From: Altererythrobacter sp. ZODW24
Lineage (GTDB): Bacteria; Pseudomonadota; Alphaproteobacteria; Sphingomonadales; Sphingomonadaceae
DNA: 64,000 bases
Direction of reading: 5' to 3'
Assembly: GCF_003344885.1 (NCBI RefSeq)
Contig: NZ_CP031155.1
Span: forward strand, 124,001-188,000
Part shown: piece by piece, positions 1 through 64,000 of the stretch
Numbering within the stretch: the first letter of the stretch is position 1
How the letters are laid out: each line of letters starts with the position of its first letter
Made by a program: the position numbers and the translations under genes
Notes under the pieces: model-generated
Databases searched by the model: none
Told to the model about the DNA's origin: nothing
What the model saw: only the letters and a program-made list of their open reading frames with translations

Positions 1-74
1 GCCGCCCCGGTAACATCCGTCATCAAGGACGCGGTAAAGGTGGTCCGAAAAAGGGCGGCGGTAAGAAGAAGTAG
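1..74 (+). CDS. C-terminal tail of an unidentified protein (partial, begins before window)
   Basis: An open frame runs in from the left edge and stops at TAG 72-74. The 23 visible codons give a very basic, glycine-rich tail (RPGNIRHQGRGKGG, then PKKGGGKKK). Such Lys/Gly/Arg tails are common on alphaproteobacterial RNA-binding enzymes such as DEAD-box helicases and pseudouridine synthases, but nothing visible here decides between these or other families. The stop lies two bases from the end of the convergent universal stress gene. Confidence 0.5.
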   Translation, partial: RPGNIRHQGRGKGGPKKGGGKKK

Positions 75-76
75 GT

Positions 77-544
77 TTATTCGTTATCAGGCACTGAAAG
101 CCGGTCCACTTCCTCTTCGCTAAGCGCGCCCGGTACGATGAATAACGGGCATTGCAGGCGGCCTGATACGCCTGAAAAGTGGCTGACCAGCGGTCCAGGG
201 TTTGAATCGTCAGCAGCCCCTAGTACCAATGCCGCAACTTCCGGGTGCTCTTCGAGATATTCGCGGATCACCGCTTGTCCGGTGCCTTCGCGCACCGCGA
301 TTGTTGGCATCTTGCCGCTTTCATCGAACAGATTGCCTGCCGCACTCATCGCCAGAACTTCCGCCCGGTCGCGCGCTTCCTGTTCGATGGTCGCTTGTAC
401 GCCGCCGAATGCATTGAAATTCTGCGGTGTGACAAGAGCGAGAATATGAACCGTTCCGCTCGCAGCAAATGCTCGGCGCGAGGCGAAGCGCAACGCTTTG
501 CCCGCTTCTTCGGTTTCGTCCATGATAACCAGATAAACGCGCAT
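77..544 (-). CDS. Universal stress protein, UspA family
   Basis: A 155-residue single-domain Usp fold protein, predicted cytoplasmic. The N-terminus ([18 protein letters not shown]) has the usual first beta strand followed by a conserved Asp. The C-terminal half has the [11 protein letters not shown] strand-loop and the closing CPLFIVPG strand typical of Usp proteins. The classical GxxGx9G(S/T) ATP-binding motif is not clear, so it may not be an ATP-binding type. The start ATG at 544 is preceded on the minus strand by a purine-rich AGGGGAGA site. It is divergent from pdhC, with about 127 bases between the starts, and convergent with the partial gene at the left edge. The precise role is unknown; family members generally respond to starvation or stress. 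Confidence 0.85.
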
Positions 545-671
545 GCAGAAATTCTCCCCTAGCGATCAATATCTGTTGAAAACGTATTCAGTGCAAGAAC
601 CTTGCCCTAGCGGCGCAAATTGGCCAACAGGTCATAACCATATTCGACGTTACGGAAAGCCAGCCCGATAC

Positions 672-1955
672 ATGCCGATTTCAATTCAAATGCCCGCCCT
701 TTCACCCACGATGGAGGAGGGGACATTGGCCAAATGGCTGGTTAAGGAAGGCGATACTGTTTCCGCTGGCGATATTATGGCCGAAATCGAAACCGATAAG
801 GCGACGATGGAATTCGAAGCCGTAGACGAAGGCGTGATTGCCAAGATTTCGATTGCTGAAGGCACAGAGGGTGTTGCGGTCGGGACCGTGATCGCGACCC
901 TCGCTGAAGAAGGTGAAGACGTGTCAGCGGCTGCCACTTCGTCGGGAGCCGCTGCTCCAGACCCAGCTCCGTCTGCCAAGGCAGAAGTTCCGGTTGAGCA
1001 AGCGGCTCCAGCCTCTGCGCCAAGCCCTGTGGCACCGGCACCGTCAAAGGCGGCCCCAACGGGAGACCGGATCGTTGCGTCACCGCTCGCTAAGCGCATT
1101 GCCGAAGATCGCGGCATTGATCTTGGAACAATTACTGGCAGTGGACCCAATGGCCGAATTGTGAAAGCCGACCTCGAAGGTTCAAAGCCCGCTGCAGCGG
1201 CGCCGTCTGCTCCATCAGCAGCTCCTGCAGCACCAGCGACCGCGGCGGACACACCTGATTTCGGTATTCCTTACGAAGCAGAGAAGCTCAACAATATCCG
1301 CAAGGTTATCGCTCGCCGCCTGACGGAAGCGAAGCAAACGATCCCGCATATATATCTCACCGTGGATGTGCAGCTCGACAAATTGCTCAAACTCCGCAGT
1401 GAACTCAACGCCGCGCTGGAACCACAAGAAATCAAGTTGTCGGTAAACGATCTTCTGATCAAGGCGCTTGCGAAGGCGCTGTTGCAAGTGCCCAAATGCA
1501 ACGTCAGTTTTGCGGGCGACGAACTGCGCAAATACAACCGCGCCGATATTTCGGTAGCGGTCGCCGCGCCTTCGGGCCTGATCACGCCGATCATCGTGGA
1601 TGCGGGCAGCAAGTCGATGTCCGCAATCTCGACCGAGATGAAGGAACTCGCCGGCAAGGCCCGCGACGGCAAACTGCAGCCGCATGAATATCAGGGCGGC
1701 ACTGCCAGCCTGTCGAATCTCGGCATGTTCGGGATCAAACAATTCGACGCCGTGATCAATCCGCCGCAAGCGATGATCCTGGCCGTCGGCGCAGGCGAGA
1801 AACGCCCGCATGTTGTGGACGGCGCGCTGGATGTCGCCACGGTAATGAGCGCCACCGGCAGCTTCGACCACCGCGCTATCGATGGCGCAGACGGCGCGGA
1901 ACTGATGAAGGTGTTCAAGGAGTTGGTGGAGGCACCGCTGGGGCTGGTGGCTTGA
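672..1955 (+). CDS. pdhC: Pyruvate dehydrogenase complex E2, dihydrolipoamide acetyltransferase
   Basis: Core acetyltransferase of the pyruvate dehydrogenase complex; it moves the acetyl group from lipoyl-lysine to CoA. 427 residues from ATG 672. The frame is open to an ATG at 543, but the family N-terminus [17 protein letters not shown] begins here. Order of domains: lipoyl domain 1-78 with the lipoylated lysine K43 in ETDKATME; Ala/Pro linker to about 135; peripheral subunit-binding domain about 136-172 ([21 protein letters not shown]); second linker; catalytic domain from about 205 with the active-site motif DHRAIDG at 399-405. E3 (lpdA) lies 1 kb downstream, while E1 alpha/beta are near 43 kb. 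The stop overlaps the TTG start of the next gene. Confidence 0.95.
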
Positions 1956-2365
1956 ACAAAGAACACCAAGTTTTCACGTTTTTTGGGGTTGCCTTGCTAA
2001 CCTCCGTGTCGCTCTCCTATGTCGCAGCTACGCTTTCGCAAAGTTGGACTTTGGATGTGCATTGGACAGAGAAGATATTCATTCCCGCCATAACATCCTT
2101 ATTATATCTGCCGTTCGTACTAGTTGGCGGGGCGTTTGTTGGCGTTCCGCTTTTGCTCTTATTAAGAAAAGCCAATGTTTCATCAAATTTCGTCATCTTG
2201 TTTATGTCGGGAGCATTCGCCGGTGGAGTCGCCGCCTATCTGTTGTTGGGTGCCCTTCTCGGATTGGTCGCAGTCAAGAATATCGTTCTTTTAGGGGCGA
2301 TCGGCGGCGCGTCGGCATCAATTTTTTGGTGGTATTTCATCGAAAGACATCACGCTATTGCCTGA
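1952..2365 (+). CDS. Hypothetical four-helix membrane protein
   Basis: 137 residues with about four hydrophobic segments (roughly residues 8-28, 45-72, 78-102, 108-128) and a short charged C-terminus. No family recognised. The proposed TTG start at 1952 overlaps the pdhC stop (TTGA), and its own TGA 2363-2365 overlaps the TTG start of the thioesterase, so all three genes would be translationally coupled. Codon use is visibly richer in A and T (many TTA, ATA, AAT, TTT) than in the genes on either side, which suggests acquisition by transfer into the pdhC-lpdA locus. An alternative is a relic that is still open by chance, but 137 uninterrupted codons with clean membrane periodicity argue for a gene. 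Confidence 0.6.
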
Positions 2366-2783
2366 TCGCCAACCCCAACTTCGCGTCACCGCGATGCCGT
2401 CCGACACCAACCCCTATGGCGGCGTGTTCGGCGGTTGGCTTATGTCGCAAATGGCGCTCGCAGCCGGAGCGCTCGCTTCGCAGCGGGGGCAGGGCAAGGC
2501 TGTGGTGGTGCAGGCGACCGACTTTGCGTTTCCCGGCGCGATGGCGGTGGGGGATGAACTGTCCGTCTATTGCGACATTGCCCACACGGGCAACACATCG
2601 CTAACTATCTCGGCCGAAGCCATTGCCCGCGAGCGTCATGGTGAGGCAACCACGATGGTCGCCAGCGGAACCTTCAAATTCGTGCTGCTGGGTGATGATG
2701 ACCGCCCCCGCGCCGTCGGCGAAGCGGCCAATCCGCTGCCTGACGCCGCGCCCTTACCTATTGATGCAAACGACAATGGCTGA
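2358..2783 (+). CDS. Acyl-CoA thioesterase, hotdog fold (YciA/BFIT-like)
   Basis: A 141-residue single-hotdog protein expected to hydrolyse acyl-CoA thioesters in the cytoplasm. The signature region near the N-terminus (TNPYGGVFGGWLMSQMALAA) has the family order N-x-x-G-x-x-F-G-G-W-x-M and a long hotdog helix; VVVQATDFAFPGAMAVGDEL and the following strand match the sheet. The start is taken at TTG 2358, overlapping the previous stop, because the next in-frame ATG (2394) would cut into the conserved N-terminus. Substrate length preference cannot be read from the sequence. Its position between PDH E2 and E3 suggests control of acyl-CoA/CoA pools, but this is inference. Confidence 0.8.
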   Translation: MPDRQPQLRVTAMPSDTNPYGGVFGGWLMSQMALAAGALASQRGQGKAVVVQATDFAFPGAMAVGDELSVYCDIAHTGNTSLTISAEAIARERHGEATTMVASGTFKFVLLGDDDRPRAVGEAANPLPDAAPLPIDANDNG

Positions 2784-2959
2784 TCGCTTGCTCCGCTCGG
2801 CGCAGTCCTGTCCTACAGCCCCCATTTCGTGCCATATGGCGCGAATCGATATGCAGCATATTTCAAATTCGGCAGGGGCAAATGTCGGCGCAATAGGCGG
2901 GGCGATCTCTTTTGCTTTATGACCCTGTCACATGTGTCACTTTCCCGGCGTAAATCGCA

Positions 2960-2987
2960 TTTTGGCGGGCTTGCACCGCTGTATAAT
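2960..2987 (+). promoter_or_regulatory. Possible promoter of lpdA
   Basis: A perfect TATAAT (2982-2987) stands out in this G+C-rich sequence, 16 bases after a poor -35 (TTTTGG, 2960-2965). The lpdA ATG at 3008 has GGAG at 2993-2996. If this is the promoter, the leader would be very short and the GGAG would sit at its 5' end. A transcript from further upstream is therefore also possible. The 224 bases between the thioesterase and lpdA also contain a CACATGTG palindrome near 2930 and no gene. Confidence 0.3.
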
Positions 2988-3007
2988 TCTACGGAGATTT
3001 AGCTTCC

Positions 3008-4420
3008 ATGTCCGACCAATATGATCTTGTCGTTCTCGGTTCCGGACCCGGCGGTTATGTCGCGGCGATCCGCGGCGCGCAGCTCGGCCTGAAGGTCGGG
3101 ATTGTCGAGCGCGAGTTGCTGGGCGGTATCTGCCTCAACTGGGGCTGTATCCCGACGAAGGCGCTGCTGCGTTCAGCGGAAATCTTCCACTATATGCAGA
3201 ATGCCAAGGATTACGGGCTGGCAGCGAAGGATATCACTGCCGATCTGGATGCTGTGGTGAAACGTTCGCGCGGGGTCTCCAAACAGCTCAATCAGGGAAT
3301 CGGCCACCTGATGAAGAAGAACAAGATCGCCGTACATATGGGCGAGGGCAGGGTGACCGGCCCCGGCAAGCTGGAAGTCAAAGGCGACAAGGGCACCGAG
3401 ACACTCACCGCCAAGCACATCATCGTTGCCACCGGTGCGCGGGCGCGCGATCTTCCGTTTGCGCCTGCCGATGGCAAGCGCATCTGGACCTATCGCCACG
3501 CGATGACGCCGACCGAAATGCCGACCAAGCTGCTCGTCATCGGATCGGGCGCCATCGGGATCGAGTTTGCAAGCTTCTATAACGACATGGGCGCTGATGT
3601 GACTGTGGTCGAGATGCTCGACCGGGTGGTGCCAGTTGAGGATGCGGAAGTGTCTATCTTCCTTGAGAAGTCGCTCACAAAGCAGGGTATGACCATCAAG
3701 ACCAGCACTGGCCTTGAGGATCTGAAAGTCGGCGCGAAGGGCGTTACCGCCAAGATCAAAGGCAAGGACGGCAAGGTAACGTCCGGAGAATATAGCCATG
3801 TGATCGTCGCCATCGGCATCCAGCCCAATACCGAAAGCATCGGGCTGGAAGAGCAGGGCGTAAAAATGGATCGCGGCTTCATCCAGATCGACGATTTCGG
3901 CCGCACGGGAGCCAAGGGTCTGTGGGCTATCGGCGACTGCGTGCCCGGACCATGGCTCGCGCATAAGGCCAGTCACGAGGGCGTGACCGCTGCCGAAGCG
4001 ATTGCTCAGGAATTGGGCAATAAGGAAGTTCACCCGCATGGCCTTGACCGCAACAATATCCCGGGTTGCACATATTGCCACCCGCAGATCGCCAGCGTCG
4101 GCCTGACTGAAGCCAAGGCGAAAGAGGCGGGTTACGAGCTGAAGGTCGGCAACTTCCCCTTCATCGGCAATGGCAAGGCCATCGCTCTGGGCGAAGCAGA
4201 AGGCTTTATCAAAACGGTATTCGATGCGAAAACTGGCGAGCTGCTGGGCGCCCATATGATCGGCGCGGAAGTGACCGAACTGATCCAGGGGTACACGGTC
4301 GGCAAGACGCTCGAGACGACCGAAGCGGAGCTGATGCAGACCGTTTTCCCGCATCCGACGCTGAGCGAAATGATGCATGAAAGTGTGTTGGGTGCTTACG
4401 GGAAGGCGCTGCATATCTAA
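3008..4420 (+). CDS. lpdA: Dihydrolipoamide dehydrogenase (E3)
   Basis: FAD-dependent disulfide oxidoreductase that reoxidises dihydrolipoamide with NAD+ for the 2-oxoacid dehydrogenase complexes. 470 residues, full length for the family. FAD-binding GSGPGG at 11-16; redox-active cysteines C42 and C47 in GGICLNWGCIPTK; NAD-binding GSGAIGIEFASF in the middle; second FAD motif AIGDC; catalytic histidine H449 in FPHPTLSE at the dimer interface. The start ATG has GGAG ten bases upstream. It follows pdhC and the thioesterase in the same direction, so it is most likely the E3 of the pyruvate complex, though it could be shared with other complexes. Confidence 0.96.
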   Translation: MSDQYDLVVLGSGPGGYVAAIRGAQLGLKVGIVERELLGGICLNWGCIPTKALLRSAEIFHYMQNAKDYGLAAKDITADLDAVVKRSRGVSKQLNQGIGHLMKKNKIAVHMGEGRVTGPGKLEVKGDKGTETLTAKHIIVATGARARDLPFAPADGKRIWTYRHAMTPTEMPTKLLVIGSGAIGIEFASFYNDMGADVTVVEMLDRVVPVEDAEVSIFLEKSLTKQGMTIKTSTGLEDLKVGAKGVTAKIKGKDGKVTSGEYSHVIVAIGIQPNTESIGLEEQGVKMDRGFIQIDDFGRTGAKGLWAIGDCVPGPWLAHKASHEGVTAAEAIAQELGNKEVHPHGLDRNNIPGCTYCHPQIASVGLTEAKAKEAGYELKVGNFPFIGNGKAIALGEAEGFIKTVFDAKTGELLGAHMIGAEVTELIQGYTVGKTLETTEAELMQTVFPHPTLSEMMHESVLGAYGKALHI

Positions 4421-4500
4421 CTGAACGTTATTGCCTCTGTCACTGATCTTTCAAATGTGGGTGACAAGCCGCAATTTCCTCGCTAGCGGCACTTTCGCGC

Positions 4501-4590
4501 GGACAGGTGGCAGAGTGGTCGAATGCACTGGTCTTGAAAACCAGCGTGGGTGCAAGCCCACCGTGGGTTCGAATCCCACCCTGTCTGCCA
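4501..4590 (+). tRNA. tRNA-Ser (anticodon UGA)
   Basis: A 90-base cloverleaf with a long variable arm, as expected of a class II serine tRNA. Acceptor arms GGACAGG (4501-4507) and CCTGTCT (4580-4586) pair with one G.U. The anticodon stem CTGGT/ACCAG encloses the loop CTTGAAA, giving anticodon TGA, which reads UCA and related codons. The T arm GTGGGTTCGAATCCCAC is canonical, and the CCA end is encoded at 4588-4590. It stands alone between lpdA and a small membrane protein gene; there is no integrase or repeated tRNA end nearby. Confidence 0.97.
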
Positions 4591-4736
4591 TAGTGGCTTT
4601 TCAATAACGTGACCTTTCTGCACCACCTGAGATGTGTTTTTTGATAGCGCGCTAAGCGGGTTGAATTTGGTAAGAAATAATGTGTATGTGAGGCTTGAAC
4701 CGGATAACGCCGGGCATATGAATTAAAGGGACAACT

Positions 4737-4961
4737 ATGAAACTTCGTAATTTTGCATCTGCCGCAGCGGCTCTGAGCCTCGTTGCAGCACCTGTCGCAG
4801 CCCAAGAGCGCACAACCGCTCCTGTTTCTGAAACAAGCGAAATGGCCGGCGCACCTAGCGCAATGATCGTTCTGCTCGGCATTGCTGCTATTATTGCTGG
4901 TGTCATCCTGATTGGCGACAGCGACGGCGAAGGCCGTGAAGATCTGCCGACAAGCGCATAA
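4737..4961 (+). CDS. Small membrane or secreted protein of unknown function
   Basis: 74 residues. The N-terminus is a signal-like stretch (basic MKLRN, hydrophobic core, AAPVAAQ before a probable cleavage or anchor point at about 22-24). A second hydrophobic segment lies at about 42-60 (MIVLLGIAAIIAGVILIG), then an acidic tail (DSDGEGREDL). ATG 4737 has AAAGGGA at 4725-4731, a good ribosome site. A strong terminator follows at once, so this is a single-gene transcript. No known family is recognised. Its size and layout resemble small inner-membrane proteins often seen in sphingomonads, but this is an impression only. Confidence 0.75.
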   Translation: MKLRNFASAAAALSLVAAPVAAQERTTAPVSETSEMAGAPSAMIVLLGIAAIIAGVILIGDSDGEGREDLPTSA

Positions 4962-4984
4962 GCTTAACCGGCAAACTATTCGAA

Positions 4985-5013
4985 AGACCCCGCTTCGGCG
5001 GGGTCTTTTTTTT
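4985..5013 (+). terminator. Intrinsic terminator after the 74-residue membrane protein
   Basis: A perfect nine-base stem AGACCCCGC / GCGGGGTCT with a UUCG tetraloop (4994-4997), running into eight T residues (5006-5013). This is the clearest intrinsic terminator in the window; it separates the small membrane gene from the transglycosylase operon. Confidence 0.93.
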
Positions 5014-5081
5014 GCCTGGTCCTCAAGACAGTTTGGCAAATCCGCACTTAAGTCATTTTATAGACATCTAATCTGTGCGAG

Positions 5082-6110
5082 ATGCGAGCTATGAAAGCAC
5101 TCAAACAAATTTTCGCGATTGCGACGGCCGCAGCACTGACCATTCCGGTCGGGGCTTCCGCGCAAGACATGTCTTTTGGCGTCTATCTGGAAACGCTGAA
5201 AGAACGCGCCCGGGCAGAGGGCGTTAGCGAAAGTACCATTCGCCGGATGACTTACGATCTCACGCCCAATCCGCGCGTGATAGAGCTCGATCGCGGCCAG
5301 CCTGGCACGCCGACTCGCCGGGGTTACCCGCGCTTGCAACCTTATCTCGACCGCCACGTTGATACCGCCCGCATTCGCGGTGGTCGCAACGCCTATGCCG
5401 CGACTCGTAGCACCAGCCGCCGCCTCGAGGCGGAATATGGCGTTCCCGCTGAAGTCATGATTGCGATCTGGGGGCACGAGACAAATTACGGCAGCTACAC
5501 CGGCAACTTCGACCTCTCACGCTCACTTGCGACGCTCGCATGGGAAGGCCGCCGCCGCGAGCTATTCTCCGGCGAATTCGTCGATTTGCTCAAAGTCGCA
5601 GACAAGGGCGTCAATCGTTCGACGCTCAAGGGCAGTTGGGCAGGGGCGTTCGGTAATCCGCAGTTCCTGCCGAGCGTCTATTTGCGCCTAGCTGCTGATG
5701 GTGACGGCGATGGTGACCGTGATATCTGGAACAGCCGCGAGGATACGCTCGCTTCAATCGCCAATTACTTCCGCGACGCGGGCTGGCGCTCTGGCCAACC
5801 ATGGGGCGTGCGCGCCACGGTTCCTGCGTCGTTAAACCGTGAAGCGATTAAGAATCGGACCGTTGCTCCGGTCTGTCCGCGCGTCCATGAACGTCATAGC
5901 AAGTGGAAAACGGTTGCCGAGTGGCGTGAATTGGGTGTTCGGCCGCAAAAATATCTACCTGATAATACAATGGTTTCTTTGTTCCAACCTGATGGTGTTA
6001 ACGCTCCGGCATGGCTCTTAACCGGAAATTACAGGGTTATCCTCGAATATAACTGCTCAAACTACTACGCCATGAGTGTTGGGTTATTAGCAGATGAAAT
6101 TAAACGGTAA
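5082..6110 (+). CDS. Lytic murein transglycosylase, MltB-like
   Basis: Predicted periplasmic enzyme that cleaves the MurNAc-GlcNAc bond of peptidoglycan. 342 residues, with a signal peptide (basic start, hydrophobic core, cleavage near GASAQD). The catalytic region MIAIWGHETNYGSYTGNF matches the MltB family, with the glutamate of GHET as the general acid. The following helical lobe includes GSWAGAFGNPQFLPS, the family's conserved G-x-x-G-x-x-Q-F-x-P-S pattern. The start may be 5082 or the in-frame ATG at 5091, which gives a cleaner signal peptide. Its 3' end overlaps rlpA by 17 bases, and it opens a run of peptidoglycan genes. Confidence 0.9.
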   Translation: MRAMKALKQIFAIATAAALTIPVGASAQDMSFGVYLETLKERARAEGVSESTIRRMTYDLTPNPRVIELDRGQPGTPTRRGYPRLQPYLDRHVDTARIRGGRNAYAATRSTSRRLEAEYGVPAEVMIAIWGHETNYGSYTGNFDLSRSLATLAWEGRRRELFSGEFVDLLKVADKGVNRSTLKGSWAGAFGNPQFLPSVYLRLAADGDGDGDRDIWNSREDTLASIANYFRDAGWRSGQPWGVRATVPASLNREAIKNRTVAPVCPRVHERHSKWKTVAEWRELGVRPQKYLPDNTMVSLFQPDGVNAPAWLLTGNYRVILEYNCSNYYAMSVGLLADEIKR

Positions 6111-7101
6111 GAATTCGGCTAGAGCGATTGCCGCTCTGACATTGGGTCTCTCGGCTGCCTCGTGCGGCATTACGGGAGATGCTCCCAAGACTGCATCAGC
6201 GCAGCCGCTCGACCAATTTGGTCCGGCGGCTGACTATCCGGTTGTGATCGGCGAGCCTTTCACAGTGGACGGGAAGCTCTACACCCCAGAAGACACGATG
6301 AATTACGACGAGGTTGGCTATGCCGACCGCACTGCTTCTTCGGGCGCTGGTGTCACAGCATCTCATCGTACTCTGCCGCTGCCGAGCTATGTTGAAGTAA
6401 CGTCGCTCGATAGCGGGAAGACCATCCTTGTCCGGGTCGAGAACCGTGGCCCGATGGCCGGTACGCGTTTGCTTGGTCTATCGCAGGATGCCGGACAGCA
6501 GCTCGGTATCGCAGACGGCGCACCCATTCGCGTTCGCCGGGTTAATCCACCGGAGGCTGACCGCACTAAACTGCGGATGGCTGAGCGTGCCCCTGAGCGG
6601 ATGGAAACACCCGCATCGCTGCTGACCGTACTTAAACGTAAGTTGCCGGCGCGCGGCTCAGCCCCGTTGATGGCATCGCGCACTGCTCCTTCTGTAGTTG
6701 CGGCTCCGATACCCGTTCAGACGACCTCCAAGCTGCCTAAGCAGGCCGTTTCGGGTGCTTTCAACAAGTATGAGCTTCCGCCAATTGGTGGGCAGGTTGC
6801 GGCGACGCCTCGTCCCGCTCCACGCGCAACGGCTACGCCGACACCTCGTCCTGCGCCTGTCCGTGCGGCACCTGCACCGCGCTCTGCTTCAAAGGGCGAC
6901 TTCGTAGTGCAAGCGGCGGCATTCTCGTCACGCGCCAATGCTGATCGTGCTGCAAAGAAACTTGGCGGGTTCATTGTTCAGGCTGGACGCTACTACCGCG
7001 TACGAACAGGACCGTTCGACAGTCGTGGAGAAGCGCAAGCGGCGCTCGCCAAGGTGCGGGCCGCAGGTTATAGCGACGCAAGAGTGTCCACAGCAGGCTG
7101 A
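6094..7101 (+). CDS. rlpA: RlpA-like lipoprotein, double-psi beta-barrel plus SPOR domain
   Basis: 335 residues. The N-terminus carries a lipoprotein signal with a likely lipobox around LSAASC, predicting lipid attachment at Cys25. The double-psi barrel is at about 60-160 (DEVGYADRTASSG, SHRTLPLPSYVEV, VRVENRGPMAGTR). A Pro/Ala/Thr/Arg-rich linker follows, then a SPOR domain at about 265-335 (DFVVQAAAFSSRANADRA), which in the family binds denuded septal glycan. The canonical catalytic motif N-D-R-G-P is E-N-R-G-P here, and the canonical T-A-x-G-E segment has no glutamate. It may thus bind rather than cut glycan. It overlaps the MltB-like gene and is followed by a carboxypeptidase. Confidence 0.88.
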   Translation: MKLNGKNSARAIAALTLGLSAASCGITGDAPKTASAQPLDQFGPAADYPVVIGEPFTVDGKLYTPEDTMNYDEVGYADRTASSGAGVTASHRTLPLPSYVEVTSLDSGKTILVRVENRGPMAGTRLLGLSQDAGQQLGIADGAPIRVRRVNPPEADRTKLRMAERAPERMETPASLLTVLKRKLPARGSAPLMASRTAPSVVAAPIPVQTTSKLPKQAVSGAFNKYELPPIGGQVAATPRPAPRATATPTPRPAPVRAAPAPRSASKGDFVVQAAAFSSRANADRAAKKLGGFIVQAGRYYRVRTGPFDSRGEAQAALAKVRAAGYSDARVSTAG

Positions 7102-7135
7102 TCCGCCGGATTTCGTTCCGGTGGCGGGAGCGAAA

Positions 7136-8296
7136 TTGAGTAAATTTGTCCGACTGATACTAGCTCTGACTGCATTGAGCAGCTGGACCAGTGCGTCGGG
7201 CCAAGAACTGGCCAATTCTGGACCGCCAACAGAAGCAGAAGCGCCGATCGCGCTGATGATCGATTTGTCATCCGGCCAGACGCTGTTTGCGCGCGACTAT
7301 GATCGCCGTTTTATTCCTGCATCAATCACTAAAGTCATGACGTCTTATCAGGCGTTCGAAATGCTTGCTGACGGGCGACTGTCGGCAAATCAGAACTTCG
7401 GCGTGCCTGACGATATTTTCGAAAAGTGGAATGGCAAGGGATCGACGATGTTTCTGCAACGCGGCGAGTCTGTGAGCGTAGATAACTTGTTGCGCGGGAT
7501 TACCACCGTGTCGGCCAATGATGGCAGCATGGTTCTCGCCACCGGGGCCAGCGGATCGGCAGAGAACTGGGTCGCGACGATGAACCAGACCGCCCGCGAT
7601 CTGGGGATGGCAGATAGTCATTTCGGCACAGCCAATGGCTGGCCGGACGAAGGCCGGACTTATGTGACAGCACGTGACCTGACCAAGCTCGCACGAGCGT
7701 TGGTGAGGCGCCACCCCGAGTTGTTCAAACGCTACTTCGGTAAAGAAGGCTTCGCCTATAATGGCATTGCTCAAGCAAATCATGACCCAGTTGTCGGCCG
7801 CGTTGATGGCGCGGACGGGATCAAGACAGGCTTCACCAATCAGGCCGGTTACGGTTTCCTCGGGACAGGTGTTCGAGATGGCAGGCGTGTTGTGATGGTG
7901 GTCGCGGGCAGTAGCTCCGAGAGCATCCGTGACCGGACCTCGCGAAGGTTCCTCGAATGGGGGCTTTCGGGCTTCGAGTCGCGCCGCATTATCCGTAAAG
8001 GTGACCTGTTGACGCAGGCAGACGTTCGCGATGGCGATGTCCGCCGCGTTTCGTTGATCGCGCCGCGTGACCTTTATCTGACGGTTCCAAAGGGCGAAGA
8101 TCCGGACGTACAACTTACCGTTCGTTTCCGTGGTCCAATTCAAGCGCCCTTTGATGCTGACGATGCCGTCGCTCGCTTGGAGATCGTAGTAGATGGTCTG
8201 CCCGACAGCAGCGTGCCGTTGGTCGCTGATCGCGCGGTTGATCGTGCCAATTTGATCGAACGTTTGTTCAACGGAGTTGCGGGGCTTTTCTCATGA
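7136..8296 (+). CDS. D-alanyl-D-alanine carboxypeptidase (PBP5/DacC family)
   Basis: A low-molecular-weight penicillin-binding protein that trims the terminal D-Ala from peptidoglycan stem peptides in the periplasm. The TTG start at 7136 is chosen because GGGAG (7126-7130) lies five bases upstream and the resulting N-terminus (MSKFVRLILALTALSSW) is a clean signal peptide; the frame extends further back into rlpA. 386 residues. Active-site motifs: S63-x-x-K66 in PASITKVM, S-x-N in TVSANDGS, and K-T-G in DGIKTGFTNQ. The C-terminal PBP5-type beta domain covers about residues 285-370, followed by a short amphipathic end (LIERLFNGVAGLF) that could anchor it to the membrane. It overlaps tmk by four bases (ATGA). 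Confidence 0.93.
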   Translation: MSKFVRLILALTALSSWTSASGQELANSGPPTEAEAPIALMIDLSSGQTLFARDYDRRFIPASITKVMTSYQAFEMLADGRLSANQNFGVPDDIFEKWNGKGSTMFLQRGESVSVDNLLRGITTVSANDGSMVLATGASGSAENWVATMNQTARDLGMADSHFGTANGWPDEGRTYVTARDLTKLARALVRRHPELFKRYFGKEGFAYNGIAQANHDPVVGRVDGADGIKTGFTNQAGYGFLGTGVRDGRRVVMVVAGSSSESIRDRTSRRFLEWGLSGFESRRIIRKGDLLTQADVRDGDVRRVSLIAPRDLYLTVPKGEDPDVQLTVRFRGPIQAPFDADDAVARLEIVVDGLPDSSVPLVADRAVDRANLIERLFNGVAGLFS

Positions 8297-8919
8297 GTAT
8301 TGGCCGTTTCATTGCGCTCGAAGGCGGCGAAGGCGCAGGCAAATCTACGCAAGCCAAGCTGCTGGTCGAAGCTCTCGAAGCGCGTGGGTTACAGGTCGAA
8401 CTCACCCGTGAACCCGGCGGTACGGTCGGTGCGGAGGCGATTCGCGAGTTGCTTTTGACCGCTGAAGGAGAGGGGTGGGGCGCCCGCGCCGAAGCCCTGT
8501 TGTTCGCTGCCGCGCGGTCCGATCACGTCGAACGGCTTATCAAGCCTGCGATCAAGACTGGCACGTGGGTCATATGCGACCGCTTCGTCGATTCGAGTCG
8601 AGCATATCAAGGCGGGGCAGGGGGACTTGGCGACGCGGATATTCGCGATTTGCACCGGATTGGCAGTGAAGGGCTGCTCCCTGACCTCACTCTGCTGATC
8701 GAAGTTCCTGCAGAGCAAGTTGCTAAGCGGCTCGCGGCGCGAGATGCGGGAGTTAGCGACCGGATCGGTGGGCGCGATGCGGCATATCATGCAAAAGTCG
8801 CTGCATCCTTCAGCCGCTTTGCCGACGAAGAGCCGCAGCGTTTTGCCCGGATTGATGGGACTGGGATACCAGAAGCCATCCATCAACGCGTGATGCAGGT
8901 CGTGGACCGGTTCGCATGA
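8293..8919 (+). CDS. tmk: Thymidylate kinase
   Basis: Phosphorylates dTMP to dTDP using ATP. 208 residues, normal length. The P-loop LEGGEGAGKST is at residues 9-19; the dTMP-binding DRFVDSSRAYQG (D-R-x-x-x-S-x-x-A-Y-Q) is near 90-103; TREPGG follows the P-loop region. The LID segment runs through AKRLAARDAG. Start ATG 8293 overlaps the carboxypeptidase stop (ATGA), and the end overlaps holB in the same way. The tmk-holB pairing is common because both serve replication. Confidence 0.95.
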   Translation: MSIGRFIALEGGEGAGKSTQAKLLVEALEARGLQVELTREPGGTVGAEAIRELLLTAEGEGWGARAEALLFAAARSDHVERLIKPAIKTGTWVICDRFVDSSRAYQGGAGGLGDADIRDLHRIGSEGLLPDLTLLIEVPAEQVAKRLAARDAGVSDRIGGRDAAYHAKVAASFSRFADEEPQRFARIDGTGIPEAIHQRVMQVVDRFA

Positions 8920-9872
8920 CTCTTATCGGTCATGATGATGCTTGGCTGCAATGGCGCGAGGCCATGGCCGGACCGCGTATGCACCATGCATGGCTGCTGG
9001 CCGGGAAGCGTGGCCTTGGTAAGGCGCAGTTTGGTCAAGCTGCTGCGCGCGAACTCGTCGCCGAAGAGGGGCAACACCAGTCTGAGGGCCATCACCCTGA
9101 CATTATTACCCTCACCAATCTGCCAAAGGACGACAAAGAGGAGAAGAAGCGCGAGGAGGGCAAGTCCTATGAAACCAAGCGCAATATCTCCGTCGCACAA
9201 ATCCGGGCGATGCAGCAGCGGCTTAATACCCGGCCGACGCTCGGTTCGCGGCGCGTGATCATCATCGATCCTGCTGATGATCTGGAAAAATCTGCATCCA
9301 ACGCTTTGCTCAAGAGCTTGGAAGAACCGCCAATCGGCACCTTCTTTGTCCTCGTGGCGCACCGGCCCGCAAGGTTGCTACCGACTATACGCTCGCGGTG
9401 CCGTGTTTTGCGCTTCGCTCCGCTGAGCGATAGCCAGATTGGCGATCTGTTGAACCGTGAGGCACCAGACGTTGACCAAGTAACCCGCGATGCTGCGGTC
9501 GGCGCAGCTGGAGGTTCCCCCGGAACAGCGCTTGATTTCGTTCAACGCGACCTCGGTCCGCTTAACGGCCTGATGCGGGAAATCGCACAGAGCGGTGATG
9601 CCAATTTCGTCCTTCGTGGCCGTCTCGCTGCGGCGATGGGAGCGCGCCCTGATCGCGAACGCATTCTGGCGGCATTGGATCTTGCCCGGGCCGTGCTGGC
9701 CGGAGAAGTCGCAAGCGCAGATACGCCGCGCATTCCCGCGATTGTCGATGCCCATGCCGAGCTAGTCACGCTCAGCGCGCAGGCTCCGACCTATAATTTC
9801 GATGCAGGACTGCTGGTTATGGAAATCGGCAGCTTGCTCGCCAAGGCGGCAAACCCTAGGGAAGCGGCCTGA
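8916..9872 (+). CDS. holB: DNA polymerase III subunit delta-prime
   Basis: Clamp-loader subunit of the replicative polymerase. 318 residues. A Walker A-like segment GKRGLGKAQFG lies in the N-terminal AAA+ domain, the Walker B-like VIIIDPADD is followed by the sensor and ASNALLKSLEEPP, and the arginine-finger-like SRC (TIRSRCRVLRFAPL) follows. These three motifs are diagnostic of delta-prime/DnaX proteins. No four-cysteine zinc knuckle is visible, which is usual for delta-prime in this group. Its position between tmk and metG, with a four-base overlap upstream, supports the call. Confidence 0.93.
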   Translation: MTLIGHDDAWLQWREAMAGPRMHHAWLLAGKRGLGKAQFGQAAARELVAEEGQHQSEGHHPDIITLTNLPKDDKEEKKREEGKSYETKRNISVAQIRAMQQRLNTRPTLGSRRVIIIDPADDLEKSASNALLKSLEEPPIGTFFVLVAHRPARLLPTIRSRCRVLRFAPLSDSQIGDLLNREAPDVDQVTRDAAVGAAGGSPGTALDFVQRDLGPLNGLMREIAQSGDANFVLRGRLAAAMGARPDRERILAALDLARAVLAGEVASADTPRIPAIVDAHAELVTLSAQAPTYNFDAGLLVMEIGSLLAKAANPREAA

Positions 9873-9904
9873 CATTCCTTTCGAGAAAGCTGCCGCGCCC
9901 GATC

Positions 9905-11449
9905 ATGGCCGACCCCTATTATATTACCACCGCCATCAGCTACCCCAATGGGCGGCCACATATTGGTCACGCCTATGAGGCGATTGCCGCCGATGTGATG
10001 GCGCGTTTTCAGCGTTTGCAGGGCCGCGAAGTGCGCTTCCAGACAGGCACGGACGAACATGGGCTGAAGATGGCGCAAAAGGCCCGTGAGCTTGGCCAAA
10101 CGCCTCGTGAGTTAGCGGATGAAATGTCCAGTCACTTCAAAGGTATGTGCGATGCACTGAATGTGAGTTATGACCGCTTCATCCGCACGGTTGAGGGTGA
10201 TCACCACAAGGCCAGTCAGGAACTTTGGCGCCGGATGGAAGCCAATGGTGACCTGTATCTCGATCGTTACGAGGGTTGGTATTCGGTCCGCGATGAAGCC
10301 TATTATGACGAAAGCGAGCTGGTTGAAGGGGCGGGGGACGAGAAACTCTCGCCCCAAGGCACTCCCGTTGAATGGACAGTCGAGGAGAGCTGGTTTTTCA
10401 AGCTGTCAGCCTATCAGGACAAATTGCTAGCGCTTTACGAAAGCGATCCCGAGTTTCTGAAGCCCGATAGTCGCCGCAACGAAATGGCGTCGTTCATTTC
10501 GGGCGGGCTGCGAGACCTGTCGATCTCGCGCACCAGTTTTGATTGGGGAGTAAAGGTCCCGGGCAGCGACAACCATGTGATGTATGTCTGGGTCGATGCC
10601 CTGACAAATTACCTCACTGGCCTCGGTTTTCCAGATGAGACCGAAGAAATGGCAAAGTTCTGGCCTGCTGATCTTCACCTGATTGGCAAAGACATTGTCC
10701 GGTTCCATTCAATCTATTGGCCTGCATTCCTGATGAGTGCGGGTCTGCCTCTGCCCAAAAAGGTGTTTGGTCATGGCTTCCTGCTTAATCGCGGACAGAA
10801 AGAGAGTAAGTCTCTCGGAAACGTAACTGATCCGCTTGAACTATCAGAGAAATTCGGTGTCGATGTGCTGCGTTACTTCCTGATGCGGGAAGTCGCCTTT
10901 GGGCAAGATGGCAGCTACTCTGCTGAAGCTATCGTGACGCGTAGCAACGCTGAATTGGCGAATTCTTTCGGAAATTTATCGCAGCGCGTTCTCAGTTTCA
11001 TCGTCAAGAATTGCGACGGTGGCTTCACAGCGGCTGCACCAGTGCAAGACGTGGATGCTGGCCTCCGCGACAAGGTGAACAAGGCGTGCCGCGAGGAATT
11101 GCCAGCGGCCTTCGAAGAATTGGCGTTCTCAAACGGTCTCGAAGCATGGATGCAGGGCGTTTTCGCCTGCAATGCCTATGTTGACGAGCAAGCACCCTGG
11201 GCGCTGCGCAAGACCGACCCTGAGCGCATGCAACGCGTGCTAGCAACCTTGTGCGGCTGTATCCGTGATCTCGCGATCGCAGTGTCGCCTGTAGTTCCCC
11301 AGTCGGCGGATAAGATGCTCGACGCGCTTTGTATTCCGAAAGACGCGCGTGATTTTGCTGCGCTTGACCACGATATTTCGATGGGTGCGATTGCGGTCGA
11401 TAGCCCGTCGCCCGCATTCCCGCGCCTTGATATGCCGGAGGCAAGCTGA
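9905..11449 (+). CDS. metG: Methionyl-tRNA synthetase
   Basis: Charges tRNA-Met with methionine, including the initiator. 514 residues, the shorter form with no C-terminal tRNA-binding (EMAP/Trbp) domain. The class I HIGH motif appears as PHIGHAYEA near residues 17-25 and the KMSKS loop as KESKSLGN near 300. The connective peptide has no zinc-binding cysteines, so it belongs to the zinc-free type. The anticodon-binding helical domain fills the C-terminal third. The stop TGA overlaps the tatD start (TGATG). Confidence 0.95.
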   Translation: MADPYYITTAISYPNGRPHIGHAYEAIAADVMARFQRLQGREVRFQTGTDEHGLKMAQKARELGQTPRELADEMSSHFKGMCDALNVSYDRFIRTVEGDHHKASQELWRRMEANGDLYLDRYEGWYSVRDEAYYDESELVEGAGDEKLSPQGTPVEWTVEESWFFKLSAYQDKLLALYESDPEFLKPDSRRNEMASFISGGLRDLSISRTSFDWGVKVPGSDNHVMYVWVDALTNYLTGLGFPDETEEMAKFWPADLHLIGKDIVRFHSIYWPAFLMSAGLPLPKKVFGHGFLLNRGQKESKSLGNVTDPLELSEKFGVDVLRYFLMREVAFGQDGSYSAEAIVTRSNAELANSFGNLSQRVLSFIVKNCDGGFTAAAPVQDVDAGLRDKVNKACREELPAAFEELAFSNGLEAWMQGVFACNAYVDEQAPWALRKTDPERMQRVLATLCGCIRDLAIAVSPVVPQSADKMLDALCIPKDARDFAALDHDISMGAIAVDSPSPAFPRLDMPEAS

Positions 11450-12225
11450 TGTTGATCGATAGCCATTGCCACCTTGAATATAAGGGCTTGGTCGAGGATC
11501 AGCAGGCCGTACTCGAGCGCGCAAGAGCCGCCGGAGTAGGGGGCTTCCTCAACATTTCCACACGCCAAAGCGAGTGGGACCAGGTTGTCGCAACGGCTGA
11601 GCGCGAGCCGGATGTATGGGCCAGCGTCGGTATTCACCCGCATGAGGCGGACGGACATGCCGATCTTGGTGCAGCGGTGCTTCTCGAAAAGACCAAGAGC
11701 CCGAAGGTCATTGCTATCGGCGAGACGGGACTCGACTACTATTACGACAAGTCAGACCGTGATGTGCAGAAGGCGCTGTTTCGAATGCATATCGGCGTGG
11801 CGCGTGAGACCGGGCTCCCGATCATCATCCACACTCGCGATGCGGAAGAGGATACGGCGGCGATCTTGACCGAAGAGATGGAGAAGGGCGCGTTTCCCGC
11901 GTTGATCCATTGTTTCACGGCATCAGCCGAGTTCGGGAAAACGGTTCTGGGCCTCGGTCTCACGATCTCAATATCGGGCATTGTTACATTCAAGAATGCC
12001 AAGGAGCTTCAGGAAGTCGCGGCAGAAGTTCCGGCTGATCGGCTTCTGGTCGAAACAGACTCGCCGTTTCTTGCGCCAGTGCCAAACCGCGGAAAGACCT
12101 GCGAGCCTGCATTCGTATCCGACACTGCGAAATTCGTTGCTGAGTTACGCGGTATCAGCATCGAAGAGCTGTCCGAAACCACGACGCGCAACTTCTATGC
12201 CTTGTTCACCAAGGCCGCCCAGTGA
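11449..12225 (+). CDS. TatD family metal-dependent deoxyribonuclease
   Basis: 258-residue TIM-barrel hydrolase. Metal-binding residues are all visible: DSHCHL at the N-terminus, the glutamate of GETGLDYYYD, histidines in PIIIHTRDA and ALIHCFTAS, and the aspartate of VETDSPFLAP. The family comprises 3'-5' DNases linked to repair; the exact substrate is not certain. It lies directly after metG (TGATG overlap), a gene order found in many bacteria (metG-tatD-MBL hydrolase). The stop overlaps the GTG start of the next gene. Confidence 0.93.
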   Translation: MLIDSHCHLEYKGLVEDQQAVLERARAAGVGGFLNISTRQSEWDQVVATAEREPDVWASVGIHPHEADGHADLGAAVLLEKTKSPKVIAIGETGLDYYYDKSDRDVQKALFRMHIGVARETGLPIIIHTRDAEEDTAAILTEEMEKGAFPALIHCFTASAEFGKTVLGLGLTISISGIVTFKNAKELQEVAAEVPADRLLVETDSPFLAPVPNRGKTCEPAFVSDTAKFVAELRGISIEELSETTTRNFYALFTKAAQ

Positions 12226-12989
12226 AGCTCATAATGTTGGGCTCTGGTACGTCGATGGGCGTGCCGCGCGTTGGCAATGATTGGGGCGCCTGCGATCCCG
12301 AAGAACCCAAGAACCGCCGCACGCGCGTTTCGATCATGGTTGAAAGCAATGCCGGGCAGCGTATTCTGGTCGACACTTCGACTGATTTAAGAGCGCAATT
12401 GTTGCGCGAGAATATCGACACCATCGATGCGGTGTTCTGGACGCATGATCATGCTGATCATTGCCACGGCATCGATGATCTTCGGGCGCTGAGGTATGGC
12501 CGTGGCGGTCCAATTCCGGGCTTTGCGAATGAAGAAACCGCGCGCAGGCTACGCAATCGGTTCGGCTATGTCTTTGCGGGTCAACATGGATATCACACGA
12601 TTGTAGAACTGGAGAACCTTGGCCGCTTGCGGATGTTTGCCGGTTTCGGAATAGAGCGTTGTCAGATGCCGCATGGTCCCGCGCAAAGTACGGCGTTCAA
12701 GTTTGATGCAGACGGTAAATCAATTGGTTATGCGACAGACTTCAGTGAAATTACTGATGAAATGGTTGATCTGTTCAGCGATTGCGATGTCCTAGTAACC
12801 GACTGCCTGCGCCGTGAAGCGCATCCAACGCACGCGCATCTAGCGATGGCACTTGAACTCGTCGAGCGATCCGGTGCCAAGCATGCTGTCCTGACACATC
12901 TCGACAAAAGCATGGATTATGCCACCCTATGCGGCGAAATTCCCGGCAATGTACAAGTTGGGTACGACGGATTGGAGTTAATCGCATGA
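12222..12989 (+). CDS. Metallo-beta-lactamase-fold hydrolase, PhnP-like
   Basis: 255 residues with the N-terminal MKLIMLGSGTSMGVPRVGND typical of PhnP/YycJ-type phosphodiesterases, the metal signature THDHADHCHGIDDLR (H-x-H-x-D-H), then DLR and later VTDCLRREAHPTHAHL and AVLTHLDKSMDY supplying further ligands. It begins at GTG 12222, overlapping the tatD stop by four bases. Likely a cytoplasmic cyclic-phosphodiester or nucleotide phosphodiesterase; there are no phosphonate genes nearby, so a role in C-P lyase metabolism is not indicated. Confidence 0.88.
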   Translation: MKLIMLGSGTSMGVPRVGNDWGACDPEEPKNRRTRVSIMVESNAGQRILVDTSTDLRAQLLRENIDTIDAVFWTHDHADHCHGIDDLRALRYGRGGPIPGFANEETARRLRNRFGYVFAGQHGYHTIVELENLGRLRMFAGFGIERCQMPHGPAQSTAFKFDADGKSIGYATDFSEITDEMVDLFSDCDVLVTDCLRREAHPTHAHLAMALELVERSGAKHAVLTHLDKSMDYATLCGEIPGNVQVGYDGLELIA

Positions 12990-13162
12990 CAGAGACATTC
13001 GACTGGCAGATGCTGGTTTTCGTCGCTTTGGCCATCATCCTGCCGCTGAGCGCGCTGACTGCACGGCAGCTGTCGATGAAGAAGTGGGTCGTGATGGGAC
13101 TTGCTTGGTTGGCGATATTCGCAGTGGCGACGCTGTTTATCAATTTGGTTACAGGCGGCTAG
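12986..13162 (+). CDS. 58-residue inner-membrane protein of unknown function
   Basis: Begins at ATG 12986, overlapping the hydrolase stop (ATGA), so it is translationally coupled to it. Two hydrophobic helices at about residues 9-25 (MLVFVALAIILPLSAL) and 34-54 (WVVMGLAWLAIFAVATLF), joined by a basic loop (ARQLSMKK), predict a two-span inner-membrane protein. No family recognised. It ends the metG-tatD run; a remnant of a transporter gene starts at its stop codon. Confidence 0.75.
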   Translation: MTETFDWQMLVFVALAIILPLSALTARQLSMKKWVVMGLAWLAIFAVATLFINLVTGG

Positions 13163-13284
13163 CCTTTGGCAACAATGTGGCGCTGCCGTTGATGCAACGC
13201 GAATTCACGTTGGATGCAGCCGGTGCACAGTGGATCGTCAATGCGTATCTGGCGCCTTTGAACGCTTTTCTTTATTTAACATAA
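13162..13284 (+). pseudogene. Fragment of an MFS (DHA2/EmrB-type) transporter
   Basis: In one frame this stretch reads AFGNNVALPLMQREFT then LDAAGAQWIVNAYLAPLNAF. This matches the end of helix 1 and the start of helix 2 in EmrB/QacA-type drug-proton antiporters, where the pattern is N-V-A-L-P-x-x-x-R-x-(8-10)-Q-W-[IV]-V-x-A-Y. Only about 33 recognisable codons remain. The upstream side begins exactly at the stop of the 58-residue membrane gene with no initiation codon or helix 1, and the downstream side dissolves into AT-rich sequence and a TAA at 13282-13284. It is best read as the scar of a deleted transporter gene; it cannot be functional. Confidence 0.7.
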
Positions 13285-13294
13285 TATATATTAT
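13281..13294. repeat. AT-only 14-base palindrome upstream of mazG
   Basis: A perfect palindrome, ATAATATATATTAT, in an otherwise G+C-rich region. It sits between the end of the transporter fragment and the mazG start at 13316. It could supply the -10 region of a mazG promoter or an operator; no -35 element is obvious. Confidence 0.6.
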
Positions 13295-13315
13295 CATTCT
13301 ATCTGTAGTGAGCCA

Positions 13316-14071
13316 ATGACTGAACAATTGACCCGCCTCCTCCACATTATGGCTACTCTCCGCGATCCCGACGGCGGCTGCGAATGGGATCGTGCTCAAG
13401 ACTTCACTTCCATCGCGCCATATACGATTGAAGAAGCTTATGAAGTCGCCGATGCGATTGAGCGAGGCGATATGGGTGAATTGCGCGAGGAGCTTGGCGA
13501 CTTGCTGCTGCAGGTCGTTTTCCATGCGCGTATGGCCGAAGAAGCTAATCTCTTTGCCTTTGAGGATGTTGCCAGAGCTATTTCCGACAAGATGGAGGCT
13601 CGCCATCCGCATATCTTTGGCACTGATGATGGCGATGATGTCGAAACGCGCTGGGAAGCACTGAAGGCGGCTGAAAGGGTCTCAAAGGGTTCTAACAGCG
13701 CCATGGACGGCGTCGCGCGGACTTTGCCGGGGTTACTGCGAGCGGAGAAACTTCAGAAACGAGCGGCTCGCGAAGGTTTCGATTGGCCGGACACTTCTGG
13801 ACCGGCCGACAAGGTCACGGAAGAGATGCTGGAGCTCTCCGAAGCGTCAGACGCTGACAAGCTGGAAGAAGCCGGCGACTTGCTCTTTGCGGCAGTTAAT
13901 CTCGTCCGCAAATCGGGTGTGGCTCCAGAAGATGCCTTGCGCGCGGCCAACTTGAAGTTCGAGCGGCGTTACCGGGGTATGGAAGAACTTGCGAAAGGCG
14001 ATTTTGCCTCTCTAACCCTCGATCAGCAGGAAGAGCTCTGGCAGACGGTCAAGCGCGGAGAAAAAGCTTAG
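13316..14071 (+). CDS. mazG: Nucleoside triphosphate pyrophosphohydrolase
   Basis: Hydrolyses (d)NTPs to monophosphates and pyrophosphate; cytoplasmic house-cleaning enzyme. 251 residues with two MazG domains: the first has CEWDRAQDF, EEAYEVADAI and ELREELGDLLLQVVFHARM, giving the E-E-x-x-E and E-x-x-D metal sites; the second has KVTEEMLEL and LEEAGDLLFAAVNLVR. This matches the E. coli-type tandem architecture. The stop overlaps the stop of the convergent hflX, so the two transcripts meet end to end. Confidence 0.94.
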   Translation: MTEQLTRLLHIMATLRDPDGGCEWDRAQDFTSIAPYTIEEAYEVADAIERGDMGELREELGDLLLQVVFHARMAEEANLFAFEDVARAISDKMEARHPHIFGTDDGDDVETRWEALKAAERVSKGSNSAMDGVARTLPGLLRAEKLQKRAAREGFDWPDTSGPADKVTEEMLELSEASDADKLEEAGDLLFAAVNLVRKSGVAPEDALRAANLKFERRYRGMEELAKGDFASLTLDQQEELWQTVKRGEKA

Positions 14072-15414
14072 AGCGCTTCGAAACGTCCGTGTTCTTTAGG
14101 CGTCAGCCGGACCGACAATTTGCGTAAGGGGCCATCGGCGCCCTCACCCGCTTCGCTCTCTGACAGAATTTCCCCGTGAGCATGCAGCCAGGCAATTCTC
14201 TGGCCGTCACCCGCACCCACTTCAATGTCATAAGTTCGCGCATTTGCTGTGAGCATTGCGCCGATCCGTTCGACGAAAGTTTCTATACCGTCGCCAGTTA
14301 CAGCGGATAGTGCGAGTATGTTCTCATTATGGGTGACTAGTGGTTGCAGCTTATCGCGGCGCTCCTGATCCACGAGATCCCACTTGTTCCAGACTTCGAT
14401 CATCGGGATCGGCGCGTCACTGCCCAACACATCGTCGCCATCTGCCCCATCGCCAACAACAACGCCCAGATCACGAAGAACATCGAGCACTTGTTGCTTC
14501 TGTTCATTGCTTGATGGATTGGCGATATCACGGACGTGTACGACGATGTCTGCGGCGGTGACTTCCTCCAGCGTCGCGCGGAATGCGGCGACCAGTTGCG
14601 TCGGAAGATCGGAAATAAATCCAACGGTATCTGACAGGATTGCCTTTTCCACGCCGGGCAAGCGAACCGCGCGCATCGTCGGATCGAGCGTCGCGAAGAG
14701 CAAGTCCTCCGCCATGACGTCAGCGCCGGTTAGACGATTGAATAACGTGGATTTTCCGGCATTGGTATAGCCTACCAGTGCAACTACAGGCCAAGGTGCC
14801 CTGCCCCTGCGTTCCCTGTGCAAGGCGCGGGTTTTCTTCACTTGTTCGAGATCGCGGCGCAAGCGGCCCATGCGTTGGCGGATCATCCGCCTATCGGCTT
14901 CGATCTGCGTCTCACCGGGACCGCCGAGGAAGCCGAAACCGCCACGCTGGCGTTCAAGGTGGGTCCAACTGCGAACCAGCCGGCTCTGCTGATAATCTAG
15001 ATGCGCGAGTTCGACCTGCAAACGGCCTTCTGCCGTGGCAGCGCGTTCACCGAAGATTTCTAGGATCAAGCCGGTGCGGTCGATGACCTTACGTTTCCAG
15101 CGGTCTTCCAGATTGCGCTGCTGGATTGGTGAGAGCGCGCCGTCGACGACGACCAGCTCGGCTTCTTCGAGTTCGCAGGCAGTTGCGATCCGGTCGACCT
15201 GCCCTGCCCCGAACAGCGTATTCGGCTTAATTTCGCGGATTGGCAGAGTGAACGCGTCGGCCACGACAATGCCGATCGCGAGCGCGAGGCCCTTAGCCTC
15301 CTCGACACGCGAGTCAGAGTCGCCGCCGGTTTGGCGACCGCGAATCTCAGGGCAAACGACGATGGCACGCGCGCCGCGCGTTACCTCGCCTTGCAGATCA
15401 TCATCAAAGCTCAG
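14068..15414 (-). CDS. hflX: Ribosome-associated GTPase HflX, probable CTG start
   Basis: GTPase that splits and rescues stalled ribosomes in related bacteria. Motifs: G1 GYTNAGKST, switch region with ATLDPT, G3 DTVGF, G4 NKWDL; the glycine-rich linker [14 protein letters not shown] precedes the G domain. The first ATG/GTG/TTG is GTG at 15264, but the frame stays open for 50 more codons that encode the conserved HflX N-terminus ([26 protein letters not shown]). The only candidate at the right place is CTG 15414-15412, overlapping the hfq stop as CTGA with a G-rich run upstream. This gives 448 residues. The shorter form from 15264 would lose most of the first strand and helix of the N-terminal domain. 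Confidence 0.9.
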
Positions 15415-15968
15415 TCTAGGTCGCCCCCGAGGTCATCATCATCTTCGCCGGTCAAATCGACATGTTCGGCGGGCTGTACGGTCGAAACAGCGTGCTTGTA
15501 AGCGAGCTGCACGAAGCCTTCACGCTCCAGCAACACACTGAAGAGGTCATAGGATGCAATCCGGCCTTGCAGCATCACCCCGTTGACGAGGAACATCGTC
15601 ACCTGGACATCGGCATCGCGCACGCTCGACAGGAACACGTCCTGCAATAAACGCTGTTTGCGGGCGGTTTCGTTGTTTTCGAATGGTGCAGTGTCGATCG
15701 GCTGACCCGGCATGATCGTGGAAACTGCATGTTTATAGACCAGCTGACTCTGCCCATCGCGCCGCAGCAGGATTGAGAAATTGTCGAACCAAGTGATGAT
15801 GCCTTGCAGCTTCACGCCCTTTACCAGGAACATCGTAACCGAAATCTTCTCCTTACGGAGGTGATTGAGAAACTGGTCCTGAAGCGACGCGCCTTTTGCA
15901 GCGCTCACGGGCGGCGCAGGCGGCGGTGCCGGCTTTGGCCGGGCGGAAAGTGTTCGGTCTGTCGGCAT
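15411..15968 (-). CDS. hfq: Tandem Hfq: RNA chaperone with two Sm domains in one chain
   Basis: Post-transcriptional regulator that binds small RNAs and A-rich tails. 185 residues from ATG 15968, chosen over 16010 because AAAGGGA lies about eight bases upstream. After a Pro/Ala-rich head, domain 1 covers about 28-91 ([38 protein letters not shown]) and domain 2 about 107-170 ([38 protein letters not shown]). Both keep the Q of LQD and the YKHA proximal-site motif. The rim patch is RKEK in domain 1 but RDAD in domain 2, so the second copy has lost most of its basic rim. The tail is strongly acidic ([12 protein letters not shown]). It overlaps hflX by four bases. Confidence 0.93.
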
Positions 15969-16048
15969 GACCTGTGTCCCTTTTATTGGCAGACGCCGAG
16001 GCGCCTGCATTCTGGCCCGCAGTTTGTGCGATGCCGATCTTGAGCATT

Positions 16049-16071
16049 CTATGTAATCAGTCCTTACATAG
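16049..16071. promoter_or_regulatory. Inverted repeat overlapping the probable hfq promoter
   Basis: CTATGTAA (16049-16056) and TTACATAG (16064-16071) form a perfect eight-base inverted repeat with a seven-base spacer. Read on the minus strand, toward hfq, it follows TTGCGA and includes TACATA at a spacing of about 16, a plausible -35/-10 pair. The repeat would thus cover most of the promoter, as a repressor operator does. It is too A+T-rich to be a terminator of ntrX. The binding protein is unknown. Confidence 0.5.
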
Positions 16072-16099
16072 TCGCAATGCGTATCAAAGGCGGTAGTTC

Positions 16100-17485
16100 C
16101 TAGTTTTTGCCGCCGTTCGCCTTGCGGTCAGCCATGCCGAGAAGTTTGAGTTTCCGGTGCAGCGCCGAGCGCTCCATTCCGATAAATCCAGCGGTCTTGG
16201 AAATATTCCCTGAAAAGCGCCGGATTTGGACGGAAAGATACTCGCGTTCAAAGCTTTCGCGAGCTTCGCGAAGCGGCACGCCCATCAGCGCTGAAATACC
16301 GCTTGTTCCGCCAAGCTTACCGCCTGTTACTTCAGACGGAAGCATGTCAGCGTCAATGGCTTCAAGCCGTTCGCGCGGTGCGAGAATTACGGTGCGCTCG
16401 ACGACATTGCGAAGCTGGCGCACATTGCCCGGCCAGTCATAGGCTTGCAGCGCGGCCATTGCCTCAGCTGTGATGGTTGGCGGCGGGACACCCTGTTCGG
16501 CGGCATAACGCGAGAAAAAATGATCGGCGAGTGCCGGAATATCATCGCGGCGGTCAGCCAGTGAGGGTACTGACACAGGAACCACATTGAGCCGGTAGAA
16601 CAGATCCTCACGGAAGCGCTTGTCTTCGATCTCCAGTTCGAGATCACGCGATGTCGAGGATACGACGCGAACATCCACACCAATCTGGCGGGTTCCACCG
16701 ACACGCACAAAGCTCTGTTCAGTCAAAACACGCAAGATGCGCGCCTGGGTCGACAGCGGCATATCGGCCACCTCATCAAGATAAAGCGTTCCGCCATCAG
16801 CCAGTTCAAGGAGGCCCGGACGCACTAACTTCCCGTCCGATTCTTCGCCAAACAGCTCATGCTCGAAGCTTTCCGGCGTGATCCGCGCGGAATTGACTGT
16901 CACAAATGCGGCGTCGGCACGGGTACTCCAGCTGTGAAGCAAGCGAGCACCTACTTCCTTACCGGAGCCAGCCGGACCTGTGACCAACACGCGGCTGCCG
17001 GTGCTTGCCACCCGCTTTAGTGTCGCACGGACTTGATTGATCACGGCGGAACTGCCGGTAAACTCGTCTGCGGAGGAGTAGTTGCCGCGCAGGCGCGTGT
17101 TCTCGCGGCGCAGGCGATCAGTTTCCGTGGCGCGAGCGACCAAATGCAGCAGGCGTTCGGCCTCGAAAGGCTTCTCAATAAAGTCCATGGCGCCGCGGCT
17201 GACGGCGGATACAGCCGTGTCGATGTTGCCGTGGCCCGAGAAGATTATGACGGGCAGTTCAGGTTCACGCTGCTTGATCGCATCGAGCACTTCCAGACCG
17301 TCCATAGCGCTGCCGTGGAGCCACACGTCGAGCAGCACCAGACTTGGCCGCCGCTCATCGACCATATTAAGCGCGGTGGTGCTGTCGCCAGCGGTGCGGC
17401 ATTCATAGCCCTCATCGCTCAGCACACCGGCGACCAAATCGCGAATGTCGGGTTCGTCATCAACGACGAGGATATCAAGCGCCAT
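16100..17485 (-). CDS. ntrX: Response regulator NtrX (no intact GAFTGA loop)
   Basis: Partner of the NtrY kinase in nitrogen and redox response. 461 residues from ATG 17485, which has AGGAGA just upstream; the frame is open further back to 17512. Receiver domain 1-120 ([14 protein letters not shown], phosphoacceptor Asp in LVLLDVW), AAA+ domain about 145-370 (Walker [12 protein letters not shown], Walker [12 protein letters not shown]), Fis-type helix-turn-helix at the C-terminus ([20 protein letters not shown]). Where sigma-54 activators have GAFTGA this protein reads [15 protein letters not shown], so direct sigma-54 activation is not expected. It is the last gene of the dusB-ntrBC-ntrYX block. 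Confidence 0.93.
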
Positions 17486-17527
17486 TGCGCATTCTCCTGG
17501 TAAGCCCCGCAAAAAATACGTTCGTAA

Positions 17528-19771
17528 TCATCCGATCACCTCGCTGGCGGCCAGCGCTGGATCGCGCGCGAAACGCAGCGTCACGGTTGTGCCGGTCGCG
17601 TCATCGCTCTCTTCTGTGGAAGCATTGGCAAGCGTCATTTCACCGCCATGTTCTTCCACAATCTTGTTGACGATCGCGAGGCCCAGCCCCGTGCCCTTCT
17701 CTCGCGTTGTCACATAAGGTTCTTTCACCCGTTCGCTCTCGAGCGGCAGACCAATTCCATTGTCTGTTACAGAGACTGCGATCATCTCTTCATCGGCCTC
17801 CAGCTGGACTGAAATGCGGCCGCGAAAATCAGGTTCGGATGCTGCCGCGCGCGCTTCCACAGCTTCAGCGGCGTTCTTCAACACATTGGTCATGGCTTGG
17901 CCGAATTGATGGCGATCACATGCGATCAGAATGCGCTCTTCATCTGGGGCTGTGAGGTCAAATGCGATGTCCGGCTTGCCTACTTCTTGAAGAAACAGCG
18001 ACTGGCGCACCAAGTCGAGCGCGTCTTCTTGGCGGAAAACCGGCTTCGGCAAACGCGCGAAACTGGAAAACTCATCGACCATTTTGCGTAAATCGCCGAC
18101 TTGGCGGATGACCGTGTTGGTCAGTTCGTCAAACAGTTCGCCGTCTTGTTCGATCTGACGGCGATAGCGGCGCTTGAGCCGTTCAGTGGCAAGCTGGATC
18201 GGAGTGAGCGGGTTCTTGATTTCATGGGCAATGCGGCGTGCCACATCCGACCATGCGGCCTGCCTTTGGTCGAGCAGTTGGCGGGTAATGTCTTCAAAGG
18301 TAATCACATGCCCGTCTGCCGCGCTAGTGATCTTCACTGCCAAAGTCAGCAGTTCGCTGCCCTTATTGTATTGGACCAATCCGCTCGAAAGTTTGGCATC
18401 CAGCAGAGCGCCGATCTGCGGCGCAAGGTCAGAGACATTGGTGCCCGCCGGGGCCGGGCCAGCCTCGCTATCAAGCAGCTTTTGCGCGGAGCTGTTTACG
18501 AGCTGGATGTTGCCTTCGGGATCGGTTGAGATGATCCCGGCGGTCACCGATTCGAGCACCGCCTCGATGAAGGAGCGGCGTTCATCCAATTGTCGATTGG
18601 CCCCGACAAGATCGTCTGTCTGGCGGGCAATCTGGGTAGTCATTCGGTTGAAGGCGCGATTGAGCATGCCGATCTCATCAGCACCCGTGCGGCCCTCAAC
18701 TTGTAGTTGGAAGTTACCAGCGCCCACACGCCGCGCTGCCACGACGAGGTCGGTCAGTGGTTCAACTTGTCGGTCAGCGAAACGCAATGCGAACCAGACG
18801 GCCAAGCCCACGAGCGACAGCGAGACAAAGAACAGCGCGAGGTTGAACCGCAACTGGAGCGCCAGTGCGCGCTGGGTCAGACCATCGTAAGCCGTGGACA
18901 CAGTCTGCGCGCGTTCCCATTGGGCAAAACGGCCCGCTTCGGAACTGCGAGCATTGTAAAGATAAATACCGCTGCCCCGGTCAATCGCTGCGAGCGCTTC
19001 AATACGGGTGGAATCCGCTGAGATCGCGACGGTTTCACCCGCTTTGATTTGCGCAAACATTTGCGGGTCCAACGCTTCTGGCTGATTGCCCTCCGCTAGG
19101 TCATAGAGCGCGGCTACTCGCATCGACCCGTCTTCCAGTTCCTGAAGAATTGCTGATTCAGAAACGTCACGGCCTTGCGCCTGAAACAGATAGTATTCGG
19201 CAAAGTCGTCGTCTGCGATGGAGCCTTGCTCGAGGTAGAAACGCATGTCGCCAGCCATGGTGACGGTTTCATTGCCGACGTCGCGCTGGTTTTCTTCGTA
19301 ATAGCCTTGCGCAAGTTGGTTCGCATTTTCCATCAGGCCGCGTGAGTCGTCGGAAAACCAGAATTCTACGCCTGACTGGAACAGCACAGCTGCAAAGACC
19401 GAAACAAGCAACGTCGGAATGGCGGCGATCATCGAAAAGAAGAACACCAGCCGGACGTGCAACCGCGCGGTGCTGCCTGCAGCACGGCGAATTGCGAAAC
19501 GGCGGCCAGCGAGGACCAACAGCGCCATTGCCGGGATCAATGTGCCGACGAGCAAGACACCAGCCTGTGTCGCTGGCAACAGGGCTCCTTCTTGCGGTGC
19601 ATTGCTGAAGGCCATGTAGCTGGTGAACATCATCGCCAGGAGTGCGAACAGGGAAGCTACTTCGAGCAGACCGTAAAAGTTCGCCCGGCGCGACGCCACA
19701 ACCGCTTGACGCCACCAGCGGGGTGAGCGGCGCCCTCCCCTAGGCGGGGCCTCGGTGATCGGATCAGCCAT
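17528..19771 (-). CDS. ntrY: Sensor histidine kinase NtrY
   Basis: Membrane sensor that phosphorylates NtrX. 747 residues from ATG 19771 (a TTG directly upstream is also open). The N-terminal third has about four hydrophobic segments and a periplasmic region near 130-290; a HAMP domain follows the last helix (PLTDLVVAARRVGAGNFQLQ). Next come a PAS domain (AVLESVTAGIISTDPEGNI), HisKA with phosphoacceptor His in RRIAHEIKNPLTPI, and the ATPase domain with N-box NVLKNAAEAVEAR, and DNGIGLP and GTGLGLAIV glycine boxes. Full length for the family. It lies between ntrC and ntrX with short gaps. Confidence 0.94.
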   Translation of the reverse strand: MADPITEAPPRGGRRSPRWWRQAVVASRRANFYGLLEVASLFALLAMMFTSYMAFSNAPQEGALLPATQAGVLLVGTLIPAMALLVLAGRRFAIRRAAGSTARLHVRLVFFFSMIAAIPTLLVSVFAAVLFQSGVEFWFSDDSRGLMENANQLAQGYYEENQRDVGNETVTMAGDMRFYLEQGSIADDDFAEYYLFQAQGRDVSESAILQELEDGSMRVAALYDLAEGNQPEALDPQMFAQIKAGETVAISADSTRIEALAAIDRGSGIYLYNARSSEAGRFAQWERAQTVSTAYDGLTQRALALQLRFNLALFFVSLSLVGLAVWFALRFADRQVEPLTDLVVAARRVGAGNFQLQVEGRTGADEIGMLNRAFNRMTTQIARQTDDLVGANRQLDERRSFIEAVLESVTAGIISTDPEGNIQLVNSSAQKLLDSEAGPAPAGTNVSDLAPQIGALLDAKLSSGLVQYNKGSELLTLAVKITSAADGHVITFEDITRQLLDQRQAAWSDVARRIAHEIKNPLTPIQLATERLKRRYRRQIEQDGELFDELTNTVIRQVGDLRKMVDEFSSFARLPKPVFRQEDALDLVRQSLFLQEVGKPDIAFDLTAPDEERILIACDRHQFGQAMTNVLKNAAEAVEARAAASEPDFRGRISVQLEADEEMIAVSVTDNGIGLPLESERVKEPYVTTREKGTGLGLAIVNKIVEEHGGEMTLANASTEESDDATGTTVTLRFARDPALAASEVIG

Positions 19772-19834
19772 CAATGTTGCTCTACAACAACACTGTTGCC
19801 TTTATGCAAGAACTTTTGATGTTTGATGGGGCAG

Positions 19835-21247
19835 TTATCGCCCGGAAAATTCGTCCGGATCGATGCTCAACTCGCCGAGCCGCTTTCGTAACGTGTTGCG
19901 GTTGATCCCGAGTTTGTGTGCAGCCTTCAACTGGTTGCCGCCGGTTTCCTGCAACGCATGTTCGAACAGCGGCTTCTCAAATGCAGCAAGAGCTGTGTGG
20001 TACAGCGTGCCATCAGCAGGTGCGACCTCCGATAACCAATGTCCGAGTGCGCCGCCGAAACCTTCTGCGGTTATAGACCGTTCGGCCGGTGCTTTGTTCA
20101 GCAAATCATCGACGGATTCTGCGTCTATCAGCTCCTCGCGCGCCAGCAATGCGAGGCGGAACATAACGTTCTTCAGCTCACGCACATTTCCGCGCCATTC
20201 ACGTTTAGATAGAGTTTTAGACGCTGCGTCATCCAGACGCCGGCGCGGCAACCCTTCATCCTCCGCCAGCTTGAGGAAATGTTCTGCGAGCGCAGGAATG
20301 TCGTCTGCCCGCTCCCGCAAGGGCGGCAGGTCGATCGGCACTACGTTCAAACGGTAGAACAGGTCTTCACGGAATAACCCTGCTTCGATCATCGGAGCCA
20401 GATCACGGTTGGTTGCCGCTACAATCCGTACATCGACAGCAATCTCTTCGGCCCCGCCAACACGCCTGATCGTGCCTGACTGCAGCGCGCGCAGTAACCG
20501 TGTTTGCGCCTCCAGAGGCATATCGCCAATCTCATCGAGGAACAGCGTGCCCCCTTGGGCTTGCTCGAATTTCCCGATTGAACGCGCCACCGCTCCAGTA
20601 AAGGAGCCTTTCTCGTGCCCGAACAATTCGCTTTCAATAAGCTCGCGAGGGATCGCAGCAGCGTTGACGGTAATCAGAGGCCCCGCGCGCCGTGCCCCAA
20701 GTTGGTGGATTGCCTCCGCAACCAGTTCTTTGCCGGTTCCGGACTCGCCGAGCACCAGAACGGTCAGGTCGTTGTTGAGCACGCGGGTGATCATGCGAAA
20801 CACGCCCTGCATCGCTTGGCTGCGGCCGACCAGTGGCAGGCTTTCGGTATCACCTGCAGGGCCTGATATGTCGCCCGGTCGCTGCGCCGAGGCTTGAGCG
20901 ACTGCCCGCACAAGCTCATCAATGTCGAAGGGTTTGGGGAAATATTCAAACGCACCGGTATCCGTCGCGCGCACAGCTGTATCGAGCGTGTTCTGGGCGC
21001 TGAGTATGATGATCGGCAGGTCAGGATAGGCTTCACTGACGCCGCTCAGGCTTACAATCCCGTCGCCATCGGTCAGGATGACATCGGTTAAGAGCACGTC
21101 GAAACCATGTTGTGCCAACAAGGCATCACGTCCGGCAATGCTCTCGCTGTGGTGGACTGTGTGCCCCTCCTCTTCCAGCGCAGCGGTGATGACCATCGCT
21201 ATAGAGGCATCGTCCTCGACCAGTAGGATTTGCGCGCCCTTGGTCAT
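19835..21247 (-). CDS. ntrC: Nitrogen regulation protein NR(I), sigma-54 activator NtrC
   Basis: Response regulator that activates nitrogen-assimilation genes from sigma-54 promoters. 470 residues. Receiver domain (ILLVEDDASIAMVI, Asp in VLLTDVILTDGDG), AAA+ domain with Walker A GESGTGKELVAEAIH, an intact sigma-54 contact loop GSFTGA in ELFGHEKGSFTGAVAR, Walker B GGTLFLDEIGDMP, and a Fis-type DNA-binding end (NQLKAAHKLGINRNTLRKRL). It overlaps ntrB by four bases. Intact GSFTGA here contrasts with NtrX. Confidence 0.95.
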   Translation of the reverse strand: MTKGAQILLVEDDASIAMVITAALEEEGHTVHHSESIAGRDALLAQHGFDVLLTDVILTDGDGIVSLSGVSEAYPDLPIIILSAQNTLDTAVRATDTGAFEYFPKPFDIDELVRAVAQASAQRPGDISGPAGDTESLPLVGRSQAMQGVFRMITRVLNNDLTVLVLGESGTGKELVAEAIHQLGARRAGPLITVNAAAIPRELIESELFGHEKGSFTGAVARSIGKFEQAQGGTLFLDEIGDMPLEAQTRLLRALQSGTIRRVGGAEEIAVDVRIVAATNRDLAPMIEAGLFREDLFYRLNVVPIDLPPLRERADDIPALAEHFLKLAEDEGLPRRRLDDAASKTLSKREWRGNVRELKNVMFRLALLAREELIDAESVDDLLNKAPAERSITAEGFGGALGHWLSEVAPADGTLYHTALAAFEKPLFEHALQETGGNQLKAAHKLGINRNTLRKRLGELSIDPDEFSGR

Positions 21248-22290
21248 GATGCCACCGCGAGATGCAGACGGAATGTCGTTAGACCAGCCTTATCGTCGCG
21301 CTCATGCGCAATCCGGCCATTCATATCGCGGACCAGCTTGCTGACCAAAGCGAGGCCCAGCCCCTGCCCATCTTTGCGAGTGCTCACGAAGGGCTCAAAA
21401 ATATGGTCACGAACTGCTGGATCCACGCCGGGGCCATTATCGATGATACTCACCTCAATCGGAAGTTGGATAGCGCGGCCCAGCCGCAGAACATTGAGCT
21501 TCAATCCGCTGGCAAAGCGCGTGCGGATGGTGATCTCGGGCTGCTCATGACCTGAACTCGCCTGCCGCGCGTTGCTGAGCAGATTGATCAATATCTGCTC
21601 CAGGGCGTCTTGGTTGGCGAGCACAGGGGGTAGCGATGGATCGAATTCTTCGACCACATTGACCTTCTGGGCTCCTGCCGTTTCAACCACAAGGCGCGCG
21701 CGCCGGATCGCTTCATGAAGATTGCACGGCGCGACGGGTTCGGGAATTTCACTCCCGAGCGACTGCATACGGTCGATCAGCGCAGCTATCCGTTCAACCT
21801 CCCGTGCAATCAGCTTTGTCAGATCGAGGTCTTTACCTTCGAGCTTTCGGGCGAGAAGCTGGCTTGCTCCGCCGATTGCAGCGAGTGGGTTTTTGATCTC
21901 GTGAGAAAGGATAGCCGGTGCGCGCAAAGCGGAGCCATCTGGTTCAGACTGGTCGTTGTTACCCTTGCCCGCTTCGGTCAGGGTCAGAACCTGCCAGCCG
22001 TCTTCGCCCAAAACTGGAGATAGAGTAAGATCCAAAACTCGTGCGTCGCCCTCCCCCGCCTGCACGGATGCGCGGGGAGCCATTAGTTCGCCGTCATTAT
22101 TGGCTACCCTTTTCGACAAGTCGGCATTGCCAAATTTCACCACATTTGCGAGTGGCAGGCCGGCCAACTTATGTGCGCTCATACCGGCGAGGTTCTCGGC
22201 TGCCTGATTGGCGAATGCGATGGTCATTTCAGGATCGAGCTTGAAAATTGCCAGCGGCAGGCTCGCAATCAGCCGTTCTCCGGTCGGCAT
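21244..22290 (-). CDS. ntrB: Nitrogen regulation sensor kinase NR(II), NtrB
   Basis: Soluble kinase/phosphatase controlling NtrC in response to PII signalling. 348 residues with no membrane segment. An N-terminal PAS domain (IASLPLAIFKLDPEMTIAFA), HisKA with the phosphoacceptor His in ILSHEIKNPLAAIGG, and an ATPase domain with ILINLLSNARQAS, DNGPGVD and GQGLGLALV. It overlaps dusB by one base upstream (TGATG) and ntrC by four downstream, so dusB-ntrB-ntrC are one operon. Confidence 0.94.
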   Translation of the reverse strand: MPTGERLIASLPLAIFKLDPEMTIAFANQAAENLAGMSAHKLAGLPLANVVKFGNADLSKRVANNDGELMAPRASVQAGEGDARVLDLTLSPVLGEDGWQVLTLTEAGKGNNDQSEPDGSALRAPAILSHEIKNPLAAIGGASQLLARKLEGKDLDLTKLIAREVERIAALIDRMQSLGSEIPEPVAPCNLHEAIRRARLVVETAGAQKVNVVEEFDPSLPPVLANQDALEQILINLLSNARQASSGHEQPEITIRTRFASGLKLNVLRLGRAIQLPIEVSIIDNGPGVDPAVRDHIFEPFVSTRKDGQGLGLALVSKLVRDMNGRIAHERDDKAGLTTFRLHLAVAS

Positions 22291-23312
22291 CAGGCGGCTG
22301 CGGCGCGTCGGCGCAGAAACGGGGTATAAAAGCGTTCGATCTCGCCAAGCACCTGATCTGTATCTTCGATCAGCATCACTTGATTACGGAACTCAGCACT
22401 TCCGTGCATCCCTTTGGTATACCAGCCAATATGCTTGCGAGCGACTTTGCTTCCTACCTCGGTACCATAATGGTCGAGCATCGCGCGGTAATGTTCAACC
22501 AGCAGGTCATATTGCGCATCAAAGCTGGGGCTCTCAAGCTGTTCGCCCGTCTGCAGCCAATGCATGACTTGGCCGAGCAACCACGGTTTTCCGTAAGCGC
22601 CCCGCCCGATCATCACACCGTCGGCGCCGCTTTGTTCGAGCGCGGCGGCACTATCAGCCAGCGTGTTGATGTCGCCATTGGCAATCACGGGAACGGTAAC
22701 CGCATCCTTTACCTTGCGGATAAAGGACCAATCGGCGCTGCCCCGGTACATCTGGTTACGCGTGCGGCCATGAACTGTGATGAGCTTTGCGCCCAGATCC
22801 TCGGCAATATGCGCGAGTTCCGGAGCGTTGAGGCTCTCATGATCCCAGCCCATCCGCATTTTGACCGTGACCGGCACGTCGACGGCATCGACCGTGGCTT
22901 TGATCAGGCTAGCAGCAAGCGGAAGGTCGCGCATGAGCGCCGATCCGGCATCACCATTGACTACCTTCTTCACCGGGCAGCCCATATTGATGTCGATAAT
23001 CGCAGCTCCGCGATCTGCGTTGAGCTTGGCTGCCTCCGACATCTCGTCAGGATTGCATCCGGCAAGCTGCAGCGACACCGGTTCTTCCACTGGATCCCAC
23101 GCCGCCTTCTGCAAAGACTGGCGCGTTTCGCGGATCATTGCGGGACTCGCGATCATCTCTGTCACATTGAGGCCAGAGCCGAAGCGGCGCACCAACGTGC
23201 GGAACGGCATATCTGTGACGCCCGTCATCGGCGCGAGAACCACCGGGCAGGCGATTTCGACGGGGCCGATCTTGATCGGCTTTACGGTCGGAGGAGCAGG
23301 AAGATTGGTCAT
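22290..23312 (-). CDS. dusB: tRNA-dihydrouridine synthase DusB (NifR3)
   Basis: FMN enzyme that reduces uridine to dihydrouridine in the tRNA D-loop. 340 residues. N-terminal barrel start [15 protein letters not shown], active-site cysteine in [10 protein letters not shown] (general acid), followed by NGDAGSALM, and FMN-phosphate contact motifs VTVHGRTR and VIANGDI. The old name nifR3 reflects its fixed place ahead of ntrBC in alphaproteobacteria, as here. The start is 80 bases from the divergent ispDF start, so that short gap must hold both promoters. Confidence 0.95.
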
Positions 23313-23391
23313 TATTCTACTATGTGCCTAAAAAACAGGCAGCATCTAGTGGATTGCAGTCGCTTGGTCCAGAGCTTAAGCGGCAAAGCGA

Positions 23392-24552
23392 ATGAGTAAT
23401 GATACCGATCTCCCTCCTTTTGCCGCGGTAGTAGTCGCCGCTGGCGAAGGTCTGCGCGCCGGGCAACCAGTACCCAAGCAGTTCGCCATGTGGCGCGGGA
23501 AGCCTGTGCTGCGGCATTCGGCTGAAGCGCTTGCAGCAGCAGGTGCGGGCCCGATTGTTGTGGCGATTCCCGAGAGTGCGGATGCCGTCGCTAGCGAGAA
23601 CTTGGCGGGCATTGATGGTGTCTCGCTGGTTACCGGCGGGTCTTCGAGGCAGACGTCCGTCCGCTTGGCACTTGAAAGCTTGGAAGATGTGTCGCCTGAC
23701 TTGGTGCTGATCCATGATGCGGCGCGGCCTGTCTTGCCCCGCGGTGTGATTGAACGGCTGCTGGGCGCTTTGTCCGGCAATCAGGGTGCAATTCCGGTGC
23801 TACCTGTCGTCGATAGCCTTGCGGCCGAGAAAGATGGCCTGATGGCGGGCGCAGCGGATCGCGAGAGCTTGCGGCGCGTGCAAACACCTCAGGCCTTCCA
23901 TTATTCTGCGATTCTTGCTGCCCATCGCAGCTGGGACGGCGACCATGCTGCAGGCGATGATGCACAAGTAGCACGGGTTGCCGGTGTCGATGTCGCTTTG
24001 GTCGAGGGCGACGAAAAGCTGCACAAGCTTACATTTGCGGAGGATTTTTTGTCTGAGACCCAAGCCGATAAGCCAGCTGTAAGGATCGGAACAGGCTTTG
24101 ACGTCCACCGGCTCGTCGAAGGCGAGGAATTGTGGCTCTGCGGGATCAAGTTGGATCACACACACGGTCTTTCCGGCCATAGCGACGCGGATGTGGCGCT
24201 TCACGCTGTGGTCGACGCGCTTCTGGGCGCTGCCGGCAAGGGTGACATCGGCGATCACTTCCCGCCCAGCGATCCGCAGTGGAAGGGCGCAAGCTCTGAC
24301 CGCTTCGTTACGCACGCCGTTTCACTGGTCGCAGAAGCTGGCTACGCGGTCGGCAATGTCGATCTGACGATTATCTGCGAGGCGCCCAAAATTGGCCCGC
24401 ATCGGGATGCCATGCGGATGCGCCTTGCCGGGTTGCTGGGCATTCATGCAGAGCAGGTTAGCGTGAAAGCCACAACCACCGAGCGCCTTGGCTTTACCGG
24501 CCGCGGTGAAGGGATTGCAGCACAGGCTGCAGCAACGATAGTTTCGACTTGA
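23392..24552 (+). CDS. ispDF: Bifunctional IspDF of the MEP isoprenoid pathway
   Basis: A fusion of 2-C-methyl-D-erythritol 4-phosphate cytidylyltransferase (IspD, about 1-220) and 2-C-methyl-D-erythritol 2,4-cyclodiphosphate synthase (IspF, about 228-386). Isp[17 protein letters not shown] near the N-terminus and VLIHDAARP for CTP/metal binding. Isp[10 protein letters not shown] (Asp and His zinc ligands), [19 protein letters not shown], and [12 protein letters not shown]. Fused IspDF is common in alphaproteobacteria although the two steps are not consecutive (IspE acts between). The start ATG is at 23392, 80 bases from divergent dusB. Confidence 0.95.
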
Positions 24553-24564
24553 ATGGAGCCTAAA

Positions 24565-25095
24565 ATGAAATCGATCAAAACCGGTGCGGCCACATTGGCC
24601 CTATTGGCTCTTTCCCAGCCGCAAATGGCGATGGCACAGGAATGTCTTGCGGAAACTGATGTCTCCGATGCGGTGGTTTATGCGATGCCTTCGCTGATTA
24701 CAGCGGTCCAAACCAAATGTGACGATGTGTTGATTGGCGGAGGATACCTCGACCTGCAGGGTGAGGCTTTGAAGTCTCGCTTCGACGCGCGATCGGACCA
24801 AGCCTGGCCCGGAGCGAAGCGCGTGATTGAAGTGTATTTGTCACGCAAGAATAAGGGCGACCAGACATCAAGCATGCTCGCTTCGCTTCCAGATGATGCG
24901 CTTTCTCCCTTCGTTGCAGCGTTAATCACAGCAGAGGTTGCTGACGAAATACCGCTCAAGGAATGCGCTAATGTCGAAAGAGGGCTCGAACTGCTTGATC
25001 CACTTCCCCCTGAAAACGTAGGTGGGTTGATGGGCTTTATTTTCAGACTCGCTGGTGTGAAAAAACCGTCGATCTGTCCGATGGAAGAAAATTGA
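24565..25095 (+). CDS. Secreted protein of unknown function with four cysteines
   Basis: 176 residues from ATG 24565, chosen because GGAG (24555-24558) lies six bases upstream; ATG 24553, right after the ispDF stop, is also in frame. A clear signal peptide (MKSIKTGAATLALLALS, cleavage near AMAQ) predicts a periplasmic location. The mature part is mostly alpha-helical in appearance and holds four cysteines (in QECLAE, TKCDDV, KECANV, SICPME), an even number that could form two disulfides. No family recognised. Its stop overlaps the TTG start of pncC, so the pair is probably co-expressed with ispDF. Confidence 0.75.
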   Translation: MKSIKTGAATLALLALSQPQMAMAQECLAETDVSDAVVYAMPSLITAVQTKCDDVLIGGGYLDLQGEALKSRFDARSDQAWPGAKRVIEVYLSRKNKGDQTSSMLASLPDDALSPFVAALITAEVADEIPLKECANVERGLELLDPLPPENVGGLMGFIFRLAGVKKPSICPMEEN

Positions 25096-25589
25096 CCGGA
25101 ACTATTCTTCCCAAAGAGATCGCCGATCTTGCCCGCCGCGTCGTTGAAGAAAACGCCGCTGTGGGCCGTAAGGTCGTGCTCGCGGAAAGCTGCACTGGTG
25201 GCCTCGTCGCGTCGGCTTTGACCGAAGTGCCGGGATCATCCGCAGTGCTTGATCGCGGGTTTGTGACCTATTCCAACGAATCCAAGATGGAGATGTTGGA
25301 TGTCCAGCCGGATATTATCGAGGCGTTGGGCGCTGTTTCTGTCGCTTGTGTATGGGCCATGGCGCAAGGGGCGCTGAAGCACAGCAAGGGCGATGTGGCG
25401 GTTGCCATCAGCGGCGTCGCAGGGCCTGATGGCGGCAGTGATCTCAAGCCTGTCGGCACAGTGGTATTCGCCAAGGCCATTCGCGGCGAGGACGAACCCG
25501 AAGCTGAAATGAAGCTGTTTGAATCAAACGATCGCGCAGAGGTGCGCCGTCAGGCGACGCTTTGTGCGTTGGAGCTGTTGCTACCGTAA
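25092..25589 (+). CDS. pncC: Nicotinamide-nucleotide amidohydrolase PncC (CinA C-terminal domain)
   Basis: Deamidates nicotinamide mononucleotide to nicotinate mononucleotide for NAD recycling. 165 residues, the stand-alone CinA-C domain without the N-terminal COG1058 domain. Family motifs: VLAESCTGGLVASALTEVPG with the catalytic Ser in ESCTGG, GFVTYSNESK, and AISGVAGPDGGSDLKPVGTV. It starts at TTG 25092, overlapping the previous stop (TTGA). The 3' 40 bases overlap the convergent ratA gene. Confidence 0.92.
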   Translation: MTGTILPKEIADLARRVVEENAAVGRKVVLAESCTGGLVASALTEVPGSSAVLDRGFVTYSNESKMEMLDVQPDIIEALGAVSVACVWAMAQGALKHSKGDVAVAISGVAGPDGGSDLKPVGTVVFAKAIRGEDEPEAEMKLFESNDRAEVRRQATLCALELLLP

Positions 25590-26011
25590 AGATCGTCCGC
25601 GCGAGCTTCGAACGCAGTCATCATTTTGCGAAATGCCCGGTCGAAATATTGACCAGCCAAAGCCTCGAATACCTTGTTATTAAAGGTGAAATCAACACAG
25701 AAGTCGATACTGCACCCCCCACCCTCTTTCGGGCTGAAAATCCAGCGATTATCGAGATCGCGCATCGGTCCGTCGATGTAGTGAACCTCCAGCCGGTTTG
25801 GCCGATCCTTCACCACACGTGAGGTGAACTTCTCCCGCAGACTTTTGAAGCCGACCAACATATCGGCGATCATTTCGGTATCGCTGTCAGAGCGGACGCG
25901 GGTCGCCATTACCCAAGGCAGAAACTCGCCATATTTCTCAACATCAGCCACGAGATCGAACATCTGCTCTGCGCTATACGGCAGGTCGCGGACTTGGTGG
26001 ATGCCCGGCAT
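25550..26011 (-). CDS. RatA/Coq10-like START-domain protein
   Basis: 153-residue polyketide-cyclase/START fold protein. N-terminal RDLPYSAEQMFDLVADVEKY is the family signature, followed by FLPWVMATRVRSD and the hydrophobic-ligand strands FTSRVVKD and VDFTFNNKVFEAL. Family members are annotated either as ribosome association toxin RatA or as Coq10-type ubiquinone-binding proteins; in alphaproteobacteria the quinone role is more likely, but the sequence does not settle it. It overlaps lipA by one base (TGATG) as in many relatives, and its 3' end overlaps pncC by 40 bases. Confidence 0.88.
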   Translation of the reverse strand: MPGIHQVRDLPYSAEQMFDLVADVEKYGEFLPWVMATRVRSDSDTEMIADMLVGFKSLREKFTSRVVKDRPNRLEVHYIDGPMRDLDNRWIFSPKEGGGCSIDFCVDFTFNNKVFEALAGQYFDRAFRKMMTAFEARADDLYGSNSSNAQSVA

Positions 26012-26961
26012 CAGCGCGCTTTCGCAGCAGCCTTGGCAAACTTGGCTTCGCGAGCTGCACGCATTTCGGCGAAATCATCGCCAGCGTGATAACTTGAGCG
26101 CGTGAGCGGGCTGGAGGCGACCTGCAAGAAGCCTTTCGCACGGGCAATCGAGCCGTAAGCATCGAATTGCTTGGGCGTGACGAATTCCTCAACCGTCGCA
26201 TGCTTCGGCGTTGGCTGGAGATATTGTCCCATAGTCATGAAATCGACGTCTGCGCTGCGCATATCATCCATCACCTGATGCACTTCGAGCCGCTGTTCGC
26301 CCAGCCCTAGCATAATGCCGGACTTGGTGAAGATCATCGGATCATGCGCCTTCACCTCTTCAAGCAAACGCAGCGAAGCGTAATAGCGCGCACCCGGGCG
26401 GATCGTCGGATAGAGACGGGGCACGGTTTCGAGGTTATGGTTGTAAACATCTGGTCCAGCTTCACAAATGGCCTCGACAGCGGGGCGCATCTTGTTGCGG
26501 AAGTCAGGTGTCAGAATTTCAATTGTTGTGTTTGGCGTGTTGCGGCGCAGGGCCTCGATCACCTTCACAAATTGGCTGGCGCCGCCGTCCGGCAGATCAT
26601 CGCGGTCGACACTTGTTACAACGATATGTTCGAGACCCAGCTTCGCCGCTGCGACAGCCGTATGTTCCGGCTCAAGCGGATCGACCATACGCGGCATGCC
26701 GGTTTTAACATTGCAGAAGGCGCAGGCCCGCGTGCAGACATCGCCGAGGATCATCACGGTCGCGTGCTTCTTGGTCCAGCATTCGCCTATATTTGGGCAA
26801 GCCGCCTCTTCGCAAACCGTATTGAGGCCCAAGTCGCGCATCAATTTGCGCGTGTCATTATAGCCTTTGCTGACAGGCGCTTTGACGCGAATCCAGTCGG
26901 GTTTGCGGGTGCGGCGACTTTCTGAGGGCGCGCGGGCGGGTGTTTCGGACTTTGTTGCCAT
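26011..26961 (-). CDS. lipA: Lipoyl synthase
   Basis: Radical SAM enzyme that inserts two sulfurs into octanoyl-lysine to make the lipoyl cofactor. 316 residues from ATG 26961 (open further upstream, but [15 protein letters not shown] precedes the conserved [10 protein letters not shown]). Radical SAM cluster CTRACAFC (C-x3-C-x2-C); auxiliary cluster [12 protein letters not shown] (C-x4-C-x5-C); the family C-terminal R-S-S-Y appears as RSSYHAGD. Its product is needed by the lipoyl domains of pdhC and pdhB in this window. Divergent from the bicarbonate operon, sharing a gap of about 147 bases. Confidence 0.96.
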
Positions 26962-27108
26962 CGACGTCCACGTAGCGCCCCTGCCCGACACCTTCAATAG
27001 CCAGCGGACTGCATAGGAATGCCAAGCGGACAAGAGCATGATGTAAAAGCGGTGCATTCCGCTACGGCGCGCATTGCCAATTTCGCGACCTTGGGCGAAA
27101 AACTACGC

Positions 27109-28071
27109 ATGATTCTCGAAACGCTCGCTTCTCCGGTGGTTCTGTTCTTTGTGCTGGGTTTTCTGGCCGCCGCGATCCGCTCTGACCTCTCAATCCCTGA
27201 TCCCATCGCAAAGGCTATGTCGATCTACCTTATGGCCGCTATCGGTTTGAAGGGCGGCGTGGAGATAGCGCAGACCGGACTGACCGATACGGTTCTGCTC
27301 GCTGCTGCAGCGGGTATTGGCTTGTCCTTTCTGGTCCCCTTCGTAGTTTTTGCGGCTCTTCGTGCTGCAAAGACGGATGCGATCAATGCGGGCTCAATTG
27401 CAGCGCACTACGGATCAGTCAGCGTCGTGACCTTTGTGACGGCAGTCGAACTGCTCAAAAGTTCGGGACTCGATAGCGACGGATATATGGTCGGGGTGAT
27501 GGCTTTGATGGAAACGCCGGCGATCATTACCGGATTGCTACTTGCAAGGCGCTTTTCGGATAAAGATACATCTGCGCCATCGGGCGGAGGCGGCGGGCTA
27601 GCGCATGAGGTGCTGACTAACGCATCGGTGATGCTGTTGCTCGGCGCATTCGCGATTGGCTGGATTGTGGGCGCGGATGGCTACGCTCCGGTCAGTCCGT
27701 TCTTCACTGCCGGATTCAAGGGGGTTTTATGTCTTTTCTTGCTCGACATGGGATTGGTCGCATCGCGGCGCTTGTTCGAGAGCCGCGCACTGACTCCGAT
27801 ACTAGTCGCCATCGCCATCGGCTTCCCGATTGTGAATGGCGCAATCGGAGTGGCTTTGGGCACGGTTCTGGGTCTCGGAATGGCTAACGCTGCGATCCTA
27901 GGCGTGTTGGCAGCCAGCGCTTCCTACATCGCGGTTCCTGCGGCAATGCGGCTATCGCTACCCGAAGCCAATCCGGGTATATCGTTGGCAATGTCGCTGG
28001 GGGTCACCTTCCCCTTCAACATCATTCTTGGCATTCCGCTATTCGCGGCACTTGCTCGTGCATTGGGATAG
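27109..28071 (+). CDS. sbtA: Sodium-dependent bicarbonate permease, SbtA family
   Basis: About 320 residues, with some ten hydrophobic segments. Start taken at ATG 27109 (MILETLASPVVLFFVLGF); the frame is open to 27019. Family features: an early SDLSIPDPIAKAMSIYLM after helix 1, AIGLKGGVEI, NAGSIAAHYGSVSVVTF in the first repeat and ASYIAVPAAMRLSLPEANPG in the second, an inverted-repeat pattern of SbtA. A Ser/Gly-rich cytoplasmic loop (SAPSGGGGG) separates the halves. It is followed three bases later by an SbtB-like gene and then carbonic anhydrase. Known in cyanobacteria for HCO3- uptake; in a heterotroph it probably feeds anaplerotic carboxylases or pH balance (inference). Confidence 0.9.
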   Translation: MILETLASPVVLFFVLGFLAAAIRSDLSIPDPIAKAMSIYLMAAIGLKGGVEIAQTGLTDTVLLAAAAGIGLSFLVPFVVFAALRAAKTDAINAGSIAAHYGSVSVVTFVTAVELLKSSGLDSDGYMVGVMALMETPAIITGLLLARRFSDKDTSAPSGGGGGLAHEVLTNASVMLLLGAFAIGWIVGADGYAPVSPFFTAGFKGVLCLFLLDMGLVASRRLFESRALTPILVAIAIGFPIVNGAIGVALGTVLGLGMANAAILGVLAASASYIAVPAAMRLSLPEANPGISLAMSLGVTFPFNIILGIPLFAALARALG

Positions 28072-28074
28072 AAC

Positions 28075-28386
28075 ATGGCTGTAACGGTTACGCGCAAACG
28101 TATCGAAATTCTGACTGACACCGCATTGTTGCCGCGCGTCATTTCGATGATCGAGCAGGCCGATATCTCAGGCTATAGCATCATCCGCGTGGCTGCTGGC
28201 GGATCGCGTTCCGGGAAGTGGCGGACTGATGATCTGACCGGTGCGTCAGCAAAATCGATGGTGATCGCTTTGTCATCGGCAGAGAAGGCCGACAATTTTG
28301 TGGATGCCATATCTCCGCTGCTTTCGGCTCAAGGTTTTCTGCTGACTATCGGCGAGGTCGAAGTCGTAAGGGGGGAGCGTTTCTAA
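28075..28386 (+). CDS. sbtB: PII-like regulator of bicarbonate uptake, SbtB family
   Basis: 103-residue PII-fold protein. Ferredoxin-like start KRIEILTDTALLPRVISMIE, T-loop region GYSIIRVAAGGSRSGKW with the GG-x-SR pattern of SbtB-type proteins, and closing strand LLTIGEVEVVRGERF. SbtB in cyanobacteria binds adenine nucleotides including cAMP and AMP and inhibits SbtA. This copy ends at residue 103 and lacks the cysteine-containing C-terminal extension found on many cyanobacterial SbtB proteins. Adjacency to sbtA (3 bases) and overlap with the carbonic anhydrase gene (TAATG) support the assignment. Confidence 0.88.
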   Translation: MAVTVTRKRIEILTDTALLPRVISMIEQADISGYSIIRVAAGGSRSGKWRTDDLTGASAKSMVIALSSAEKADNFVDAISPLLSAQGFLLTIGEVEVVRGERF

Positions 28387-29027
28387 TGCCCGAATTTGCC
28401 GAACTTCTCGAGGGCTATCGCCGGTTCCGGTCCCACGCTTATGCCGATCAACGCGAACGGTATGACCGCCTTGCCTCCCACGGCCAGTCGCCAAAGCTGA
28501 TGGTGATCGCTTGTTCCGATAGCCGGGTTGATCCCGCGCAGGTGTTCGATGTGGATCCGGGGCAAGTGTTCGTAGTGCGTAATGTGGCTGCGCTTGTTCC
28601 TCCGTTTGAGACAACACCCGGCCTGCATGGTGTCTCCGCGGCGCTGGAGTTCGCAGTTCAGGTGCTGAAGGTGCGGCAAATCGTGGTCATGGGCCACGGC
28701 ATGTGTGGCGGCTGCAAGGCGGCTTTGACACAGGAACTGCACGGCACTCAGCCAGGCGAAGGCGGCTTTATCGCAAATTGGATATCCATGCTGGATGGCA
28801 GACGCGATGCAGTTATCGCGAAACACGGCGCGACCGGCCGCGAAGCCGAACGCGCGATGGAGTATGAAGGTGTAAAGGTCAGCCTTGAGAACCTTCGAAC
28901 GTTTCCATGCGTGCAAGCTGGCGAAGCTGATGGATCGCTGGTTTTGCGCGGTGCTTTCTTCGCAATAGTCGACGGCGTGCTGCATTTGCTCGACGAGCAG
29001 ACCGGCGAGTTTCTGCCCGCAGACTAG
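28386..29027 (+). CDS. Beta-class carbonic anhydrase
   Basis: Interconverts CO2 and bicarbonate. 213 residues. Zinc ligands C43 (in IACSDSRVDP, with the D45-R47 dyad), H104 and C107 (in MGHGMCGGCKA) are all present. Length and the N-terminal helix (LLEGYRRFRSHAYADQRERY) match the bacterial beta-CA family. No signal peptide, so cytoplasmic. It is the third gene of the sbtA-sbtB-CA operon and would set the balance between imported bicarbonate and CO2. Confidence 0.94.
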   Translation: MPEFAELLEGYRRFRSHAYADQRERYDRLASHGQSPKLMVIACSDSRVDPAQVFDVDPGQVFVVRNVAALVPPFETTPGLHGVSAALEFAVQVLKVRQIVVMGHGMCGGCKAALTQELHGTQPGEGGFIANWISMLDGRRDAVIAKHGATGREAERAMEYEGVKVSLENLRTFPCVQAGEADGSLVLRGAFFAIVDGVLHLLDEQTGEFLPAD

Positions 29028-29070
29028 CTGCCAGCTTGCAAGCCCGCCGTGAGCCTGTAACCCTGCAGCC

Positions 29071-29793
29071 ATGAGCACAGAAAACCTGAAGAATATCGCC
29101 CTGCTGATCGACGCAGACAATGTAACGCATAAAGGCATCGACCCTGCCCTGACCGTTATGGCCGAGCTAGGGCAAGTCAACATCCGCCGCGCCTATGGCA
29201 ATTTCGCGAAAGATAATCTCGGTAATTGGGATAAGATAACCAACCGGTTCGGGATCCGTCCGCAGCAACAGTTCGACGTGTCGAAGGGCAAAAACGCGAC
29301 TGATATGGCGATGACGATCGACGCTATTGATTTGCTCTATCAAGGCAAAGTCGACGGCTTCGGGATCATGACTTCGGACAGCGACTTTACCCCACTTGTC
29401 ACACGCCTCCGGCAGGACGGGATTATTGTCTACGGCTTTGGTGAGTCGAAGACGCCCGCCGCATTCAAGTCGGTCTGCACACGCTTCATCGATATCGAAC
29501 AACTCATCGCCAATAACTCAGACGACGAGGCGCCGAGCGGGTCGCGCGAAGGTTCCGCGAAGGGTGCAGTCGACCAAGACCTGATGGAATTGATCGGTGC
29601 CGCCTACAAAGAGGCGAAGCGCGACGAAAAAGGCTTTGCGAAGCTGCAGCAAGTCGGCCAAATTGCGGGCAATCGTTCAAGCTTCGATGTCCGAAACTAC
29701 GGTTATAAGAGCCTGTCCGATTTATTCGCGGCGCTCGACAACTTCCAGATCGAACGCGACGGTAGCCAGATTATGGTTAGACGGCTCCGTTAG
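29071..29793 (+). CDS. NYN-domain ribonuclease-like protein with OST-HTH/LOTUS domain
   Basis: 240 residues. The N-terminal NYN (PIN-like) domain, about 1-150, keeps the acidic metal site: Asp in ALLIDADNV, Asp in GKNATDMAMTID, and Asp in TSDSDFTPLV. The C-terminal 65 residues (AYKEAKRDEKGFAKLQQVGQ, YGYKSLSDLF) match the OST-HTH/LOTUS RNA-binding fold. LabA/DUF88-type proteins of this architecture are thought to act on RNA, but the target is unknown. It starts 43 bases after carbonic anhydrase and may be read with that operon. A two-way terminator follows. Confidence 0.88.
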   Translation: MSTENLKNIALLIDADNVTHKGIDPALTVMAELGQVNIRRAYGNFAKDNLGNWDKITNRFGIRPQQQFDVSKGKNATDMAMTIDAIDLLYQGKVDGFGIMTSDSDFTPLVTRLRQDGIIVYGFGESKTPAAFKSVCTRFIDIEQLIANNSDDEAPSGSREGSAKGAVDQDLMELIGAAYKEAKRDEKGFAKLQQVGQIAGNRSSFDVRNYGYKSLSDLFAALDNFQIERDGSQIMVRRLR

Positions 29794-29810
29794 CGGCGGG
29801 GCCAGAAACA

Positions 29811-29842
29811 AAAACGGCGCGGACCGAAGTACGCGCCGTTTT
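29811..29842. terminator. Bidirectional terminator between convergent genes
   Basis: Perfect 11-base stem AAAACGGCGCG (29811-29821) and CGCGCCGTTTT (29832-29842) with a ten-base loop. A-rich on the left and T-rich on the right, it can end both the rightward NYN transcript and the leftward repeat-protein transcript. Confidence 0.88.
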
Positions 29843-29866
29843 CTGTATCAGAAGTGCTGCGATGAA

Positions 29867-31333
29867 TTACATCGTGGTAGCAGCAGAACTTTCCTGCGTG
29901 TTGGCATAGGTCGACCAGAGGCCTGCAACGCCCTTGTGTTTCCCCGTAACTCGGCCGAATGCTTCACGAGCGCCGGCGTAGTTGCCCTGATCAAGACGGG
30001 CAATCCCCAAGCGAATGAGGGCTGTGTCGATGTCGACGCCGCCATTGCTTACGACTAATTCGAACATCGCTTGCGCCGTTGCAGCGTCACCAAGAGATAG
30101 CGCCGTGTTAGCCATTGAGGTCGCAACTTTCGGGTTGCTAGCTGCACGGCGGCGGTTCGATGCGTCGCCCAGATACTCTTTGTCGGAGCCCGCATTGGCG
30201 CGTGCTTGTGCCGCCGCTTCGCTGAAATCACTGGCCGATACGAAACCGCCCGCGATGCCTTCATCAAGAACCGACTGGGCCTCGGTCGGGTAAAGAGTAG
30301 GGTTCAGCCCGGTAAGGTAGTCACGATATTCACTGGACCGGCGGAGCGCTTTGGTTCGCTTGAGCAAGCGCATGGCATCGACCGATTCAGACTCGGTGAA
30401 ATTGCCATTTTCGACAATCGCATTCGCTGCGAAGGACCAGTTTGCCGGACTGTTTTCTTCAGCCAGAAGCCTGGCAATGTCAGCGTTAAGCGCGTCAACT
30501 GGCATATCGCCTGCTGCTTGACGGGGCACGTTGTTGTAATAGCTCGTGGCGTCTTCCGAAGGAAAGCGGTCTTTCAAAAGCGTAACGAGCTTCACTACTT
30601 CGTAGAACTTGGAGTCGTCATAAGCGTATTTCAGAGAGCCACGAATAGCGTCTTCGTCAACCAACGCCGGGTTGCTTTCGGCCAACTCCATGATCACTTT
30701 GGCGCCGCCAGTTATGTCACCCGCACGGTAGTAACTTTCGCCCAATACCGACGCTGGGGAGTTTTGGTTCCAACCTGCGTCGATAGCGCGGCGAAGATAC
30801 GTCTGGGCAGTCGTGTAATCTTCTTTCTGGAAGGCAATAGTGCCAACAAACCAGCTATATTGTCCGATTTTATCAACCGGCGTCTTGCCCGATTCCAGCG
30901 ACAACATCAGACCTTGTTGCTGATATTGCGTATCAGCCGACTTCACGCCCCAGTTCAATGTGTACTGACCAGCGGTGTAGCGATCATCCGCGGTTTCGAC
31001 AGCAGCATTCATCGCTGTTAACTTGTTCACGATGTCTGTTTTTGCCACCAATTGCTGGCGCAGCGCCGGTTTGGCTGCATCATCGGCAGTTGAAAGCTGG
31101 GTTACGATTGCAGCCAACTCTGCGTCGGATTCCAATTGCTGAAGTGCTTCAGCGGCAGGGTTGCCTGCTTTCTGGAATTTCTTCGAATACTTCGGCTTGT
31201 CCTGCGCGTAAGCGGCGGGCGCGGTCACGGCGCTGGCGGCGAATGCGCCAGTGGCCAGAGCGAGTGCCAAAACAAGATGCGAAGCCGGGCGAAATGCTGC
31301 GCGTTTTCGCGCTAGGATTGAGGTGGATGTCAT
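29867..31333 (-). CDS. Periplasmic TPR-like repeat protein of unknown function
   Basis: 488 residues. A long twin-basic N-terminus and hydrophobic core (LVLALALATGAFAASAV) ending AAYAQD predict export, so the protein is probably periplasmic or outer-membrane associated. The rest is helical and TPR-like: IAFQKEDYTTAQTYLRRAID in the middle and LGIARLDQGNYAGAREAFGR near the end fit the W-L-G-Y-A-F-A-P spacing of tetratricopeptide repeats. No catalytic motif. It may be a scaffold for envelope complexes. Similar sequences appear to be common in sphingomonads, but I cannot name a function. It diverges from gyrA across about 310 bases. Confidence 0.8.
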   Translation of the reverse strand: MTSTSILARKRAAFRPASHLVLALALATGAFAASAVTAPAAYAQDKPKYSKKFQKAGNPAAEALQQLESDAELAAIVTQLSTADDAAKPALRQQLVAKTDIVNKLTAMNAAVETADDRYTAGQYTLNWGVKSADTQYQQQGLMLSLESGKTPVDKIGQYSWFVGTIAFQKEDYTTAQTYLRRAIDAGWNQNSPASVLGESYYRAGDITGGAKVIMELAESNPALVDEDAIRGSLKYAYDDSKFYEVVKLVTLLKDRFPSEDATSYYNNVPRQAAGDMPVDALNADIARLLAEENSPANWSFAANAIVENGNFTESESVDAMRLLKRTKALRRSSEYRDYLTGLNPTLYPTEAQSVLDEGIAGGFVSASDFSEAAAQARANAGSDKEYLGDASNRRRAASNPKVATSMANTALSLGDAATAQAMFELVVSNGGVDIDTALIRLGIARLDQGNYAGAREAFGRVTGKHKGVAGLWSTYANTQESSAATTM

Positions 31334-31643
31334 AGTCGGGTCTCTCCTGAAAAACGGGATTTCTATACACTAAATAGCGTTCAATGGGGAAATCGTTCCG
31401 GCGCTCCTGCCAAGGGCGACCGTTGATTGCAATTAACTGTATAGGTTTTCCTGCCTGAATGAGCATTGAATGTAGGAGAAAATCGGCAGTTTAGCGCGTG
31501 TTTGCGGCCTGATGTGCACCAAGTGTGGAAAAGGGTGGGCAAACACCTGCGCGAGCTGGCCTTCGGGTGGCTAATCAGCATGCCATACCCTATATCTGAT
31601 ACCCTAATCCGGCCCCTTTGCGGGCACGCTTTGAAAGTATCCT
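31334..31643. other. Intergenic region between the repeat protein and gyrA
   Basis: 310 bases without a convincing gene. It must contain the divergent promoters of the TPR-like gene and gyrA. The left part (31334-31465) is A+T-richer, with TATACACTAAATAG close to the TPR gene start. The right part has short G+C-rich inverted stretches but no strong -35/-10 pair that I can defend, no tRNA and no riboswitch pattern I recognise. Confidence 0.5.
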
Positions 31644-34430
31644 GTGAGCGACGAAACCGACACTCTAAACCCTGCTTCCCCGCTCGGCGAATTCGAACGT
31701 ATCGATATCGTCGACGAGATGAAGACCAGCTACCTCGATTACGCGATGAGTGTGATCGTTTCGCGCGCCCTGCCCGATGTGCGCGATGGTCTGAAACCGG
31801 TTCACCGCCGCATTCTTTTCGCCAGTCAAGAAGGCGGCTTTGTCGCTGGCCGCGCTTTCCGCAAATGCGCCAAGATCGTCGGCGACGTGATGGGTAATTA
31901 TCACCCGCATGGTGACAGCGCGATTTACATGGCTCTGGCCCGCATGACGCAGGATTGGTCTATGCGCCTGCCGCTGATCGATGGTCAGGGTAATTTTGGT
32001 TCGATGGATCCCGATCTGCCGGCCTCCATGCGTTATACCGAAGCGCGGCTTGCCAAGGTCGCCAATTCGCTTCTGGACGATCTCGACAAGGATACGGTCG
32101 ATTTCCAAGACAATTATGACGGTTCACGCTCAGAGCCTGTCGTCCTCCCTGCCCGCTTCCCTAACCTGCTGGTCAATGGTGCTGGCGGTATCGCTGTCGG
32201 CATGGCGACTAACGTTCCCCCGCATAATCTCGGCGAAGTTATCGATGGCTGCCTGGCCTATATCGAAGACCCCGCGATCACGACGGAAGAACTGTTCGAG
32301 ATCATTCCCGGGCCAGATTTCCCGACGGCACCGCTGATCCTTGGTTCTGCTGGCGCTAAGGCCGCCTACACCACTGGGCGCGGATCGATCCTGATGCGCT
32401 CGCGCCATCATGTTGAAACCACGCGCGGCGACCGCGAGTCGATCGTGCTCACCTCTATTCCTTATCAAGTCGGCAAGTCCGCCCTGGTCGAAAAGATCGC
32501 CGAGGCCGCCAAGGACAAGCGGATCGAAGGTATCGTTGATATCCGCGACGAATCCAGCCGTGAAGGCGTGCGAGTTGTTGTCGATTTGAAGCGTGATGCG
32601 ACTGCGGATGTCGTGCTCAACCAGATTTGGCGCCATACGCCTGCGCAATCGGGCTTTCCCGCCAACATGCTCGCCATTCGCGGCGGACGCCCTGAAACGC
32701 TGATGCTGCGTGACATCATTCAGGCATTCATCGAGTTCCGCGAAGAGGTCATCACGCGCCGCACCAAGTTCGAATTGAACAAGGCGCGCGACCGGGCGCA
32801 CGTGTTGCTCGGCCTAGTGGTTGCCGTGACCAATATGGATGAAGTCGTGGCAATGATCCGCGGTTCGTCCAATCCGGTTGAAGCACGCGGCAAGCTTCTC
32901 GCCAAAGAATGGCCGATTGGCGAGATCGCTCAGTACATCCGGCTTGTCGAAGCGATCGAGCCGAGCGCTGATCAGGACGGCGGCACGTATAAGCTCTCCG
33001 AGGTTCAAGTTAAGGCGATTCTCGACCTCCGCCTCCAGAAGCTTACCGCTTTGGGCCGAGATGAAATTGGCGACGAGCTCAAGGGCTTGGCTATTTCGAT
33101 CGAGGAATACCTCTCAATCCTGGGCGACCGTGTGAAGCTGTACGGCGTTATGCGCGATGAGCTGGTCGAAATCCGCGAGAATTACGCGACGCCGCGTCTA
33201 TCCGAGATTGCACCGGCCTGGGACGGCTTGGACGACGAAGATCTGATTGAACGCGACGAGATGGTCGTGACGGTTACGCTTGATGGCTACATCAAGCGCA
33301 CCCCGCTTTCCGCATTCCGTGCGCAGCATCGCGGCGGCAAAGGCCGTGCCGGGATGTCGACGAAGGATGCGGATGCGGTGAGCGAAATGTTCGTCACCAG
33401 CACGCACAACCCAGTGCTGTTCTTCTCCACCAGCGGCAAGGTTTACCGGATGAAAGTCTGGAAGCTTCCCGAAGGCGGGCCGACAACACGTGGCCGCCCG
33501 ATTGTAAACTTGCTGCCGGCGTTGGATGAAGGTGAAACGATCCGCACAGTCCTGCCGCTTCCCGAAGATGAGGAAAGCTGGGCTGCACTGACCGTGGTGT
33601 TTGCGACGGCCAAGGGTAACGTCCGCCGGAACAACATGGATGCCTTCACCAACATTCCATCGAACGGCAAATTTGCCATGAAGTTCGATGAGGAAAGCGA
33701 AGATCGATTGATCGGTGTTGCATTGCTCGAAGCGGGCGATGACGTGTTGCTCGCTACCAGGCTGGGTAAGGCAATCCGTTTCTCCGGCGAAGATGTTCGC
33801 GAATTCGTATCGCGTACCTCAACCGGTGTGCGCGGAATGAAGTTTAAAGAAGCAGGCGACGAAGTTGTCTCGCTCAGCATCTTACATGGCGGTTCGGCCA
33901 CACCGGAAGAGCGGGACAACTATCTAAAGGTTGCACCTTGGAAGGCCGATGAGGATGCCCCTGCCCTGTCTGACGAGCATCAGAAGATGGCCGATGAGGA
34001 ACAGTTCATTCTCACCGTGTGCTCCAATGGCTACGGCAAGATTTCTTCTGCCTATGAATACCGGCGCGCGGGACGCGGCGGTATGGGTGTTACCAATATC
34101 GACAATATCGCGCGCAATGGCCCCGTCGTCGCAAGCTTTACGGCGACCAAGGCCGACCAGCTGATGCTGGTGACTGATCAGGCCAAGCTGATCCGCATTG
34201 GCCTAGATACCATGAGGGTCATTGGCCGGGCCAGCGCGGGTGTGAAACTGTTCGATGTGGCGAAGAAGGAAACCGTTGTCGGTGCTGTAAGGCTCGACGA
34301 AGAAGAAGAGCCTGAGAACGAGGCTGAAGAAGCGATCGTCGAGGAAATTGTCGGCCGTACAACGGAAGAGACGACGCCTGACACGACACCGCAGACGGAC
34401 AAGGATATCGGCGAAGCACCGCCTGAATGA
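31644..34430 (+). CDS. gyrA: DNA gyrase subunit A
   Basis: Breaks and rejoins DNA to introduce negative supercoils with GyrB. 928 residues from GTG 31644. The N-terminal breakage-reunion domain has the active tyrosine Y131 in SMRYTEARL. The C-terminal beta-pinwheel begins with an intact GyrA box in [11 protein letters not shown], which identifies gyrase rather than topoisomerase IV. The tail is long and acidic (about 880-928). In the quinolone pocket, [15 protein letters not shown] has Ser at the E. coli S83 position (S92) but Met at the D87 position (M96). The stop overlaps the next gene by four bases. Confidence 0.97.
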
Positions 34431-35269
34431 TGCTGACGGTCGAACCATCGGGTGCCTCATGCGGCGCTAGGGTTAGCGGAGTTGATCTGGCTGGCCCGCT
34501 CGATGCTTCGATTGTTTCGGAAATTCGTCAGACTTGGCTGCGGCACAAGGTCGTCGCCTTCCCCGGCCAGCGGCTGGATGATGATGCTCTCGAGCGTTTC
34601 ACCATTGCTATGGGCGGGTTCGGTGACGACCCGTTCTTCGATCCGATCCCAGGCCGGAAGCACGTCGCTGCTATCCAGCGTGAGGCGGACGAGCAAACGC
34701 CGCTCTTCGCCGAAAACTGGCATAGCGATTGGAGCTTCTTGGCCAAGCCGCCGGCGGGAACATGTCTGGTCAGCATCGAGATTCCGCCAACCGGTGGCGA
34801 CACGATGTTTGCGGACCAAATCGCAGCCTTCGCGGCCCTGCCTGATGAGCGCAAAGACCAACTCCGCAAACTCACAGCAATCCACAGCGCGCGCGGCGCG
34901 TACTCGCCTGATGGCGCATATGGTGAAGGTGACGAAGGCCGCAGCATGGCCATCCGCCCAGATGCCTCGGCCATGGAAACGCAAACGCACCCACTAATCC
35001 AACGGCACCCTGAAACGGGCGAGGAAGCGCTGTTCAGTTGCCTTGGCTATATCATCGGCATCGAAGGCATGGAGGATGGCGAAGCCTATACGCTGCTGGC
35101 CGATTTGCTCGCATGGCAGGGCTGCAGCGAATTCGTCTACCGGCACAAGTGGGAAGACGGCATGCTCTTGCTGTGGGACAACCGATCGGTGCTTCACAAG
35201 GCAACGGGAGGCTATGAAGGCCACCGGCGCGAATTGCACAGGACTACGATCGCCGCCAACGCAGCTTAA
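34427..35269 (+). CDS. TauD/TfdA-family Fe(II)/2-oxoglutarate dioxygenase
   Basis: 280 residues. Iron ligands: His and Asp in WHSDWSF (H-x-D) and the distal His in RSVLHKATGGY; the 2-oxoglutarate-binding Arg is likely in EGHRRELHRTTI. The N-terminus (GARVSGVDLAGPLDASIV) is typical of TauD/TfdA. Such enzymes hydroxylate taurine, 2,4-D, alkyl sulfates or other small acids; the substrate cannot be read here, and no sulfonate transporter is nearby. ATG 34427 overlaps the gyrA stop (ATGA), an unusual partner for gyrA. Confidence 0.88.
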   Translation: MMLTVEPSGASCGARVSGVDLAGPLDASIVSEIRQTWLRHKVVAFPGQRLDDDALERFTIAMGGFGDDPFFDPIPGRKHVAAIQREADEQTPLFAENWHSDWSFLAKPPAGTCLVSIEIPPTGGDTMFADQIAAFAALPDERKDQLRKLTAIHSARGAYSPDGAYGEGDEGRSMAIRPDASAMETQTHPLIQRHPETGEEALFSCLGYIIGIEGMEDGEAYTLLADLLAWQGCSEFVYRHKWEDGMLLLWDNRSVLHKATGGYEGHRRELHRTTIAANAA

Positions 35270-35943
35270 ACGGCGGTTGCCTGCGCTTCGGCGTTCTCGC
35301 CCCTCAATGTTTGGATTACGCCCGTCGCGATCATGAACTGACCGATGTAATAGGTCGGCCAGATCAGCCAATGCGGGATCGCGCTATCCGCCAAGACATC
35401 CATCCGGGCGAAGATCAGTAGATCTGAAATCACAAAAAGCACCGCGCCGAGGCCGACTTGATAGCGGGGAAAGCGGCTTGTCCAAGCAAGGCCTGCCATT
35501 CCGCCAAGCGCCAACGCATAGAGCGCAACGCCAAATGCTCCCTCCAAATTTGAGACAAGCAACCAAGATATCGCGGGGGTAAGAAAGAGCAGCGCAACGG
35601 CGGCCGCCTTCTGGCTACCGGTCACCGTCACCCGGCGATTGCGGAGATATAAAGAAATAGCTGCGAGGTGGCTGGCGAAGAACACCGCGCCGCCGGCGGT
35701 CGTGTCGAGCTCCATCGCCATATCACCAAGCGCGGATAGTCCCATCACCAGCGCAAGCAGATGAGCATCGCGGCTATCATGCCTTAGCCACGCATAGGCA
35801 GCGAGCAGAGCAACCGCCGATCCCTTGAGCAGAATCAGCGCGGCACCGGGGATTAACCCGTCCATCAGCAGGTAGAATGAGATTGCCGTAGCGATGCTCG
35901 CGAGCAACCACGGCCTTCGGCTCGCCAATGTTCGTGTCGCCAT
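35266..35943 (-). CDS. YhhN/TMEM86-like membrane protein (lysoplasmalogenase family)
   Basis: 225 residues from ATG 35943, chosen because AGGAGG lies about seven to eight bases upstream. About eight hydrophobic segments with little between them. Family features include [10 protein letters not shown] in the third to fourth helices, [10 protein letters not shown], and [14 protein letters not shown] with conserved acidic residues within membrane helices. Vertebrate TMEM86 hydrolyses lysoplasmalogens; the bacterial substrate is uncertain. It converges on the TauD-like gene, stops overlapping by four bases. Confidence 0.82.
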
Positions 35944-35994
35944 ATTCGCGCCTCCTGCTTGCCCCATGCCCAAACGCTGCTATCCGATTCTTCT

Positions 35995-37377
35995 ATGGCA
36001 GATCAGACAGCAGCTTACGACATTCATATCATCGGCGGGGGGCTCGCAGGTTCTGAGGCGGCTTGGCAATTGGCGCAACGAGGCGTGAAAGTGCGCCTGT
36101 CTGAAATGCGCGGTGCCGGCCATATGACAGCGGCGCATCAGACCGATGGCTTGGCTGAACTGGTCTGCTCAAACAGCTTCCGGTCCGACGATGATGAGCG
36201 AAACGCAGTGGGTCTGTTGCATCATGAAATGCGGCGGTTGGATTCGATTGTAATGCGCGCCGGCGAAGTGGCTCGTGTTCCAGCTGGTTCGGCTATGGCT
36301 GTGGATCGTGATTTGTTTTCCGCCGAGGTTCAGAAGGCACTTGAGGCCCATCCGAACATCACTGTTGTGCGGGAGCAGATCGAAACGCTTCCATCGCAGG
36401 GTCCGACAATCGTCGCTACTGGACCTCTCACGGCGGCGGCGCTGGCCCAGAGTATCGGAGGCGCGACAGGGCAAGACGCCCTCGCCTTCTTCGACGCGAT
36501 TGCGCCGATCATTCACCATGACAGCATCAATATGGATATTTGCTGGATGGCGAGCCGGTGGGACAAAACCACCGAAGCCTCCAATCCCGAAGGCGATTAC
36601 ATCAACTGCCCGATGGATAAGGAGCAATATCTCGCCTTCCATCAGGGCCTGCTTGATGCGGAAAAGACCGAGTTCAAGGAATGGGAAGCGAACACACCCT
36701 ATTTCGATGCCTGTATGCCGGTCGAAGTCATGGCTTCACGCGGTGTCGACACATTGCGTTATGGTCCGATGAAGCCAGTCGGTCTCGACAATCCGCATAT
36801 GGCGACCGAGGAATTTCCGAAGGGACGCTGGGCCCATGCGGTGGTTCAATTGCGGCAGGATAACAAACTTGGCACGCTGTGGAATATGGTCGGCTTCCAA
36901 ACCAAGATGAAGCACGGCGCGCAGGTCGAGTTGTTCCGCACAATTCCAGGTCTAGAGAATGCCGAATTCGCGCGGCTCGGCGGTCTGCATCGCAATACGT
37001 TCCTCAACTCGCCTACGGTGTTGGATCGTCAGTTACGGCTGAAATCCGCACCGCATATTCGCTTTGCTGGCCAGATTACAGGTTGTGAAGGCTACGTGGA
37101 AAGCAGTGCGGTGGGCTTGCTTGCTGGGATGATGGCTGCTGCTGAATTGGGCGGCCGCGAATGGTCCCCTCCCCCGCATAGTAGCGCGATGGGCGCGTTG
37201 CTGTCCCACATTACCGGCGATGCAGAGGCCGACACCTACCAGCCCATGAATGTCAATTTCGGTTTGTTTCCGCCACTTCATGATGTTCACAAGAAGCAGC
37301 GCAAGGAAGCCTACACTTCGCGCGGCAAGGCTGACTTCGGAGAATGGTTGAAGAGCGCCGAACTTGTTGCTGCATAA
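35995..37377 (+). CDS. trmFO: Methylenetetrahydrofolate-tRNA-(uracil-54-C5)-methyltransferase
   Basis: Flavoprotein that makes ribothymidine at position 54 of tRNA using methylene-THF and FADH2. 460 residues from ATG 35995 ([16 protein letters not shown]). The FAD-binding motif [11 protein letters not shown], then [20 protein letters not shown] with the family cysteine, the mid-protein [12 protein letters not shown], and [12 protein letters not shown] near the C-terminal third are all TrmFO signatures. Such TrmFO proteins replace TrmA in many alphaproteobacteria. Confidence 0.95.
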
Positions 37378-37380
37378 AAT

Positions 37381-37845
37381 CTAGCAACGACAGGCGGGTT
37401 TTTTCTTCGCGGGCTTCGGCCGGGTTGTTGCGAATTCGGCAGGCGTCAATTCTGCGTTGCCGTTGCGATCGGCGCCATCAAACTTCTTGGCTGTCGCAAC
37501 TGCCCATTCCTCGAACGACAACAGATTATTGCCGTCAACGTCGAGCTTGCGAAACGCCTTGCTTCGCGTGCTGAGCATTTCATTACGAGTGATCGTTTGA
37601 TCGCGGTTACGGTCGTAACGGTAAAACCGGCGCTGCTCCCGGGTGAGTTCGGTGGCTTCTGGAGGCGCAGGGCCAACAGCGTTGGTATCTTCGGCAGTCG
37701 GCAGACTTTCTTCAACGGGTTCCGCCTCCTCAACCGGAATGGGCGGCGGTGCGCCTTCTTCGGTTTGTGCGCGGCCTTGCAGCCAGAATAATCCAACGCC
37801 GAGCAAAGCTAGCGTTAGAAGTGCTCCTAAAATCAACCGGTTCAT
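37381..37845 (-). CDS. Membrane-anchored or secreted EF-hand protein
   Basis: 154 residues. An N-terminal hydrophobic segment (LILGALLTLALLGVGLFWL) acts as an anchor or signal, followed by a Pro/Glu-rich stretch (35-70). Three 12-residue EF-hand loops follow: DRNRDQTITRNE, DVDGNNLLSFEE and DRNGNAELTPAE, each with Asp at 1 and Glu at 12. The basic tail ends CRC. Likely a calcium-binding periplasmic protein; the partner is unknown. It converges on trmFO with a three-base gap. Confidence 0.85.
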   Translation of the reverse strand: MNRLILGALLTLALLGVGLFWLQGRAQTEEGAPPPIPVEEAEPVEESLPTAEDTNAVGPAPPEATELTREQRRFYRYDRNRDQTITRNEMLSTRSKAFRKLDVDGNNLLSFEEWAVATAKKFDGADRNGNAELTPAEFATTRPKPAKKKPACRC

Positions 37846-37873
37846 TGCGACTCCCCTTGGAGTGCAACTTAAA

Positions 37874-38524
37874 CTATCGGCCGACTATGCCAACCCGCAT
37901 TGCCGTAGCCACTGCTCCGGCCCCGTCCAACATTCCGGCGCCCCGCCTTACCGATCGCGCTGCAAGAGCATGTAGCACTGCCAACGTACGCAGGGAGCGC
38001 GGCAGTGCAGGATGATCGAAGCTGTGTCCTGCAATTAGTTCAGCGGCGGCAGCTTGATCCGGCTCACTTGTCAGATGGGAGGCCAGATCGACCAGCGCCC
38101 ATGCCCGCCCTGCTTTGCGGGCTTCTGCTTGGTCGGCACCTAACTCGCTTGCAAGCACAGCCCAGCCCTCTCCCCGCCCGGCTGCAAACTCCGAGATTGT
38201 GGCGGCAGTCAGATCGCCTTCGGTCAGTAAGACTTCCCAGCCATCCGCCATGGCAGACAATCCGCCAAGGCTGCCGCTCCATTCCCTCAATATTGCAAGC
38301 AGCGGTTCGCCCTCTGGCCAAGCTGCCCGATCCTCCGAGAACCGGTCCCGCCACCAGGCGAGGCGCATTTGTGCCAATATCGGTTCCCGGGCGCCGCGCA
38401 CAATCCCCGCCAACCGGCCGTCCAGTGACAGCAGAGCGAGGGTCTGCCGCCGCGCAGCCGAAGGCGCATAGGTAAGCGCCAATCGCTGCAAATCGGGGAG
38501 TTGTTCAGGTCCGACAGATGTCAT
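37874..38524 (-). CDS. Squalene/phytoene synthase-like protein (NDUFAF6-like subgroup)
   Basis: 216 residues from ATG 38524; ATGs at 38542 and 38560 are also in frame. The fold signature LAGIVRGAREPILAQMRLAWWRDRF matches the squalene/phytoene synthase superfamily. The paired D-x-x-x-D diphosphate-binding motifs of true prenyltransferases are not apparent, which fits the subgroup related to the complex I assembly factor NDUFAF6. A role in carotenoid synthesis is therefore not supported; no other carotenoid gene is nearby. Confidence 0.75.
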   Translation of the reverse strand: MTSVGPEQLPDLQRLALTYAPSAARRQTLALLSLDGRLAGIVRGAREPILAQMRLAWWRDRFSEDRAAWPEGEPLLAILREWSGSLGGLSAMADGWEVLLTEGDLTAATISEFAAGRGEGWAVLASELGADQAEARKAGRAWALVDLASHLTSEPDQAAAAELIAGHSFDHPALPRSLRTLAVLHALAARSVRRGAGMLDGAGAVATAMRVGIVGR

Positions 38525-38649
38525 GCCGCGCGCTGTCGTCATAGCTGCCGCGCAAGTCAAGCTACAGGCCGTCCGGCGGTAAAGTCTGAATAAATTAACC
38601 CTGTCTGTTTGGCACTCCGTTACGCCTGCACCTTACTGCCAGCGGCAAC

Positions 38650-40590
38650 ATGCGGGAAATCCATATCAAAAAGGCAGCGATGCCCACGTTTTTGCAGCGG
38701 CTTGCTAGCGACCGGGCGGGTAACACGCTTGCCCTGATGGCAGCGGCGATTTTCCCGCTGATGGCGATGGTTGGCGGCGGCGTCGATATGGGGCGGTCGT
38801 ATTTATCGCAAAGCCGTTTGCAGCAGGCCTGCGATGCCGGGGTGCTCGCGGCGCGGAAGCGCCTTGGAACGGAAGCAGCGATTACTGGCAGCATTCCAAC
38901 TGACGCTGCGGCGACCGGTCAACGCTTCTTCAATATGAATTTCCGTGACGGTGCCTATGGCACCCAAGATCGCACTTTCGCGATGACCTTGACCGAGGAT
39001 TTCGGAATTTCTGGCCAAGCCGCCGTGATTGTCCCGACCGCTGTCATGCATATGTTCGGTTATGACCAAGTGCCAGTCGAGGTGACCTGCAATGCGCAGC
39101 TCAACGCCAGCAACACCGATATCATGATGGTGCTCGACGTTACCGGATCAATGGACGCTACCAATCCCGGCGACACTGCGCCTCGAATCGAAGCGATGCG
39201 AGGAACAATCAAATCGTTCTATCAGCAAATGAACGCCGCTGTCGGTTCATCGACGCGTTTGCGGTTCGGCTTCGTCCCCTACTCGACCAATGTGAATGTC
39301 GGCCATTTGTTACAAGACAGCTGGGTTGTCGACGACTGGAGTTATCAATCGCGCGAAACGACGCTCAGCAAAAACATCTCAACGCGAACCTATTACCGAA
39401 ACTGGAGCCAGGTCAGTGGTACCCGTTCAGAAGTCATCGAAGTAGAAAACTATCCAGCAACATTGCATGAAGGCACAGCCGTCGACGAAGGCGAAGGCGG
39501 CGGGATAGGCACTGAAGACTATTATTCCTGCGACACACCTGCCCCCGCCGACGACCTTGATCGTACCGATGAGCTTCTCGACACGGCGACTTATGCATTT
39601 GTCGGCCCACCAGCAGGTGTTCAAACAGTTGAGTCGAGGCGTAGAACCGACACCGGCACCGATTACTGGCTTAGCCGAGTTGGCGAAACATGCTTAATCC
39701 GGAAGCGCGTTTCAGACAATTATGTAGAAACCTATGAGAAGGTAACCGAACCTTTTGAGCAGACCGCACGCAACTACACCTATGATCAACTCGAACTAGA
39801 TGTTCGAGATTGGCGCAGCACCTCCAATGGCTGTGTCGAAGAACGCGAAACCTATGAAATCGACGATTACGGCGCAGTAGATCTGTCGCGTGCGCTCGAT
39901 CTCGATTTGGATATGGTCCCAACTAGTGACAATGCGACGCGCTGGCGTCCGATGTTCCCCGACATAATCTTTGCGCGCCAGATGGAGTATGACGGCACAG
40001 GTGATTTTGACACCAGAAAAAAAGTAACAGAGGACGAATACGTCAATCCTGAAACTATCGGCTTGGCATCTTGCCCCGCTGAAGCAAAAAAGCTGAGCGT
40101 GATGAGCGAAGGCGAACTCACGACATATTTGAATTCACTAACGCCAGTTGGTCAGACTTATCATGATACCGGAATGATTTGGGGTGGGCGGCTGATATCG
40201 CCAACGGGACTGTTTGCGGCCGAAAATGCAGATGTAAGTTCGTCGCTCCCATCGACACGCCATCTGATCTTCCTGACGGATGGTGAAACCGAACCTTATG
40301 ATCTCGGCTATTCGAGCTATGGCATGGAGCCGCTTGACCAGCGCCGGTGGAACGAATCCTCACCATTGAGCCTCCGCGATACCGTTGAAGCGCGCTTTGC
40401 GTTTGCCTGCGACGAAGTGAAGCGCAAAAATGTTACAGTGTGGGTGGTAGCATTCGGCACCACGCTGAACCCGGTGTTCCAGGATTGCGCCGGGTCAGGC
40501 CACTATTTCGAAGCGGCTGATGCGGATGAGCTGAACGATACATTCGCAAAGATCGCGGGTTCGCTGGCTGAACTCAGGATCACAAATTGA
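38650..40590 (+). CDS. TadG-like protein with von Willebrand A domain
   Basis: 646 residues. Near the N-terminus a pilin-like TadE/TadG segment (RAGNTLALMAAAIFPLMAMV) spans the membrane. A vWA domain follows, with the metal-site motif D-x-S/T-x-S present as VLDVTGSMDAT near residue 163 and its remaining part after about 500 (RHLIFLTDGETEP). Between the two halves lies a long insertion (about 235-480), rich in Asp, Glu, Thr and Tyr, with several Cys. Proteins of this type belong to Tad/Flp pilus loci. It overlaps the next gene by four bases; the rest of a Tad locus (tadA-D, cpaB) is not in this window. Confidence 0.85.
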   Translation: MREIHIKKAAMPTFLQRLASDRAGNTLALMAAAIFPLMAMVGGGVDMGRSYLSQSRLQQACDAGVLAARKRLGTEAAITGSIPTDAAATGQRFFNMNFRDGAYGTQDRTFAMTLTEDFGISGQAAVIVPTAVMHMFGYDQVPVEVTCNAQLNASNTDIMMVLDVTGSMDATNPGDTAPRIEAMRGTIKSFYQQMNAAVGSSTRLRFGFVPYSTNVNVGHLLQDSWVVDDWSYQSRETTLSKNISTRTYYRNWSQVSGTRSEVIEVENYPATLHEGTAVDEGEGGGIGTEDYYSCDTPAPADDLDRTDELLDTATYAFVGPPAGVQTVESRRRTDTGTDYWLSRVGETCLIRKRVSDNYVETYEKVTEPFEQTARNYTYDQLELDVRDWRSTSNGCVEERETYEIDDYGAVDLSRALDLDLDMVPTSDNATRWRPMFPDIIFARQMEYDGTGDFDTRKKVTEDEYVNPETIGLASCPAEAKKLSVMSEGELTTYLNSLTPVGQTYHDTGMIWGGRLISPTGLFAAENADVSSSLPSTRHLIFLTDGETEPYDLGYSSYGMEPLDQRRWNESSPLSLRDTVEARFAFACDEVKRKNVTVWVVAFGTTLNPVFQDCAGSGHYFEAADADELNDTFAKIAGSLAELRITN

Positions 40591-41180
40591 TCGGGGCACA
40601 ATTCCTTATTGTTATGCGCCGCGAAGTCGCAGGCAACACGGTCGTGGAATTTGCCATGATCGCACCTGTGCTCGTGGGCTTTCTGCTAGGCATTTTCGAC
40701 ATTGGATCGAACCTTTACACGGCGACCCAGCTAGAGGGTGCGATCCAAAAGGCAGCGCGCGATTCGACGATTGAAGGGGCGGCAGGCCGCTCCGCAGCGA
40801 TCGACGCAAATGTATCCGCCGCGGTGCATGAAATTGCCTCCGGTGCTACCGTAACCTTTAGCCGAACGGCCTATACCAACTACGAGAGCATCTCGCGGCC
40901 CGAAGACTTCAATGACATTGATGAAAACGGGGTCTGCGATAACGGAGAGCCGTTTGAGGATTCCAATCGCAACGGACAATGGGACTTGGACCGAGGCGCC
41001 GAAGGGTCTGGTGGAGCGCGTGACGCAGTTCTTTATAAGGTTAATGTCACTTACACCCGCATCTTCCCGGTAGCATCTCTGCTGGGCCTTTCCGACAAGC
41101 ATAATGTCGAAGCCATTACCGTGTTACGCAATCAGCCTTACGGAACGCAAACCTCACCGAGTGTGGGGAGCTGTGTATGA
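40587..41180 (+). CDS. TadE-like pseudopilin with acidic calcium-type loop insert
   Basis: 197 residues from TTG 40587, overlapping the previous stop; ATG 40614 is an alternative. The pilin-like segment NTVVEFAMIAPVLVGFLLGI with the conserved Glu is diagnostic of TadE. Residues about 107-138 hold an acidic insert (DFNDIDENGVCDNGEPFEDS, then NRNGQWDLDRG) built of D-x-N/D-x-N-G steps that resemble calcium-binding loops. The C-terminal part reads like a periplasmic domain. Second of three coupled Tad genes. Confidence 0.82.
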   Translation: MIGAQFLIVMRREVAGNTVVEFAMIAPVLVGFLLGIFDIGSNLYTATQLEGAIQKAARDSTIEGAAGRSAAIDANVSAAVHEIASGATVTFSRTAYTNYESISRPEDFNDIDENGVCDNGEPFEDSNRNGQWDLDRGAEGSGGARDAVLYKVNVTYTRIFPVASLLGLSDKHNVEAITVLRNQPYGTQTSPSVGSCV

Positions 41181-41854
41181 TCCAGAAAACTCCAAAACAG
41201 AACCTGTTGAAGCGTTTGCGCGCTTCGCAATCGGGCCTGGCCCTTACCGAATTCGCCTTATCGATGCCGCTCATGATGACAGCAAGCATGTGGGGGTTTG
41301 AAACCGCCAATCAGGCGATTGTGCAGATGGAAATCAGCCAATTGGCGATCCATATGGCCGATAACGCCTCGCGGATCGGTGATACGTCATTGCTGCAGAA
41401 CCGCAAAATATATGAAAGCGACATCAACGACGTGTTTGTTGGTGCGAACATCCAAGCCGGTTCGAAAATCGACTTTCTGGGGAATGGCCGCGCTATCATC
41501 AGTAGCCTTGAAGTGGTCGATGGGACGACAGACCAGCAGTATATTGCTTGGCAGCGCTGTGCTGGCGAACTCGAGCATGCATCAAGCTACGGCAATCAAG
41601 GGGACGGATATGCAACCGGCATTGATGGCTTGGGTAAAGGCACTGACAAGGTCTATGCCTTCGCCGGCGAAGCCGTGATGTTTGTCGAAGTTGCTTACAC
41701 TTACCAACCGCTGATTTCTGACCTGTTTACCAGCGTCGACGAACTTACGGCTATCGCCGCATTCACAGTTCGTGCCGACCGTGATCTGTCACAGGTTTAC
41801 CAGCGCGACCCGTCCTCGCCTGATCCGATTGCGAGCTGCTCCGTTACCCCTTGA
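41177..41854 (+). CDS. TadE/TadF-like pseudopilin
   Basis: 225 residues. ATG 41177 overlaps the preceding stop (ATGA). The N-terminal SGLALTEFALSMPLMMTASM is the pilin-like membrane segment with the conserved Glu after the prepilin-type leader. The remainder is a predicted periplasmic domain with GNQGDGYATGIDGLGKGTDK and a closing region SVDELTAIAAFTVRADRDL. It ends the Tad-like operon, facing pdhB across a palindrome. Confidence 0.82.
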   Translation: MIQKTPKQNLLKRLRASQSGLALTEFALSMPLMMTASMWGFETANQAIVQMEISQLAIHMADNASRIGDTSLLQNRKIYESDINDVFVGANIQAGSKIDFLGNGRAIISSLEVVDGTTDQQYIAWQRCAGELEHASSYGNQGDGYATGIDGLGKGTDKVYAFAGEAVMFVEVAYTYQPLISDLFTSVDELTAIAAFTVRADRDLSQVYQRDPSSPDPIASCSVTP

Positions 41855-41862
41855 TGGCGGCC

Positions 41863-41880
41863 ACCGGGACTAGTCCCGGT
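41863..41880. terminator. Palindromic hairpin between convergent tad and pdhB
   Basis: ACCGGGACTAGTCCCGGT is a perfect 18-base palindrome, giving a seven-base G+C-rich stem with a CTAG loop. It overlaps the pdhB stop (CTA at 41870-41872). There is no T-run on either side, so it may act as a weak bidirectional terminator or as an mRNA 3'-end stabiliser. Confidence 0.6.
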
Positions 41881-43225
41881 AGCAAACGTTCTTGACCGCA
41901 GCGACGATACGCGGCGTGTCGATCAGCGCGAGCTTCTCAAGATTTGCAGCGTAAGGCAGCGGCACGTCTTCGTCCGTTACGCGAAGCACCGGCGCATCCA
42001 GATGGTCGAAGCCTTCTTCCATACAGATCGTCGCGACTTCCGATGCGATTGAACAAGTCGGCCAGCCCTCTTCGGCGATGATCAAGCGGTTCGTCTTGGC
42101 GAGGCTGGTCAGGATCGCTTCCTTGTCGAGCGGACGCAACGTGCGCAGGTCGATCACTTCAGCTTCGATGCCCTCGCCCGCCAGTTCTTCTGCTGCTTCG
42201 AGCGCCAAGCCGACGGCGATGGAGTAAGATACGATAGTCACATCCGTGCCTTCACGCATGATCCGCGCCTTGCCGATTGGTAGCACGTGGTCATCCATTT
42301 CAGGCAACTCGTAAGTGCGCCCGTAAACCAGCTCATTCTCGAGGAAGACTACGGGGTCTTCGCAGCGGATTGCGGCCTTCATCAGGCCCTTCGCATCGGA
42401 CGAGTCATAGGGTGCAATCACGATCAGGCCGGGCACGCTAGCATACCACGGCGCATAGTTCTGACTGTGCTGCGCGCCAACGCGGCTTGCCGCGCCGTTG
42501 GGGCCACGGAACACGACCGGGCAGCGCATTTGGCCGCCGGACATATAGTTGGTCTTCGCGGCGGAATTGATGATGTGATCTATCGCCTGCATGGCGAAGT
42601 TGAAGGTCATGAACTCGACGATAGGACGCAGGCCGCCCATTGCGGCTCCAGCACCGATACCGGCAAAGCCGTATTCGGTAATCGGCGTATCGATCACCCG
42701 CTTGGGACCGAATTCGTCGAGCAGGCCCTGCGTGACTTTATAAGCGCCTTGGTACTCAGCGACTTCCTCACCCATCACAAACACGCGGTCATCACGGCGC
42801 ATTTCTTCTGCCATTGCGTCGCGCAATGCTTCGCGGACTGTAACGCTGGCCATGTTCGTGCCGTGCGGAACTTCAGGGTCAGCCTTTGGCTTTGAAGCAG
42901 CAGGCTTGGGTGCCTCTGCTGCTGGCGCAGGTGTAGGCGCTGGGGCCGCAGCCGCTGGAGCAGGGGCAGGTGCTGCATCATCGCCATCGCCTGACAGAGT
43001 TGCGATTACAGTACCGACTGCGACGTTCTCGGTGCCTTCGGCGACGAGCAGCTGTCCGACAACACCGTCATCGATTGCTTCGAATTCCATGGTCGCTTTG
43101 TCAGTTTCGATCTCAGCGAGAATGTCACCGGTCGCAACTTCGTCGCCTTCTTTGACCAGCCATTTGGCAAGCGTGCCTTCTTCCATTGTGGGAGAAAGGG
43201 CGGGCATTTTAAGTTCGACAGCCAT
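41870..43225 (-). CDS. pdhB: Pyruvate dehydrogenase E1 beta with N-terminal lipoyl domain
   Basis: Beta subunit of the thiamine-dependent E1. 451 residues from ATG 43225; the frame is open further back, but [17 protein letters not shown] is the domain start. Residues 1-78 are a lipoyl domain with the lysine in ETDKATMEF, nearly identical in sequence to that of pdhC. An Ala/Pro linker follows to about 125, then a transketolase-type pyrimidine-binding domain ([17 protein letters not shown] with the catalytic Glu, [17 protein letters not shown]) and C-terminal domain. A lipoylated E1 beta is characteristic of alphaproteobacteria. It starts one base after the pdhA stop. Confidence 0.96.
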
Positions 43226-43226
43226 C

Positions 43227-44306
43227 TCAGTAGTCCCCCACCAGAATGTCTGTGTAGAGTTCTTTCGGTTCCGGCTCCGGCGAGCTTTCGGCAAAGTCGG
43301 CTGCTTCCGCAACGGTCGCACGGATGCGTTTGTCGATGGCTTTCAAATCGTCTTCGGTCTTTCCGCGTTCGATCAGTTCGGCTTTGGCCCGCTCGATCGG
43401 ATCATTCTTGCTGCGCTGTTCCTGCACTTCATCGCGGGTGCGATATTTGGCGGGATCGGACATGGAGTGGCCGCGATAGCGATAGGTGTTGAGTTCCATC
43501 AGCACGGGACCCTTGCCGCTGCGCACATGTTCGACTGCAATCTCTGCGGCCGAGCGCACTGCCAGCACGTCCATGCCGTCGACATCCATACCGGGGATCA
43601 GGAAGGCTGCCCCGCGGCGATAGAACTCGGTTTCCGCGCTGCTGCGCTTTACCGCTGTTCCCATCGCGTAACCGTTATTCTCGATCACAAAGATGATCGG
43701 CAGGTTCCACAGGCTGGCCATGTTAAACGTTTCATAGACTTGGCCCTGGTTCGCTGCACCGTCGCCGAAATACGCCATGCAAACGCCGCCATCTTCGCGG
43801 TATTTGTGACCGAATGCGAGGCCAGCACCCAGCGGCACTTGCGCGCCGACAATGCCGTGCCCGCCGAAGAACTTCTTCTCCGACGAAAACATGTGCATCG
43901 AGCCGCCCTTACCCTTTGAGATACCGGCATCGCGGCCGGTCAATTCCGCCATGATGACTTTGGGGTCGAGGCCGTATGCGAGCATATGCCCGTGATCGCG
44001 GTAACCCGTAATTACGCTGTCTTCGCCTGGCTTCAGGGCTGACTGCAGGCCGACTGCGACAGCCTCCTGACCAATGTAGAGATGGCAGAAACCGCCGATC
44101 AGGCCGAGGCCATATAGCTGGCCTGCCTTTTCCTCAAACCGGCGGATGAGCAGCATCTGCTCATAGAATTCCATCAGCTCGTCATCGCTTGCTTTGAAGC
44201 GGCCGTCCTTAACATGGGCTTCCTGCAAGCTGCTCAGCGAGACGCTGTCATCAGGTGTTGCAGTCTTCTTCGCGGGTTTCTTGGGAGTGCTAGGTTTCTT
44301 AGCCAA
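43227..44306 (-). CDS. pdhA: Pyruvate dehydrogenase E1 alpha
   Basis: Alpha subunit of the thiamine diphosphate-dependent decarboxylase. 359 residues. A Lys/Pro/Ala-rich N-terminus ([16 protein letters not shown]), then [20 protein letters not shown], and the ThDP motif G-D-G to N-N ([17 protein letters not shown], then [10 protein letters not shown]). SMHMF and YRGHSMSDP(A)KYRT loops match the E1 alpha family. pdhA-pdhB form one transcript; E2 and E3 lie about 40 kb away at the left of the window. Confidence 0.96.
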
Positions 44307-44459
44307 GTGTTATCGTCCTCGAACTGTCGCTACGGCATGGGGATGTAGGCCACGCCTATAGGGGTAAGTTGGCTAGCTAGGCAATCGCAGAGCGTTGCCG
44401 TGCATACGAAATAGCTGAATGTTGAGAACGTGCCGAAACGGCGAAAGCAATGAAGTCGC

Positions 44460-44771
44460 TCAATCGAGTTCGATGACGACTTCATCAGGATGCACAAATC
44501 CCAAATTGCTGCGCAGCAATTCGCCAACCAGATCCGGGTCGGCATTGCTGGGATCGAGCAAATCGGTGCGGTTGCGAAGTTCAGCAGTCTGAACCTGTAG
44601 CGTCGCAATTTGTGCATTGCGCTGTTCCAGCAGGCGGACATTTTCGCCCCATGCCAAAACGCCGCTCGGGCCAGCAAACGCAAACCCGCCCATCAGCAGC
44701 AAGCCAAGCAGAGCCATGCCCTGACTGACTTTGTCGCGCGGATGGCGCGGAGGTTTGGGATTGCGTTTCAT
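44460..44771 (-). CDS. Cell division protein FtsB/DivIC-like
   Basis: 103 residues from ATG 44771. A short basic cytoplasmic head (MKRNPKPPRHPRDK), one membrane span (about 16-37, MALLGLLLMGGFAFAGPSG), then a coiled coil (ENVRLLEQRNAQIATLQVQT, AELRNRTDLL) and a short conserved end (RSNLGFVHPDEVVI). This is the layout of septum-formation initiators (FtsB/DivIC), which join FtsL and FtsQ at the division site. It precedes pdhA-pdhB, an association seen in other alphaproteobacteria. Confidence 0.87.
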   Translation of the reverse strand: MKRNPKPPRHPRDKVSQGMALLGLLLMGGFAFAGPSGVLAWGENVRLLEQRNAQIATLQVQTAELRNRTDLLDPSNADPDLVGELLRSNLGFVHPDEVVIELD

Positions 44772-44865
44772 TATGGTCTTAGAATCACATCTGAGTCTGT
44801 GACACAAGTGAATTATGGGAAAAAACGGTGATTTCGCGCGTTTGTTGCGGCAGGATGCTCTATCT

Positions 44866-44909
44866 TTGACATCGCAATCGCAAATCCGCTATATAGTTTC
44901 TGTTGAAAC
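44866..44909 (+). promoter_or_regulatory. Sigma-70-type promoter with inverted repeat before hppD
   Basis: TTGACA (44866-44871) and TATATA (44890-44895) are separated by 18 bases, a strong housekeeping promoter reading toward the HPPD gene. Directly at the -10/+1 region GTTTC (44896-44900) and GAAAC (44905-44909) form a five-base inverted repeat around TGTT, positioned where a repressor would block initiation. A tyrosine-responsive regulator is a plausible partner, but none is encoded nearby. Confidence 0.6.
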
Positions 44910-44928
44910 CAGTTTTAGGAATTAGTGA

Positions 44929-46029
44929 ATGGCCGATCTTTTTGAAAACCCGCTTGGCCTCGACGGCTTTGACTTTGTCGAATTCAGCGCACCTGAGAAA
45001 GGCAAGCTAGAGCCTGTTTTTGAAAGCATGGGTTTCATGCGGATTGCATCACACCGTTCAAAAGACGTGCAGCTGTGGCGCCAAGGCGGCATCAATCTGA
45101 TCGCCAACTATGAAGCGCGTAGCCCGGCCGCATATTTCTCAGCTGAACACGGCCCATCCGCTTGCGGTATGGGCTTCCGGGTAAAGGATGCTGTTGCAGC
45201 ATACGAGGCGGCAATCGAACGCGGCGCTGAGCCCGTCCCTGTCAAAACAGGCCCGATGGAACTGAACATCCCCGGCATTCGCGGCATCGGTAACTCGATC
45301 ATCTATTTCGTGGACCGCTATGATGGCGCGCCAATGGGCAACCTGTCGATCTATGACATCGACTTCGTTTACGAAGAAGGCGTCGATCGGAACCCCGTCG
45401 GTGCTGGCATGAAGGTGATCGATCACCTCACGCACAACGTCTATCAAGGACGTATGGCGCATTGGGCCGAATTCTACGAACGCATATTCAACTTCCGCGA
45501 GATCCGTTACTTCGACATCAAGGGCGAATATACTGGTCTGACGTCGAAGGCGATGACAGCACCCGATGGTAAGATCCGTATCCCGCTGAATGAAGAAGGC
45601 GCGAATGGCGGTGGCCAGATCGAAGAATATTTGCGCGAGTATAACGGCGAAGGCATCCAGCACATCGCTCTGGCATGCGACGATCTCTATTCCTCATGGG
45701 ACCAGCTCAACGAATATGGCACGCCTTTCGCGAGCGCCCCGCCCGCGACATACTACGAGCAGTTAGAAGAGCGCTTGCCCGGCCACGGCGAAGATGTCGA
45801 AGGCCTAAAGCGCCGCGGCATTCTGCTGGACGGTTCGACCGAAAACAATGACCCGCGCCTTCTGTTGCAGATTTTTGGACAGACATCTATCGGCCCCGTG
45901 TTCTTCGAATTCATCCAGCGCAAGAAGGATGAAGGCTTCGGCGAAGGTAATTTTACCGCGCTGTTCAAGAGCATTGAAGCCGACCAAATGAAGCGCGGCG
46001 CCTTGAAGACAGAGGAGCCGGCTGAGTGA
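44929..46029 (+). CDS. hppD: 4-hydroxyphenylpyruvate dioxygenase
   Basis: Non-heme iron enzyme that converts 4-hydroxyphenylpyruvate to homogentisate in tyrosine breakdown, which also underlies pyomelanin formation. 366 residues with the two-domain VOC fold. Iron ligands: His in [12 protein letters not shown], His in [13 protein letters not shown] and Glu in [10 protein letters not shown]. The N-terminal domain starts [15 protein letters not shown]. The stop overlaps the GTG start of a VOC protein gene. The next pathway genes (homogentisate dioxygenase, fumarylacetoacetase) are not here. Confidence 0.95.
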
Positions 46030-46571
46030 GCACGAATCCGATCAAATTGGGCGGCGTCCACCACGCGGCCTATCGCTGTAAAGATGCCAAGGAGACGGTC
46101 GAGTGGTACGACCGTATTCTGGGCATGGAGTATGTCTCGGCGTTCTCGGAAGACACCGTGCCATCAACTGGCGAACATGATCCGTACATGCATGTGTTCC
46201 TTGATGCGGGGAACAACAACGTTCTCGCGTTTTTCGAACTGCCGACGCAGAAAGACATGGGACGCGACGAGAACACACCTGCCTGGGTTCAGCATCTGGC
46301 GTTCCGTGTCGCGTCTGAAGACGCGCTGCTCGCGGCAAAAGCGCATATCGAGAGCGAGGGCGTCGACGTGCTCGGCCCGACGCATCACGGTATCTTCAAA
46401 TCGATCTACTTCTTCGATCCGAACGGCCACCGCGTAGAGTTGGCGACCGACATTGGTACCGATGAGCAATATGCGGAACTGAAGCGTGTCGCTATGCCAA
46501 TGCTCGAAGAATGGAGCGAGACGAAGAAGGCTCCTCGCCACGCTGACTGGCTCCACTCAGCCAATAAGTAA
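46026..46571 (+). CDS. VOC-family metalloprotein
   Basis: 181 residues with a paired beta-alpha-beta-beta-beta fold. Possible metal ligands: His in [10 protein letters not shown], His in [10 protein letters not shown] and Glu in [10 protein letters not shown]. Family members include glyoxalase I, bleomycin resistance proteins and extradiol dioxygenases. The GTG start at 46026 overlaps the hppD stop by four bases, so it probably acts on an aromatic intermediate or product of that pathway (inference). I do not recognise a specific reaction. Confidence 0.82.
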
Positions 46572-46637
46572 TCTCGGAACTGGCGGGGGTTCGGCCCGTT
46601 ATGCCCCCAAATGCTAGATGGCCTAAGGGGGCAATGC

Positions 46638-47501
46638 GTGAATCCGATTTTGATACTGCAAGACCAGCTCGAAGATATGGGGGCGGCCGCGATTGCTGCT
46701 CTTCCCACGCTCGGCATTGCGATTGTCATACTGGTCATTACGGCTTTCATTGCCCGCTTTGCAGTCAAGATCGCTGATAAGCTTGCTGGCAAAACGGAAG
46801 TCCGCCCCAGCCTCAGGAATCTGATCGATACGCTGGTGAAGTTAGCCATTTGGCTGTTTGGCTTGATGGCTGCCCTGATCGTAGCAATGCCCGGTTTCAC
46901 GCCGACCAGCCTGATTGCCGGACTGGGTATTGGCGCGGTTGCAATCGGTTTTGCATTCCAGGATATTTTCGAGAACTTCCTCGCTGGTGTTTTGATTATG
47001 TTGCGCGAGAAAATGCGCATTGGCGATGTGATCGAATGCGAAGGTATTGTCGGTAAGGTTGAGCATATCACATTGCGCGAAACTTACGTTCGGAAGCTGT
47101 CGGGCGAAGTTACTTTGGTGCCGAACTCGATCTTGTTTAAAAACCCGGTGGAAATTCTTACCGACGAAACGCAGCGGCGCCATGAAGTTGTAGCGGGCGT
47201 ATCCTATGACACTGACCTGGATCAGGCAGCAGATGTAATTCGCACTGCCGTGCTCAGCGTGGATGCAGTTATTGAAGACAAAGGCGTTGATGTCTTCGCT
47301 TGCGAGTTCAATTCAAGTTCTGTCGATTTCAAAGTGCGCTGGTGGGCCGGTTCAAAACCCCGCGACGGACATGAAAGCCGCGACGCGGTAATCCGGGCAA
47401 TCAAACGCGCGCTCGACGAGGCGGGGATCGAAATTCCGTTCCCTTATGTCACGCATACTTTCAAGGAGCCTGTGCCGATCAAGGGGCGCGGCGAGGACTA
47501 A
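46638..47501 (+). CDS. Small-conductance mechanosensitive channel (MscS family)
   Basis: 287 residues from GTG 46638, chosen because AAGGGGG (46625-46631) lies six bases upstream; ATG 46611 is in frame but less well placed. Three membrane segments (about 18-40, 60-82, 88-112), the pore-lining third one glycine/alanine-rich (LIAGLGIGAVAIGFAFQDIF), then the cytoplasmic beta domain (RIGDVIECEGIVGKVEHITL, VPNSILFKNPV) and a C-terminal cage. It protects cells from hypo-osmotic shock. Ends two bases before the convergent sulfotransferase-like gene. Confidence 0.92.
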   Translation: MNPILILQDQLEDMGAAAIAALPTLGIAIVILVITAFIARFAVKIADKLAGKTEVRPSLRNLIDTLVKLAIWLFGLMAALIVAMPGFTPTSLIAGLGIGAVAIGFAFQDIFENFLAGVLIMLREKMRIGDVIECEGIVGKVEHITLRETYVRKLSGEVTLVPNSILFKNPVEILTDETQRRHEVVAGVSYDTDLDQAADVIRTAVLSVDAVIEDKGVDVFACEFNSSSVDFKVRWWAGSKPRDGHESRDAVIRAIKRALDEAGIEIPFPYVTHTFKEPVPIKGRGED

Positions 47502-47503
47502 GC

Positions 47504-48235
47504 TTAGCGGGCAACCAGACGGTGGCGCGCCATACTTTCATAATGCGGGCGCGCCTCGCCAGCTATCTTTTGCAATTCGGCAGGAAGCTCTTTTCGTTTT
47601 GGCGAGGGGCGCGCGAAGCCCGTTGATGCCTCCACCACGTCATACCAAGCGGGTGCCCAAACGCCGTCACTATCACGCTTTCCAGCGGGCCAAGAAAGCA
47701 TCTTGTCGCTGAATGGCAGCGTTAACGCATCACACAGAGCAGTCAAAACGCCGCGCGGTGACGCCAACACATCTGCTGTATCGACGACCGGCGGCGGCGC
47801 TCCCAGAATCTGTGCAGCCCGGTCAAATATCTCGGCTTGTTTGGCGACTCCGATTGCGTCCAGATCGATACCGTCATGCTTGCGAATATATGATGCGATC
47901 ACATCCGCCGGGTCACGGATGAGGAATGCGTTTGTGCAGTCTTTCATCCAGTCGAAGCCGATGCCAGATACCATGTGATGGCACATGTGCTTTTGGTACC
48001 AGACCGCAGCGCCGTCCGGTGCATTGCCCACCATGTCAGCGGCGACGGCACGCCAGTCATTCGGCTGCGACGCCAGCACCTCCTCGGTCATCGGATGCTG
48101 TAGCCCGGTTTCAGACAAGAATGCAGCGTAGAAAGGCTCGTCGCTCACCGCGCAATCGTCGCGGTTTTCGAATGAACGCATCATCGCTGTCGAGATGTTC
48201 CGCGGCCCCGACCACATCACAATACGCTTGGTCAT
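47504..48235 (-). CDS. P-loop sulfotransferase-like protein
   Basis: 243 residues. N-terminal MWSGPRNISTAMMRSFENRD resembles the 5'-phosphosulfate-binding loop of sulfotransferases, and AFLIRDPADVIASYIRKH the 3'-phosphate-binding motif. PAPS-dependent activity is plausible, but not proved by the motifs alone. Its start overlaps the stop of the class IV aminotransferase homologue by four bases (ATGA), so the two are translationally coupled. From memory, plants and fungi carry fusions of a sulfotransferase-like and an aminotransferase-like domain annotated as BCAT-like proteins, which supports a joint role. The reaction is unknown. Confidence 0.8.
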   Translation of the reverse strand: MTKRIVMWSGPRNISTAMMRSFENRDDCAVSDEPFYAAFLSETGLQHPMTEEVLASQPNDWRAVAADMVGNAPDGAAVWYQKHMCHHMVSGIGFDWMKDCTNAFLIRDPADVIASYIRKHDGIDLDAIGVAKQAEIFDRAAQILGAPPPVVDTADVLASPRGVLTALCDALTLPFSDKMLSWPAGKRDSDGVWAPAWYDVVEASTGFARPSPKRKELPAELQKIAGEARPHYESMARHRLVAR

Positions 48236-49146
48236 ACGAATGGGTGCTCCTTTGCGTAGTCATCCTTCATCCGCGCGTAGGTCTCCGCCATCAACTGAGT
48301 GACTGGCCCGTTTTCGTCGAGTTCGCGCCCGTCAATAGACCGCACAGGTGTCACCCCGCCCATTGTGCCGGTTACAAATGCTTCATCGGCGCTGGTAACA
48401 TGCTCGGGACTGAAGTGCCCTTGTTTCAGCGTTGCGGCACCAGCGCGGCATGCGTCGATGATGTTCATGCGGGTGATTCCGTTGAAGCAGTATGTGTCGC
48501 CTGACGTGAATACAGTCCCGTTCCTCACCCAAAAGAAATTGGTCGCATTGCAGCTTGCAATGTTGCCATGTGGATCGAGCATCAGGGCCTCGTCCGCTTC
48601 CCCGTCGATGGCTTCAAGCAGGGCCAGGATATAGTTGAGCCGGCTGTGCGAATTGAGGTGCATATCGAACATCTCAGGGCCAGAGGTGCGGATGCTGACA
48701 GTCTTCAGATTGAGACCTCTTGAGGTCTCTTTAGGGGGCACCTTGAATTCAGCTGTGCAAGCGATTGTTGGCTTGCCGAGGGAGAAACGCGGATCCTGAT
48801 TGATCGATGCCTTGGGCCCGCGTGTAACCATCAGCCGCAGATGGCCGCCGTCTTGCATTCGATTGGCTTCGAGCAGCCGCAACAAGTCTGCTTTCAGTTC
48901 ACCTTGTGTTTGGCCAATATCGAGCCTGATCTGGTCAGCTCCGGAATAGAGCCGATCCAGATGTGCATTGAGGAAAAGCAGAGAGCCCTTGTGAAGTCTC
49001 AGACCTTCCCAAACGCCATCACCCAGCCCGAAGCCGGCATCAAAAATTGAGACTTTGGCTTCGCGTGAAGGGACAAGTTCGCCGTTCAAGAGCACGCGTA
49101 AATCTGCATTGCGGGGATCGTCGGCGAAGTCTTGGCTTCCGGCCAT
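48232..49146 (-). CDS. Class IV aminotransferase homologue lacking the PLP lysine
   Basis: 304 residues with the fold-type IV layout of branched-chain aminotransferase, D-amino acid aminotransferase and aminodeoxychorismate lyase. Kept: FLNAHLDRLYSGA with the phosphate-binding Arg (R65), NGITRMNIID, and VTGTMGGVTPV. Lost: the region that should hold the Schiff-base lysine reads MHLNSHSRLNYILALLEA with no lysine anywhere (the likely position is R169 or S168), and the glutamate that contacts the PLP ring nitrogen (usually in T-E-x-x-x-x-N) is Ser in IASCNATNFF (S198). PLP-dependent transamination is therefore not expected. It overlaps the sulfotransferase-like gene. Confidence 0.85.
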   Translation of the reverse strand: MAGSQDFADDPRNADLRVLLNGELVPSREAKVSIFDAGFGLGDGVWEGLRLHKGSLLFLNAHLDRLYSGADQIRLDIGQTQGELKADLLRLLEANRMQDGGHLRLMVTRGPKASINQDPRFSLGKPTIACTAEFKVPPKETSRGLNLKTVSIRTSGPEMFDMHLNSHSRLNYILALLEAIDGEADEALMLDPHGNIASCNATNFFWVRNGTVFTSGDTYCFNGITRMNIIDACRAGAATLKQGHFSPEHVTSADEAFVTGTMGGVTPVRSIDGRELDENGPVTQLMAETYARMKDDYAKEHPFV

Positions 49147-49177
49147 TCGTACGTTCCTTACTTCGCGTCCGGCAATA

Positions 49178-49254
49178 TGGTGCGCCCGACAGGATTCGAA
49201 CCTGTGGCCTCCAGATTAGGAATCTGATGCTCTATCCGACTGAGCTACGGGCGC
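49178..49254 (-). tRNA. tRNA-Arg (anticodon CCU)
   Basis: 77-base cloverleaf on the minus strand including CCA. The acceptor arms GCGCCCG (5' end at 49254) and CGGGCGC pair fully. The anticodon stem TCAGA/TCTGG, with one T.G pair, encloses loop TTCCTAA, giving anticodon CCT, which reads AGG. The T arm ACAGGTTCGAATCCTGT is canonical. AGG is a rare codon in G+C-rich genomes. No integrase or direct repeat is next to it. Confidence 0.97.
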
Positions 49255-49303
49255 GCCCCCAATGAAGGCGAGTGCTGTTTAGCAAGGCTTTCAGCGCTTG
49301 CAA

Positions 49304-49765
49304 TCAGTTCAGATCATCGGGTGACGCGACTGGGAACGGCAGCGGGGTGACAGTGATGCCTTCGTCGAGGAGATCTTTGGCTTCTTTCGGCGTTGCTTTG
49401 CCGTGAATTGCGGTCTCGTCTTTGTCGCCGTAATGCATTGCCCGTGACGTATCGGCGAACTTGTCGCCAACCCATTCGCTTTTCTCAAGCGCCTTGGATT
49501 GCGCCTTCGCCAGCGCTTCCATTGCTTTGGTAACTTCCAGCGGTAGGTCGCCTGCTGTCACGCTGGGCATGTCCTGTTTCTTTGCAGGTTGTGTGTTGCC
49601 CTTGGCCTGCAGCGCTGGGGCCATCAGTGCCTTGGATACATCATGAGACGCACAAGTCGGACAGGTTACGAGTGACCGTTCACGCTGGCTTTCGAAGTCG
49701 CCTGATGAAGCGAACCAGCCTTCGAACCGGTGGCCATTGCCGCATGTGAGGTCGAATACGATCAT
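49304..49765 (-). CDS. DUF1178 family zinc-ribbon-like protein
   Basis: 153 residues from ATG 49765 (the frame is open much further back into the nitrilase gene). The N-terminus MIVFDLTCGNGHRFEGWFAS and the later CPTCASHDV give a C-x3-H and C-x2-C arrangement that probably binds zinc. The C-terminal half is charged and helical (LPLEVTKAMEALAKAQSKAL). Widespread in alphaproteobacteria, function unknown. It overlaps the nitrilase stop by four bases (ATGA) and completes the glutaredoxin-nitrilase-DUF1178 operon. Confidence 0.87.
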   Translation of the reverse strand: MIVFDLTCGNGHRFEGWFASSGDFESQRERSLVTCPTCASHDVSKALMAPALQAKGNTQPAKKQDMPSVTAGDLPLEVTKAMEALAKAQSKALEKSEWVGDKFADTSRAMHYGDKDETAIHGKATPKEAKDLLDEGITVTPLPFPVASPDDLN

Positions 49766-50589
49766 TTTGCGGAAGCCCGGCCCAACGGACGCCGATTGGC
49801 GAGGCTGGGAAGTTGGCGGCGAACTTGCGCGATTCGCTCCAGATCTATGTCGGCGAAACCGAGACCGGCCTCTTCGCCGCCCATGTCGAGCAGGACCTCG
49901 CCCCATGGATCGACAACCAATGAGTGACCGTAAGTCTCGCGGCCATCTTCATGCTTGCCGACTTGCGCAGCGGAGATGACAAAAGCGCTGGCTTCGATTG
50001 CACGGGCCCGCTGCATGATGTGCCAATGCGCTTTGCCGGTCGGAGCAGTGAATGCCGCGGGGATGGCAATGACATCGCATTTCAGCCTGCCCAGCGCATC
50101 ATAGAGCGCGGGAAACCGGATGTCGTAACAGATCGACAGCCCCAGAAGACCAATCGGCGTGTCCGCTGCCACGACGTCGTCACCGGCTTCGTAGGCGATG
50201 GATTCGCGCCAGCTTTCGCCGGTTTCCAAGTCGACATCGAACATGTGCATCTTGTCGTACCGAGCAATGATTGTGCCATCCGCGCCAATCACGAACGAAC
50301 GGTTTGCCCACTTGCCGTCCGGGCGTTCAACCGCGAGTGAGCCGAGCGCCACAGCGATTTTATGTTCGCAGGCTGCTTCTTGCACACTCATCAAAACGGG
50401 ATTGTCGGCCTCTGGTACAATGTTTGGAGTTGCCCGTTCGCGTTTGCGATCAAGCAAGCCGCACATCTCCGGCGTAAAAAGCATGGCCGCCCCGCCCTCG
50501 CCGGCGTCTGCGATGGCGCGAACAATCGTGTCGCGATTTGTTAGCGGATCGATGCCGCTGGTCATTTGCAGGAGAGCAATGCGATGCAT
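49762..50589 (-). CDS. Carbon-nitrogen hydrolase (nitrilase superfamily, Nit1-like)
   Basis: 275 residues. Catalytic triad visible: Glu in MLFTPEMCGLL, Lys in ARYDKMHMFDVDL, and Cys in LSICYDIRFP. The MHMFDVDLETGESW segment after the lysine is typical of the Nit1/deaminated glutathione amidase group rather than of true nitrilases. Neighbours are a glutaredoxin gene and DUF1178, consistent with a glutathione-repair role (inference). Its ATG overlaps the glutaredoxin stop (TGATG). Confidence 0.9.
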   Translation of the reverse strand: MHRIALLQMTSGIDPLTNRDTIVRAIADAGEGGAAMLFTPEMCGLLDRKRERATPNIVPEADNPVLMSVQEAACEHKIAVALGSLAVERPDGKWANRSFVIGADGTIIARYDKMHMFDVDLETGESWRESIAYEAGDDVVAADTPIGLLGLSICYDIRFPALYDALGRLKCDVIAIPAAFTAPTGKAHWHIMQRARAIEASAFVISAAQVGKHEDGRETYGHSLVVDPWGEVLLDMGGEEAGLGFADIDLERIAQVRRQLPSLANRRPLGRASAK

Positions 50590-50852
50590 CAGAGGCCTAA
50601 CAGAGCATCCAATTTGCCAGCGCGTTCCAGCGCGGCAAGTTCATCTGATCCGCCAACTGATTTATCTTCGATCAGAATCTGTGGCACGGTGCGCGCGCCG
50701 GGCACGCGTTCCTGCATTTCGTCACGCTTCGGACCGCCCACCGTGATGTCATATTCGGTATATTCTACGCCCTTATCGTCGAGCAATTTCTTGGCGCGGA
50801 AACAATAGCCGCAACCGAATTTGGTGTAGAGTTCAACCTTTGGGGCGCTCAT
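50589..50852 (-). CDS. grxC: Glutaredoxin 3-like protein
   Basis: 87 residues from ATG 50852 with AAGGA about six bases upstream; ATG 50855 directly before it is also in frame. Thioredoxin fold: VELYTKFGCGYCFRAKKLLD holds the redox pair as C-G-Y-C instead of the commoner C-P-Y-C, followed by the cis-Pro in ARTVPQILI and the glutathione-binding VGGSDELAALE. It reduces protein and mixed disulfides with glutathione. First gene of the glutaredoxin-nitrilase-DUF1178 operon; divergent from hsp20. Confidence 0.93.
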   Translation of the reverse strand: MSAPKVELYTKFGCGYCFRAKKLLDDKGVEYTEYDITVGGPKRDEMQERVPGARTVPQILIEDKSVGGSDELAALERAGKLDALLGL

Positions 50853-50909
50853 CATGTTTCCTTGGGTTTGTTAGAATTCAATTTGTTCAAAGGTCGATTA
50901 GCCGCAAAT

Positions 50910-50938
50910 CTTGAAATCGCCTAGGCGGCGACTATTTT
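50910..50938 (+). promoter_or_regulatory. RpoH (sigma-32) type promoter of hsp20
   Basis: CTTGAAA (50910-50916) and ACTATTTT (50931-50938), with 17 bases between CTTG and the -10. This fits the alphaproteobacterial heat-shock consensus CTTG-N17-CyTATnTnnG apart from the first C and the last G of the -10. It lies about 100 bases before the hsp20 start, leaving room for a structured leader. Confidence 0.65.
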
Positions 50939-50944
50939 GAATGG

Positions 50945-51040
50945 GTGAGAGGCGCCGTTTGGGCCGCTCGCTAAGTCTGGGAAGGTGCCGAATGTTCGGG
51001 CCTCCCTTAGTCAAATTGCTCAATGGAGGATTTGTTTCCG
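50945..51040 (+). promoter_or_regulatory. ROSE-like RNA thermometer in the hsp20 leader
   Basis: The ribosome site GGAGGA (51025-51030) lies opposite TTGCTC (51016-51021), the conserved U(U/C)GCU element of ROSE thermometers. Pairing gives C-G, U-A, C-G, G.G, U-A, U.U, A-U, A-U with a four-base loop, that is, the weak G.G and U.U contacts that ROSE elements use to melt on heating. Upstream lies an imperfect hairpin (GGGAAGG at 50979-50985 with GCCTCCC at 51000-51006; inner CCGA/TCGG). Known ROSE elements control small heat-shock genes in related bacteria. The assignment rests on hand folding only. Confidence 0.68.
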
Positions 51041-51508
51041 ATGAATAGAATGGATTTCACACCCTATCGCCGCAGCACAGTTGGTTTCGACCGCTTGTTC
51101 GAACTGATGGAATCGCAGGCCCGCCAGAATACTGGCGATAATTATCCGCCCTACAATGTCGAGCGCCGCGACGAAGATACTTACCGTATCACCCTTGCCG
51201 TCGCCGGTTTTAAGCCGAGTGATATCGACATTACCGCGCAGCAGAACTTGCTGGTGATCCAAGGTAAGAAGCAAGATGACGTCAGCGATGGTGAATTGCT
51301 GCATGTCGGCATCGCCAATCGCGGCTTTGAGCGCCGGTTCGAACTGGCCGACTATGTCCGTGTTGAAAATGCCGGTTTGTCCGACGGTTTGCTGGTCGTG
51401 GATTTGATCCGCGAAGTACCGGACGCCATGAAACCGAAGAAGATACAGGTGAATGGTGAAGCGATGATCGAAGCGCCGAAGGTCAGCAAGAACGACAAAG
51501 CGGACTAA
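51041..51508 (+). CDS. Small heat-shock protein Hsp20 (IbpA-like)
   Basis: 155 residues from ATG 51041 (MNRMDFTPYRRSTVGFDRLF), preceded by GGAGGA at 51025-51030. An ATG at 51023 is in frame but overlaps the ribosome site itself and is rejected. The N-terminal arm YRRSTVGFDRLFELM is typical of IbpA, the alpha-crystallin domain covers about 30-125 (PYNVERRDEDTYRITLAVAG, FKPSDIDIT, RGFERRFELADYV) and a short charged tail follows. ATP-independent holdase for unfolded proteins. RpoH promoter and ROSE-like leader indicate double heat control. Confidence 0.93.
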   Translation: MNRMDFTPYRRSTVGFDRLFELMESQARQNTGDNYPPYNVERRDEDTYRITLAVAGFKPSDIDITAQQNLLVIQGKKQDDVSDGELLHVGIANRGFERRFELADYVRVENAGLSDGLLVVDLIREVPDAMKPKKIQVNGEAMIEAPKVSKNDKAD

Positions 51509-51540
51509 GATTCACAAATCTTTGTAGTATCAAATATTCA

Positions 51541-51564
51541 GGGGCGGACCGCAAAGTCCGCCCC
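51541..51564 (+). terminator. Hairpin after hsp20
   Basis: GGGGCGGAC (51541-51549) and GTCCGCCCC (51556-51564) form a perfect nine-base stem with loop CGCAAA. Only TT follows directly, so it is a weak or factor-assisted terminator. The next 220 bases up to the end of pyrG are A+T-rich and hold no gene I can support. Confidence 0.6.
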
Positions 51565-51784
51565 TTCGACATTTGCATGCCGCCTTGACCGGCTCTGATC
51601 GTCCGGGTCGCAGAAGACGATCAATACCGGTTCAAGCTCCGAAACTTGTCGGCATAGTGTAGCGACCGGGAACATAAACTTCCCTCTTTACACTTAGAGT
51701 GTTGGTAGGCTTTTGTCGTGCAGGCTGGCAAGTATAAAATTGCGCATTTGAGCAACATCAAAAGTTCAAATTGGGACAGTTTGC

Positions 51785-53422
51785 TTAAACTAAACGAGAT
51801 TGTCTCAATGCCGCAGCTACAAATCCTGCAAAAAGCGGGTGTGGGTCAAATGGACGACTCTTTAGTTCAGGGTGGAACTGCACACCAACGAACCAAGGAT
51901 GGTCCGGTCTTTCGACTATTTCGGGCAAAAGACCATCAGGCGACATTCCCGAAAAGATCAGGCCGCCCTCTTCCAATTGCTCACGGTAAGCCACGTTGAC
52001 CTCATATCTGTGACGATGGCGTTCGGAGATTTCGGTCGCACCGCCGTAAACACTTGAGACATGGCTATTACCCGCCAGCTTCGCGTCATAGGCACCGAGC
52101 CGCATTGTGCCGCCCAAGTCACCGTCAGCCGCGCGTTGCTCAAGGCCGTCCTCGGTCATCCATTCGGTAATTATGCCGACTACAGGCTCCGCAGTTTCAC
52201 CAAATTCCGAAGATGAGGCCTCTGCCACCCCGGCAGTGTTTCGCGCACCCTCTATGCAGGCCATTTGCATGCCGAGACAGATACCAAAGAAGGGTACACC
52301 GCGCTCGCGAGCGAATTTCACACTGGCAATCTTGCCTTCGCTGCCACGTTCGCCAAAACCGCCCGGGACCAGAATGCCGTGAAGCGGTTCGAGCTCTGCT
52401 GCGAGGTCTTCGCCGGCTTGCTCGAATACTTCAGCATCAATCCAACGGATGTTGACCTTCGTTCGGTTTGCCATCCCGCCATGAACTAGCGCTTCATTGA
52501 GCGACTTATAGGCATCCTGCAGGCCGACATATTTACCCACAACGCCAATCGTCACTTCGCCTTCGGGGTTTTGCCGGCGATCGACAATGTCTTCCCAAGT
52601 GGTGAGGTCAGGTGCGGGTGGGTTTTCAATACTGAAATGACGCAGCACTTCAGAATCAAGGCCCTCTGCATGATATTGCAGCGGCACTGAGTAAATGCTC
52701 GGCGCGTCTAGGGCAGGAATCACCGCCTCTTTGCGCACATTGCAGAATAGCGCGATTTTCTGGCGTTCGTTTTCGGGCAGCGGATGTTCGCAGCGGCAAA
52801 GCAGCACGTCGGGCTGAATACCCATGCCGGTCATTTCGCGCACCGAATGCTGGGTTGGCTTGGTCTTCAACTCACCCGCCGCAGCTATGTAGGGCACCAG
52901 CGTTACATGGACGAAGCAGGTCTTCTCGCGGCCAAGTTCATTGCGGAGCTGACGCAGCGCTTCGATGAAGGGCAAGCTTTCAATGTCGCCAACAGTGCCG
53001 CCGATTTCGCACAATACGAAATCGAGATCCTCGACATCAGCCTTGGCGAAGTTCTTGATCTCGTCAGTTACGTGCGGAATTACCTGCACGGTTGCGCCGA
53101 GATAGTCGCCGCGGCGTTCGCGGGCGATAATGTCTTGATAGACGCGGCCTGACGTAATGTTGTCGCTCTGGCGCGCTGATACACCTGTAAAGCGTTCATA
53201 ATGACCAAGGTCGAGATCGGTCTCAGCCCCGTCATCCGTCACATAGACTTCGCCGTGCTGATAGGGGCTCATCGTCCCTGGATCGACATTGAGATAAGGA
53301 TCGAATTTGCGAACCCGCACACGGTAGCCACGCGCCTGCAGCAGTGCTGCAAGGCTTGCTGCCATGAGACCTTTGCCAAGCGAGGAGACCACGCCGCCGG
53401 TTATAAATATGTACCGCGCCAT
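51785..53422 (-). CDS. pyrG: CTP synthase
   Basis: Aminates UTP to CTP with glutamine and ATP. 545 residues. The N-terminal synthase domain begins [20 protein letters not shown] with the P-loop-like [30 protein letters not shown] and [11 protein letters not shown] are family signatures. The C-terminal glutamine amidotransferase has the nucleophile Cys in [11 protein letters not shown] and the His-Glu pair in [12 protein letters not shown]. It follows secG in the same direction. Confidence 0.96.
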
Positions 53423-53525
53423 GGGAGTGAAGCCTTAGGGATAGATATGGATTCGGCGCAAGCGGAATGCTGCGGCGAAATGCCGCAATCCACACTCTTG
53501 CGCGTCTAACTTAAATTATACGGCG

Positions 53526-53933
53526 TTATTCGGTCGCGCCGGCAAGCGGATCGTCAGCCGGAGTGGCTGGTGCTGTTGCAGGTGCAGCAGCCGGAGCAGC
53601 AGGAGTTCCGTCGGTTACGCCGCTGAGCGGGTCCCCAAGAGGATCATTCCCGGTTACTGGATCAACCGTGCGGTCCACGGTGGAAGTGATCTCACTGGTA
53701 CCTGTCGTTTTTACGGCCACCGCGGCTAGCGCGATCGACAATATTACGAAAGTAATGGCCAGCATCTTTGTGCTTCTGGTCAAGAAATCCGCAGCACCAC
53801 GAGCGGACATCATGCCGCCGGGGCTACCGCCAATTCCAAGCCCGCCCCCCTCGGAGCGTTGCATAAGAATCACGCCGACAAGCGCTGCAGCAACGATTGT
53901 CTGAACGACGGTGAGAAACAGGAACAGGGACAT
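53526..53933 (-). CDS. secG: Preprotein translocase subunit SecG
   Basis: 135 residues. Two membrane spans (about 3-22, FLFLTVVQTIVAAALVGVIL; and 55-75, LAITFVILSIALAAVAV) joined by the family's Gly-rich loop SEGGGLGIGGSPGGMMSARG and ATDFLT-like AADFLTRST. The tail after residue 100 is a long Ala/Pro/Asp stretch, common in alphaproteobacterial SecG. Accessory subunit of SecYEG. tpiA-secG-pyrG is a conserved order and holds here. Confidence 0.93.
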   Translation of the reverse strand: MSLFLFLTVVQTIVAAALVGVILMQRSEGGGLGIGGSPGGMMSARGAADFLTRSTKMLAITFVILSIALAAVAVKTTGTSEITSTVDRTVDPVTGNDPLGDPLSGVTDGTPAAPAAAPATAPATPADDPLAGATE

Positions 53934-54006
53934 GAAGCGTAAAACCTATGATTGTGTTGCGGCGCTATCTAGGCGTCCGCCTTGAATTGGGCAAGGTACC
54001 TGCGAG

Positions 54007-54777
54007 TTAGGCAGCTGCCTCTTCGGCCTCGGTCGCGCCCATTACAATGCCTAGGAAACTCTCGGCCGTCAGACTGGCACCGCCAACGAGCGCGCCGCCA
54101 ACGTCAGCGATGGAAAGGATTTGCGCTGCATTTTCCGGCTTTACCGAGCCGCCATAAAGGATGCGTACTTCGCTATCTTCTTCAGGCTCGCCGTAAAGTT
54201 CGAGCAACAAGGCCCGGATTGCAGCGTGCATCTCTGCGACGTCGCTATCAGCAGCTACGCGTCCGGTGCCGATTGCCCATACCGGCTCATAGGCAACGGT
54301 CAGTCTTTCAGCGACATCGCCACCGACCGGCAGGGAGCCGCGCAACTGAGATGTAACAACATCGATTGCCTTGCCCGCGTCACGGTCTGCTTCGGTTTCC
54401 CCGCAGCAAACAATGACCTTAAGGCCCGCTTCAATGGCAGAATCGGCCTTCGCCTTCACCATTTCATCGGTTTCGGTGTGATTCTGACGGCGCTCGCTAT
54501 GGCCGAGGATGACGAAGCTTGCGCCAGCATCCGCGACCATGCTGGCCGAAACGTCACCCGTATGGGCGCCCTCGGAACCGGCGTGACAGTCTTGCGCACC
54601 GATAGCCATTTGCTGGGCTTCTTTGCGGGTGGCGTGAATAAGGGTGAACGGCGGAGCCACTGCGACTTCCACCTTCATCAGGCGCTGTGATGCCCGGTCA
54701 ATCGCGCGTGCTTCGGAAAGCATCGCCCGTGTTCCGTTCATCTTCCAATTGCCGACTATGTAAGGGCGTTGAGCCAT
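54007..54777 (-). CDS. tpiA: Triosephosphate isomerase
   Basis: Interconverts dihydroxyacetone phosphate and glyceraldehyde-3-phosphate. 256 residues from ATG 54777; the frame is open upstream, but MAQRPYIVGNWKMNG is the family start. Active-site residues: Asn and Lys in GNWKMNG, electrophilic His in VILGHSERR, catalytic Glu in VAYEPVWAIGTGR. Phosphate loop ILYGGSVKPENA and VGGASL near the end. Complete TIM barrel. Divergent from ppiD. Confidence 0.96.
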   Translation of the reverse strand: MAQRPYIVGNWKMNGTRAMLSEARAIDRASQRLMKVEVAVAPPFTLIHATRKEAQQMAIGAQDCHAGSEGAHTGDVSASMVADAGASFVILGHSERRQNHTETDEMVKAKADSAIEAGLKVIVCCGETEADRDAGKAIDVVTSQLRGSLPVGGDVAERLTVAYEPVWAIGTGRVAADSDVAEMHAAIRALLLELYGEPEEDSEVRILYGGSVKPENAAQILSIADVGGALVGGASLTAESFLGIVMGATEAEEAAA

Positions 54778-54974
54778 AAATTTTTCTGTGATTCCTTCGA
54801 GGAGTGCAGGCGCGCTATATAGGGGCTGTTCTCGCAGCCGCCACCTCCAACACCATATTCTCCCACAAAAGATCACCGGCCTGTTGCGGCAGGGTCGCAG
54901 CACGGATAGATGCAGGCCCGATATTATCGGCATTTACCCTTATATAGTGCCAAAGCAGACCGGACCGAGACAGC

Positions 54975-56906
54975 ATGATCACATTCTTTCGCAGCTTCTT
55001 TCAGTCGAAATACGGCATTGGCATCACGCTAGCCTTCTTGGCTCTGATCGCCTTCGCATTCGCCAGCGGCGACGTCGCCAACAACGCCACATTCGGCGGA
55101 GTTTCGGGCGGTAACAGGGTCGCCGTCGTAGGTGATCGCAAGATCGGAACTGCAGAACTTAGCCGCTCGGCCTCGGATGCGCTCGATCAAGTTCGTCAGG
55201 AAAACCCGACCGTATCGATGGCTAGCTTTCTCGAACAAGGTGCATTGGACGATGTTCTCGACCAGCTGATTGACCGCGCGGCGCTGTTTGTATTTGGCGA
55301 GAAATACGGTGTTCGCGCTGGCGAAAATCTTGTGAACAGCGAGATTATTGGAATTGGCGCGTTTCAGGGCGCGGACGGCAATTTCAGTGAAGAAGTATAT
55401 CGCGGTTTCTTGGCGCAGCGCCGTCTAACGGATGCATTGGTGCGCGAAGATATTGGTGCAGATCTAATGCGCAACCAACTGCTCGTGCCGGTCGCACTTG
55501 GCTCGGTTGTGCCGGATGCGCTGGTTACACGTTACGCTTCTTTGCTGGCCGAAAACAGAGATGGCTCCATCGGCCTTCTTCCAAGCGGCGCCTTTGCTCC
55601 AAAGGGCGACGTTACCGAAGCCCAACTTAAGACATTTTATGACGCCAATCGCGGCGATTACATCCGGCCCGAACGCCGCGTGGTTCGCTACGCTACTTTT
55701 GGCGATGAAGCTCTGGGCGAACTTGCTGCACCAACCGCTGCGCAGATTGCTGCCCGTTATGAGCGCGATAAGGAACAATATGCCGCCTCGCAAAGCCGCC
55801 GCCTGACCCAAGTGGTTGTTCCTACAGAAGCAGCAGCCAATGCCATCCGTCAGTCGGCCTCCTCTGGCGGATCGCTTGATGCGGCTGCAAGCGGTGCGGG
55901 TCTGAGTGCTACACAGATCGGTCCTATCACTCGAAAGGATCTGGCCAGTGCAGCATCTCCCGGCGCAGCGCAGGCGGCATTTGATGCTGGCCGCGGTGAG
56001 CTTTCCGCTCCGGCCCGCGGCAACCTTGGCTGGTATGTGTTCCGCATCGAAGCAATCGAGAATAAAGGCGGCAGATCGCTTGCTCAGGCGACAGGTGAAA
56101 TCACCACGGCGCTAGCGGCTGAGCAGCGCCGTGAAGCTTTGCTCGACCTCTCCGCACGGATGGAAGAGGAAATCGACAGTGGCAGCAATATTGCGGACCT
56201 CGCGCAAGAGCTAAAGGCCGAAGTAAAGACGACCAAAGCTGTGACCGCTGACGGCCGCGTTTATCGTGAAGCTGGATTTGCCCCTGAAGAGCTTGCCCCG
56301 GTGCTCGCAACGGCCTTCTCGATGGAAGACGAAGGCGAAGCACAGCTTGCCGAGGTTGTCCCCAATGAGACGTTCATGATCTTCGACGTGTCGGAAATCA
56401 CAGCGTCTGCCGCAGCGCCATTTGCGGATATCAAGGATGGTCTCGAAGGGGCCTATCGCCTTGCGGAAGGTTCAAAGGCAGCCAAGAAAGCTGCTGATGC
56501 GATCATGAAGCGGGTTGCTGGCGGTGCAACTCTGGCCGCCGCGATGCAGGCTGAAGAGGTTACCCTGCCGTCACCCGAAACTATCAAGATGTCACGCGAG
56601 CAATTGGTCGCCTCCCAGCAGCAGGTTCCACCGCCGCTCGCACTCTTGTTCAGCATGGCTGAAGGCACGGTAAAGCGCCTTGAGGCTCCCGCCAGCAACG
56701 GTTGGTATGTAGTTTCTCTGCGTGACATCGTCCCTGGTGAATTGGCTGCGGACAACCCGATGTTGGCGCAGGCTCGCGCGCAATTGGGCGGTCTTGCCGG
56801 CCGCGAATATAGCGAGCAAATGCAGGCCGCCATTCGCAAGGAAATGGGTGTTGAACGCAACCCCGATGCCGTCGAAGCTGTGCGCAAACAGCTCTCCGGA
56901 AACTAG
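54975..56906 (+). CDS. ppiD: Periplasmic folding chaperone PpiD-like (SurA N-terminal, parvulin)
   Basis: 643 residues, anchored by a single N-terminal span (GIGITLAFLALIAFAFAS). The chaperone region follows (DRKIGTAELSRSASDALDQV, LEQGALDDVLDQLIDRAALF), typical of SurA_N_3 proteins. A central parvulin-like domain sits at about 250-370 (RLTQVVVPTEAAANAIRQSA, LGWYVFRIEAIE), and a C-terminal helical part ends RKEMGVERNPDAVEAV. It assists folding of exported proteins at the inner membrane. trpE begins 13 bases after its stop. Confidence 0.9.
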   Translation: MITFFRSFFQSKYGIGITLAFLALIAFAFASGDVANNATFGGVSGGNRVAVVGDRKIGTAELSRSASDALDQVRQENPTVSMASFLEQGALDDVLDQLIDRAALFVFGEKYGVRAGENLVNSEIIGIGAFQGADGNFSEEVYRGFLAQRRLTDALVREDIGADLMRNQLLVPVALGSVVPDALVTRYASLLAENRDGSIGLLPSGAFAPKGDVTEAQLKTFYDANRGDYIRPERRVVRYATFGDEALGELAAPTAAQIAARYERDKEQYAASQSRRLTQVVVPTEAAANAIRQSASSGGSLDAAASGAGLSATQIGPITRKDLASAASPGAAQAAFDAGRGELSAPARGNLGWYVFRIEAIENKGGRSLAQATGEITTALAAEQRREALLDLSARMEEEIDSGSNIADLAQELKAEVKTTKAVTADGRVYREAGFAPEELAPVLATAFSMEDEGEAQLAEVVPNETFMIFDVSEITASAAAPFADIKDGLEGAYRLAEGSKAAKKAADAIMKRVAGGATLAAAMQAEEVTLPSPETIKMSREQLVASQQQVPPPLALLFSMAEGTVKRLEAPASNGWYVVSLRDIVPGELAADNPMLAQARAQLGGLAGREYSEQMQAAIRKEMGVERNPDAVEAVRKQLSGN

Positions 56907-56919
56907 CAGGAATAGTCAG

Positions 56920-58434
56920 CTGGCCAGCAGCAGCCTCGCCAATGCCGAAACCGCACGTGCAGCCTTGGCCGCAGGGAAGCCTGCGCTTGTCTGGCGCAGG
57001 TTGGTGGCTGACGCCGAAACGCCCGTTGGCGCAGCGCTCAAACTGATCGAACCAGAGCGCGGTGACTTTCTGCTTGAGTCTGTCGAGGGCGGCGAAGTCC
57101 GCGGGCGATACAGCCTGCTAGGACTCGACCCTGATCTGGTGTTCCGGGCCGAGGGTAACTCCAGCGCCATAAACCGTAGCTGGCAACATGACCGTGAAGC
57201 CTTTGACCCGCTAGAAGACGGCAGCTTGCAGCGCCTGCGTGAGCTTGTAGGAGCCTGCCGGATCGATGTACCCGAAGGCTTACCGCCTGCCCTCGCCTTT
57301 CTAGTCGGCTATTTCGGCTATGAAACCATTGGTCTAGTCGAGAAACTTCCGCGTGCGCCGCAAGGTGAGTTGGGTGTGCCAGACATGCTGTTTGTCCGCC
57401 CGACCCTGCTGCTCGTATTCGATTCGCTCAGCGATAACTTGTTCTGCATCGCTCCTTTGTGGCCTGAAAGCGGTGACGCCGATGTTGCCTTAGGCCGCGC
57501 TGCGGACCGGATTGATGAGACCTTGCGCAAGCTTGCTCTCGCTCCCCCCGTCTCTCCTACTGTGTCCGATTTGCCAGACATGGCGCTGACGCCTGAGATG
57601 GCTGATGGCGAATATGGCGCGATGGTTGCCCGGGCGAAGGACTACATCACTGCGGGCGATATCTTTCAGGTGGTGTTGGCACAGCGCTTTACTTGCCCCT
57701 TCCCCCTGCCACCGCTCGCGCTTTACAGGGCTTTGCGGCGCGTGAACCCCTCACCGTTCCTGTATTTCCTTGATCTCCCAGATTTCGCTGTGGTTGGCTC
57801 AAGCCCAGAGATTCTGGTCCGGGTCCGCGACGGTGAAGTCACGATCCGCCCCATTGCCGGAACGCGCCCACGCGGCGCAAATGCGGCAGAAGACAACACG
57901 AATGAGGCTAGCCTGCTGGCTGACCCCAAGGAACGTGCCGAGCACCTGATGCTGCTCGATCTGGGCCGCAATGATGTAGGCCGTGTCGCGAAGGCGGACA
58001 GCGTTGAGGTAACGGCGAGCTATACCGTCGAGCGTTACAGCCACGTCATGCACATCGTTAGCAATGTGGTCGGCCAGCTCGATCCTTCAAAGGACGCACT
58101 CGACGCCATGTTTGCCGGCTTCCCAGCAGGAACAGTCAGTGGTGCACCCAAGATCAGAGCGTGTGAGATTATCGCAGAACTGGAGCCTGAAACGCGCGGC
58201 ATCTATGCTGGCGGCGTGGGCTATTTCGCACCGGACGGCTCGGTCGACAGCTGCATCGTTCTCCGAACCGCCGTTATCAAGAACGGCATCATGAATGTTA
58301 CCGCAGGTGCCGGGATCGTGGCTGATAGCGATCCGGCTTATGAACAGCTCGAATGCGAGGCCAAAGCTGGCGCGCTGATCGCCGCCGCCCGTGAAGCTGC
58401 GCGCATCGCCAGCGAACCGGGGTTCGGCCAATGA
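56920..58434 (+). CDS. trpE: Anthranilate synthase component I, probable CTG start
   Basis: Makes anthranilate from chorismate with TrpG. 504 residues from CTG 56920, which has AGGA at 56908-56911 eight bases upstream and places the start right after ppiD. The only other nearby in-frame starts are TTG 56965, without a ribosome site, and TTG/GTG at 57001-57004, inside the conserved N-terminus. The Trp-feedback motif L-L-E-S appears in DFLLESVEGGEVRGRYSLLG. The chorismate-binding domain has GDIFQVVLAQR, RPIAGTRPRG, DLGRNDVGRV and FPAGTVSGAPKIRA. The stop overlaps the next gene (ATGA). Confidence 0.92.
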   Translation: MASSSLANAETARAALAAGKPALVWRRLVADAETPVGAALKLIEPERGDFLLESVEGGEVRGRYSLLGLDPDLVFRAEGNSSAINRSWQHDREAFDPLEDGSLQRLRELVGACRIDVPEGLPPALAFLVGYFGYETIGLVEKLPRAPQGELGVPDMLFVRPTLLLVFDSLSDNLFCIAPLWPESGDADVALGRAADRIDETLRKLALAPPVSPTVSDLPDMALTPEMADGEYGAMVARAKDYITAGDIFQVVLAQRFTCPFPLPPLALYRALRRVNPSPFLYFLDLPDFAVVGSSPEILVRVRDGEVTIRPIAGTRPRGANAAEDNTNEASLLADPKERAEHLMLLDLGRNDVGRVAKADSVEVTASYTVERYSHVMHIVSNVVGQLDPSKDALDAMFAGFPAGTVSGAPKIRACEIIAELEPETRGIYAGGVGYFAPDGSVDSCIVLRTAVIKNGIMNVTAGAGIVADSDPAYEQLECEAKAGALIAAAREAARIASEPGFGQ

Positions 58435-59228
58435 GAATTGTAGCGCTTGCCGCTCTGGCACTCGTTTTAACCGGTTGCGAACAGCCCGCAGGCGAAGCAG
58501 TGTCGCGCGTCGAACTTGGCGAGGATGGTGAGAGCGGGACAACCGTGACTTCCGATTGTAAAAAGGTCGAGTTCGAGGGCAGCGCGCTAACCCATTGCAT
58601 CGCAGATCCTGCCGATCACCGCATCACGACATCGCTTGGGCCAAAGGCCGGTGAACCCTTCCGTAGCCTGCCCAACCTCGCGGGCGGACGCGCTGCAGAT
58701 GCACCGCTCGTCGCGTTTGCCGTTAACGGCGGCATGTATGACGATGCGGGCCAGCCAATCGGCTATTACGTCGAACGCGGGGAACGCCTGAAGAAACTCA
58801 ACCAGAATGAGGGCGGCGGCAATTTCCACATGCTGCCTAATGGTGTCTTCTTCGGTTCGGGCGCCAAGTGGGAAATCAAAACCTCTGATGATTTCTACAA
58901 AAACGTCAGCGACCGCCCGCGCTTCGGCACACAATCCGGGCCGATGTTGGTTATAGGTGGCAAGCTGCACCCCGAAATCTCGGACGATGGCGAATCCAAG
59001 AAGATTCGCAATGCTGTCGGAATTGGCAGCGATGGCCGCGCGCATTTTGTTATCAGCGAGGGCAGCCTGTCCTTTGGCCGCCTGGCCCGCTTCTACCGCG
59101 ATGAATTGAAGGTCCCCAACGCGCTGTTTTTGGACGGAACTGTGTCATCACTTTGGGATCCCGCGACGGGCCGACTCGACAATGGCTTGCCTCTGGGACC
59201 CTTGATCGTGGTGGAGAAGAAGGACTGA
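58431..59228 (+). CDS. Lipoprotein with phosphodiester glycosidase-like domain (DUF2233)
   Basis: 265 residues. The N-terminus MRIVALAALALVLTGCEQPA has a lipobox (LTGC), predicting a lipoprotein with Cys16 as the lipidated residue. The body matches the DUF2233/NAGPA fold: LVAFAVNGGMYDDAGQPIGY, FHMLPNGVFFGSGAKWEI, GTQSGPMLVIGGKL, NAVGIGSDGRAHFVISEG and FLDGTVSSLW. Eukaryotic members remove GlcNAc from phosphodiesters; bacterial ones are thought to act on exopolysaccharide or cell-wall sugars. It sits inside the trp cluster, overlapping trpE by four bases. Confidence 0.85.
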   Translation: MRIVALAALALVLTGCEQPAGEAVSRVELGEDGESGTTVTSDCKKVEFEGSALTHCIADPADHRITTSLGPKAGEPFRSLPNLAGGRAADAPLVAFAVNGGMYDDAGQPIGYYVERGERLKKLNQNEGGGNFHMLPNGVFFGSGAKWEIKTSDDFYKNVSDRPRFGTQSGPMLVIGGKLHPEISDDGESKKIRNAVGIGSDGRAHFVISEGSLSFGRLARFYRDELKVPNALFLDGTVSSLWDPATGRLDNGLPLGPLIVVEKKD

Positions 59229-59232
59229 AGTC

Positions 59233-60192
59233 ATGCGCTACGAACGCACACTCTATCCGCCAATCGAGCCCTATGAGACCGGCATGCTTGATGTTGGCGA
59301 TGGCCATGTGATTTATTGGGAGCGCTGCGGAAGTCCCGGGGCCAAACCGGTGGTGTTCCTTCATGGCGGGCCTGGTGCAGGCTGCAGCGCCAAACAGCGT
59401 CAGCAATTCGACCCGGACCTCTACGACATTTTGCTGTTCGACCAACGCGGTTGCGGGCGATCAACACCGCTGGCTTGCCTTGAGAACAATACGACGTGGG
59501 ATATCGTGGCCGACATGGAACGGCTGCGCGAACTGTGCGGCCACAGAAAATGGCAGGTCTTCGGCGGAAGTTGGGGATCAACGCTAGGTTTAGCCTACGC
59601 CCAAACGCATCCTGACCGCGTATCAGAGCTGATCCTTCGCGGCATATTCCTGTCACGGCAGAGCGAACTTGATTGGCTGACAAAATTTGGCGCTAGCGAA
59701 TTTTATCCCGATGGCTGGGATGCGTTCGCTGGCGCAATTCCAGAGGCCGAACGCACTGACCTCATGTCAGCCTATCACCGCCGTCTGACGGATGATGACG
59801 CTGGCGTTCAGGAAGCTGCCGCAGCGGCTTGGAATCGCTGGGAATGTCAGACTCTGACGCTTCAACCGGATGAAGCCATGGTCGAGGAATGTGCCACAGG
59901 CGCAAATTCGGTCGCCAATGCGCGGATTGAAGCACATTACTTTTTGCACTCCTGTTTTCTTGAGGAATCGCAACTTCTCAAGAATGCAGAACGCTTGAAA
60001 GACATTCCGTGCGTAATTGTTCAGGGACGGCACGACTGCTGTACACCTCCAGCGGCGGCATGGGCGCTCAAACAAGCATGGCCCGAAGCAGAGTTGCAGA
60101 TCGTAGCTGATGGCGGCCATCTATTTACCGAACCCGGCATCACCGACGGCCTTATCTGTGCAAGCGACCGCTTCGCAGGTAAGAATTGCTAA
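59233..60192 (+). CDS. pip: Proline iminopeptidase-like alpha/beta hydrolase
   Basis: 319 residues. N-terminal RTLYPPIEPYETGMLDVGDG is the family start. HGGPGAG supplies the oxyanion-type loop, FDQRGCGRS follows, and the nucleophile Ser lies in GGSWGSTLGL. The catalytic Asp is in GRHDCCTPP and the His in DGGHLFTEP. These match prolyl aminopeptidases (family S33), which release N-terminal proline. It is second of two genes between trpE and trpG, with an ATG four bases after the DUF2233 stop. Confidence 0.92.
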   Translation: MRYERTLYPPIEPYETGMLDVGDGHVIYWERCGSPGAKPVVFLHGGPGAGCSAKQRQQFDPDLYDILLFDQRGCGRSTPLACLENNTTWDIVADMERLRELCGHRKWQVFGGSWGSTLGLAYAQTHPDRVSELILRGIFLSRQSELDWLTKFGASEFYPDGWDAFAGAIPEAERTDLMSAYHRRLTDDDAGVQEAAAAAWNRWECQTLTLQPDEAMVEECATGANSVANARIEAHYFLHSCFLEESQLLKNAERLKDIPCVIVQGRHDCCTPPAAAWALKQAWPEAELQIVADGGHLFTEPGITDGLICASDRFAGKNC

Positions 60193-60250
60193 CGGCAATG
60201 CCCATTTTTCCTCGCTTGATTGTCAGCACGAGTCAGGCGATGGCCTGCAT

Positions 60251-60835
60251 ATGATCCTCGTCATCGACAATTACGACAGCTTCACCTTTAATCTGGTCCA
60301 TTATCTGATGGAGCTGGGTGCTGAAGTGCGGGTTGAGCGCAATGATGCGCTTACTGCGGCAGAGGCGGTGGCGAGCGGTGCCAAAGGCATTCTCATTTCG
60401 CCCGGCCCATGCACGCCAGACGATGCCGGCATTTCACTCGATCTCGTCAGTGCCTGCGTGGATGCGGAGCGGCCGCTGCTTGGTGTGTGCCTTGGCCATC
60501 AGGCTATCGGACAGCATTTTGGTGGCAAGGTTGTTCGCGGCGGTTTGATGCATGGCAAGACCTCACCGGTCACGCATGACAGTAGCGGCGTGTTTGCTGA
60601 CATTCCGTCGCCTTTCACCGCAACGCGCTATCACTCGCTGATTGTTGAGAATGTAGGTGAAGAATTGCAGGTAAATGCCACCGCAGATGACGCATATGTG
60701 ATGGGCTTCCGGCACCAGACCTTGCCAATCCACGGGGTCCAGTTTCATCCAGAGAGTATCGCCACCGAATATGGGCATGAACTGTTGGCTAACTTCCTCA
60801 AAATATGCGCCATCGAAGTGAAAGACCGGACATGA
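60251..60835 (+). CDS. trpG: Anthranilate synthase component II (glutamine amidotransferase)
   Basis: Supplies ammonia from glutamine to TrpE. 194 residues from ATG 60251 (MILVIDNYDSFTFNLVHYLM, the family start; the frame is open upstream into pip). Class I amidotransferase triad: Cys in LLGVCLGHQAIG, and His with Glu in HGVQFHPESI. Separate from TrpE, not fused. The stop overlaps trpD (ATGA), so trpG-trpD-trpC-moaC-moeA form one coupled run. Confidence 0.96.
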   Translation: MILVIDNYDSFTFNLVHYLMELGAEVRVERNDALTAAEAVASGAKGILISPGPCTPDDAGISLDLVSACVDAERPLLGVCLGHQAIGQHFGGKVVRGGLMHGKTSPVTHDSSGVFADIPSPFTATRYHSLIVENVGEELQVNATADDAYVMGFRHQTLPIHGVQFHPESIATEYGHELLANFLKICAIEVKDRT

Positions 60836-61824
60836 GTACCCTTCCCCCGATTGATGCCCATCTGAACGCTGCTGAGGCCGAGGAAGCCTTTGGGCGCTTG
60901 CTTGATGGCGACGTATCTGAGGCCGAAATCGAGCGCTTCTTGGTCGATCTATCAGAGCGCGGCGAGACTGAAGACGAAATCGCTGGCGCTGCGCGCGCTT
61001 TGCGGGCGCGTTTGATTCCGATCGAAGCGCCCGAAAACGCAATCGACGTGTGCGGCACGGGCGGTGATGGTCACCACACACTCAACGTTTCGACCGCTGT
61101 CAGCCTTGTAGTGGCTGCTTGCGGTGTACCAGTCGCAAAGCATGGTAACCGCGCCGCCTCCTCCAAAGCCGGCGCCGCGGACACATTAGAGGCTCTCGGC
61201 CTTGATATGGACGCTGCCGGACGGACAGCCGAGCAAACCCTTGGTGATCTGGGCATCTGCTTCCTATTCGCGAAGAACCATCATCCGGCGATGGGGCGTA
61301 TCCAGCCCATTCGCCAGCGCATTGGCAAGCGGACGATCTTCAATCTTATGGGGCCGCTGTCGAACCCCGCACGGGTGCAAAGCCAGCTTATCGGTATCGC
61401 TCGCCCTGCCTATGTGCCAATATACGCGGGAGCGATGGCCCGGTTAGGCACCGGACGCGCGCTGATCGTGTCGGGCGACGAAGGCTTGGACGAGCTTAGC
61501 CTCGCTGGCGGCAATGAAATGGCCGATGTCACTGGCAATGAGTTTGAAATGAAGCGCATCGATGCCAGCGAATTGGGGCTGCCCCACGCACCTGTCGAAG
61601 CCATCAGAGGCGGAGATCCCGAGCATAACGCGGCCGCTCTGCGCGCTTTGCTGAAGGGCGCACCCGGACCATACCGCGATGCAGTGCTGTTCAACTCCGC
61701 CGCATCACTATTGGTCGCAGGCGAGGTTGATAGCTGGACTGGCGGCGTCGAGGAGGCTGCCGAGGCGCTTGACAAGGGCCTTGCTAATACTCTGCTCGAT
61801 TGCTGGATTGCCTCCGTAAAATGA
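60832..61824 (+). CDS. trpD: Anthranilate phosphoribosyltransferase
   Basis: Joins anthranilate to PRPP to make phosphoribosyl-anthranilate. 330 residues from ATG 60832. The glycine-rich PRPP motif is in [16 protein letters not shown], the anthranilate/PRPP-contact [21 protein letters not shown] region follows, and [20 protein letters not shown] with [13 protein letters not shown] are further family landmarks. Overlaps trpG and trpC by four bases each. Confidence 0.96.
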
Positions 61825-62606
61825 ACAAGTTGGACGAAATTTGCGCCACTAAGCGCAAGGAAGTTGCCGCGCGTAAAGCGGCTGTTTCGCTTGATGATCT
61901 GCAGAGGTTGTCTTCGGGGCAAACGACTCCGCGAGGTTTTCGGAAAGCTCTCGAGGCAAAAGCCGTCGATGGCTTTGGTTTGATCGCGGAAATAAAGAAA
62001 GCATCGCCCTCCAAGGGGCTGATCCGTAAAGAGTTCCATCCCGCTGACCATGCCAAGGCCTATGAAGCGGGCGGCGCTGCGTGCTTGTCGGTGCTTACTG
62101 ACGCGCCCTATTTCCAAGGGCATGAAGATTTTTTGGTTGAAGCGCGGCAGGCATGCGCCCTCCCCGTCCTTCGCAAAGACTTCATGGTCGATCCTTGGCA
62201 GGTGTCCGAAGCGCGCTCCATCGGAGCCGACGCGATCCTAATCATCGTCGCCGCTTTGGATGACACGCAAATGTCCGAGATTGAGGCCGCTTCCATCGAG
62301 CTGGGTATGGATGTGCTTGTCGAGGTGCATAACGAGGCAGAGCTGGAACGCGCTGCCAATCTCAAATCGCGCCTGATTGGTGTAAACAACCGTGACCTAA
62401 AGCGCTTTGTGACTGACCTTGGAGTGACCGAGCGGCTTGCGCCTCTCGCCCCAGAGGGCACATTGTTGATCGGCGAAAGCGGTATCTCTAACCATGCTGA
62501 TCTTGAACGTCTTGCCCGCAGTGATGTTCGGTGCTTTCTTGTCGGAGAGAGCCTGATGCGGCATGATGACGTCATGATGGCAACACAAGTATTGCTAGGT
62601 AAATGA
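61821..62606 (+). CDS. trpC: Indole-3-glycerol phosphate synthase
   Basis: Converts CdRP to indole-3-glycerol phosphate. 261 residues from ATG 61821; stand-alone, not fused to TrpF. The signature [10 protein letters not shown] with the substrate-binding Lys is near 57, the catalytic Lys is in [11 protein letters not shown], and the phosphate-contacting end [10 protein letters not shown] is present. Overlaps trpD and moaC by four bases each. trpF, trpA and trpB are not in the window. Confidence 0.96.
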
Positions 62607-63076
62607 GTAAGTTAACCCACCTTGATGAGGCAGGTAATGCACATATGGTGGATGTTGGCAGCAAAGCCGCGACTCGCCGCGAGGCCGTTGCAACCGGACG
62701 TATCACCATGTCGAGCGAAGCTGTTGCAGCGATCCGTGATGGGACCGCTGCGAAGGGTGATGTAATCGCTGCGGCCCGGATCGCTGGCATCATGGCCGCT
62801 AAGAAAACCGGGGAATTGATACCGCTGTGTCACCCGCTTGCACTGGACTCGGTAACAATAGACTTTGAAGTGACCGCAGATGGCGTTGAAGTAACCGCCA
62901 CCGCAGCGCTTTCAGGAAAGACCGGTGTTGAAATGGAAGCCTTAACAGGTGCTTCCGTTTCACTTCTTACAATTTATGACATGATAAAATCAGTCGATAA
63001 GGCAATGGTTATCGAGAGCGTCCACCTCGTTTCAAAGACTGGCGGAAAATCAGGCGATTGGCACTATCCCAAATGA
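62603..63076 (+). CDS. moaC: Cyclic pyranopterin monophosphate synthase MoaC
   Basis: Acts with MoaA to make cyclic pyranopterin monophosphate, the first molybdenum-cofactor intermediate. 157 residues. Active-site region [18 protein letters not shown] (Lys, His), and [20 protein letters not shown] with the conserved acidic and catalytic residues, plus KGGKSGDW-like [13 protein letters not shown] at the end. It is coupled to trpC upstream and moeA downstream. Confidence 0.96.
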
Positions 63077-64000
63077 CCAAATTGCTGCCCTTCGAAGAAG
63101 CGCAGCGCCAGTTGATTGCTCTGGCACAGCCGCTTGAGGCCGACACCAGAAGCCCAGTCCATGCAGTCGGGCGCTATCTCGCAGAACCCATGGTCGCCCA
63201 GCGAACACAGCCCGCAGCGGACCTGTCTGCAATGGACGGCTACGCAATCAGCGGCGAAGGCCCGTGGCGTTTGACCGGAGAAAGCCGCGCTGGAAATCCG
63301 TTTGAAGGCGCTCTGGCCGATGGCGACGCCGTGCGGATATCGACGGGCGCACTGATGCCGAGCGGATCGGACAGAGTGCTCATCCAAGAAAATGCTGAGA
63401 TAGATGGCGATGTCCTCACCGCGACCGGTGGCATTCCCACAGCAGGACGCCATGTTCGCCGCAAAGGCTTCGACTTCAACCGTGCTGATAAGCTGCTGGA
63501 TGCCGGCGTTTACTTTGGTCCAGCACAGCTAGCGTTGGCGCTTGCCGCAAACACCGCCTCTCTCAAGGCCCACCGTAAGCCGCGCATTGCCATAATCGAC
63601 AGCGGAGACGAGCTTAGCGCTGCTCCGGACATGTCCTCGCCGCATCAAATCCCCGCCAGTAACGGGTCTATGATCGCGGCCATGGTGCGCGATCTAACAA
63701 GCGATATCATGCATATCGGACCCATTCCCGATAGGTTGGATGCCTTGGAGCAAGCTTTTAATGAAGCTGGTAAAGCGGATGTCATCGTAACGAGCGGCGG
63801 AGCGTCAGTGGGGGACCACGATCTAATCCGTCCCGCGCTCGAGGCCTGGGGCGCAAACATCGCATTCTGGCGCATAGCCATACGGCCGGGAAAGCCGTTG
63901 CTGGTGGCGCAGCGCGGCGAGCAGATCATACTCGGCCTGCCCGGGAACCCGGTTTCCAGCTTCGTGACCGCGCAATTCTTCCTATTACCCCTCTTGAGAG
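63073..64000 (+). CDS. moeA: Molybdopterin molybdenumtransferase MoeA (partial, runs off the window)
   Basis: Inserts molybdate into adenylated molybdopterin. ATG 63073 overlaps the moaC stop (ATGA). The frame stays open for 309 codons to the window edge, so the C-terminal domain is missing only because the window ends. Seen: [13 protein letters not shown] (domain III/II junction), [29 protein letters not shown] of the MogA-like domain, RPGKPL, and [12 protein letters not shown]. Confidence 0.96.

Follow-up and report, generated by a model that had tools for sequence, protein, structure and literature searches.

The closest described relative of the protein considered in this report is an "aminotransferase-like protein" of Variovorax paradoxus, for which the wild-type structure (PDB 7z79) and a lysine-restoring mutant (9j32, titled N174K) are both public, so that the lack of the lysine in a protein of this kind has already been seen by others. 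These entries are the best PDB matches of our protein (~50-51% identity over nearly the full length); 7z79 comes from a different organism and is recognizable as a member of the same family, sharing with our protein an Asn at the lysine site and a Ser at the acid site. The branched-chain aminotransferases (BCATs) of the archaea Geoglobus (5cm0, 5e25) and Archaeoglobus (5mqz) and IlvE of E. coli are more distant (24-36% identity) and have in common with it PLP fold type IV, the architecture and the Arg, Thr and Thr of the phosphate cup but, unlike it, they keep both the lysine and the glutamate. The D-amino acid aminotransferase and 4-amino-4-deoxychorismate lyase, which are lysine-dependent enzymes, belong to the same superfamily.

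Two further comparisons involve sulfotransferases. The eukaryotic branched-chain-aminotransferase-like proteins At3g05190 and At5g27410 of Arabidopsis presumably carry the motif HSKLN and consist of an aminotransferase-like part fused to a sulfotransferase-like part; our literature search found no paper that names either of them. CurM, the sulfotransferase of curacin biosynthesis (4gbm), acts on an acyl chain bound to a carrier protein and is the best fold match (E 4.9e-7, TM 0.53, rmsd 9.1) of the sulfotransferase described below, to which its sequence match is weak (E 0.07).

In the open-access literature nothing was found on 7z79, on the lysine-less family, on its function or on its pairing with a sulfotransferase; neither the family-wide fixation of the Asn nor the pairing with Sulfotransfer_5 proteins was met there, although such an absence is weak evidence. 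The accessible portion of PMC9309667 contains nothing on the lysine-less family. In the accessible portion of PMC12506393, PF19798 figures among the nine models with which plant sulfotransferases were gathered, and the word "aminotransferase" is absent, and in that of PMC11625862 the PF19798 family is simply listed.

A gene pair on the minus strand

The window, by which we mean the whole stretch of 64,000 nucleotides of Altererythrobacter sp. ZODW24 DNA that was analysed, carries on its minus strand, at 48232..49146, an intact ORF for an aminotransferase-like protein of 304 amino acids (referred to here as P0001). The frame is open solely on that strand, from 49146 to 48232, and the plus-strand reading of 48232-49146 is interrupted by stops. 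By both sequence and fold P0001 matches the class IV aminotransferase superfamily: it scores 138.3 bits with the Pfam model Aminotran_4 (cut-off 28.5), and its AlphaFold2 model, built with 60 family relatives as input, has a mean pLDDT of 94.2 and lies close to 7z79 as well as to lysine-bearing aminotransferases (rmsd 1.1-1.5 on 7z79/9j32, and Z of 32-38 with other solved aminotransferases among the matches listed). The protein cannot be assigned to any of the 20 NCBIfam models that it matches, all 20 matches falling below the curated cut-offs; for the branched-chain aminotransferase IlvE (TIGR01122) it scores 165.7 bits against an equivalog cut-off of 245.55.

The neighboring gene, at 47504..48235 on the same strand, encodes a sulfotransferase of 243 amino acids that scores 220.4 bits with the Pfam model Sulfotransfer_5 (cut-off 23.2), and its ATG overlaps the stop of the aminotransferase-like gene by four bases (ATGA, 48235-48232). 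With its open frame, its overlap with the next gene and the strong conservation described below, the aminotransferase-like gene was rejected as a candidate pseudogene. The sulfotransferase model (pLDDT 95.9) retrieves sulfotransferases first in a fold search, but with weak superposition (TM ~0.4-0.6, rmsd 6-12), and the ranks close behind are taken by P-loop kinases, namely those for nucleotides and shikimate. A 68-row alignment, made up of 67 of the 72 chosen rows and the window sequence, displays as invariant W8-S9-G10-P11-R12-N13-x-S15-T16, R107 and S115, motifs that we take to resemble those that bind PAPS. The host could probably make PAPS, because its genome contains an APS kinase match.

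The lysine and glutamate sites across the family

Relatives of P0001 are widespread but patchily distributed. The protein occurs in 36 of 289 genomes of the class at >220 bits and in 41 of 398 genomes of the phylum at E 1e-40 or better; scanning 84,980 species genomes with a pattern yielded 69 loci, and 20 plasmid records contain relatives, eight of which entered our sequence sample. Within the taxonomic family of the window's own genome, 31 of 149 genomes carry the gene (nine of these 31 lie outside the sequence sample). The sample is a subset of all the relatives found and comprises 156 distinct sequences, including that of the window, after removal of 76 repeat matches; a recount on the aligned core again gave 156 distinct sequences, 147 of them at <97% identity, with the residue counts unchanged. 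Twelve weaker matches were set apart, namely the short L102 and eleven other relatives of fold type IV; the counts omit L102, with 66 residues matched, and L103, with 27.

The residues of interest were located by alignment with IlvE, where we take the roles of K159, E193, R59, T221 and T257 in the E. coli enzyme as given. The position of the Schiff-base lysine, K159, corresponds to Asn165 of P0001 (codon 48652..48654, minus strand), the N of HLNSHSRLN; all 156 family sequences have Asn here and none has Lys. The mutant lysine of 9j32 (N174K) aligns with this same Asn165, which confirms the register of the lysine site. At the position of E193, the glutamate that faces N1 of PLP, P0001 has Ser198 (48553..48555, minus strand), and the family has Ser (86) or Thr (70) and in no case Glu. 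The phosphate cup, on the other hand, is in place, with Arg65 (48952..48954; IlvE R59) and Thr225 of GITR (48472..48474; T221 of IlvE in the numbering of that alignment) present in 156/156 and Thr261 of TGT (48364..48366; IlvE T257) in 153, the other three having Ser; all three codons lie on the minus strand. An earlier note, made from the letters of the window, had described an absent lysine, a serine in place of the acid and an intact cup, and in these respects it was right. These residues make it improbable that P0001 is an ordinary transaminase working through a lysine Schiff base. The names under which the plasmid records list its relatives (aminotransferase class IV, D-amino acid aminotransferase or branched-chain aminotransferase) are doubtful, since the lysine is missing.

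According to the same note, the catalytic lysine of plant relatives would be the K of HSKLN. The IlvE alignment rejects this candidate: the K is residue 169, four positions downstream of the lysine site in HSKLN or HSRLN, and the bacterial HSKLN members that were examined also carry Asn at 165. In P0001 residue 169 is Arg (48640..48642, minus strand), and in the family it is either Arg (91) or Lys (65). Five sequences from the same taxonomic family as the window's genome (L109, L112, L113, L116 and L117) are of the Lys169 type, as opposed to the window's Arg169. Residues 169 and 198 vary together in the 156 sequences (R169 with S198 in 86, K169 with T198 in 65, R169 with T198 in five, K169 with S198 in none), a coupling that in part reflects shared ancestry.

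The proposal that both key positions had changed here together was correct in so far as the two losses coincide in a clade, as the note's own suggestion of aligning homologues brought out, but the change is not specific to P0001: Asn165 and Ser or Thr at 198 are each common to all 156 sequences. A recent double loss in P0001 was discarded as an explanation on this ground, as were sequencing error and chance. Alignment A1 was made up of 66 of 136 family rows, picked under 80% identity, plus the window. A quick tree places 68 family rows on one side of a branch and 10 lysine-bearing rows on the other with an SH-aLRT of 100, in a tree with long outgroup branches and one family row flagged as odd, and from which L144 was left out. 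The eleven fold type IV relatives that had been set apart all have the lysine, and 10 of the 11 have the glutamate; the exception, L144, has Cys at the acid site, so the acid can evidently be lost without loss of the lysine. Sequences L088, L090 and L091, from metagenome contigs labelled Planctomycetia or Phycisphaerales, are 57-58% identical copies and might be products of mis-binning or transfer; L089, which is similar to them, groups beside Caulobacter sequences in the tree.

Other polar positions are equally constrained. Besides N165, the residues S168, N200, H102, Q117 and E133 are invariant in 156/156 and family-specific; Arg104, a residue of the superfamily at large, is likewise invariant, and His167 is present in 154. 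The invariance of such polar residues across 156 sequences argues against decay, and the old age of the loss, with the site fixed as Asn, argues for a role for Asn165.

Sulfotransferase and transporter neighbors

The pairing seen in the window recurs across the class. Among the 289 genomes, 36 have the lysine-less protein, 27 have a Sulfotransfer_5 protein and 26 have both (Fisher p 8.8e-28, a value that overstates the independence of the genomes because they are related). The two genes are adjacent in 22 of the 26 double carriers and lie apart in the other four (G154, G080, G041 and G195), so that the association does not come only from physical linkage. Ten of the 36 genomes with the protein have no Sulfotransfer_5 match at E 1e-10, some of these genomes being incomplete.

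Gene context was compared at 69 loci (60 genome loci, eight plasmid stretches and the window), counting as a neighbor a sulfotransferase of >=38% identity within 1.3 kb on the same strand, or an ABC transporter ATPase of >=45% identity, accompanied by a permease if further off. By these thresholds 39 loci have a sulfotransferase as same-strand neighbor, 17 have an amino-acid-type ABC transporter nearby, 13 have neither and none has both; at some of the sulfotransferase loci an ABC ATPase of weaker match occurs at a greater distance (41% and 6.8 kb in L165, for example). Counted differently, in the species-genome scan, 61 of the 68 loci with a match also show a sulfotransferase within the stretch covered. 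Mapped on the tree, the context shows no fewer than 12 switches. In one ABC cluster the solute-binding protein was tested and belongs to SBP_bac_3, the type for polar amino acids, and some other loci adjoin other transporters. No single pathway is evident, since the 13 loci with neither partner have assorted transporters and other genes as neighbors.

At three loci (L152, L154 and L158) the lysine-less gene is clustered with an amino-acid ABC transporter, a ClcB-like chloride channel and a ProC-type reductase. A halogenated or pyrroline substrate was considered from these neighbors and set aside as a weak clue, the arrangement occurring in only 3 of the 69 loci.

Possible functions of the lysine-less protein

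The fold match, the missing lysine and glutamate, the retained cup, the invariant polar set and the genetic pairing together form the basis of the reading that we prefer, which in our estimation stands about an even chance of being right: P0001 would be a functional protein from an old branch of the class IV aminotransferases that lacks the lysine, and is predicted to be a small-molecule enzyme for amino-acid-type compounds that is linked to a sulfotransferase. Such an enzyme might dispense with an internal aldimine and act upon an amino-acid-type metabolite, and the partner sulfotransferase might make or use the same compound. The old phosphate cup could bind the substrate by its phosphate or sulfate group or else hold a non-covalent cofactor (PLP or PMP), while Asn165, His167, Ser168, Arg or Lys169 and Asn200 would stand in for the chemistry of the lysine and glutamate; elimination, hydrolysis and isomerization are candidate reactions. 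Several points count against this reading: the retained cup fits a sulfated substrate no better than plain PLP binding, the 13 loci with neither partner point to no common pathway, ten of the 36 genomes have no Sulfotransfer_5 match, and the partner's fold match superposes weakly. The host genome has two further aminotransferase domains that bear the lysine, which we take to be a BCAT and a PabC-like protein, and because the host keeps these lysine-bearing versions P0001 is probably not needed for their jobs. A narrower version of the preferred reading, which we consider doubtful, is that of a two-gene module in which an amino-acid-type compound would be sulfated on a hydroxyl by a PAPS-dependent sulfotransferase, and P0001 would hold the sulfate in its cup and use it as leaving group for a B6-independent elimination or cyclization. 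We assume this module to be fused into one protein in plants, and the curacin sulfotransferase reportedly uses sulfation as an activation for later elimination.

The intact cup agrees just as well with non-covalent binding of PLP or PMP and B6 chemistry without a lysine, a possibility that we take seriously but judge to be on the unlikely side. There are parallels in other folds, since the lysine-less sugar dehydratases of fold type I (ColD, E1) work with PMP, and enzymes of fold type II, the beta subunit of tryptophan synthase for example, tolerate Ser or Thr at N1; in fold type IV itself, the structure of an E177S mutant of D-amino acid aminotransferase has been solved (1g2w). Moreover, Arg169 aligns with a tyrosine of the archaeal BCATs that presumably touches O3' of PLP, and its charge could pair with the phenolate. 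What weakens the case for a bound cofactor is that two of its key contacts are replaced and that Asn200, two residues past the N1 site, is newly invariant. An ordinary PLP enzyme whose aldimine is formed by a relocated lysine appears very improbable. Candidates for that role are K169, in 65 of the 156 sequences, and K112, in 143; the window protein itself carries Arg at 169, however, and K112 is replaced by Arg in the remaining 13. Both types of residue 169 occur moreover in both genome contexts (31 K and 8 R beside a sulfotransferase, 5 K and 12 R near an ABC transporter), which suggests that this residue acts as a positive charge and not as a substitute for the Schiff-base lysine; a Lys169 that formed the Schiff base could not be exchanged for Arg unless the function changed as well.

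The overlap of the two genes and their co-occurrence in genomes might also be read to mean that P0001 has no catalytic role and serves the sulfotransferase as a binding or regulatory subunit, for instance by sensing a ligand that bears phosphate or sulfate. We hold this to be rather improbable in view of the ten genomes that have the protein and no Sulfotransfer_5 match and of the high conservation of those residues that the IlvE alignment places in the pocket. The earlier note had left the choice between a PLP-independent enzyme, a ligand binder and a regulator, a set of options that is partly supported here; a regulator seems less likely than a metabolic enzyme, given how strictly the residues are conserved and how often a sulfotransferase or a transporter accompanies the protein. 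For the predicted lysine-less enzyme, the sulfotransferase link and the transporter neighbors offer a testable route to the substrate and reaction of the family and, if the prediction is true, the existence of such a catalyst in this fold, free of the lysine, would illustrate how a B6 enzyme turns to other chemistry.

Some features of the surrounding DNA were also recorded. None of the patterns of a viral-contig scan matched, and the scan for transcription signals gave one promoter-like and three terminator-like sites, about the same number as in shuffled sequence. Upstream of the aminotransferase-like gene, and like it on the minus strand, is a gene for tRNA-Arg (anticodon CCT) at 49178-49254, whose end is 31 bases away; among 19 loci scanned the same tRNA was not found near the gene in 16 and was present in L035, L236 and L237. 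Two plus-strand ORFs at 44929-46571 read, as we interpret them, like a 4-hydroxyphenylpyruvate dioxygenase and a VOC/glyoxalase-like protein, and the ORF next to them is presumably that of an MscS-like channel.
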